This document shows, piece after piece, positions 1-32,953 of a stretch of 32,953 nt of DNA. The DNA comes from Clostridia bacterium (lineage in GTDB: Bacteria; Bacillota; Clostridia; Oscillospirales; CAG-272). Made by a program: the position numbers and the translations under genes. A model generated the notes under the pieces. It ran no database searches and had not been told where the DNA came from. It saw only the letters and a list, made by a program, of their open reading frames with translations. The first letter of the stretch is position 1; every line of letters starts with the position of its first letter. The stretch lies in contig JAFSSP010000020.1 in the NCBI GenBank assembly GCA_017450945.1, forward strand, positions 1 through 32,953, read 5' to 3'.

Positions 1-522
<522 letters not shown>

Positions 523-549
523 CTATGGTGATGTTTTAATTTATGCAAC

Positions 550-1095
550 TTAGTTGGCAACCTTGACCATTGCAAAGCGAATGATCTTGTCGCCTTTTTT
601 GTAGCCTTTTTGGAAGACCTCTACGATCTCGCCGTCGCCCCGGGTTTCATCCTCCACGTGCATGACGGCATTGTGGATCGAGGGATCGAAAGTCTCTGTT
701 TCCACTTCTTCGATGCCCATTTTGGCAAGCGCGTCTTCAAAGGCCTTGGTAGTCAGTTCCAGACCTTTTCTGACCGCCTCAAAATTCTCCGACTTCCCTG
801 CCCGCTCGAGGTTGTCGAGGATTGGCAGGATGTTGCCCACGCAGTCGGAATAGGCGTCGGCGTAAATGCCCTCTTTTTCTTTTGCGCTTCTCTTGCGGAA
901 GTTATCGTATTCGGCAAAGAGGCGCAGATATTGGTCTTTTGCTTCGGCAAGAGCGGCTTCTTTTTTCTCAAGTTCGGCCTTGAGTGAAGCGATCTCGCCC
1001 TTTTGTTTTTTGCGTTCGGTCTTGGGAGAAGTTTCTTCCGCGGCCGTCTCTTCTTTTACTTCGGCTTCATCCGCCTTCTTTTGCGTCTTGTCCAT
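550..1095 (-). CDS. grpE: Nucleotide exchange factor GrpE
   Basis: Dimeric co-chaperone that releases ADP from DnaK. The 181-residue product has the expected form: a charged Lys/Glu-rich N-terminal third, a long coiled coil (about residues 35-90, including LRLFAEYDNFRKRSAKEKE), then the C-terminal beta domain with the signature segment around IHNAVMHVED and the ending KIIRFAMVKVAN. The ATG at 1095 has AGGAGG about 7 nt upstream. Its first 29 nt overlap the 3' end of hrcA, so its ribosome-binding site lies inside the hrcA coding sequence and the two are probably translationally coupled. Confidence 0.97.
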   Translation of the reverse strand: MDKTQKKADEAEVKEETAAEETSPKTERKKQKGEIASLKAELEKKEAALAEAKDQYLRLFAEYDNFRKRSAKEKEGIYADAYSDCVGNILPILDNLERAGKSENFEAVRKGLELTTKAFEDALAKMGIEEVETETFDPSIHNAVMHVEDETRGDGEIVEVFQKGYKKGDKIIRFAMVKVAN

Positions 1096-2158
1096 TGGAC
1101 ACTCCTCCTGTGATTTGGTTGCCGGTGCCGATCAGGTCGGCAATGTTGCCCGAAAGCCCTTCCAGCGTTCCGAGCACCTTGGCGTAATCCATGCGGCGAG
1201 GGCCTAAAACGCCGATCGCTCCGAGCGTTTTGCCGTCCTTGATGATCGGTTTGAAGACCAGCGCCGAATTGTTCATGACCTTGACCTCGCTCTCCGAACC
1301 GATGAGGACGCTCACGTCCTCGCCTTCGTTCTTGGAGACAAGATCAAGGAATTCTTCCTTGTTTTCCAGCGTTCCGAGCAGTGCCTGGAGCTGGCCCATA
1401 TCGCTGTACTCGGGATATTGCAGGAGCCGATCAAGCCCGCTGACCTTGACCTCTCCGTCGTCAAGCTCTTTTAAGAGATCGTAGATCGCTTTGATGACGT
1501 CTGCCGCAAGGTGCGCATCGTTTCCGAGAAGCGCCTCGAGCTTCATCATGTGCGGCAGTGTGATCTGGTCGGCAGACAGGTTGATCATGAGCATGTTGAG
1601 CACACCCGAAAGGTTTTCGAGTGCCTCGGGAGTCACCGGCTCTTTTGTTTGCAGGTGCTTGCTCTTGACACTGCCCGTCGAGGAGACCGCCACAAGAATG
1701 TAGTGGTCGGGTTCGAGGTAGATGGTCTCAAATTTACTGACCGTTACCAGCGACGCGCGCGGCTTGATGGCAATGGCGGTATAGTTGGTCAGGTTTGCGG
1801 CCAGGTTGGAGGCCTCCACAAGGATCTGGTCGAGTTCTCCCATTTTGGCGCGAAGCAGGCGATTGATCTGCGCGACCTCATTTGCCGTCATCACATAATG
1901 TTCGACCAGCGAATCCACATAGAAGCGGTAGCCCTGCTCGCTCGGGACTCTGCCCGCCGAAGCGTGCGGCTGTTCGAGATACCCGAGGTTTTCGAGTTCG
2001 GCCATCTCGTTCCGGATGGTAGCAGAGGAACAATTCAAGTGCTGATTTTCCAGAATGTACTTGGAGCCAACCGGCTCGCCGCCCTCGATGTGCGCCTGCA
2101 CGATCGCTTTTAAGATCTGCTTTTTCCGTTCGCTCAGGCCGTCTTTTTCAGAACGCAT
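1067..2158 (-). CDS. hrcA: Heat-inducible transcription repressor HrcA
   Basis: Represses class I heat-shock operons by binding CIRCE; its activity in Gram-positives depends on GroEL. The 363-residue product has an N-terminal winged helix (about 1-75, LSERKKQILKAIVQAHIEGG then the recognition part NCSSATIRNEMAELENLGYL, followed by PHASAGRVPSEQGYRFYVD), which is diagnostic for HrcA, and a C-terminal GAF-like region ending near GAIGVLGPRRMDYAKV. It is first in the operon, directly downstream of a perfect CIRCE, so it should repress itself along with grpE and dnaK. The C-terminal tail after the conserved LEGL region overlaps grpE. Confidence 0.97.
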   Translation of the reverse strand: MRSEKDGLSERKKQILKAIVQAHIEGGEPVGSKYILENQHLNCSSATIRNEMAELENLGYLEQPHASAGRVPSEQGYRFYVDSLVEHYVMTANEVAQINRLLRAKMGELDQILVEASNLAANLTNYTAIAIKPRASLVTVSKFETIYLEPDHYILVAVSSTGSVKSKHLQTKEPVTPEALENLSGVLNMLMINLSADQITLPHMMKLEALLGNDAHLAADVIKAIYDLLKELDDGEVKVSGLDRLLQYPEYSDMGQLQALLGTLENKEEFLDLVSKNEGEDVSVLIGSESEVKVMNNSALVFKPIIKDGKTLGAIGVLGPRRMDYAKVLGTLEGLSGNIADLIGTGNQITGGVSNGQDAKEGG

Positions 2159-2188
2159 GCTTTCCTCGCCCCTTCCTTTCGCCTTGTT

Positions 2189-2215
2189 TTAGCACTCTTT
2201 ACTGCAGAGTGCTAA
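2189..2215. promoter_or_regulatory. CIRCE operator for HrcA
   Basis: Perfect match to the CIRCE consensus: TTAGCACTC (2189-2197), a 9-nt spacer, GAGTGCTAA (2207-2215). It sits just downstream of the -10 box of the hrcA promoter and 31 nt before the hrcA start codon, so bound HrcA would block initiation. Confidence 0.98.
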
Positions 2216-2226
2216 CTCTATGCTAA

Positions 2227-2255
2227 AATTTATCACGTTTTGGAGCATTTGTCAA
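2227..2255 (-). promoter_or_regulatory. Sigma-A promoter of hrcA-grpE-dnaK
   Basis: Read on the minus strand: -35 TTGACA (2250-2255), 17-nt spacer, -10 TAAATT (2227-2232). The CIRCE lies immediately downstream, the classic arrangement for HrcA control. Confidence 0.9.
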
Positions 2256-2345
2256 GTAGATTGGCCTTTTTTATTGTGAACAAATTGTAAACATCTACAT
2301 TTCCCAAAAATTTTTTAGCACTTTTGAAAAGTTTTGGCCAAAGGA

Positions 2346-2374
2346 TTGTATTTCATTCGCCTTTTTGGTAAAAT
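2346..2374 (+). promoter_or_regulatory. Probable sigma-A promoter of the Na/Pi symporter gene
   Basis: -35 TTGTAT (2346-2351), 17-nt spacer, -10 TAAAAT (2369-2374), about 50 nt before the start codon at 2425. The rest of the divergent region 2256-2345 is AT-rich and shows no further clear element. Confidence 0.65.
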
Positions 2375-2424
2375 AAAGGAAGAAACCTCCCCTTTATTCT
2401 TGCTTTACGGGAAAGGATTGCGGT

Positions 2425-4101
2425 ATGAATTTTGCAATTGTTTTACAAGCGGTTCTCTCGCTTTTGGCCGGCGTCGGCGTCTTTCTTGTCGCCTGCAAAA
2501 CCATGAGTACAAATCTCGAGTCGGTCAGCAGCAACAAGCTCAAAGCGCTGTTTGCCGGCAGCTCGAAGAACCAGCTCCTCGGCGTCGGCATCGGTGCGGC
2601 CGGCACCGCGCTCATCCAGAGCTCGGGAGCCACGACCGTCATGGTGATCGGTTTTGTCAATGCGGGGATCATGTCGCTCTCGCAGGCCGCGGCCGTGATC
2701 TACGGCGCCAATATCGGTACCACCGTGACAGGTCAGATCGTGGCGCTCGGACTGTTTTCAAGCTCTACCCTTTCGACCACGCTCATCTTCTCGGCCTTCG
2801 CGGGCCTTGGTGCCGTCGTCAGTCTCTTTGCAAAGAAGGATTCGCTCAAGAGGATCTGCGGGATCCTTGCCGGATTCGGTATGCTCTTTATCGGTATTTC
2901 GATGATGAGTTCGGCCATGGAGATCTTTGCCGCCGACGAAACGGTCAAGAGCTTTATCGCCTCGATCTCGAATCCATTTTTGCTCCTTTTGCTCGGACTT
3001 TTTCTGACCGCATTGGTGCAAAGCTCCTCGGTTATGACCTCGATCGCCATCGCCATGGCGGTCTCGGGACTCATCACCACAGGGCAAGGCATCTATCTCA
3101 TAATGGGATCGAATATCGGCGCCTGCGTGGTCGCGCTCCTTGCCGGACTTTCTGGAACAAAGAATGCAAAAAGAACCGCGCTCATGCCGCTTATCTTCAA
3201 CCTCTTCGGCGCGCTCGTCTTTCTCGGGATCGAAGGGATCCTATTCCTTGCTTTTGGCGAAAATGGTACCTACGCCTCGCTCTTTGCGCGTCTCTTCCCG
3301 GATCTTCCGCAAACCCAGCTTGCCATGTTCCACACAGCATTCAATCTCGGAAAAACGCTTCTCTTCTTGCCGCTGACAAAAGCGCTGGTTGCCCTGGTGA
3401 AAAAGCTGGTACCGGGCAAAGACCGGGCCGACGAGGAAGCGCCGCACTTTTACTTTGTGGACGAGAACCTTCTCCGCACCCCTGCCGTGGCCGTGGGACA
3501 GGTCAAAAATGAGATCCTCAACATGGCAAAGATCGCGCTCGACAATTTTGTAATCTCCTGCGATATCGCCGCAACGCTCGATTATTCCAAAGAGGAAGAC
3601 TTCCGCAGATCCGAGCGTGAACTCAACTTTCTCAACCGCGAGCTGGTCGTCTTCATTCAGAAGGTCGCAGACCACAACATCAGCGAAAAGGATCGCCGCT
3701 ATCTTTCTTCGGCCTACCGGACGGTGGCAGACCTGGAACGCGTGGGCGACTATGCCGAAAACATCATCGAATACGCAGACGAACTGAAAAAGCACGGCGA
3801 GCATTTTTCCGAGAGCGCGGTCAGAGAGATCAAAGAAGTTCGCGACCTCGTCGTCTGCCTCTCGGAACACACCGTAAACGCCTACAAAGACGGAAACAAA
3901 GAGGAGATCTCCATTGCGGAGATTTTTGAAGAGCAGGTGGACGAGCTGACCGACCGGATGGCCGAGAACCACGTCACGCGCCTCGACCGCGGAGCCTGCA
4001 CGCCGAACGCGGGCGCGCAGTATCTCTCGCTTGCATCCGATGCCGAGCGCGTTGCCGACCATTTTATGAACATGGCAAACGCAACCAAATATTTTTCTTG
4101 A
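2425..4101 (+). CDS. Na+/phosphate symporter family protein (NptA/PNaS type) with C-terminal PhoU-like domain
   Basis: Predicted inner-membrane protein coupling sodium to inorganic phosphate uptake. The 558-residue product has two inverted membrane repeats, each with the family signature: ALIQSSGATTVM (about 62-73) and ALVQSSSVMTSI, plus a GANIGTTVTGQ segment after the first and GSNIGACVVALLAG after the second. From about residue 340 it is hydrophilic and helical like PhoU (for example AYRTVADLERVGDYAENI). The ATG at 2425 follows a purine-rich stretch. The gene stands alone between its own promoter and the hairpin region after 4101. Transport substrate is inferred from the family; no phosphate-responsive site was recognised. 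Confidence 0.92.
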   Translation: MNFAIVLQAVLSLLAGVGVFLVACKTMSTNLESVSSNKLKALFAGSSKNQLLGVGIGAAGTALIQSSGATTVMVIGFVNAGIMSLSQAAAVIYGANIGTTVTGQIVALGLFSSSTLSTTLIFSAFAGLGAVVSLFAKKDSLKRICGILAGFGMLFIGISMMSSAMEIFAADETVKSFIASISNPFLLLLLGLFLTALVQSSSVMTSIAIAMAVSGLITTGQGIYLIMGSNIGACVVALLAGLSGTKNAKRTALMPLIFNLFGALVFLGIEGILFLAFGENGTYASLFARLFPDLPQTQLAMFHTAFNLGKTLLFLPLTKALVALVKKLVPGKDRADEEAPHFYFVDENLLRTPAVAVGQVKNEILNMAKIALDNFVISCDIAATLDYSKEEDFRRSERELNFLNRELVVFIQKVADHNISEKDRRYLSSAYRTVADLERVGDYAENIIEYADELKKHGEHFSESAVREIKEVRDLVVCLSEHTVNAYKDGNKEEISIAEIFEEQVDELTDRMAENHVTRLDRGACTPNAGAQYLSLASDAERVADHFMNMANATKYFS

Positions 4102-4132
4102 GGATCCAAACAGCAAAAAAAGAAGAGGGTAA

Positions 4133-4342
4133 GCCGCAATTCCCATAGGGAATTGCGGCAACGAATTCAATCCTTGCGGATTGGCGAAAACCGACCGACG
4201 GTCGGGCGATATTGCCTTGCGGCAGCGATATTTGCCTTACGGCAAGTGAAGGATCAATTTCATATCGCTTGTAAACATGGTTTACAAATATCGCGCAAAG
4301 CATTTTGCATATCGCTTTCAGCTTGCAAGCTGAAATATCGTC
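4133..4342. repeat. Array of hairpins joined by 7-nt linkers (GCGATAT / ATATCGC), dyad-symmetric
   Basis: Hairpins lie at 4133-4159 (12-bp stem, 3-nt loop), 4168-4183, 4191-4205, 4213-4224, 4232-4245, 4269-4287 (8 bp), 4295-4308 and 4316-4335 (a 20-nt perfect palindrome). From 4206 on they abut a 7-nt unit: GCGATAT at 4206 and 4225, then its reverse complement ATATCGC at 4262, 4288 and 4309, with a partial copy at 4335. The earlier linkers GCGAAAA (4184) and AACGAATT (4160) look like decayed versions. The symmetry centre is in 4246-4261. No protein-coding signal fits. This accounts for most of the 470-nt gene-free stretch 4102-4571. Function unknown; it resembles a compound palindromic intergenic repeat. 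Confidence 0.9.
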
Positions 4343-4363
4343 TTTCCCTTGTGGATAAAAGAA

Positions 4364-4418
4364 AGCGCACTCTATTTCACAATCGTGAAGTATAGTGCGC
4401 TATACTTTTAGCTTTTTT
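4364..4418 (+). terminator. Possible terminator after the symporter gene, with two overlapping hairpins
   Basis: Arms 4364-4380 and 4385-4401 form a 17-bp stem with one mismatch and one G-U pair around a 4-nt loop. A second hairpin, GTATAG (4390-4395) with CTATAC (4400-4405), uses part of the same sequence and is followed by CTTTTAGCTTTTTTC. The T-rich tail suggests termination of plus-strand transcripts, but the distance from the stop at 4101 is large and the tail is interrupted. Confidence 0.4.
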
Positions 4419-4419
4419 C

Positions 4420-4444
4420 AAAATTCCTATGGAACTTACGGTAA
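4420..4444 (+). repeat. 25-nt direct repeat, left copy
   Basis: AAAAT, then T, then CCTATGGAACTTACGGTAA. The same 25 nt with one change (C for T at position 6) occurs at 6293-6317 in the same orientation. The two copies bracket the permease unit with its promoter, leader and terminator. The sequence itself contains two small inverted repeats, TTCC-TAT-GGAA and CTTAC-G-GTAAG. Confidence 0.85.
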
Positions 4445-4504
4445 GCAGTGGGTTCAACAGAGATTTTCAAAGAACAAAAATGAATAGAATCTGTGTGGTT
4501 AAAT

Positions 4505-4539
4505 AAAAAAGGATTGGAATAGATTTCCAATCCTTTTTT
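4505..4539. terminator. Intrinsic terminator of the permease gene (bidirectional in form)
   Basis: Stem GGATTGGAA (4511-4519) with TTCCAATCC (4525-4533), loop of 5 nt, A-run on the left and T-run on the right, so it would work on either strand. It lies 33 nt past the permease stop codon. Nothing else recognisable is present in 4445-4504. Confidence 0.88.
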
Positions 4540-4571
4540 ATTATCTATTCAATCTGCTTACTTGTTTGTTT

Positions 4572-5993
4572 TTATGTTTTCTTTTTTGAAGACAAAACGA
4601 TATTGGCAATAATCCCAAGGATGAGTGCGGTTGCGATTTCCGTAAGGGTGACCGCTCCTATCGTCAACTCCAACCCCCCTATGCCGACAATCAATATTGT
4701 CGATACTACGTAAAGATTTTTATTCTTGTTCAAATCGACCGACTGAATCATTTTCAGACCGCTGACGGCAATAAATCCGTACAGCGCAATGCAAACACCG
4801 CCCATCACGCACGGAGGGATCGAATCCACAAACGCGACAACAGGTGTTAAGAAGGAAGATAAGATACAAAATATCGCCGTTGTGAAAATCGTTGCGATAG
4901 AGGCATTTCCGGTCAAGGCAACACAAGCGACAGATTCTCCGTAAGTTGTATTGGGACAGCCGCCGAAGAACGCGCCTACGGCTGATCCCACGCCGTCGCC
5001 GAAAAGCGTTCTGTGCAAACCGGGATCTTCCAATAATTCGTGACCGATTATGGAAGAAAGATTTTTATGGTCGGCGATATGTTCGGTAAAGGCAACGAAA
5101 GCGACCGGAACGTAAGCGACAAAAACAGTCAAAACATAACTCCATGAAAGTTCATTCAAAGCTCCGAAAGCTTTCAAAAAAGTCATTTCGGGAACACTTA
5201 AAAATGTTTTTATTGAGAACCCGTCTGCAAGCATATACTTCGGGAAAACGCTGAAATCAATGATTTTCAAAGCGTCTATATCGTTGAGAAATCCGATCCC
5301 GGATAAAACAGCCGCAACCGCATATCCGGAGAGTATTCCGATAATGAACGGGATCGATCTGATCATTTTCTTGCCGAAGGTTGAGCAAATCATAGTTACA
5401 AATAATGTAATTAAACCGCATAGCAGGGCGATCCACGGAGAGCCGATCATTTGTGAGCCGATCTGTTCAACGATTTCCGGCGTACCGTTTGCCAAAGATA
5501 CGGAATACTCTGTGATTTCTTGAACGACGTCTCCTCTGACGATATCGGATATCGCGCTGCCCGCAAGCGAAAGCCCGATAATTGCTACCGTAGGTCCTAT
5601 GACGACCGCCGGCATCAGGCGATTAAGCCATTTTATGCCTGCAAATTTAACGATAATTCCGAGAATAACGTACACAAGTCCGGCAAAAGCCGCGCCGATT
5701 ATAAGACCGAGCCAACCGAGCGACATAGACACGCCTCCGGCGAAAGCCGCAAGCATTGATTTGATAAAAGCGAAAGAGGAACCGACAAAAACCGGACTCT
5801 TTCGCCTTGTTATCAAAATGTAAACAATGGTACCGACACCTGCACCGAGCATAGCGGCGGCAGGAGAGAGCCCATGTCCTACTATCATGGGAACGGCTAT
5901 AGTTGCCGCCATGATCGCCAACATTTGCTGAAATGCAAACGCCAGCAGTTGTTTGAATTTTGGCTTGTCAGCCACGTCAAAATAGAGTTTCAT
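4572..5993 (-). CDS. Uracil/xanthine permease family protein (UraA-like, NCS2)
   Basis: Predicted membrane importer of a nucleobase with protons, about 14 membrane segments in 473 residues, the normal NCS2 length. The family's two key glutamates are present: E304 in FTEHIADH and E353 in GCPNTTYGES; the segment LLEDPGLHRTLFGDGVGSA is typical of the UraA branch, so uracil is the most likely substrate, xanthine less likely. ATG at 5993 with GGAG upstream. It stands alone, with its own near-perfect promoter, a leader with an internal terminator, and a downstream terminator. By eye it uses more ATA and other A/T-ending codons than its neighbours, and it is bracketed by 25-nt direct repeats, which suggests recent arrival. 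Confidence 0.85.
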   Translation of the reverse strand: MKLYFDVADKPKFKQLLAFAFQQMLAIMAATIAVPMIVGHGLSPAAAMLGAGVGTIVYILITRRKSPVFVGSSFAFIKSMLAAFAGGVSMSLGWLGLIIGAAFAGLVYVILGIIVKFAGIKWLNRLMPAVVIGPTVAIIGLSLAGSAISDIVRGDVVQEITEYSVSLANGTPEIVEQIGSQMIGSPWIALLCGLITLFVTMICSTFGKKMIRSIPFIIGILSGYAVAAVLSGIGFLNDIDALKIIDFSVFPKYMLADGFSIKTFLSVPEMTFLKAFGALNELSWSYVLTVFVAYVPVAFVAFTEHIADHKNLSSIIGHELLEDPGLHRTLFGDGVGSAVGAFFGGCPNTTYGESVACVALTGNASIATIFTTAIFCILSSFLTPVVAFVDSIPPCVMGGVCIALYGFIAVSGLKMIQSVDLNKNKNLYVVSTILIVGIGGLELTIGAVTLTEIATALILGIIANIVLSSKKKT

Positions 5994-6112
5994 ACCTTTT
6001 TCTCCTTTTCTCAGGGCACAAAAAAAGCCACATACCGTTTGGTATGTGACGAAAAATGAATCCGCGATTCCGAAAAATTCACATGAATTTTGAGCCCTAT
6101 TAATTTTTTTAT
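5994..6112 (-). promoter_or_regulatory. Structured leader / attenuator of the permease gene
   Basis: About 110 nt of untranslated RNA between promoter and start codon. Reading the minus strand, in order: AGGGC (6098-6094); hairpin with arms 6091-6084 and 6081-6074; hairpin GAATC-GCG-GATTC (6070-6058); terminator hairpin 6050-6027 with T-run; then GCCCT (6017-6013), complementary to the opening AGGGC. ATGTGA (6084-6079) in the first hairpin can instead pair with TCACAT (6049-6044) in the terminator's 5' arm. That gives the three-way competition expected of attenuation. No PyrR site and no purine riboswitch core was found, so the effector is unknown. Confidence 0.6.
6020..6050 (-). terminator. 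Intrinsic terminator inside the permease leader
   Basis: Minus strand: stem GTCACATACC / GGTATGTGGC (one G-C-compatible mispair at the base), 4-nt loop, then seven T. It ends 26 nt before the permease start codon, so it must be read through for expression. Confidence 0.85.
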
Positions 6113-6141
6113 ATTATACCATCCTGTTTTTGCTTTGTCAA
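6113..6141 (-). promoter_or_regulatory. Consensus sigma-A promoter of the permease gene
   Basis: Minus strand: -35 TTGACA (6136-6141), 17-nt spacer, -10 TATAAT (6113-6118). All twelve hexamer bases match the consensus, which fits a gene controlled after initiation by the leader. Confidence 0.95.
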
Positions 6142-6232
6142 TAGGTTTTTTGATTTTTTATTGAATAAAGTACTCACTATACTATACTCGCAATGCGTGA
6201 GGCCTTGCGAGGCTTTGCTCGCATCTGGCGGC

Positions 6233-6268
6233 AAAAAGCGCAGGCGTGGCTTTACGCCACGCCTGTGC
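6233..6268 (-). terminator. Intrinsic terminator of the ispH-rpsA operon
   Basis: Minus strand: 13-bp stem (core CAGGCGTGGC / GCCACGCCTG, 6241-6265, extended to 6238-6268 with one G-U), 5-nt loop, then TTTTT at 6237-6233. It lies 77 nt past the stop of the IspH-S1 gene. An outer GGCGGC (6227-6232) / GCCGCC (6280-6285) pair can enclose it. Between 6175 and 6223 there are further short overlapping hairpins (for example TGCGAG 6206-6211 with CTCGCA 6218-6223) with no assigned role. Confidence 0.8.
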
Positions 6269-6292
6269 TCCATTGATCGGCCGCCTTACCGA

Positions 6293-6317
6293 AAAATCCC
6301 TATGGAACTTACGGTAA
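6293..6317 (+). repeat. 25-nt direct repeat, right copy
   Basis: AAAAT, then C, then CCTATGGAACTTACGGTAA. It matches 4420-4444 at 24 of 25 positions, same orientation. It lies between the operon terminator at 6233-6268 and the stop of the IspH-S1 gene at 6345. Confidence 0.85.
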
Positions 6318-6344
6318 CTTCCCTCTTCTTTTTGTTTGATTCAA

Positions 6345-8486
6345 TCAAGCTTCTTCCGTCGGAGCTTCCTCTGCGGGAGCGGCTTTCTTTCTGGTGCGAG
6401 GCTTCTTGACAGGAGCTTCCTCAGCGGGAGCGGCTTCTTCGACAGGAGCAACTTCCTCTGCGGGAGCGGCTGCTTCAGCAGGAGCTTCCTCGGCAACTTC
6501 TTCGGGTGCTGCTTCGGCTGCGGCCTGAGCTTCCTCAAGCAGCGAGCGGATCGAAAGGCTGACCTTCTTCTTTTCGTCGTCGATCTCGGTGATGCGGGCG
6601 TCTACGACCTGGCCGATCTCAAGAATGTCGGCGGGCTTTGCAATGCGCTGCATCGCGATCTGAGAAATGTGAATGAGTCCATCCACGCCGTCAATAATCT
6701 CGGCAAATGCGCCGAACGGCATCATGTTGACGATCTTGACCGAAACGATGTCGCCGACTGCATACTGAGACTTGAAGATGTTCCAGGGATTGGATTCCTC
6801 GGTCTTGTATCCGAGAGAAATGCGCTTCTTTTCGGGATCAAAGCTCTTGACAAACACGGTGATGTTCTGTCCGACCGAAACCACGTCGGCGGGAGATTTG
6901 ATGTGCTTCCAAGAAAGCTCGCTCATGTGAACCATGCCGTCCACACCGCCGAGATCCACGAAAGCGCCATAGCTCGTCAGGCTCTTGACAACGCCGTTAT
7001 AAACCTTGCCGACCTCGATCTCATCCCAAAAAGCGGCTTCCTGTGCGCGGCGAGCGTCGCGGAGCACCGAACGGATCGAGCCGATGGCCTTTTTGCCGGG
7101 CTTGACTTCGATCACACGGAACTGAACCGTGGTTCCGACCAGAGTGGAGAGATCCCCATCCTTCGGAACGCCGGTCTGAGAACCGGGGACGAACACGCGG
7201 TTGCCGTTTGCAAGAATGACCACGCCGCCCTTGACAGCCTCGGTCACTTTGCCTTCAAGCACGGTCTTTTCGTCGCAGGCCGCGACGATGGTGAACCAGT
7301 TTTTGTCTGCGTCCACTCTCTTTTTGGAAAGTTCCGCAACGCCTTCAATGTCGCTGACGCGAATGACGAAGGCTTCGACTTCATCGCCGTTCTTGAAGTT
7401 CTCGGTGAGTTTGAAGGCCGGGTCATCAGAAATCTGTTCGGCTTTGATGTAGCCTGTGACCCCGGCGCCCACGTCGAGCTGAAGTTCAGCATCGGTTACG
7501 TGCGTAACGGTTCCGGTAACGACATCTCCTGTATTTAAAGTTTTGCATTGCGATTCCAGCAGTTCTTCGAAATTTTCTTTCATTTCGCTCATGGTTGTAT
7601 ATACCTCCTGTATTTCGACGCTCGGAGTCGAAGCCCCGGCGACAATACCTAATTTTTCGGTCTTGGAAAAATGCTTCGGATCAAGCTCGGAAGCGTTTGT
7701 AATCCAGACCGTATCCCGGCAGTGCTCGCGGCAGATATCATAGAGCTTTGCAGTGTTGGAGCTCTCCTTGCCGCCGATGACGATCATGCCGTCGCACAGG
7801 GTCGCAAGCTCCTTTGCTTCTTTCTGCCGAAGCTCAGTCACGCTACATATTGTATCAAAAATAACGAAATTTGTATAGTGGTTTTTCAGATTTTTTTGAC
7901 TTTGGTACCAATTGACCAAATTAAAGGTGGTTTGAGAGGCCATTACCGGCGTTTTTTTGTGCAACTTGTCCTTTTGCGTGCCGGAAAGGGTCGATTCAAG
8001 CGATTCGGGAGAAGAAAAAACGTACTTTTCTCCGTCGAAAAAGCTCATGATGCCGACCACCTCGGGATGGTTCTCGGCACCCATGAGGAAAAACACCTGA
8101 TTTTCGGGATCGCATTCGGATGCGATCTTGTGAACCTTTTTGACATACGGGCAGGTGCAATCGTACCAGGTAAAATGCGGATTCTGCTCGGACAGTGAGC
8201 GGAGCGCCTCATAGGTCTCGCGCTTGCAGCCGTGGGCGCGTACCAAAAGAGAGACCGGCGACGCTTCTGTGGCGCTTTGCGCAAGCGCGGGAAGCTCCTC
8301 TGCGTCAACGGCGATCACGCCGCGGCGGCGCAAAGATTCAATATAGGTCTCGTTGTGGATGAGGTTGCCGAGCGTGTAGATCCGCTCGCCCGGGCGCGCG
8401 CTCCCGAGAAGCTCCTCCAGCTTGTCGGTCGCCCGCTTGACGCCAAAGCAAAAGCCGGCGTTCTCGGCCAGAATGACTGTTTTCAT
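6345..8486 (-). CDS. Fused 4-hydroxy-3-methylbut-2-enyl diphosphate reductase / ribosomal protein S1
   Basis: 713 residues. Residues 1-310 are IspH, the last enzyme of the MEP isoprenoid pathway; the three 4Fe-4S cysteines are C13 (GFCFGV), C112 (CTCPYV) and C214 (DTICSVT), and SQTTF, GGKESSNT and AGASTP are present. From about 317 come four S1 RNA-binding repeats, the clearest being SYGAFVDLGGVDGMVHMSEL and the one after it. Residues from about 650 form an Ala/Glu/Pro-rich tail with one basic patch (KKPRTRKK). The start at 8486 is preferred over the longer frame because it opens with the IspH core and its ATG overlaps the cmk stop (ATGA). The fusion is known in Clostridia; the S1 part probably serves the ribosome. 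Confidence 0.96.
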   Translation of the reverse strand: MKTVILAENAGFCFGVKRATDKLEELLGSARPGERIYTLGNLIHNETYIESLRRRGVIAVDAEELPALAQSATEASPVSLLVRAHGCKRETYEALRSLSEQNPHFTWYDCTCPYVKKVHKIASECDPENQVFFLMGAENHPEVVGIMSFFDGEKYVFSSPESLESTLSGTQKDKLHKKTPVMASQTTFNLVNWYQSQKNLKNHYTNFVIFDTICSVTELRQKEAKELATLCDGMIVIGGKESSNTAKLYDICREHCRDTVWITNASELDPKHFSKTEKLGIVAGASTPSVEIQEVYTTMSEMKENFEELLESQCKTLNTGDVVTGTVTHVTDAELQLDVGAGVTGYIKAEQISDDPAFKLTENFKNGDEVEAFVIRVSDIEGVAELSKKRVDADKNWFTIVAACDEKTVLEGKVTEAVKGGVVILANGNRVFVPGSQTGVPKDGDLSTLVGTTVQFRVIEVKPGKKAIGSIRSVLRDARRAQEAAFWDEIEVGKVYNGVVKSLTSYGAFVDLGGVDGMVHMSELSWKHIKSPADVVSVGQNITVFVKSFDPEKKRISLGYKTEESNPWNIFKSQYAVGDIVSVKIVNMMPFGAFAEIIDGVDGLIHISQIAMQRIAKPADILEIGQVVDARITEIDDEKKKVSLSIRSLLEEAQAAAEAAPEEVAEEAPAEAAAPAEEVAPVEEAAPAEEAPVKKPRTRKKAAPAEEAPTEEA

Positions 8487-9160
8487 AGAGTCAGTCCCAG
8501 TTTGGGGAGAATGATCTTTGAGAGCACCGCGGCGGTACATTCGTCGGGTTTCATCCAGGAGTTATCAAAATGGATCGCGTCGGGTGCGGCGATGGCGGGA
8601 GCAACGGCGCGCGTGCTGTCGTTGTGGTCGCGCTCTCTCATATCGGCAAGCACCTCTTCGACGCTGGTTTCGATCCCCTTTGCCTTCAGTTCTTCATATC
8701 GTCTGGTCGCGCGGCACTCGTCGCTCGCGGTCAGAAAGATCTTGACGTCGGCATCCGGCAGGATCACGGTACCGATATCTCTGCCGTCCATAATCACACT
8801 GCGCTTTTTGGCGATATCTCTCTGCGTATCGAGCAGGAAGGCGCGCACCTCCGGGATCGCCGAGACCGCAGAGGCGTACATGGAGATCTCGGGCGTGCGG
8901 ATCCGATCGCCGAGATTTTCCCCATTGAGCAGGACAACCTGCGTACCGTCCACATAATCGAGATCCACCCGGATCTCGGGAAGAAGCGCCGTGACAGCCG
9001 GGCCGTCCTTGGGGTCGGCGCCCTTTTCCCGCACATCATAGCCTACCGTGCGGTAGAGCGCTCCGGTATCAACGTATGTAATACCGAGCTTTGCGGCAAT
9101 GGCCTTTGCAATGGTGGATTTTCCGGCTCCGCTTGGGCCGTCAATGGCGATCTGAAACAT
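8483..9160 (-). CDS. cmk: Cytidylate kinase
   Basis: Phosphorylates CMP and dCMP with ATP in pyrimidine salvage and recycling. 225 residues, standard length. The P-loop is DGPSGAGKST (residues 7-16), followed by YVDTGALYRTVGY; later come the family segments MDGRDIGTVILPDADVKIFL and RATRRYEELKAKG. The ATG at 9160 lies 4 nt after the flavoprotein stop, and its own stop overlaps the start of the IspH-S1 gene by 4 nt, so translation is tightly coupled. The order flavoprotein, cmk, ispH-rpsA fits clostridial gene neighbourhoods. Confidence 0.97.
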   Translation of the reverse strand: MFQIAIDGPSGAGKSTIAKAIAAKLGITYVDTGALYRTVGYDVREKGADPKDGPAVTALLPEIRVDLDYVDGTQVVLLNGENLGDRIRTPEISMYASAVSAIPEVRAFLLDTQRDIAKKRSVIMDGRDIGTVILPDADVKIFLTASDECRATRRYEELKAKGIETSVEEVLADMRERDHNDSTRAVAPAIAAPDAIHFDNSWMKPDECTAAVLSKIILPKLGLTL

Positions 9161-9164
9161 GGTC

Positions 9165-10433
9165 TTAGTTCCCTTCTGTTTGATTTAGAACCGACTCTGC
9201 GGCATGCAGTCCGGCAAGGCGCCCGGTGGAAAACGCGATTTGCAGATTGAAGCCGCCGGTGTAGGCGTCCACGTCAATGATCTCTCCGGCAAAATAAAGC
9301 CCAGGGACCAGCTTGGATTCCATGGTCTTTGGATTGATCTCGCCAACCGAGATCCCACCGCGTGTGATGATGGCCTCGTCGATCGGCCGCGTCCCGGTAA
9401 CCGGGATGGCAAAATTCTTAAGGAGACGCACCATGCGCGCCCGCTCCTCTTTTGTAATCGAGTGCACCTTTTTGCGCCCGTCAATGCCGACCTCTTTGAC
9501 AAAAGGCAGGATCATCTTCTCGGGCAAAAGATCCGAGAGCGCATTGCAAAAATCTTTGTTTTGGTATTTGGAAAAATCCGAAAGGATCCGGTTGTCGAGC
9601 GTGGCTTCGTCGAGCGCGGGTTTCAGATCAATGAACACCGTGTAGGCGTTCTTCTCGCGCTTTGTAAGATGCGCCGAAGCCGAAAGGACAAGCGGCCCCG
9701 AAATTCCGAAATGCGTAAAAAGCATCTCCCCGAAGTCGGTGAAAACCGTTTTCCCGCTTTCATTGTCCACAAGGCGCAACGAGACGTTGCGAAGCGAAAG
9801 CCCCTGCATCTCGGCGCAGGTGCGGGCGGAAGAGGTCAGCGGAACGAGCGACGGCAGAGGAGCCTTGATTGCGTGACCCGCCGCCTCTGCAAGCGCATAT
9901 CCCGATCCGTCCGAGCCGGTCAGCGGATAGGATTTTCCGCCGGTGGCAAGAATGACTGCAAAGGCAAGCAGATCGCCGCGATTGGTCGAAAGACCTACGG
10001 CCCGTCCGTCCTCCAGAATCAGTTGTTTTGCTTTTGCAGGAAGGATCTCTACCCGCAGTTCGCGCAGGCGGCTCTCCAGCGCCTTTTCGACGTCGATCGC
10101 CTTATCCGAGGCCGGAAAGACCCGTCTGCCCCGCTCGGTTTTGAGTTCCAGTCCGAGCCCTTCAAAAAAGGCCATGGTGTCCTGCGGCGAGAGCGCGGCA
10201 TAGGCGGCATACAAAAACTTCGGATTGGTCGGAATATTCTCAAAAAATGTATCCCTATCGCAGTCGTTGGTGATGTTACAGCGCCCTTTCCCGGTGATGC
10301 GGAGCTTTTTGCCAAGCCGATCGTTCTGCTCGACAAGAAGCACGCTCTTCCCCGCCTCCGCGGCCGCAATGGCCGCCATCATCCCGGCAGGGCCGCCGCC
10401 TACGACAAGGAGATCGGCGTTATTTTTTCTCAT
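9165..10433 (-). CDS. NAD(P)/FAD-dependent oxidoreductase, HI0933/YhiN family
   Basis: Predicted flavoprotein of about 422 residues; some relatives are annotated as aminoacetone oxidases, but the physiological substrate of the family is unclear. The dinucleotide-binding motif is at the very start (VVGGGPAGMMAAIAAAE), followed by GKKLRITGKGRCNITND, the HI0933 signature, ILATGGKSYPLTGSDGSGY in the middle, and TRGGISVGEINPKTMESK with GLYFAGEIIDVDAYTGGFN near the end. I take the ATG at 10433 because the upstream in-frame extension to 10526 carries no domain and lies within the RpiR gene. The 14-nt overlap with that gene implies coupling. Confidence 0.94.
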   Translation of the reverse strand: MRKNNADLLVVGGGPAGMMAAIAAAEAGKSVLLVEQNDRLGKKLRITGKGRCNITNDCDRDTFFENIPTNPKFLYAAYAALSPQDTMAFFEGLGLELKTERGRRVFPASDKAIDVEKALESRLRELRVEILPAKAKQLILEDGRAVGLSTNRGDLLAFAVILATGGKSYPLTGSDGSGYALAEAAGHAIKAPLPSLVPLTSSARTCAEMQGLSLRNVSLRLVDNESGKTVFTDFGEMLFTHFGISGPLVLSASAHLTKREKNAYTVFIDLKPALDEATLDNRILSDFSKYQNKDFCNALSDLLPEKMILPFVKEVGIDGRKKVHSITKEERARMVRLLKNFAIPVTGTRPIDEAIITRGGISVGEINPKTMESKLVPGLYFAGEIIDVDAYTGGFNLQIAFSTGRLAGLHAAESVLNQTEGN

Positions 10434-11277
10434 AGACTTCGTAGCGGTCCCAGACTTCTTCGAGGATCCGCAGACGTTCGGTGACTTCTTTTTCCTTCTT
10501 GCGCGAGACCGCCATAACGATCGCATTGATAATGCTCAGCGGAGCCACAAGGGAATCCACAAAGGAGATCATGTCGCTCCTTGCAATAAGAAGTTCATCT
10601 GCGAAACCGGCAATCGGCGAGGCGGTACTGTCGGTCAGTGCCACGATGTTGGCACCCTTCCCTTTGGCGTATTCCACGGCGTGAATAATCCGCTTGGAGT
10701 AGCGGGGGAAGCTGATGGCAAACATGACGTCGCCCTCGCCCACCTGCATAATCTGTTCAAAGATCTCGCTGGCCGAGGTCGTCTCAATGAACTTGACCTG
10801 GTCGAAGATCATGCGGAAGTTGAAGTTAAGAAAGCTTGCAAGCGAGGAGGAAGAACGCACGCCGATGATATAGATACACTTGGCGTTCACAATGGCTTCC
10901 ACCGCCGCTTCAAAGGAATCTTTGTCGATCTCCTCGAGCGTTCTGCGGATCTTCTCGGCGTCCGAGAGAAGCACCTTCTCAAGGATATTGTTATTCCCCA
11001 TGAGCGTATTCGTCACTTCAATGCGCTGGAAAGAGGTCAGCTTGTTGTGAACGATCTTTTGCAGGGCGTTCTGGAATTCCGGATAGCCCTCAAACCCCAG
11101 CTCGGTGGCAAAGCGCACCACGGTGGATTCCGAGACCTCGACGATCTCGCCGAGCTTTGCCGCGGTCAGATAGGCCGCACGGTCATAATGCTCGGATATA
11201 TAGGAAGCGATTCGTTTTTGCCCTTTGGAAAACTCCGGCATTTTTTCAGATATGACGCTCAATAAATCCTGGCTCAT
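10420..11277 (-). CDS. MurR/RpiR family transcriptional regulator
   Basis: 285 residues. An N-terminal HTH of the RpiR type (about 1-75; KGQKRIASYISEHYDRAAYL and STVVRFATELGFEGYPEFQ) is joined to a SIS sugar-phosphate-binding domain (about 110-240; IYIIGVRSSSSLASFLNFNF, then DVMFAISFPRYSKRII and VALTDSTASPIA). Such proteins sense phosphorylated sugars. The ATG at 11277 follows a strong GGAGGTG. No sugar-catabolic gene is adjacent, so its target is not evident; it may act elsewhere or on its own operon. Confidence 0.93.
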   Translation of the reverse strand: MSQDLLSVISEKMPEFSKGQKRIASYISEHYDRAAYLTAAKLGEIVEVSESTVVRFATELGFEGYPEFQNALQKIVHNKLTSFQRIEVTNTLMGNNNILEKVLLSDAEKIRRTLEEIDKDSFEAAVEAIVNAKCIYIIGVRSSSSLASFLNFNFRMIFDQVKFIETTSASEIFEQIMQVGEGDVMFAISFPRYSKRIIHAVEYAKGKGANIVALTDSTASPIAGFADELLIARSDMISFVDSLVAPLSIINAIVMAVSRKKEKEVTERLRILEEVWDRYEVYEKK

Positions 11278-11336
11278 AAGCACCTCCGAAAAAGCAGAAA
11301 TAAACAAGAATATTATAGACGAATCCCGCCTGTTTG

Positions 11337-12197
11337 TCAATGATTTTTGCAGGATTTCCTGCATAAATCCTGCAAAAGAAGATAAGAGTTCCCCTTCGGG
11401 TAGCGGTAGTAAAGCCGGGAGGCAAGCGCGGGAAGCACCTCTTTTGTCAAGCACGGACGGACAAGCGACTTGCGCGGCGTCAAAAGGAACCCGATTGCCG
11501 CATCAAACGCATCTGGCGTGAGATGCAAAAACAGCTCGGAGAGTCCCACAAGAGATTCCAGGCGGGCAAAAAATGCAAGTGTCTTTTCCCCGCTCCCCTG
11601 CAAAAAAAGAATGACCGGGATCTTCTTCTCTGCAAATACGCGGATCGCCTGCAAGCGCAAAACGAGAGGATCACCTGCCCCCGAGAGCGCCTGCTCCAGG
11701 GCATACAGGCTCGGTTGCTTCTCGTAGCAGTCGTCCGGCAGATCGACAAGGACGCCGGTCTTGCCCGATTCCAAAAAAGCAGAAAAAAGCGACTCGGAAA
11801 AAGCCGTTGGCGTTTTGCTCGCTTTTGCTTCGTCCAAAAGTTTGTCCAGAGGGATAAAATCCGAACCGTTCAAAGTCAGCGACGGAATCTCGTCGGTTTT
11901 TTCTTCAAAAAAGTCGTTTTCCGTTGGCTCCGCAATCACATCAAGCGCGGCAAAAAAGCGCCAGATCGGGGCGGCCGTACTCCCGGAAAGTTCTTCCCCA
12001 CAACCGTTTTTTGCAAGCAACGCGCGGGCATAAAGCAAAAGCCGGTTGTGCGAGAGCTTTTCTGCCGCCTTGCAAAAGGCGCAAAAGAATTCGTAGTCGG
12101 AGGCCTTGGCGGAGCAGTCTCTCTCACAAGCGCCGGCTGCAAAAAGGATCTTTTCTGCCTGCGGGATTTTTCGCAAAAGCGAACCCGGATTCTCCAT
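11337..12197 (-). CDS. Uncharacterised protein
   Basis: 286 residues, not recognised with confidence. It is a believable gene: a consensus promoter lies upstream, GGGAGGG precedes the ATG at 12197, and the RpiR gene follows after 59 nt. It has no signal peptide or membrane segment. The N-terminal third is rich in cysteine (CERDC, CAFC, NGC), and the C-terminus ends in LCRKSCKNH; these could bind metal, but this is only a guess. The middle is acidic. The C-terminal segment around FLLTPRKSL reminded me weakly of the end of uronate isomerases, without any catalytic motif, so no function is assigned. Confidence 0.7.
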   Translation of the reverse strand: MENPGSLLRKIPQAEKILFAAGACERDCSAKASDYEFFCAFCKAAEKLSHNRLLLYARALLAKNGCGEELSGSTAAPIWRFFAALDVIAEPTENDFFEEKTDEIPSLTLNGSDFIPLDKLLDEAKASKTPTAFSESLFSAFLESGKTGVLVDLPDDCYEKQPSLYALEQALSGAGDPLVLRLQAIRVFAEKKIPVILFLQGSGEKTLAFFARLESLVGLSELFLHLTPDAFDAAIGFLLTPRKSLVRPCLTKEVLPALASRLYYRYPKGNSYLLLQDLCRKSCKNH

Positions 12198-12232
12198 AAA
12201 GCGCCCTCCCTTCCGACAAAATTTCTCCTTTT

Positions 12233-12261
12233 ATTGTATTCGTTTTTCTGCGCTCTGTCAA
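12233..12261 (-). promoter_or_regulatory. Sigma-A promoter of the five-gene operon 12197-6345
   Basis: Minus strand: -35 TTGACA (12256-12261), 17-nt spacer, -10 TACAAT (12233-12238), 35 nt before the first ATG. No other equally good promoter or terminator was seen down to 6268, so the unknown protein, RpiR, flavoprotein, cmk and IspH-S1 may share this transcript. Confidence 0.88.
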
Positions 12262-12287
12262 GAAAATTGTCTTTTTTTCGTTTTTTT

Positions 12288-12317
12288 GTAGACGGCAGCG
12301 GATTTTTGTGTTATACT
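12288..12317 (+). promoter_or_regulatory. Possible extended -10 promoter of the MutS-family gene
   Basis: TG-T-TATACT (12309-12317) is a good extended -10; the -35 (GTAGAC, 12288-12293, 18-nt spacer) is poor. It is divergent from the operon promoter at 12233-12261. Confidence 0.5.
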
Positions 12318-12351
12318 CGTTTGTAGAGTTTTCAAAAAGGAGGAAGAGCAT

Positions 12352-13956
12352 ATGGAGCTGAACGAATTCAGTCTGATCTATCCTACCGCAAAGTCAAAGG
12401 CCGCGCATGAGAGCGGGAGCGCCTGCCCCGACGTGGACGAATATACGCTCGAAGAGTTGGGGCTTTTGGAGGTCTTTTCTCTGAAGGCGCAGGAACTTTC
12501 GAGCTTTCTGACCACCGATCCCGAGGTTATGGCCTACCGCAGAGCTACTTTCTCTGACCTTGTCGCCTGCCCGGAGCTCTCAGAGCTTTTTTCAAAGCTC
12601 GTTCCGGTATTGGAAGATATCAAGGAGCTTCGTCGGCTTGAGGCCGACGCCGCCGAGGAGGAAGACTATCTCTCCTCCCTGACCGAGATCGAGTTGTATG
12701 TTTCCTCGGTGGAAATCCTTTGGAACGGACTTTCCAAGGCGAAGGATCGCATCAAAAGCCCTGCTTTTACAAAGCTCTACGATCTGGTCGAGGAGCTTTC
12801 GCAAAGCGACTATTATCAAAATCTCAATAAGCATCTGCAAGAGTTGACGAGCCGTGTGCGCGAGATCCGCAGTGTGACCATCGGCGTCAACCTTGACTCC
12901 CGACTGGAGCCGACCTCGGCCGGCGTGCTTTCGATCAACCCGGAGCCTTTCAAATCGGGCGACGTGCTGGATAAGATCCTGCGGCTCAGCTTCAAAAACG
13001 ATCCTTACACCTGCATCGCAAATCTTGCGCCCTTCTCCAAAGGACAAACCGAAAACGAGAAGACGGCGCTTTCGACCGCCTTTCACAACGCGATCAATCA
13101 GGTCTATCGCTCCTCGCTCCACTCCTGGAAAAAGATCGTGCAGGAGTACGTGCTGGAGAACACCGAGTTTTTGCTCCGACTCTCTCCCGAGTTTGAATTC
13201 CTTGCAAAAGGCAGGGACTTTTTGACCGCCCTGCAAGAAAAAGGACTTCCTTTGTCGACCCCGACTCTGCGCCCTATGGAAGAAAACGCCTTTTTTGCAA
13301 AGGGGCTTTACAACCCGGTCGTGGCGCTCAAAGCCGAGGGCGAAATGGTTCCGAACGATCTTTCCTTTGATGAAAATGCAAGGATCTTCGTTCTGACCGG
13401 CCCCAACCGCGGCGGCAAGAGCGTGATCACCTGCGCGCTGGGTCTTTCCTTTGTCATGCTCCAGCTCGGTATGCCGGTCCCGGCCGAGAGTGCAACGCTC
13501 TCGCCTGTTGACGGCATCTACACCCACTTCCCGACCGGTGCCGACGACACGATCGACAAAGGGCGGCTTGGCGAAGAATGTGCGCGGCTTGGCGAAATTT
13601 TTGACGCCGTCACCCCTTACAGCCTCGTGCTTCTCGACGAATCTCTCTCCTCCACCGGCAGTTTTGAGGCTTCCTACATTGCCTCGGAAGTACTACTCGG
13701 CTTTTCCAAGGTCGGTTGCAGAACGCTCTTCTCGACCCACCTGCACGAGCTTGCCGCACGAGTTCCCGAGCTGAACGAGCGCGCAAAGGCAGAAGGCGGC
13801 TTCCCGATCGACACGCTGGTCGCCGGCATGGAAGAGGACAGACGACGCTCCTTTGTCATCACCCGCGCAAAGCCGGACGGCAAGAGCTACGCCGGAGACA
13901 TTGCAAAAAAGTACGGACTGACCTATGAGGACATTCAAAAACGGATCCAAAAATAA
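12352..13956 (+). CDS. MutS-family ATPase without mismatch-recognition domain
   Basis: 534 residues: a helical lever/clamp-like region (about 30-330) followed by a MutS C-terminal ATPase. Walker A is GPNRGGKS (350-357); most MutS proteins have M where this has R. Walker B is LVLLDES (425-431), followed by SSTGSFEASYIASEV and the STHLHEL histidine loop (FSTHLHELAA). It lacks the N-terminal mismatch-binding domain of MutS1 and the C-terminal Smr nuclease domain of MutS2, so it is probably not a post-replicative repair protein. Strong ribosome-binding site AAGGAGG. It stands alone between its promoter and the terminator at 13962. Role unknown; DNA or RNA junction handling is a reasonable guess. 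Confidence 0.9.
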   Translation: MELNEFSLIYPTAKSKAAHESGSACPDVDEYTLEELGLLEVFSLKAQELSSFLTTDPEVMAYRRATFSDLVACPELSELFSKLVPVLEDIKELRRLEADAAEEEDYLSSLTEIELYVSSVEILWNGLSKAKDRIKSPAFTKLYDLVEELSQSDYYQNLNKHLQELTSRVREIRSVTIGVNLDSRLEPTSAGVLSINPEPFKSGDVLDKILRLSFKNDPYTCIANLAPFSKGQTENEKTALSTAFHNAINQVYRSSLHSWKKIVQEYVLENTEFLLRLSPEFEFLAKGRDFLTALQEKGLPLSTPTLRPMEENAFFAKGLYNPVVALKAEGEMVPNDLSFDENARIFVLTGPNRGGKSVITCALGLSFVMLQLGMPVPAESATLSPVDGIYTHFPTGADDTIDKGRLGEECARLGEIFDAVTPYSLVLLDESLSSTGSFEASYIASEVLLGFSKVGCRTLFSTHLHELAARVPELNERAKAEGGFPIDTLVAGMEEDRRRSFVITRAKPDGKSYAGDIAKKYGLTYEDIQKRIQK

Positions 13957-13961
13957 AGAGC

Positions 13962-13992
13962 GCGGCAGGCGTCAGGCCTGCCGCTTTTCTTT
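13962..13992 (+). terminator. Terminator after the MutS-family gene
   Basis: Perfect 9-bp stem GCGGCAGGC (13962-13970) / GCCTGCCGC (13976-13984), 5-nt loop, then TTTTCTTTT. The hairpin contains the stop codon (13972-13974) of the convergent AI-2E family gene. Confidence 0.88.
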
Positions 13993-15027
13993 TATTTCGG
14001 AAAAGGAGCCAAAAAACAGACTTTTGAGAAGAATCAGCACCACCGGCCCCAGTAGCATTCCCCACACGCCGAACAGTCGCCAGCCGGCATACCCGGCAAA
14101 AAGCGTGAGGATCGGGTGCAGTCCGAGGCTTTTCCCGAGCAAATGCGGCTCGAGAAACTGCCGTGCAAGCGTGATGACGGCATACAGGATGAGAAGCCCC
14201 GCACCCAAAGCAATATTCCCCTGCCAGAATTGAAAGATGCCCCATGGAATGAGCACCGATCCGGTGCCGAGGATCGGCAAAAGATCCACAAAGGCAACGA
14301 AAAAGGCAAGCAAAAAAGCATATTTGACTTTCAAAATCAAAAACCCCGCAAGCAGTTCTCCCCAGGTGATGAGAAAAAGCAAAAGATAGGCGCGCAGATA
14401 GCGAAAGGAGAGCTGTCTTGTTTTGTGCTGGAAAATCGGGAGCTTTTCATCGAGATAGCCTTTCCATTTTTGCGGCAGGCGCTCAAGGAGCGCATCCCAA
14501 GGGCGCCTCCCTTCTATTGCAAAGGCGTATGCCACGATGATGACCACCACGACAGAAAGCAAAAAACCGGGAGCGCCCGAGAGGATCTTTCCGAACAGCG
14601 CGGTCAGCCCTTCCAGGATCCTGCCGAGCAACCCGGGCAGCCAGCTTTCAAAAGAAGCGCGAAGCGGACTCTCTTGGTCACCAAACAGGTCAAGAACCTT
14701 TGCAAAACTCGCTTGCAGATCTGATTGAAAAGAAGAAAAGTTTGACAAAAACGCCAGCCCTTCTTCGAGTATCCGTTTTCCAAGCGCCCGAATCAGGAGC
14801 GCAAGCAGAAAAAGAAGCAGGGTCAGAATCAGCGGCGCAAGGAGCGCACAGGGAATCTTTTTGGAGGCTCTGGCGGCAAGCCGCCTTGCAGAAAAGGCAA
14901 GCAAGGCCCCTGCGGCAAATGGCAGAAGGAGCGGAAGCAGATAGCGAAAGGCAAGAAACAGGGCGGCCCCACCCAAAAAGATACAAAGAAGGATCGCCGC
15001 ACGGTTTTGCCAGGATTCTTTTTCCAT
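13972..15027 (-). CDS. AI-2E family transporter (YtvI-like membrane protein)
   Basis: 351 residues with the usual topology of the family: two hydrophobic segments at the N-terminus (about 10-65), a third near 65-95, a soluble helical stretch, then a cluster of membrane segments after about residue 165 that contains the conserved LPILGTGSVLIPWGIFQF and the closing FLEPHLLGKSLGLHPILTLF. Despite the name, members include sodium/proton exporters and the sporulation protein YtvI; substrate cannot be told. The ATG at 15027 is chosen because GGGGGTGG precedes it; the longer frame begins in the divergent promoter region. It is convergent with the MutS-family gene. Confidence 0.9.
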   Translation of the reverse strand: MEKESWQNRAAILLCIFLGGAALFLAFRYLLPLLLPFAAGALLAFSARRLAARASKKIPCALLAPLILTLLLFLLALLIRALGKRILEEGLAFLSNFSSFQSDLQASFAKVLDLFGDQESPLRASFESWLPGLLGRILEGLTALFGKILSGAPGFLLSVVVVIIVAYAFAIEGRRPWDALLERLPQKWKGYLDEKLPIFQHKTRQLSFRYLRAYLLLFLITWGELLAGFLILKVKYAFLLAFFVAFVDLLPILGTGSVLIPWGIFQFWQGNIALGAGLLILYAVITLARQFLEPHLLGKSLGLHPILTLFAGYAGWRLFGVWGMLLGPVVLILLKSLFFGSFSEIKEKRQA

Positions 15028-15113
15028 CACACCACCCCCTTTGTTGTATTCTATCCGTTCTTGCGTCCGATTATTTCCGCAAAAATGAAAAAATGGAAAA
15101 ATGGAAAAAAGAA

Positions 15114-15142
15114 TTGACAAGCCTTTCGTTTTTTGATAAAAT
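15114..15142 (+). promoter_or_regulatory. Sigma-A promoter of the cyclophilin gene
   Basis: -35 TTGACA (15114-15119), 17-nt spacer, -10 TAAAAT (15137-15142). Immediately upstream (15081-15112) are four imperfect tandem A-tract units of the form AAAAATGG, which could act as an UP element or bend the DNA. Confidence 0.92.
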
Positions 15143-15176
15143 CAAAAAGGAAAATCACAAACGGAGGCTTTTTTAA

Positions 15177-15902
15177 ATGGGAAAGAAAAACTCGCGCCAA
15201 GCGCAAAAACAAGCGGCCGTAAAACGCAACCGCATCATTCTCATCGTAATTCTCTCGGTTGTTGCCGCCCTTCTGATCGGTGCGCTCGTTTTCACGATGC
15301 TGCAAAAAGACGGCGGAAATGAAACAACCGATACAAAGATCAGCTATGCAAAAATGAGCGTCAGCTTTACCGACAAAGACGGCGTCGCCCGCACAGGCGA
15401 CATTGTGATCGAGCTCCGTCCAGACTGCGCTCCGCTGACCGTTGCAAACTTCAAAAAGCTCGTTTCCGAGGGCTTTTATGACGGCACCGATTTCTTCCGC
15501 ATCATTGAAGGCTTTATGATTCAAGGCGGTGAGAACGCCTCCAAAGAAGCCGAGGTCATCAAAGGCGAATTTGCGCTCAACGGCATTGACAATCCTCTCA
15601 AACATGAAAGGGGCGTCATCTCCATGGCGCGCAGAGGCGATAATTATGACGGAAGCGCCCTCACTTACAGCGATGGCATCGTTTCCTACAATTCCGCGTC
15701 CTCCGGTTTCTTTATCATGCACGAAACAACCGCCTCTCTCGACGGTCAGTACGCGGCATTCGGACGCGTTGTCTCGGGCATGGAATACGTTGACCTGATT
15801 GCCGAAACCAACCTCGTTTACTCCGAAAAATACGGAGACACCGTGCAGCCGGCGGAACCCGCCACGATCACCCGCGTTGTCTTAATGGATACGCTTGACT
15901 GA
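15177..15902 (+). CDS. Membrane-anchored cyclophilin-type peptidyl-prolyl isomerase
   Basis: 241 residues. A basic N-terminus (to about residue 18) is followed by one membrane segment (about 19-42), so the catalytic domain is probably outside the membrane, where it would help fold exported proteins. The cyclophilin core shows PLTVANFKKLVSEGFYDGTD, FFRIIEGFMIQGG (with the catalytic Arg) and SGFFIMHETTASLDGQYAAFG, close to the usual F-F-I...LDG.Y..FG pattern. Alternatively it is a lipoprotein-like isomerase, but no lipobox cysteine is present. The next gene starts 3 nt after its stop. Confidence 0.93.
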   Translation: MGKKNSRQAQKQAAVKRNRIILIVILSVVAALLIGALVFTMLQKDGGNETTDTKISYAKMSVSFTDKDGVARTGDIVIELRPDCAPLTVANFKKLVSEGFYDGTDFFRIIEGFMIQGGENASKEAEVIKGEFALNGIDNPLKHERGVISMARRGDNYDGSALTYSDGIVSYNSASSGFFIMHETTASLDGQYAAFGRVVSGMEYVDLIAETNLVYSEKYGDTVQPAEPATITRVVLMDTLD

Positions 15903-15905
15903 TCC

Positions 15906-16556
15906 ATGCTGCTCCTTGCCACCGATCGCCCTTCCTTTGGAAAGGATCTGACAGCCCGGCTGGAAGCCGCCGGAGTGTATCTCTTTCGCGTCCCGCTTGA
16001 AACCGCGCTCTTTTATGCGCACAAAAAGGACACCGGCGGCGCGATTCTGGACGGTGCTTTGGAACTGCAAAAGGCCGAGGCTCTTTGCAAAAGTCTGAAA
16101 GAAGCCTACCCGGAACTACCGGTGGCGCTCTTGCTTACACCGAAAGGAACTCCGGACGCTCCCGCCGACAGACTCATTCGGGAAACTTCCCCGGACGCGG
16201 TTTTTGATGAGGCGCTCGAGTTTGCGGTCAAGATCTGCGGCTTTCGGACAAGTCCGCTTTCCACCTTTCACCTTTATGTCGGGAATGACCGAAGCGACGT
16301 ACTTTACAAGGGCTACCGGCTCCCGCTTTCACAAAAGGAGTACGAGCTGCTCCGGATCCTCTTTTATCGGGCGCCGAACTGGACGAGCGCCGATGATCTC
16401 ATGGAACTCTTATACCCCGACGGTTCAAGGAAGATCTCAACGCTGTTTGCACACATCAGTCACATCAACAAAAAGGTCAAAGCGTGCGGCGAACCGCCGC
16501 TCATCCTTTGCCGCAAAGGCCTCGGCTACCGGCTTTGCGACACCGTTTTACTCTGA
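15906..16556 (+). CDS. Response-regulator-like protein with degenerate receiver and OmpR-type winged helix
   Basis: 216 residues. Residues 1-112 look like a receiver fold but are poorly conserved: only one acidic residue (D7) where two are normal, a possible phospho-acceptor D49 (AILDGA), and no clear lysine in the later KP position. Residues 120-216 are a winged helix of the OmpR/PhoB type (LSQKEYELLRILF, then ISTLFAHISHINKKV and CRKGLGYRLCD). No histidine kinase is nearby. The ATG lies 3 nt after the cyclophilin stop without an obvious ribosome-binding site, so translation is probably coupled. It may act without phosphorylation. Confidence 0.85.
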   Translation: MLLLATDRPSFGKDLTARLEAAGVYLFRVPLETALFYAHKKDTGGAILDGALELQKAEALCKSLKEAYPELPVALLLTPKGTPDAPADRLIRETSPDAVFDEALEFAVKICGFRTSPLSTFHLYVGNDRSDVLYKGYRLPLSQKEYELLRILFYRAPNWTSADDLMELLYPDGSRKISTLFAHISHINKKVKACGEPPLILCRKGLGYRLCDTVLL

Positions 16557-16600
16557 TACAAAAATCCCGAAACGGAACATCCGTTTCGGGATTTTTGTAT
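16556..16600. terminator. Bidirectional terminator with a perfect 21-bp stem
   Basis: Arms 16556-16576 and 16580-16600 are exact reverse complements around the 3-nt loop ACA, with A-run before and T-run after the GC core CCCGAAACGGA. The left arm begins in the stop codon of the regulator gene, and the aminopeptidase gene converges from 16610, so it serves both strands. Confidence 0.95.
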
Positions 16601-16609
16601 GATTTACAA

Positions 16610-17839
16610 TCAGAAGGCCCATTCGCCGTCCTGGAAGATCGGGACGCGTTTGCCGTCGCGGGTGAGCGCCGTAATCGAAAGATCCTTGGTGCCGATCATG
16701 AAATCGACGTGGATCATCGAATCGTTGACGCCCATCTCTCTGCACTGGTCGAGCGTGTACTTTTCGTAATCCTTGATCACGTTGGCAAAACCCATGCCGA
16801 GCGCCAGGTGGCAGGCGGCGTTCTCGTCAAAGAGCGTATTGTAGAAGAGGATGCCGGACTCGCGGATCGGGCTGGAGTAAGGCACGAGCGCGCACTCGCC
16901 GAGGTAAGCAGCTCCCTCGTCCATGCCGATCATCTCGCGCAGAAGCGCCTCGCCGACTTCGGCGTGGCAATCGACGACCTTGCCCTTTTCAAAACGAACC
17001 CAGAACTTGTCGATGATCTCGCCGCGATAGGAGAGCGGCTTGGAAGCGTAAACAATGCCCTCGGCCTCGCCGCGTTTGGGAGAAGTGAAGACCTCCTCGG
17101 AAGGAATGTTCGGGTTGTAGATGATGCCGGAACCGAGCGCGGCTTCGGCGCCGCCCATAAAGAGGGCTTCGGGGATCATTCCGACCCAGAGATCGGTGCC
17201 GTTTGCCGATTTGTATTCCAGACGATCAATGCCGAGGCTGTTGAGATAGGTGTAGCGCTCGCGCAGATCCTTGTTGTGCGCCTCCCAAGCGGCAATCGGG
17301 TCTTCCCCATCGGCTCTTGCAGTCTTGAGAATGGCCTCCCAGAGTTTTTCAACAGCCTGTCCTTTGCGAAGCTCGGGAAACAGTTTTTTCGCCCAAACAG
17401 CGCCCGGCACGGCGGCAATGCACCACTGGTACTTGTTCTCCATGGCGTCGCGGTAGGGTTTGATGATCGGGAAACGGTTCTTTGCGACGGTCGCCATTTT
17501 TTTCTGGTTGACGCCCTTCAGGCCGTCCGGATCGTCGGATTCCAGATAAATGCGTGCAGGAAGCGTGTCCACATAATGCTGCAGGCGCGCCTTTTCCCAC
17601 TCTTCGATGTGCGAAAGCGTGCGGACTTTTCCTTTTTGAATATGGACCTTGGTCAGCGGCAAATGCTCCCATTCGACCTTGACCCAGTTTGCGCCGAGTT
17701 TGTAGCATTCCTCGACGAGCATGGTCACGAACTCGGGCTGGTCGAGCGACGCGGTGATGATGACGTTCTGCCCTTTTTGCAGATTGATGCCCATTTTGGC
17801 AATGAGTCTTGCATAGTTGCGTAAAACCGTCTTTTTCAT
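16610..17839 (-). CDS. M29 family aminopeptidase (AmpS/PepS-like)
   Basis: Cytoplasmic metallo-aminopeptidase that trims N-terminal residues from peptides. 409 residues, normal for the family. Metal-ligand segments are present: NIPSEEVFTSPKR (Glu pair), YLGECALVP (Glu), HLALGMGF (His) and MIHVDFMIGTKDL (His and Asp). The N-terminus (LRNYARLIAKMGINLQKGQNV) is typical. The ATG at 17839 has GGAG upstream. It is 18 nt after recX, at the end of the recA transcript; there is no functional reason for the link, and it may simply be cotranscribed. Confidence 0.95.
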   Translation of the reverse strand: MKKTVLRNYARLIAKMGINLQKGQNVIITASLDQPEFVTMLVEECYKLGANWVKVEWEHLPLTKVHIQKGKVRTLSHIEEWEKARLQHYVDTLPARIYLESDDPDGLKGVNQKKMATVAKNRFPIIKPYRDAMENKYQWCIAAVPGAVWAKKLFPELRKGQAVEKLWEAILKTARADGEDPIAAWEAHNKDLRERYTYLNSLGIDRLEYKSANGTDLWVGMIPEALFMGGAEAALGSGIIYNPNIPSEEVFTSPKRGEAEGIVYASKPLSYRGEIIDKFWVRFEKGKVVDCHAEVGEALLREMIGMDEGAAYLGECALVPYSSPIRESGILFYNTLFDENAACHLALGMGFANVIKDYEKYTLDQCREMGVNDSMIHVDFMIGTKDLSITALTRDGKRVPIFQDGEWAF

Positions 17840-17857
17840 TTCAAATGGCTCCTTTTT

Positions 17858-18499
17858 TCAGTGTGATAAATTTTCAAAGGCCGTGCGGATCTCCTCCGGA
17901 GTGTATCCGTAACGAACCAGTTTTGCTTTGAGTTTTTTGCGCTCTTCGGGGTCGTCGGGAAGCCTTCCGCACTTCTTTTTCAAGAGTTCGGTGCAAAGGT
18001 CGGAAAATTCGATGTCGAGGAGCAGATCGTCGAGCGTTTCGAGCGCTTCTTTTCCGTAGCCTCTCGTCCAGAGATAGGAGCGGATCCTTCTGCCTCCCCA
18101 ATACTTGCGGGCGCATTTTTGCACCTCGCGGCGGATCATTGCCGCCTCGTCGATCAGTCCCCTTTGTGAAAGCTCGGTCGCCGCTTTGAGAGAGACCTCC
18201 CTTTTGTGGCCGTGCTGGGCGATTTTTCTTGCCAGCGCATGCGTGGGGGCGGGGGCAAAGGCCAGCAGATTTTCGCCGCACCGGAGCGCGCCGCAAAGGG
18301 CCGAGGCTTCTTCGATCGCCTCGATCCGCTCGTCGGTCAGGATCTCGCCTTTGCGGATCTTCAGATCCATGTATTGCTCCATGGTGACGAGAAGCTGTCT
18401 GCGCTCGCCGTCAACTTCCAGAATGGTCAATGCAACGTCGGCTCCCTCGTTCTTGGCGCAGATCCCGCAGATGCGGGCAGCCGAATTGCCGGTATCCAT
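17858..18499 (-). CDS. recX: Regulatory protein RecX
   Basis: Modulates RecA filaments, usually as an inhibitor. 213 residues made of repeated three-helix units: ALARKIAQHGHKREVSLKA, then LSQRGLIDEAAMIRREVQ and KYWGGRRIRSYLWTRGYG, then LKAKLVRYGYTPEEIRTAF at the end, all characteristic of RecX. It starts 4 nt after recA stops, with its GGAG within the last recA codons, so it is translationally coupled to recA. An extra N-terminal region (about 1-55) with two CxxC-like cysteines (CGIC) precedes the helical repeats; its start is supported by spacing. Confidence 0.92.
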   Translation of the reverse strand: MDTGNSAARICGICAKNEGADVALTILEVDGERRQLLVTMEQYMDLKIRKGEILTDERIEAIEEASALCGALRCGENLLAFAPAPTHALARKIAQHGHKREVSLKAATELSQRGLIDEAAMIRREVQKCARKYWGGRRIRSYLWTRGYGKEALETLDDLLLDIEFSDLCTELLKKKCGRLPDDPEERKKLKAKLVRYGYTPEEIRTAFENLSH

Positions 18500-18503
18500 A
18501 GGA

Positions 18504-19604
18504 TCACTCCGAGAGTTGCAGCTCGAAATCGTCCTCGTCGTCCATCTCGAACTCCTCTTCGGTGTTCGTCTTGGCCTCGCTGCTCTTCTCGCGGATCTTC
18601 TCCTCGATCTCCTTCATGAGATCGGGCGTGTTCTCCAGCAGCTTGCGGACGTTTTCTTTGCCCTGGCCGATGCGCTCTCCGCCATAGGAGAACCAGGAGC
18701 CGCTCTTTTGGATAATGTCCAGCGCAATGGCATAATCGAGGATCTCGCCCGAGGCGGAAATGCCCTTGCCGTAAAGAATATCGAACTCGGCCACCTTAAA
18801 CGGAGGCGCGACCTTGTTTTTGACGATCTTGCACTTGACGTGGTTGCCGTAAACGTCGTTGCCCTCTTTGAGCTGTTCGGTCTTGCGCACGTCGATGCGG
18901 ACCGACGCGAAGAACTTGAGCGCGCGGCCACCCGGAGTGGTTTCGGGATTGCCGTAAATGACGCCGACCTTTTCACGGATCTGGTTGATGAAGACGACCA
19001 CGCAATTGCTCTTGGAAATGACGCCCGAGAGCTTTCTCATGGCCTGGGACATCATGCGGGCCTGCAGACCCACCATGGCCTGCCCCATATCACCCTCGAT
19101 CTCCTGGCGCGGAACGAGCGCCGCGACCGAGTCGACCACAATGGCGTCCACCGCGCCCGAGCGGGCCAGCGCTTCGCAGATTTCGAGTGCGTCTTCGCCG
19201 CAGTCGGGCTGGGAGACGAGCAGATCGTTGATGTTGACGCCGAGATTCTTGGCGTAAACCGGATCAAGCGCGTGTTCGGCGTCGATGAAAGCCGCCGTGC
19301 CGCCGGTCTTTTGCACCTCGGCAAGAATGTGAAGTGCGACCGTGGTTTTACCCGAGGATTCCGGCCCGAAGATCTCGACGATGCGCCCTCTCGGCACGCC
19401 GCCGATCCCGAGTGCGAGATCCAGCGAGATGGAACCGGTGTGGATGGCCTGAACCTCCATGTGACGATTTTCTCCCAATTTCATAATAGATCCTGCGCCA
19501 AAATCGCGCTCGATCTGAGACATCGCCGTGGCGAGCGCCTGTTTTCTGCCGTCGCCGTCCAGTTCGTTGTAAACCGCCGCTTTTCCCTTTTTCGTGTTTG
19601 CCAT
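18504..19604 (-). CDS. recA: Recombinase RecA
   Basis: ATP-dependent DNA strand exchange and SOS coprotease. 366 residues. Walker A is [11 protein letters not shown]-type and L2 segments are present ([35 protein letters not shown]), and the protein ends in an acidic tail ([14 protein letters not shown]), all standard. ATG at 19604 with AGGAATC upstream. It is the first gene of recA-recX-aminopeptidase behind a consensus promoter. I saw no Gram-positive type SOS box (GAAC-N4-GTTC) between 19605 and 19700. Confidence 0.99.
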
Positions 19605-19651
19605 TTTGATGATTCCTTTCCATTTTTTGCATCGGTTTGTCGATTGACTCC

Positions 19652-19680
19652 ATTATACGCCGCTTTTTTCGGTTTGTCAA
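19652..19680 (-). promoter_or_regulatory. Consensus sigma-A promoter of recA
   Basis: Minus strand: -35 TTGACA (19675-19680), 17-nt spacer, -10 TATAAT (19652-19657). The intergenic stretch beyond it (19681-19821) is very AT-rich and contains a 9-bp inverted repeat, TTTTGAAAA (19716-19724) with TTTTCAAAA (19729-19737). Confidence 0.95.
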
Positions 19681-19821
19681 TAGGTTTTTGAAAATATATT
19701 TTTCCTTTTTTGGAATTTTGAAAAAGAGTTTTCAAAAGCAGCTTTCGATTTTACCATTTTAAAAAATGCGATTGTTCCCTTTTTGGAATTCTCTTTTTTT
19801 GAAAAAAATTGGAGATTTTGC

Positions 19822-19850
19822 TTGCATTTTTTATTCTTTAATGTTATAAT
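19822..19850 (+). promoter_or_regulatory. Sigma-A promoter of ftsK/spoIIIE
   Basis: -35 TTGCAT (19822-19827), 17-nt spacer, -10 TATAAT (19845-19850) with an upstream TG (extended -10). It lies 40 nt before the ATG at 19891. Confidence 0.9.
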
Positions 19851-19890
19851 AATTATATATTTGCGCAAAACAAGCGATCGGAGGTCCCAC

Positions 19891-22860
19891 ATGGACGAAA
19901 AAAAGAAAAAAAGAACCCTGCGGGTCAAGAAAAAAGGATTAAAAAAAGATTCCTCCAGAGAAGACTCCTCTTTTACCCCCCTCCGCAAAGATAATAAAAA
20001 TGGAAACAAAAAGGAAGCGGTCAATCTGCATCCGAAAGCCTCGCAAAAAAGGATCCACCAGATTTTGCCCTTGGTCTTCGGCGTTTTGGCCTTTCTTCTG
20101 TTTATTACGCTGCTCCTCGACCTGATCTGCAATCCAGCTGGAAGCAACATCAACGATTTCAATTCCAATGAGCACTGGCTGGGAGCCGTCGGGTACGGAT
20201 TCAGTCGGTATGTATTACTTGGCCCATTCGGATCGGGCGCATTCCTCCTTCCCTTTTTGCTCCTCTACACGGCCCTGTTCTGGAAGCGCTGGACCCAACG
20301 CGGCAACCATGTCATAAAGCTGGTTCTTTTGCTGGTTCTGTTCATTCTATTTGATATTCTGATCCAAGCCGTTTATTTTGCATGCGTGCCCAAATACCGG
20401 TTCCAATTTGACGGCGCGTTCAGCCACCTGCAAAACTACCCGCCCCTGTCGAATCCGAAAGATCTTTTCAATAGCGGCTATCAAGCTTACACGGGCGGCT
20501 TTGTCGGCGGAATTCTCGCCTACGGTCTTGCCGCGGCCCCGGCCGGTTTGTTCGTTTATATTCTTCCGATCGTTCTGATCACGGCGATCATCCTGTTTTT
20601 GCAGGATTTCTCGCTCCACGCCTTCCTCGAAAAAATGAAACTGCGCCGCGAGCTTCGCTCCTCGCGCGTGCCGAGCATGTCCGAACAGGAAGCCGAAGCC
20701 GCCGGATACGAGGCAAAGCTGAACAACAGAATGAACAAGCTCGCCGCAAAGAATGCCGACGACGAAGAAGATCTGCCGCCCGAGGGAGCAGTCACCCCGG
20801 AAGATTCCAAAAAGAAAAAGAAGGACGACATGGCCCCCATGCCCGTCCCGAAGCTGAAGTCGCATCCCAATGATCAGCTCTATATCCCGGAGGATCTGGA
20901 TGAGATCCCGGCGTCGCCCGACGAGGCCGCAAAAGACGCTCCCCAAGAGATTCCTCTCGATATCGCCGAGCCGAAAAACGCCAATTCGGAAGCCGCGATC
21001 GATCCGCTCTTCCCCCGCCTGGCCGGCGGAAAGAGCGCAAAGAAAGCCGCCAAGGGACAGGCCGATCCGTTTGATCTTTTCGTTTGCTTCCCGAATGAAG
21101 GAAAGGAGACAGAAAAGCAGGACGAACACGTTCCCCTGCCGCCCGAGGTTCCCCTTGTGACCGGGAACGTGGATACCACGCCGCTCGCACCCTCCGGTGA
21201 GAGTGAACGCCAAGGCAATTCCGCGCAAAACGCCTCCGGCGAATCCGGCGTCTTTGAGCCGCCGGTGTTCCGCAGAGTCGATATGTCGCTCAAACTGCAA
21301 TCCACCGACGAGGGTGACACGACCGCATCCCTTCCTCCCGAAGAGAAGCCCTACGTCTTCCCGCCCATCTCTTATCTCCACGTCAGCGAGGCCATGACCG
21401 AGGACAGCGAGGAAGAAATCCACCGCACCATGCTGGAGCTTGCCGAGACCTTCCAGAACTTCCGCGTGGGCGTCAAGGAGATCAACTACTCCTGCGGCCC
21501 CACCGTCACCAGGTATGAAGTCACTCCGGCCCCGGGCGTCCGGGTCAAGGCCATCACGGGACTTGCCGACGATATCGCTCTGTCGCTTGCAACCAGCGGC
21601 GTGCGTATGGAAAGCAACATTCCCGGCAAAAACGCGGTCGGCGTCGAAGTACCGAACAAGCACCGCTCAACGGTTTATCTGCGCGGACTCATCGAATCCG
21701 AAAAATTCACCGAAGCCAAGAGCCGGCTCACCTCCTGCCTGGGCGTGGATATTGCAGGCCATCCCGTTGTATTCGACGTTGCCGCCATGCCTCACCTGCT
21801 CATCGCCGGTACCACCGGTTCGGGTAAATCGGTCTGCATCAACTCGATCATTCTGAGCCTTCTTTACAAGGCCCGTCCGGACGAAGTCAAGCTTGTGCTC
21901 ATCGACCCGAAAAAGGTCGAGTTCTCGATCTACCGCAACATTCCGCATCTGCTGGCACCGATCGTGACCACGCCGAAGGATGCCGCAGGCGCTCTGCAGG
22001 CCGCCGTGGAAGAGATGGAGCGCCGGTTTGAAGTCTTTGCAGAGGTCGAAGTTCCCGATCTCAAGCGCTACAACGCCGCAACCAAGGACGATCCGGACAA
22101 GCCGTTTTTGCCGCAAATCGTCATCATCATCGACGAGTTGGCCGACCTTATGATGACGGCGCCGACCGAAGTCGAAGAGGCCATCTGCCGCATCGCCCAG
22201 AAAGCGCGTGCCGCAGGCATTCACCTTATCGTCGGTACCCAGCGTCCGTCGGTTGACGTTGTGACAGGTTTGATCAAATCGAACATTCCGTCTCGTATCG
22301 CGTTCACGGTCTCCTCGCAGGTCGACTCGAGAACCATTCTGGATACCGCAGGCGCCGAAAAGCTGACCGGCAAGGGCGATATGCTCTTCAGCCCGATCGG
22401 TTCCACCCACGCCGCCCGCGTGCAGGGTACCTTCGTCAGCGACGACGAGATCCGCCGCATCTGCGATTTCATCCGCGCCTCGAACGGCCTTGCCAATTAC
22501 GACGAAAACTTCATCAGCAAGCTCAAAGAGCTGGCTGCGCGCTGCGGGCTCAAGAAGGGCCAGACCGCTCCCGACGCCTCGACCGAATCCGAATTTGGAG
22601 ACAGCGACGCCAAGTACACCGACGCCGTCCGGATCGCCGTAGAGGAAAAGAAGATCTCCACCTCCCTGCTTCAGAGAAAGCTGCAGATCGGTTACAGCCG
22701 CGCCGCAAAGCTCATCGACCGCATGGAGGCCGAGGGCATCGTGTCTCCTCCCGACGGCTCCAAGCCGAGAAGCATTCTCATCACGCCGGAAGAGTACCTC
22801 GACCGCTTTGTCAACGTGCTGACCCCCGACGAGCCTGCCTCTTCCGAAACCGAATTTTGA
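19891..22860 (+). CDS. DNA translocase FtsK/SpoIIIE
   Basis: Septum-located hexameric motor that moves chromosomal DNA at division or sporulation. 989 residues: a very basic start (1-50), about four membrane segments (about 55-250), an acidic Pro/Glu-rich linker to about 480, then the motor. Walker A is GTTGSGKS (640-647) and Walker B is IVIIIDELADL (D748, E749). The C-terminal gamma domain that reads oriented DNA motifs is intact (DAVRIAVEEKKISTSLLQRK). ATG at 19891 is chosen over the longer frame because GGAGGT precedes it and the extension overlaps the promoter. The name FtsK or SpoIIIE cannot be decided from sequence alone. Confidence 0.96.
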   Translation: MDEKKKKRTLRVKKKGLKKDSSREDSSFTPLRKDNKNGNKKEAVNLHPKASQKRIHQILPLVFGVLAFLLFITLLLDLICNPAGSNINDFNSNEHWLGAVGYGFSRYVLLGPFGSGAFLLPFLLLYTALFWKRWTQRGNHVIKLVLLLVLFILFDILIQAVYFACVPKYRFQFDGAFSHLQNYPPLSNPKDLFNSGYQAYTGGFVGGILAYGLAAAPAGLFVYILPIVLITAIILFLQDFSLHAFLEKMKLRRELRSSRVPSMSEQEAEAAGYEAKLNNRMNKLAAKNADDEEDLPPEGAVTPEDSKKKKKDDMAPMPVPKLKSHPNDQLYIPEDLDEIPASPDEAAKDAPQEIPLDIAEPKNANSEAAIDPLFPRLAGGKSAKKAAKGQADPFDLFVCFPNEGKETEKQDEHVPLPPEVPLVTGNVDTTPLAPSGESERQGNSAQNASGESGVFEPPVFRRVDMSLKLQSTDEGDTTASLPPEEKPYVFPPISYLHVSEAMTEDSEEEIHRTMLELAETFQNFRVGVKEINYSCGPTVTRYEVTPAPGVRVKAITGLADDIALSLATSGVRMESNIPGKNAVGVEVPNKHRSTVYLRGLIESEKFTEAKSRLTSCLGVDIAGHPVVFDVAAMPHLLIAGTTGSGKSVCINSIILSLLYKARPDEVKLVLIDPKKVEFSIYRNIPHLLAPIVTTPKDAAGALQAAVEEMERRFEVFAEVEVPDLKRYNAATKDDPDKPFLPQIVIIIDELADLMMTAPTEVEEAICRIAQKARAAGIHLIVGTQRPSVDVVTGLIKSNIPSRIAFTVSSQVDSRTILDTAGAEKLTGKGDMLFSPIGSTHAARVQGTFVSDDEIRRICDFIRASNGLANYDENFISKLKELAARCGLKKGQTAPDASTESEFGDSDAKYTDAVRIAVEEKKISTSLLQRKLQIGYSRAAKLIDRMEAEGIVSPPDGSKPRSILITPEEYLDRFVNVLTPDEPASSETEF

Positions 22861-22871
22861 TCTTTGCTTCC

Positions 22872-22891
22872 CGATTTTTTCAGAAAAATCG
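22872..22891 (+). other. AT-rich hairpin after ftsK/spoIIIE
   Basis: CGATTTTT (22872-22879) and AAAAATCG (22884-22891) form an 8-bp stem with a 4-nt loop, 12 nt past the stop. There is no T-run after it, so it is at best a weak terminator or a 3'-end stabiliser. Confidence 0.4.
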
Positions 22892-22900
22892 CAAAACCTA

Positions 22901-22929
22901 TTTACAAATCGGAAAAAATATGCTATAAT
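22901..22929 (+). promoter_or_regulatory. Sigma-A promoter of rpsO
   Basis: -35 TTTACA (22901-22906), 17-nt spacer, -10 TATAAT (22924-22929). Transcription would start near 22936, leaving a leader of about 115 nt before the rpsO start. Confidence 0.93.
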
Positions 22930-22967
22930 ACGTTCCGTATGACACAAACTCGGCTCTCGGAATTTAG

Positions 22968-23020
22968 ATTGCCGGCGTCGATCGACCCGAGCAATTCTTC
23001 ACCCGCCGAAGGCTGGGGTG
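22968..23020 (+). promoter_or_regulatory. Structured rpsO leader, candidate S15 autoregulation site
   Basis: Two adjacent hairpins in the 5' untranslated RNA. First, ATTGC-CGG-GTC (22968-22979, one bulged C) with GAC-CCG-GCAAT (22984-22995, one bulged A). Second, CACCC-GCC (23000-23007), loop GAA, GGC-TG-GGGTG (23011-23020). S15 controls its own mRNA through unrelated leader structures in several bacteria, so control here is plausible by position, but the fold matches no S15 leader I can name. Confidence 0.4.
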
Positions 23021-23050
23021 TGCCAAATTTAAAGAAAGGTGAAGAAAATC

Positions 23051-23314
23051 ATGCAGAAAGAAGAAAAGCTCAATCTCATCGAACAGTATGCGACCCACGA
23101 GGGTGACACTGGCTCCCCCGAAGTGCAGATCGCCATTCTGTCGGCCCGCATTGCAAACCTGACCGAGCACCTGAAAGCCAACAAAAAAGACTTTCACAGC
23201 CGCCGCGGTTTGCAGAAGATGATCGGTCACAGAAGAAACCTGCTCAACTACCTGCAGAAGGTTGACATCGAGCGTTACCGCGCCATCGTCAACAAGCTGG
23301 GACTCAGAAGATAA
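23051..23314 (+). CDS. rpsO: 30S ribosomal protein S15
   Basis: Primary 16S rRNA-binding protein of the small subunit platform. 87 residues with the full signature: [40 protein letters not shown] and the ending [12 protein letters not shown]. The ATG at 23051 is preferred to a GTG at 23039 because the GTG lies inside the Shine-Dalgarno (AAAGGTG), and 87-89 residues is the family norm. It is followed after 207 nt by pnp, the classic rpsO-pnp order. Confidence 0.98.
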
Positions 23315-23322
23315 GATCAAAA

Positions 23323-23360
23323 AGAGCGGAGAGCCACGCAGACCGTGTGGCCCTCCCTCT
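23323..23360 (+). other. Stem-loop between rpsO and pnp
   Basis: AGAG-GGAG-GCCAC (23323-23337, with a bulged C and an A-C mispair) pairs with GTGGC-CTCC-CTCT (23347-23360); the loop is 9 nt. The tail is only moderately T-rich, so it may be a leaky terminator or an RNase processing site, as found between rpsO and pnp in other bacteria. A second hairpin, CCCCGAA / TTCGGGG, lies at 23433-23454. No other gene is present in this gap. Confidence 0.5.
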
Positions 23361-23521
23361 TCGTCTGTTTCGGCCCCTTTGATCCGCTTTCCCTGGTTTT
23401 TACGCCGCGGTCGGATTAGCCATTTCCTCTGCCCCCGAAGCCTTTTTTTCGGGGTTGGAGTCAATTGCTAAACCCTCCGCTGCGAAGAATAAAAAATTCA
23501 TTGTACGGAGGAAAAAATCCC

Positions 23522-25642
23522 ATGTCCACCATCAAAAGTTCTCAGATGGAATTCAAAAACGAAAGAAAATTCGAGTACACTCTTGCCGGCAGACCGCTTG
23601 TGATCGAAACCGGTAAGGTTGCCGGACTTGCCAACGGCTCTGTGCTCTGCCGCTATGGCGACACCGTGGTGCTCTGCTGCGCCACCGCATCCGAAAAGCC
23701 GAGAGACGGCATCGACTTTTTGCCGCTCTCTGTCGACTTTGACGAAAGAATGTACGCCGCCGGCAAGATCCCCGGAGGCTATCTCAAGCGCGAAGGCAAA
23801 CCGAGCGAAAAAGCAGTGCTCACCTCCCGCGTGATCGACCGCCCGATTCGTCCGCTCTTCCCGAAGGATCTGCGTAACGACGTGGCGCTCACGCTCATCG
23901 TCATGTCGGTCGACCCCGACTGCTCGCCCGAGATCACGGCCATGATCGGCGCTTCCACTGCCCTGTCCATTTCGGATATTCCGTGGAACGGCCCGATCGG
24001 AGGCGTGTTCATGGGCCTTGTGGACGGCCAGATCGTCGTCAACCCCAACGCCGAACAGCAAAAGAAGAGCGATCTCCAGCTGACGGTCGCCGCCTCAATG
24101 GAAAAGGTGGTCATGATCGAAGCCGGCGCCAACGAAGTGGACGACGACACCATGTTCCAAGCCATCATGCAGGCGCACGAAGAGATCAAGAAACTGCTCG
24201 GTTTTATCAACGGCATCATCGCAGAGATCGGTAAACCGAAGTTCGAGTATCCTTCCTGCGAGCTGGATCACGATATGTTCGACAAGATCTTCGCTTTCTG
24301 CGAAAAGGACGTCATGGAGGCTCTTGACACCGACGACAAGAACGTGCGCGACGCCAAGATGGTTCCGATCAAGGATGCCATCCTTGAAAAATTCACCGAT
24401 GAGTATCCCGACCTTCCCGGCATGATGGACGAGCTGGTTTACAAGATCCAGAAAAAGATCGTCCGTCGCTGGTTGCTTGTGGACAAGAAGCGCGTCGATG
24501 GCAGAAGCATGGATCAGATCCGTCCCCTGGCCGCAGAAGTGGGAGTCCTTCCCCGTGTTCACGGTTCCGGACTTTTCACCAGAGGCCAGACGCAGGTCAT
24601 GACCGCCGCAACACTCGGCACTCTGTCCGAGGCGCAAATGCTTGACGGCATCGACAGTGAGACCTCCAAGCGCTATATGCACCACTACAACATGCCCGGT
24701 TTTTCTACCGGTGAAGCAAAGCCTGTCAGAAGCCCCGGACGCAGAGAGATCGGTCACGGCGCGCTTGCCGAGCGGTCGCTCATTCCGGTTCTTCCCTCCG
24801 AGGAAGAATTCCCCTACGCCATCCGTCTTGTCTCTGACGTCGTTTCCTCGAACGGTTCGACCAGCCAGGGTTCTGTCTGCGGTTCCACCCTTGCCCTCAT
24901 GGACGCGGGCGTGCCGATCAAAGCGCCGGTCGCCGGTATCTCCTGCGGTCTGATCACCGCCGAGGACGGCTCCTGGGATACCATGATCGATATTCAGGGT
25001 CTTGAGGACTTCTACGGCGACATGGACTTCAAGGTCGCAGGTACCCACAAGGGCATCACCTCGATCCAGATGGACCTCAAGATCGACGGTCTTACCCCCG
25101 AGATCATCAAAAAAGCCTTTGAAATGACCCATGCGGGCAGAGATTACATCATTGACGAAGTGATTCTCAAAGCCATTCCGGCTCCTCGTGCTGAGGTTTC
25201 GAGATACGCACCTAAGATGACCACCATGAAGATCGATCCCGACAAGATCCGTGAGGTCATCGGCAAAGGTGGATCTGTCATTCAGAAGATCGTGGCCGAC
25301 ACCGGCGCAAAGATCGATATTGAAGACGACGGAACCATTCGCATCGCCGCCGTCAACGCCGACCAGGCAGAAGCCGCAAAGGCCTGCATTGACGCCATCG
25401 TCTTTGAGCCTGTTGTGGGCGCCATCTACCAGGGCCCCGTCACCGGCATCAAAGAGTTTGGTTGCTTCGTTGAATACGCGCCCGGCAAAGAAGGCATGGT
25501 TCACATCTCCAAGATCGCTCCCAAGCGCCTTGAGAAGGTTGAAGACGTACTGAAGATCGGCGACGTGGTTCGCGTCAAATACATGGGGCTTGACAAGAAG
25601 GGCCGTATGGACTTCTCGATCAAGGATGCCCTCGGCGAATAA
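23522..25642 (+). CDS. pnp: Polyribonucleotide nucleotidyltransferase (PNPase)
   Basis: Phosphorolytic 3'-5' exoribonuclease of RNA decay and quality control. 706 residues with two RNase PH-like domains; FSTGEAKPVRSPGRREIGHG and SNGSTSQGSVCGSTLALMDA in the second hold the phosphate site. Then a KH domain (DKIREVIGKGGSVIQKIVAD) and an S1 domain (FGCFVEYAPGKEGMVHISKI). ATG at 23522 with CGGAGG upstream; the longer frame from 23465 has no conserved content. The protein ends soon after the S1 domain, without the long acidic tail of some homologues. Confidence 0.98.
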   Translation: MSTIKSSQMEFKNERKFEYTLAGRPLVIETGKVAGLANGSVLCRYGDTVVLCCATASEKPRDGIDFLPLSVDFDERMYAAGKIPGGYLKREGKPSEKAVLTSRVIDRPIRPLFPKDLRNDVALTLIVMSVDPDCSPEITAMIGASTALSISDIPWNGPIGGVFMGLVDGQIVVNPNAEQQKKSDLQLTVAASMEKVVMIEAGANEVDDDTMFQAIMQAHEEIKKLLGFINGIIAEIGKPKFEYPSCELDHDMFDKIFAFCEKDVMEALDTDDKNVRDAKMVPIKDAILEKFTDEYPDLPGMMDELVYKIQKKIVRRWLLVDKKRVDGRSMDQIRPLAAEVGVLPRVHGSGLFTRGQTQVMTAATLGTLSEAQMLDGIDSETSKRYMHHYNMPGFSTGEAKPVRSPGRREIGHGALAERSLIPVLPSEEEFPYAIRLVSDVVSSNGSTSQGSVCGSTLALMDAGVPIKAPVAGISCGLITAEDGSWDTMIDIQGLEDFYGDMDFKVAGTHKGITSIQMDLKIDGLTPEIIKKAFEMTHAGRDYIIDEVILKAIPAPRAEVSRYAPKMTTMKIDPDKIREVIGKGGSVIQKIVADTGAKIDIEDDGTIRIAAVNADQAEAAKACIDAIVFEPVVGAIYQGPVTGIKEFGCFVEYAPGKEGMVHISKIAPKRLEKVEDVLKIGDVVRVKYMGLDKKGRMDFSIKDALGE

Positions 25643-25693
25643 GAATTTCATCATTTTTACTTCACTTTGCGGAAAGGAGAGGATTTAAGCATT

Positions 25694-26638
25694 ATGGGAA
25701 AATACCAGGGCTCGTCCCGCAGTTTCAACACGCTGAAGCACAGCAACAGGGCTGAACGCTCCAAGCGCAGAGTACAATCCAAATATCTGATCCTCTCCAT
25801 TTGCGCGGTGATCATTGCCATTTTGCTTGCCCTGATGGTTTTCGCCGTCATGGCCATCGCGCACAAAGGGTCCTCTAAAGCACCCGCCGAAACAAGCGGC
25901 GACAAGGAGATCGCTTTCAAGGAGGCCACCTTTGCAAGCGAGGATGCAGGCAAAGGAAATCTGCTTTTGGTCAACGCCCAGCACAAGTACAGCTTTTTTG
26001 AAGGCACTTCGCTGGTCTCGGCAAGCAGTGTGTCAACGCCCGGATGCGTTCAGAATTCTTCTATTTTAGTCAATGCCGAGGCGCTGGCCGCCTATGACAG
26101 CATGATGAAAAAATACGTGGAAGTATTCGGAGAGAGCGACATTTGGCTGGTCGAGGCCTACCGTACCGAAGCCGAGCAGGCGAACAAACAGTTTGCGCCC
26201 GGATATTCGGATCACCACACGGGAAGACTGCTTACCATCAAGCAAAAGAATGGGAGCGATCTTTCGGCCGACAACTGGCTTTACCAAAACTGCTATAAGT
26301 ACGGCTTTGTTGTCCGCTATCCCGAGACAAAAAGCATGCAGACCGGCGTTTCCGGATATACCTACGCGTTCCGCTATGTCGGGATCCCGCACGCGACCTA
26401 CATGCAGGAACACAGCCTTTGCATGGAAGAATATATCGTGCTTCTGCAAAACAATTATTCGAGCGGCGAGACGCTGAAGTTTACCGCGGCAGACGGAAAT
26501 CGCTATGCGGTCTATTCGGTCAAAGCGGCGACCAGCGGAGCCACCACGCTCTCGGTTCCCTCCGCCCTTCCCTACACGATCTCGGGCGACAACGCCGGCA
26601 GTTTTGTGATCACCGTCACACTTGGAAAAGCCGAATAA
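25694..26638 (+). CDS. VanY/M15-type D,D-carboxypeptidase-like protein, probably catalytically inactive
   Basis: 314 residues: basic cytoplasmic start, one membrane segment (about 30-56), then an extracytoplasmic domain with the M15B frame. It keeps FAPGYSDHHTG (H174) and WLYQNCYKYGFVVRYPETK, which mark the family. However, the residue expected to be the zinc-binding Asp seven positions after H174 is T181, and the usual E-P-W-H motif before RYVG reads Y222-T-Y-A225, so the catalytic Glu and second zinc His are also lost. I therefore infer a pseudoenzyme that may still bind peptidoglycan. ATG at 25694; GAGAGG is 11 nt upstream. It follows pnp by 51 nt, probably on the same transcript. Confidence 0.85.
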   Translation: MGKYQGSSRSFNTLKHSNRAERSKRRVQSKYLILSICAVIIAILLALMVFAVMAIAHKGSSKAPAETSGDKEIAFKEATFASEDAGKGNLLLVNAQHKYSFFEGTSLVSASSVSTPGCVQNSSILVNAEALAAYDSMMKKYVEVFGESDIWLVEAYRTEAEQANKQFAPGYSDHHTGRLLTIKQKNGSDLSADNWLYQNCYKYGFVVRYPETKSMQTGVSGYTYAFRYVGIPHATYMQEHSLCMEEYIVLLQNNYSSGETLKFTAADGNRYAVYSVKAATSGATTLSVPSALPYTISGDNAGSFVITVTLGKAE

Positions 26639-26692
26639 GCATTGCATTTTTTGCATACCCTATATTATTCAGAAAGGAATTTGGTGAACTTT

Positions 26693-27112
26693 ATGGAAGA
26701 TGAAGCTTTGAACAAAGAAATTTCCGAAATTTTTGAAGAAGAGGATATCGACCTCGAGGGCGACGCAAAAACGACGCTCAAAGAGCGTTATGCCGCCGTC
26801 TCGCAGCAGCTTGAAAACCTGAAAGCAAAGTTCTCCGACCTCGAAGGTCAGCTCAAGGATAAGTGCTCCGACGCAAAAGAAAAGGTCAAGACCAAGATCC
26901 AGGAAACCAAGGAGAAGGTCGGCGATCCTTATATCAAGACCACCTGCGACTGCCGTGTGGACGTCTACAAGCGCAAGGGCGACGAGGAGCCGATCCGCTC
27001 GTATCAAAAAGAGATCGACTTTGGTTGCGCGGTCAAAACGCTGGCCCTGATCGGTGGCGCCGCTTGCCTGCTCGTTTGTGCGGCAAAGCTCATTGACAAC
27101 GCAAGAAAATAA
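26693..27112 (+). CDS. Small coiled-coil protein with C-terminal membrane anchor, unknown function
   Basis: 139 residues. An acidic start (EDEALNKEISEIFEEEDIDL) is followed by a charged helix likely to form a coiled coil (about 25-75, heptad-like Lys/Glu pattern), a short region with CDCRVDVYKRKGDEEP, and one membrane segment near the end (about 112-132, LALIGGAACLLVCAAKLI). Architecture resembles the ElaB/DUF883 type of tail-anchored proteins, but I cannot claim homology. ATG at 26693 with GGTGA upstream. It is last before a strong terminator, 54 nt after the VanY-like gene. Confidence 0.75.
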   Translation: MEDEALNKEISEIFEEEDIDLEGDAKTTLKERYAAVSQQLENLKAKFSDLEGQLKDKCSDAKEKVKTKIQETKEKVGDPYIKTTCDCRVDVYKRKGDEEPIRSYQKEIDFGCAVKTLALIGGAACLLVCAAKLIDNARK

Positions 27113-27120
27113 GTTTTTCA

Positions 27121-27162
27121 AACCGATCGGAGCGTTTTTCCCTCCGATCGGTTTTCCTTTTT
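27121..27162 (+). terminator. Intrinsic terminator after the small membrane protein gene
   Basis: 12-bp stem AACCGATCGGAG (27121-27132) / CTCCGATCGGTT (27142-27153), 9-nt loop, T-rich tail (TTCCTTTTTG). It would end the transcript that begins at the rpsO or pnp region. Confidence 0.9.
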
Positions 27163-27183
27163 GAAATTTTTTTATAAAATCCC

Positions 27184-27212
27184 TTGACAAATCTTTTCCT
27201 TTATGATACAAT
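27184..27212 (+). promoter_or_regulatory. Sigma-A promoter of rplJ-rplL
   Basis: -35 TTGACA (27184-27189), 17-nt spacer, -10 TACAAT (27207-27212). Start of transcription near 27219, just before the L10 leader motif. Confidence 0.93.
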
Positions 27213-27218
27213 ACCCCT

Positions 27219-27272
27219 GTTATCCGAAGACAGCAGGTTCCGGTAAAAGCACATGCTTTCCTGCCGAGGAGA
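27219..27272 (+). ncRNA. Ribosomal protein L10 leader
   Basis: The segment CCGAAGACAGCAGG (27224-27237) with CCTGCCGAGGAG (27260-27271) reproduces the conserved core of the L10 leader, which folds like the L10-binding part of 23S rRNA and lets the L10-(L12)n complex repress its own operon. It lies right after the promoter and before a leader terminator, the expected place. Confidence 0.88.
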
Positions 27273-27296
27273 AAAATTGAATCCTTTTTGGTATGC

Positions 27297-27345
27297 AATC
27301 TTTCTTTCTCGGTGCCTGTGCGTCCGGAAGAAAGATTTTTTCTTT
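27297..27345 (+). terminator. Attenuator terminator in the rplJ leader
   Basis: 10-bp stem AATCTTTCTT (27297-27306) / AAGAAAGATT (27328-27337) with a 21-nt loop that can pair further (CGG with CCG), then TTTTCTTT. It lies between the L10 leader and the rplJ start, so L10 binding could favour termination. This link is inferred. Confidence 0.65.
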
Positions 27346-27371
27346 GCAAAATTCAACGGGAGGTAAAAGAA

Positions 27372-27986
27372 ATGCCCAGCAATACCATTCTTGCACAAAA
27401 ACAGCAAGTTGTTGCGGATCTGGCAAACGCGATCAAGAACTCCGCGGCCGGCGTCATCGTCAACTATCAGGGTATCACGGTGGAAAGCGACACCGCAATG
27501 CGGAAAGCACTCCGCAATGCAGGCGTCAAGTACGTGGTCATGAAAAACACGCTCACCGGCAGAGCCTGCGACGAAGTCGGTTACGGCGATCTGAAGCAGT
27601 ATCTGAACGGCATGACCGCCATCGCCATCAGCGAAAAGGATCCCATTGCCGCTGCCAAGGTCCTCAAGGGATACGCCGAAAAGGTGGAATCCTTCAGCAT
27701 TCTTGCCGGTTACGTGGACGGTGAAGTGATCGACGCAAAAGGCGTTGTGGCTCTGGCCGACATTCCTGCAAAGGAAGTCCTCATTGCCAAGCTCCTTGGT
27801 TCGATCCAGTCCCCGCTCTACAAGTTCGCTTACGCCATCAAGGCTGTTTGCGACAAGGGAGAGGAAGCCGCTCCTGCAGCAGAAGCTACCGAAGCTCCTG
27901 CCGAAGCACCCGCAGAGACCGCAGAGGCTCCTGCGGAAGCTCCTGCCGAAGCAGAAGCAGCACCCGAGGCTCCTGCCGAAGCTTAA
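27372..27986 (+). CDS. rplJ: 50S ribosomal protein L10 with Ala/Pro/Glu tail
   Basis: Base of the ribosomal stalk; its C-terminal helix holds L7/L12 dimers. 204 residues; the L10 part is about 163 residues (YVVMKNTLTGRACDEVGYGD and ALADIPAKEVLIAKLLGSIQ are typical) and ends after the L12-binding helix LYKFAYAIKAVCDKGEE. Residues about 164-204 are an added tail built almost only of Ala, Glu and Pro (APAEAPAE-like repeats). The start at 27372 follows GGGAGGT; the upstream extension is the attenuator region. rplL follows after 90 nt that contain two short hairpins (GGGGAA-TTCAC-TTCCCC and ACGGTTT-CCGTA-AAACCGT). Confidence 0.97.
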   Translation: MPSNTILAQKQQVVADLANAIKNSAAGVIVNYQGITVESDTAMRKALRNAGVKYVVMKNTLTGRACDEVGYGDLKQYLNGMTAIAISEKDPIAAAKVLKGYAEKVESFSILAGYVDGEVIDAKGVVALADIPAKEVLIAKLLGSIQSPLYKFAYAIKAVCDKGEEAAPAAEATEAPAEAPAETAEAPAEAPAEAEAAPEAPAEA

Positions 27987-28076
27987 TTGCTTCTTTCGGG
28001 GAATTCACTTCCCCACGGTACACGGTTTCCGTAAAACCGTAAAAAATCAATATTTACATTTTGGAGGAACTCAAAA

Positions 28077-28454
28077 ATGGCATCCGAAAAGATTACCAAC
28101 ATTCTTGAAGAGATCAAGTCTCTTACCATTCTCGAACTGAACGACCTCGTGAAGGCCGTTGAAGAAGAGTTCGGCGTTTCCGCAGCCGCTCCCGTGGGCG
28201 TTGCTGTTGCCGCCGGCGCTGCTGCTCCCGCTGCAGAAGAAAAGACCGAATTTGACGTTATCCTTGCCGGCTTTGGCGACAAGAAACTCGACGTCATCAA
28301 AGCTGTCCGCGAACTCACCGGTCTGGGTCTGAAGGACGCAAAAGACCTTGTTGAAGCCGCTCCTAAGGCTATCAAGGAAGGCGTTTCCAAGGACGAGGCT
28401 GACAAAGTTGCCGAGGCTCTCAAGGCTGCCGGCGCTACCGTTGAAATCAAATAA
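28077..28454 (+). CDS. rplL: 50S ribosomal protein L7/L12
   Basis: Stalk protein that recruits translation GTPases. 125 residues: N-terminal dimerisation helices ([20 protein letters not shown]), an Ala-rich hinge (about 38-58) and the compact C-terminal domain ([20 protein letters not shown] and [20 protein letters not shown]). Strong Shine-Dalgarno TGGAGGA. Second gene of rplJ-rplL and followed by a strong terminator; rpoB is not in the 4.5 kb downstream. Confidence 0.98.
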
Positions 28455-28494
28455 TTTCAACCCTACAGCTACGCATTCCTGTCAAACGATAACC

Positions 28495-28530
28495 AAAAAA
28501 CCTGTCATGCAAAGCATGGCAGGTTTTTTT
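28495..28530. terminator. Bidirectional terminator between rplL and the methyltransferase gene
   Basis: A-run, CCTGTCATGC (28501-28510), AAA, GCATGGCAGG (28514-28523), T-run. One T-G pair in the stem. Both flanking genes converge on it. Confidence 0.93.
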
Positions 28531-28538
28531 GTGCTGTT

Positions 28539-29759
28539 TTATACCACTTGGAACAGATAAAACTTGAGATAATCGGTCTCTGGAAGGCCTAAGACGATCG
28601 GATGATCGGGGGCCTGTTGACGCGCCTCGATCTGCCTGAGCGTCACACCCGCATCCTTTGCGGCATCCATGAGCATTTCGACAAAGCGCTCGCTCTCCAT
28701 GAAGTGCGAGCAGGAGCAGGTGGCAAGAAAGCCTCCCCGCGGCAATAACTTCATGGCGCGGAAATTGATCTCCTTATACCCTCTCTGCGCGCTCGCCACG
28801 GTTTTGCGAGACTTGGTAAAAGCCGGCGGATCGAGAATGATAAAATCGTAAGGATGCTTTCCTTCCCGCTCGAGCGACGAGAGCAGATCAAAGACGTCGG
28901 CCACGACAAAATCCATTTTTTCTGCAAGACCGTTGCGCGCGGCGTTCTCTTTGGCTTTTTCAATCGCCTCTTCCGAGATATCCACGGCGGTCACGTGAAG
29001 AGCGCCACCTTTTGCCGCGTTGAGCGCAAAGGAACCGGTGTGCGTAAAGCAATCGAGCACCGTCTTTCCCTTTGCAAGAGATCCGACCGCGCGGCGGTTG
29101 AGTCTTTGGTCAAGGAAGAAGCCGGTCTTTTGTCCGTTTTCCACGTCCACGGTATAGGTGATACCGTTCTCCGGGATGGTAACGATCACCGAGTCGGCCT
29201 CGTACCCTGGCATCCAACCCTTCCCCGTTGGAAGGCCCTCGAGCTCCCGGATCTGACTCTCGTTGCGAAGGAAGATCCCGCGGATCGCCACACCGTCCTT
29301 TGCAAGTTCTTCGACAAGGAGGCGCACAAGCAGTTCCCGTCTCTCTTCCATACCGAAAGAAAGAACTTCGAGAACGAGCAGATCCGAAAAGCGGTCTACC
29401 GTAAGGCCCGGGAAGCCGTCGGCCTCGCCGAAGATGAGGCGGCAGGCAGTGATCTCGTCGCCATAGACCGCTTTTCTGTAGTCGATGGCATAGCGGATGC
29501 GCCTGCGCCAGAAGGCTGTGTCAAAGCGGTCGTTTGCGTTCTTTGAGAGGACGCGCACCCGGATCTTGGAAACCTCGCTCAAAAGGCCGGTTCCGAGGTA
29601 TTTTCCGCCCTCCCCCACCACGTCGACGATCTCGCCGTTTTTCGGTGTGGGGGTGATGGATACCACTTCCTCGGCATAAACCCAAAGGCGGCCGCTCTCG
29701 AGAAATTTTTGCCCTTTTTTGGTCACAAGGCAGACCGGATAGGCGCGTGATAATTTCAT
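28539..29759 (-). CDS. Class I SAM-dependent rRNA methyltransferase (RlmI-like, 5-methylcytosine)
   Basis: Predicted 23S rRNA cytosine-5 methyltransferase. 406 residues: N-terminal PUA domain (about 1-85, LWVYAEEVVSI), a central domain, then a Rossmann methyltransferase. GQKTGFFLDQRLNRR leads into motif I VLDCFTHTGSFALNAAKGGA; motif IV is ILDPPAFTKS, and the catalytic Cys is in LATCSCSHFM. The full length and order match RlmI/YwbD-type proteins; the exact target nucleotide is inferred. ATG at 29759 with GGGAGAT; it starts 15 nt after the DUF1576 stop and shares its transcript. Confidence 0.94.
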   Translation of the reverse strand: MKLSRAYPVCLVTKKGQKFLESGRLWVYAEEVVSITPTPKNGEIVDVVGEGGKYLGTGLLSEVSKIRVRVLSKNANDRFDTAFWRRRIRYAIDYRKAVYGDEITACRLIFGEADGFPGLTVDRFSDLLVLEVLSFGMEERRELLVRLLVEELAKDGVAIRGIFLRNESQIRELEGLPTGKGWMPGYEADSVIVTIPENGITYTVDVENGQKTGFFLDQRLNRRAVGSLAKGKTVLDCFTHTGSFALNAAKGGALHVTAVDISEEAIEKAKENAARNGLAEKMDFVVADVFDLLSSLEREGKHPYDFIILDPPAFTKSRKTVASAQRGYKEINFRAMKLLPRGGFLATCSCSHFMESERFVEMLMDAAKDAGVTLRQIEARQQAPDHPIVLGLPETDYLKFYLFQVV

Positions 29760-29774
29760 AAACTATCTCCCTGT

Positions 29775-31205
29775 TTATTTGCCGGGCTCGTGCGTTTTTT
29801 CCGGCACTTTGTAATAATCCAGAATCGGGATAAGGAGCATGGCGGAAAGCCCTGCGGCAAAGCCGCCGTTATAGAGGACAAAACCTCCGTGCATCGCCAT
29901 GGTCGAGGTGCAAAGCAGAGCGCTGAGGAAACCCGCGATCACGCCGTAGCGTCTGCCGTACCGCCCGGTAAACGGGCAAAGCCCGGTCGCAAAAGCAAGA
30001 CCGGAGAGATACCCTTGCGTTGACAGGCTCGAGAGGATCGGAAGCCCCATGAGCGTGCAAGCGCCCGAAGAGATCCCGAGAAGAAGCATGTATCCCAACG
30101 CGATCGGCCAGACGTTCTTTGGAGTCTGCCCGGATGCGCCGAAGGTGATCGCCGCAATGATCACACCGGTCGTGGGCCCTGTAAAGCCGACGCCTTCGGT
30201 CAGCAGGATCACCAGATTGAAATAGATCAAAACGCAGATCCCGTAAAAGCCGATGTTGATGAGCGTCCTCGGCATGCCGAATTTGATCGGAAAATCGTCC
30301 TGCCAGCCGTCGCAGTCAAAAAGCGGCTTGTAGCCCCGGAAAGACTTTTTGTTCCCGAAAAATCCCCATAGAATCGTCAGCAAAAAGGCAACTGCGAAAA
30401 AGAGGTTGACAAAGAGCAGATAGGAGCGTCCGAAGGATTCATAATGCGCGTTGTAATAGGAGATTGGCCCTGTATTGTCGATGCCGAGCGTCTTATAGAA
30501 AAAGGCAAAGGCAAACACGCCGAAAATGCCAACGGCAAGCCCGGCCTTGTAAAGGCTGAATCCCCTATGCATTTTAGAGGTCCCGGGAAGGAGCGCCGGG
30601 ATCAGAAATCCGGCAAGGATCCCAAAGCCGAGCGTCAGGAGCACGCCGGGAAGCGTGACCGTCGGATGAGTCGGATCAAAAGACTCTTTTTGAAAATAGC
30701 GGAACAAAAACTCGCTGACAAAGGGGCCAAGCGACGTGGAGAACATGGCAAGCGGCAAAAGCTCGCCCCGGGAAAGCTTCCGCAGGCGCCCGCAGAAGAA
30801 GACGCCGAGGAACGGCGGCCACATATTGAGAAAGTTGAGCCCGAAGAAGCAGTGCGAGATCACAAGAAAGTAGGCCGCAAGCAGGAGCGCCGAGGGCTTG
30901 GTTTTGGTAAGGATCGCAAACAGGTTGCAGGCAAGGCCGCAGAGCGCCGCATTGAGAAAGGTTGCGGCAAGGCCGCCGAGTTCAAAATAGTCGGTGAGCA
31001 GCTTTGCAGGAGACAAAAGGATGCGCAAAAGCCCTGCTCCGGTCTCCCGAAAATCCGAATAGATCAGCGTGGCGACAAGAGAGGCGAAAAACAAAAGCCC
31101 GGTCCAAAAGAGCCCGTAAAGGCGCAGTTGCCGCGCTTCCGGCCCGGTCAGCGCCCGGCGTTCCAGAACGCCGGGGATCGGTTCTTGCATCTTGGCTTTC
31201 TTCAT
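29775..31205 (-). CDS. DUF1576 domain-containing membrane protein
   Basis: 476 residues with about ten to twelve membrane segments and no signal peptide cut. The first membrane segment follows a polar start of about 28 residues. Stretches such as AALCGLACNLFAILTKTKPS, FFGLNFLNMWPPFLGVFF and TSLGPFVSEFLFRYFQ, and in the second half GPTTGVIIAAITFGASGQTP, are the pattern I associate with DUF1576, a family of polytopic proteins of unknown function common in Clostridia. Transport is likely but the substrate is unknown. ATG at 31205, GGAG 8 nt upstream. Confidence 0.82.
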   Translation of the reverse strand: MKKAKMQEPIPGVLERRALTGPEARQLRLYGLFWTGLLFFASLVATLIYSDFRETGAGLLRILLSPAKLLTDYFELGGLAATFLNAALCGLACNLFAILTKTKPSALLLAAYFLVISHCFFGLNFLNMWPPFLGVFFCGRLRKLSRGELLPLAMFSTSLGPFVSEFLFRYFQKESFDPTHPTVTLPGVLLTLGFGILAGFLIPALLPGTSKMHRGFSLYKAGLAVGIFGVFAFAFFYKTLGIDNTGPISYYNAHYESFGRSYLLFVNLFFAVAFLLTILWGFFGNKKSFRGYKPLFDCDGWQDDFPIKFGMPRTLINIGFYGICVLIYFNLVILLTEGVGFTGPTTGVIIAAITFGASGQTPKNVWPIALGYMLLLGISSGACTLMGLPILSSLSTQGYLSGLAFATGLCPFTGRYGRRYGVIAGFLSALLCTSTMAMHGGFVLYNGGFAAGLSAMLLIPILDYYKVPEKTHEPGK

Positions 31206-31234
31206 CGTCGTTCTCCTTTTTTGTCGTTGATCCT

Positions 31235-31263
31235 ATTTTATCATAAGTTTTGCACTTTTGCAA
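31235..31263 (-). promoter_or_regulatory. Sigma-A promoter of the DUF1576-methyltransferase operon
   Basis: Minus strand: -35 TTGCAA (31258-31263), 17-nt spacer, -10 TAAAAT (31235-31240). Divergent from the promoter at 31303. Confidence 0.85.
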
Positions 31264-31302
31264 CGATTCCCGGACGAGTTGTTCCTTTTTTTCTTCTTTT
31301 GC

Positions 31303-31331
31303 TTGCAAAAAAATAAAAAGTATGCTACAAT
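31303..31331 (+). promoter_or_regulatory. Sigma-A promoter of the XRE regulator gene
   Basis: -35 TTGCAA (31303-31308), 17-nt A-rich spacer, -10 TACAAT (31326-31331), 46 nt before the ATG. Confidence 0.88.
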
Positions 31332-31377
31332 AACCTGTAAGAAACCATCGCCGTTTTGCGGCAGGAAGGAGGGTCAC

Positions 31378-31992
31378 ATGGCAGACGAAGCACAACTTTT
31401 ACGCGAAACCGTTGCAAAAAATCTGTCCGATCTGCGCAAAAAGAACGCCATGACTCAAGCCGACCTTGCCGAAAAGCTCAACTACAGCGACAAAGCCGTC
31501 TCCAAATGGGAGCGCGCCGAATCGATCCCGGACGTCGTTGTTCTCAAACGGATCGCAACCCTCTTCGGCGTCACGGTAGACTATTTGCTTGCCGACGAAC
31601 ATGACGAAAACGCTCCCGCAGGAATCATTCCAAAGCGACTTTCCACACGGGCGCACATTCTCATCACCTGCATTTCGGTGCTTCTCGTTTGGCTCATTGC
31701 CACAACGGTGTTTGTCATGAGCACGATCTCGCTCGGAGAAGTCCGTAGCTTCTGGCTGGTCTGGATCTATGCCATTCCGGTCTCGGCGATCGTATTCCTC
31801 GTGCTCAATTCGATCTGGTTCAACCAAAAGATCAATTATCTCATCATTTCCCTGCTCATGTGGTCGGTGCTCCTTAGCACGCACCTGACCGCGCACGTCC
31901 TTGGCTACGAGATCCCGCTCATCTATCTTTTGGGAGCGCCCGGACAGGTGATCATCCTGCTCTGGTCAAAGATCCGCAAAAAGAAAAAATAA
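31378..31992 (+). CDS. XRE-family regulator with C-terminal membrane domain
   Basis: 204 residues. Residues about 8-72 are a Cro/cI-type HTH (LSDLRKKNAMTQADLAEKLN, YSDKAVSKWERAESIPDVVV, GVTVDYLLADE). After a short linker, about 88-204 hold four membrane segments ending in a lysine run. This pairing is common in Clostridia and suggests a membrane-tethered regulator that may sense the envelope, but target and signal are unknown. ATG at 31378 follows AGGAGGG; the longer frame covers the promoter. It stands alone between its promoter and a terminator, divergent from the DUF1576 gene. Confidence 0.92.
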   Translation: MADEAQLLRETVAKNLSDLRKKNAMTQADLAEKLNYSDKAVSKWERAESIPDVVVLKRIATLFGVTVDYLLADEHDENAPAGIIPKRLSTRAHILITCISVLLVWLIATTVFVMSTISLGEVRSFWLVWIYAIPVSAIVFLVLNSIWFNQKINYLIISLLMWSVLLSTHLTAHVLGYEIPLIYLLGAPGQVIILLWSKIRKKKK

Positions 31993-32020
31993 AAAAAGCC
32001 GCGTTTGCGGCTTTTTTATT
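31991..32020. terminator. Bidirectional terminator between the XRE regulator and acyl-CoA synthetase genes
   Basis: A-run, GCCGC (31998-32002), GTTT, GCGGC (32007-32011), T-run. Short but typical stem, sitting between convergent stop codons at 31992 and 32021. Confidence 0.92.
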
Positions 32021-32953
32021 TTATCGTTTGATTTTGTTGGTCGTGGTTTTTGCAAAGGGAACGCGACGCAGAATCACGCTCTTGATCTGCTTGTAGGAAG
32101 GAAGCTCGGAGAGCTTTTTGCGAATATCGGCAAGCACGCCTTTTTCGTTATGCCCTTCCTCTTCGATGTAGACCTCGGAAGAAAGGAAGAGATCCTCGCC
32201 GAAATCGTTTTTGGCGGCGCGCACCACCACCTCGTTGATATAGGGAATATTGGCGATCTTCTCTTCAAGCTCTTCGGGATAGATGTTTTTGCCGTTGCTG
32301 AGGATGATGATATTCTTCTTGCGGCCGGTGATGACGATCTCGCCCTTGTCGTTGATCATACCATAGTCGCCGGTATAGAACCAGCCGTCCTTTAATACCT
32401 GCGCGGTCAGATCCGGGCGGCGGTAATAGCCTTTCATCACAACGTCGCCCTTTACCAGAATCTCGCCGATCCCGTTGGAATCGGGTTCATCGATCTTCCA
32501 TTCCAGACACTCGAGCTTGCGGCCCGCCGAGGAAAAGTTGTTGCTCTTCGGATCGTTGACCGAGACGAGCGGTGAACACTCGGTGATGCCGTAGCCGCCG
32601 GTCAAGGGCATGCCGATGCTGTCAAAGAAGGCACCGACTTCAGGCCGGATCGGGGCTCCTCCGCAAACGATGCGTTCAAGCTTTCCGCCGAATTCTTCGA
32701 GGATCGACCCAAAAAGGGCTCTTCGCAGGTCGATCCCGACCCGGCGAAGCGCGCCGGAAATCTTGACCGCCTTTGCAAACTGTTTTTCTTTTCCCTGCTT
32801 GCGGATCGAATTTTGAATGGCCTTGTAGAAGTGATCCGAAAAGGCCGGGACAAGATAAATGTGATTGGGCTTGTAGCGCTTGAGATTCTTTTGCACGTTC
32901 TTGATTGCGTCGTTGATGCAGAGCGTCACGCCCGCGTGGAGCGAGACCAGAAT
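32021..32953 (-). CDS. AMP-forming long-chain acyl-CoA synthetase, C-terminal part, cut by window edge
   Basis: Activates fatty acids to acyl-CoA through an acyl-adenylate. The open frame runs past the window end, so the GTG at 32929 is not the true start. 310 residues are visible: GGYGITECSPLVSVN is the adenylation motif, YTGDYGMINDKGEIVITGRK gives the A8 ribose-binding Asp, and KNIIILSNGKNIYPEELE leads to the C-terminal lid domain. The N-terminal part with the first P-loop-like motif lies outside. Best fit is the FAA1/FadD-like branch; exact chain length cannot be told. Confidence 0.94.
   Translation of the reverse strand: MLVSLHAGVTLCINDAIKNVQKNLKRYKPNHIYLVPAFSDHFYKAIQNSIRKQGKEKQFAKAVKISGALRRVGIDLRRALFGSILEEFGGKLERIVCGGAPIRPEVGAFFDSIGMPLTGGYGITECSPLVSVNDPKSNNFSSAGRKLECLEWKIDEPDSNGIGEILVKGDVVMKGYYRRPDLTAQVLKDGWFYTGDYGMINDKGEIVITGRKKNIIILSNGKNIYPEELEEKIANIPYINEVVVRAAKNDFGEDLFLSSEVYIEEEGHNEKGVLADIRKKLSELPSYKQIKSVILRRVPFAKTTTNKIKR

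Follow-up and report, generated by a model that had tools for sequence, protein, structure and literature searches.

Introduction

REP and BIME palindromes, with their RAYT transposases, carry a short conserved word on the 5' side of a hairpin, form inverted pairs and occur in many copies, some of which are gene-less. Group IIC introns are known to insert beside terminator hairpins. The intervening sequences of 23S rRNA genes, which are associated with the S23/IVP protein family, have been viewed as selfish and horizontally acquired inserts, and their movement is still treated as a matter of hypotheses (PMC4990558). A further orphan subject is Gut-1 (RF01706), which is filed as an sRNA in Rfam. 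Weinberg et al. 2010 (PMC2864571), who list it solely from sequences of the human gut, considered it likely to be a non-coding RNA. Searches of open-licence PMC text found no publication that links Gut-1 to IVP and to hairpin arrays.

Here we describe a hairpin array from a Clostridia bacterium of the Oscillospirales (CAG-272), lying at positions 4133–4342 of contig JAFSSP010000020.1 (assembly GCA_017450945.1), of which the whole analysed stretch of 32,953 nucleotides is referred to below as the window. The array is like REP/BIME sequences in carrying a word 5' of the hairpin and in its inverted pairs, copy number and gene-less copies; it differs in that its words are 7 nt long and class-specific, with usually three to four units per arm, and in that the Y1 transposase family, missing from the genome of the window, was seen in only 5 of the 13 genomes with arrays that were tested. 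Group IIC introns resemble it in their placement beside terminator hairpins and differ in that the Rfam scans of the window yielded no intron match and reverse transcriptase was missing in 10 of the 13 genomes tested. The 23S rRNA intervening sequences share a protein family with the fuller copies of the array; they differ in that the array lies outside rRNA and forms two arms upstream of the gene, the window copy being gene-less. Finally, Gut-1 resembles the left arm of the window array in its series of hairpins and its GUGAAA-type linkers, although it is a single arm filed as a human-gut sRNA, whereas here the corresponding sequence is half of an inverted pair tied to IVP genes and to terminator-like hairpins.

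We favour, with a probability of roughly 0.6, the reading of the segment as a worn copy, gene-less and non-autonomous, of a small clostridial mobile element with two opposed hairpin arrays. The core consists of two arrays of one oriented unit, in which a hairpin, in many cases with a G..A-type loop, comes after a 7-nt word, and both arrays read outward from a short centre, the left on the bottom strand and the right on the top strand. Fuller copies carry a gene for a four-helix-bundle protein of the IVP family (PF05635) just after the right array, and the element sits beside a hairpin that in several cases appears, by eye, to be a terminator.

The Array in the Window

Direct reading of the sequence confirmed eight hairpins between 4133 and 4342, five on the left and three on the right, which are spaced by linkers of 7 to 8 nt with the sequences given in the initial annotation, the left linkers being approximately the reverse complements of the right ones. 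All array features are given on the forward strand. An outer hairpin of 12 bp (hp0, 4133–4159) adjoins the worn first left linker (L1, AACGAATT, 4160–4167), and the left arm continues through hp1 (CAATCC-TTGC-GGATTG, 4168–4183), a second worn linker L2 (GCGAAAA, 4184–4190), hp2 (4191–4205), L3 (GCGATAT, 4206–4212), hp3 (4213–4224), L4 (GCGATAT, 4225–4231) and hp4 (4232–4245). After the centre (GTGAAGGATCAATTTC, 4246–4261), which is also worn, the right arm comprises R1 (ATATCGC, 4262–4268), hp5 (4269–4287), R2 (ATATCGC, 4288–4294), hp6 (4295–4308), R3 (ATATCGC, 4309–4315), hp7 (4316–4335) and a worn R4 (4336–4342). The alignment of homologues additionally supports L1 and hp1, and word counts support L3, L4 and R1 to R3.

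GCGATAT occurs 15 times in the window on both strands together, five of these within 4206–4315, and in 100 shuffles of the window its mean was 2.99 and its maximum 8. The region 4100–4420 folds with an energy of -127 kcal/mol as RNA (z -9.0) and -80.6 as DNA (z -10.5), and in neither case was the value equalled by any of 100 shuffles. Origin of the array by chance or by decay of a gene, the latter raised at the outset as a ground for discarding the initial reading, along with a lack of further copies or of covariation, was ruled out by the folding relative to shuffles, the GCGATAT excess and the existence of further copies; covariation was found as well. Elsewhere in the window, the sole gathering-level Rfam match is a ribosomal protein L10 leader (RF00557, 27206–27350, forward strand, 55.6 bits).

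Copies, Spread and Conserved Layout

The genome of the window (G000, with the window on contig C11) is a bin of 1.47 Mb that is 84% complete, and all the genomes compared are draft bins in which misassembly at repeats is possible. A pattern of three right linkers was present in 61 of the 395 genomes of the family, its backward control giving four matches over all 395. Up to 52 matches occurred per genome, with several per array, and many congeners had none; some of the matches are chance ones inside genes. Among the matches listed from a collection of named records, those with real arrays are mostly labelled as Clostridia, Oscillospiraceae or Ruminococcaceae bacterium, the listed matches also including chance ones from other phyla. 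The centre pattern found nine stretches in a viral collection, L199 alone being parsed as a full element. The segment is then a real repeated element with many copies in related Clostridia and probably a mobile one, as had been offered as one possibility in the initial annotation. That the window array might be the sole copy in its own genome was considered and rejected: a DNA search of G000 found only the array itself, yet the Gut-1 model gives 10 matches there.

Reading of individual loci revealed a common layout, in which hp0 is followed by L1-hp1-L2-hp2-L3-hp3-L4-hp4, the centre and R1-hp5-R2-hp6-R3-hp7-R4. Four left and four right linkers was the most frequent count (24 of 80 parsed anchors, a set that includes chance anchors without a left linker as well as parser losses). 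The arm parser halts at the first mismatch other than G.T or A.C. For 60 elements with sufficient flanking sequence and at least two left linkers, a stem of at least 7 bp like hp0 of the window lies beside L1 in 54, against 4 of 60 at control positions 45 nt further left and 4 of 60 to the right of the last linker. At several loci hp0 resembles a terminator by eye, sometimes directly after a tRNA. In four genomes the array directly follows a uracil-5-methyltransferase gene (PF05958; L025, L313, L318 and L369), the frame running to 6–14 nt past the start of L1; these were the four confirmed of five candidate loci checked, hp0 of the fifth, L060, not being at the end of the methyltransferase gene.

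Two further features were seen at single loci or small groups of loci. In L139, L305, L371 and L373 an inner module (CTCGCC..GGCGAGATAT) recurs within one hairpin, as if a hairpin had been inserted into a hairpin, and at L009:1400-1460 a distinct repeat-like sequence (CCTCCCCTGTGTAAGGGG...CTGACGGAGGGG) lies immediately left of an array that has only a right arm.

Relationship to Gut-1

The initial annotation knew of no named element with this design; its left arm is in fact matched by Gut-1, below threshold. In a permissive Rfam scan the match spans 4159–4257 on the forward strand with 36.3 bits (E 1.2e-5), against a curated cut-off of 50 bits. The alignment is full-length, covering model positions 1–77 of 77 with three hairpins and GUGAAA-like linkers and with a 22-nt insert that holds hp2. 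When array loci were scanned at the curated threshold, 3 of 20 passed (L410 at 64.8, L390 at 62.3 and L397 at 53.4 bits), L410 belonging to G000. In a permissive scan of 20 loci, a set that overlaps with the first, 11 loci had a Gut-1 match with E no higher than 0.05, none of them reaching 50 bits. Locus L025 is matched on both arms, on opposite strands. Gut-1 matches occur in 40 of 59 genomes of the family, above the cut-off in 33, and in 1 of 14 controls, there below the cut-off; they number 10 in G000 and up to 50 in a single genome (G045).

An alternative explanation is that the left arm is transcribed as a small RNA, Gut-1, whose hairpins would be read by a protein, the right arm being a second, opposed copy. 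Its classification in Rfam and in PMC2864571 suits such a role, as do the three array loci above the cut-off and the copies in G000 that have a left arm only, twice on contig C31 and once on C10. Against it, the matches are repeat-like in number at up to 50 per genome, 1620 of 1650 arm pairs are Watson-Crick and 20 are G.T, and, among the matches listed, opposite-strand neighbours within 160 nt run plus then minus in 8 of 8 cases in hand-picked contigs with at least two listed matches, with three more neighbours on one strand. The Gut-1 model therefore picks up the two halves of a single inverted structure. That the left arm is such an expressed RNA we consider unlikely. At L494 (G000:C31) and L496 (G000:C10) the left-arm-only matches are followed, by eye, by long hairpins in place of the right arm.

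Association with IVP Genes

Fuller copies of the two-armed array carry a gene. In L025, L161, L348, L369 and other loci the gene directly behind the right arm matches an IVP protein by tblastn, and that of L025 belongs to PF05635, the 23S rRNA intervening-sequence protein (E 3.2e-21), and matches PDB 2rld. PF05635 was found in 88 of 146 genomes of the family. For 50 IVP loci of the family, made up of the 30 best matches and 20 picked from the listing, two of them with short upstream sequence, an array was detected within 450 nt upstream in 34; the same detector found arrays in 9 of 1000 shuffles and in 8 of 90 downstream control windows, and the remaining 16 loci had no array in these 450 nt. 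Two word chains were found independently at 25 loci, and at 19 of these they were reverse complements of each other. Between R4 and the gene, several IVP-linked arrays show by eye a promoter-like TTGACA-TATAAT pair.

The single PF05635 match of G000 lies on contig C12 (L410), where the gene has an upstream array; the place of the window array on C11 encodes no IVP. In the set of arrays with the canonical centre, an IVP match was present at the same locus for 6 of 80 anchors, one of them 4.5 kb off on the far side, and therefore most such copies are gene-less. We infer that IVP binds the arrays and that relatives with an IVP gene mobilise the gene-less copies in trans.

Elsewhere in the phylum, an array was present at none of 25 IVP loci tested out of 41 places listed, one of which was that of G000 itself. 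An inverted match of at least 11 nt between the gene flanks was found at 16 of the 25 loci outside the family, a figure that stands without a control. Array-less IVP genes at L382, L384–L386, L389, L460 and L485 are flanked by inverted simple repeats, those of L384 being runs of AATTAGC and GCTAATT, which is an alternative architecture within this gene family. At L399, L406 and L408 the start of the next gene overlaps the IVP gene's end (AAGGAGAATGCAAAATGA), which seemingly supplies the ribosome-binding site of that next gene, as judged by eye. Direct repeats at IVP loci (6 of 46 against 6 of 136 in the control) were set aside, the top score, at L393, being an artefact on a short record.

Insertion Sites and Signs of Movement

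The window array is not located inside a 23S rRNA gene; it lies between a forward-strand Na/Pi cotransporter gene with PhoU domains (2425–4101) and a reverse-strand xanthine/uracil-type permease gene (4572–5993; PF00860, E 2.2e-66), the latter being within the same inserted unit as the array. In a sister species, G026, the orthologous Na/Pi gene, on contig C7, is followed by a whole terminator (AAAAGAAGAGGGATCAATTCCCTCTTCTTTT) without the block and then by an apparent S1 gene. In G000 the halves of this terminator, both on the forward strand, lie at 4115–4129 (AAAAAAAGAAGAGGG) and 6319–6333 (TTCCCTCTTCTTTTT), 2.19 kb apart and split by the insertion, and a LytB-S1 fusion gene follows at 6345–8540 on the reverse strand. 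The block 4131–6308 is also present at G026:C32, with 91% identity and again, by eye, between two terminator halves; there it sits between a zinc-transporter-like gene (PF16916) and the tgt gene (PF01702). Array and permease therefore stand as one unit in different places in the two species.

Flanking duplications were found in two cases, of 21 bp at L322, an element nested in another array, and of 18 bp at L199, which is on a viral contig. In the duplication test on the same 60 elements as were used for hp0, four scored at least 12, two of these adjoining a second copy of the element, against 4 of 295 in the control, and just two of the 60 had clean duplications. Splitting of terminators as a general insertion rule was ruled out by comparing the flanks of 45 elements, for which the mean complementarity of 5.6 was not above the 5.2 of the reversed control; the evidence for a split terminator is therefore confined to the window unit and its counterpart in G026.

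The right end of the unit raises the question of how it was moved. Its motif (TCCCTATGGAACTTACGGTAA, 6297–6317, forward strand), of which an inner copy (TTCCTATGGAACTTACGGTAA) lies at 4424–4444 on the same strand, is found directly after genes for 550-aa serine recombinases (PF00239, PF07508, PF14287) at G000:C5 and G001:C14 and also follows a gene remnant at G000:C27. In this sense the right end of the window unit is that of serine-recombinase elements, and that system may therefore have moved the unit. Array and permease could be cargo of such an element, neither having mobility of its own, which is an explanation that we rate as improbable to about the same degree as the small RNA. The motif, with three mismatches allowed, occurs in only 4 of 35 genomes of the genus, arrays are present in many genera with other flanks, and for the recombinase elements the left end was not found, nor was an array found beside them. 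The unit 4131–6318 contains no recombinase gene, the permease being its sole large gene, and has the right-end motif alone in common with them. As to these elements themselves, the related examples at L458:5665-7922 and L459:5232-7479 are 86.6% identical over 2.27 kb, each has a 550-aa serine recombinase gene, and their shared stretch ends exactly at the right-end motif of the window unit.

Linker Words, Arm Covariation and Polarity

Within the window array the words are repeated while the hairpin arms differ, as had been noticed initially; between copies, words switch on both sides. Most copies carry GCGATAT/ATATCGC, and TCGATAT/ATATCGA is used throughout L369, L346 and L011, L369 having four of each. 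In the G032 copies GTGATGT with CATCAC occurs in three of four left linkers, and the words of IVP-linked arrays include GTGATAT/ATATCAC, GCTAAAT/ATTTAGC, ATGAAGC/GCTTCAT, ATGATG/CATCAT and GTGAAG/CTTCAC.

Homologous copies from G000, G026 and G032 (two) were aligned column by column, giving a thin base of four rows of which two are near-identical, and were scored against a model of the hairpins plus three of the initially proposed linker pairings, or rungs, that of L1 with R4 being left out. Pairing is retained in 96.6% of 291 cells and 12 of 76 pairs are altered on both sides, against 0 or 1 in six slid controls. In the G032 copies two-sided changes affect two pairs each in hp2 and hp7 and one each in hp5 and hp6, which bears out the earlier suggestion that arms evolve by compensation. 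The covariation score (0.221), the cells paired and the cells changed on both sides were each reached by none of 500 column shuffles. The other two of the five measures fail this comparison: the 12 two-sided pairs compare with a shuffle mean of 10.1 (83 of 500 as high), and further pair types number 16 against 20.7 (483 of 500 as high).

The loops are oriented. Those of the left arms are T..C in 133 cases, G..A in 5 and other in 98, and those of the right arms G..A in 57, T..C in none and other in 61; for IVP-linked arrays the corresponding counts are 42, 0 and 22 on the left and 49, 1 and 27 on the right. Loops are thus oriented as well as words, so that in each unit the word and its hairpin point away from the centre.

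This bears on the proposal of the initial annotation that nested linkers, in RNA or in single-stranded DNA, pair as rungs of a fixed ladder with four-way junctions stacked on one another. As it stated, two of the rungs are perfect over 7 bp and the other two have five matches each, by eye; the equal number of four linkers per arm is the commonest, and the RNA minimum-energy fold does pair linkers. The predicted energies for 4130–4345 are -68.7 for the hairpins alone, -82.3 with the two perfect rungs added and -90.6 for the minimum. Each of the three tested rungs shows two two-sided pair changes between G000/G026 and G032, but in 24 fully parsed 4+4 elements, where a linker deviates in 19 of the 96 nested rungs, the partner compensates in 0 of 19. 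The outermost tested rung pairs in only 82% of cells, and unequal arm counts occur, in part through parser losses. The RNA fold joins the linkers in another register than that proposed, 4206–4212 with 4309–4315 and 4225–4231 with 4288–4294, and therefore the register is not fixed. Complementary left and right words are not proof of rungs because one outward unit in two inverted arms gives the same result, and joint switching of all units is likewise accounted for by one repeated unit. A fixed ladder, which fits poorly with the rung deviations and with a loop polarity suited to an inverted oriented unit, we regard as distinctly improbable, more so than the two explanations above; these same tests favour two opposed arrays of one oriented unit, which on the sequence comparisons is probably the best reading.

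The 1650 arm pairs comprise 1620 Watson-Crick, 20 G.T and 10 A.C pairs. G.T pairs are rarer here than would generally be expected under constraint at the RNA level only; the counts of 20 against 10 constitute a weak lean to RNA, although the outer-pair rule of the parser favours G.T. In the favoured reading the arrays would act as DNA folds, either cruciform or single-stranded, rather than mainly as RNA.

The centre has a relationship of its own to the left end. Of 46 elements that have four left linkers, 36 show exact complementarity between the 5' arm of hp1 and the seven bases that precede ATATC in the centre (for example, AAATTCC going with GGAATTT and GAATTCC with GGAATTC). Agreement over the four positions that vary more is 3.78 of 4, with a shuffled maximum of 3.57 in 200. 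Intact copies of the centre thus end in the reverse complement of L1 and the hp1 5' arm, and with the linker included the complementarity extends to about 12 nt. One may speculate, from the sequence alone, that the left end could fold back on the centre as a closing helix or as a primer.

Candidate Enzymes

Two enzyme families were sought in the 13 array-bearing genomes, all incomplete bins. Reverse transcriptase (RVT_1, PF00078) gave matches at E 0.001 in three, above the cut-off in two, and none in ten; Y1_Tnp (PF01797) was present in the five genomes mentioned above, and G000, at its 84% completeness, has no match to either model. With RVT_1 in 2 of 13 and Y1_Tnp in 5 of 13, neither can be a general driver, subject to the incompleteness of the bins, and both were set aside as universal ones. 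It is very improbable that a host reverse transcriptase spreads the element in trans by retrotransposition, with insertion at terminators as for group IIC introns, given the absence of RVT_1 from 10 of the 13 bins, even with the hairpin adjacency, the long flanking duplications in two cases and the resemblance of PF05635 to Avd, the reverse transcriptase partner in diversity-generating retroelements (PMC10053308), in its favour.

Implications

A wider and more tentative proposal, which we hold to be possible and somewhat less likely than its opposite, is that IVP/S23 proteins are dedicated partners of tiny mobile elements with two-armed, oriented DNA hairpin arrays, that Gut-1 is one arm of such an element, that elements of the same kind insert in 23S rRNA genes, and that no reverse transcriptase or known transposase of their own would be needed. 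This would join two orphan subjects, Gut-1, an Rfam RNA of no known function, and the rRNA-insertion protein family, and it offers a concrete protein-nucleic acid pair for testing, namely IVP and the array. It also suggests that Gut-1, a catalogued sRNA, belongs to a mobile DNA repeat as one of its two arms, and that covarying arms by themselves need not imply RNA.
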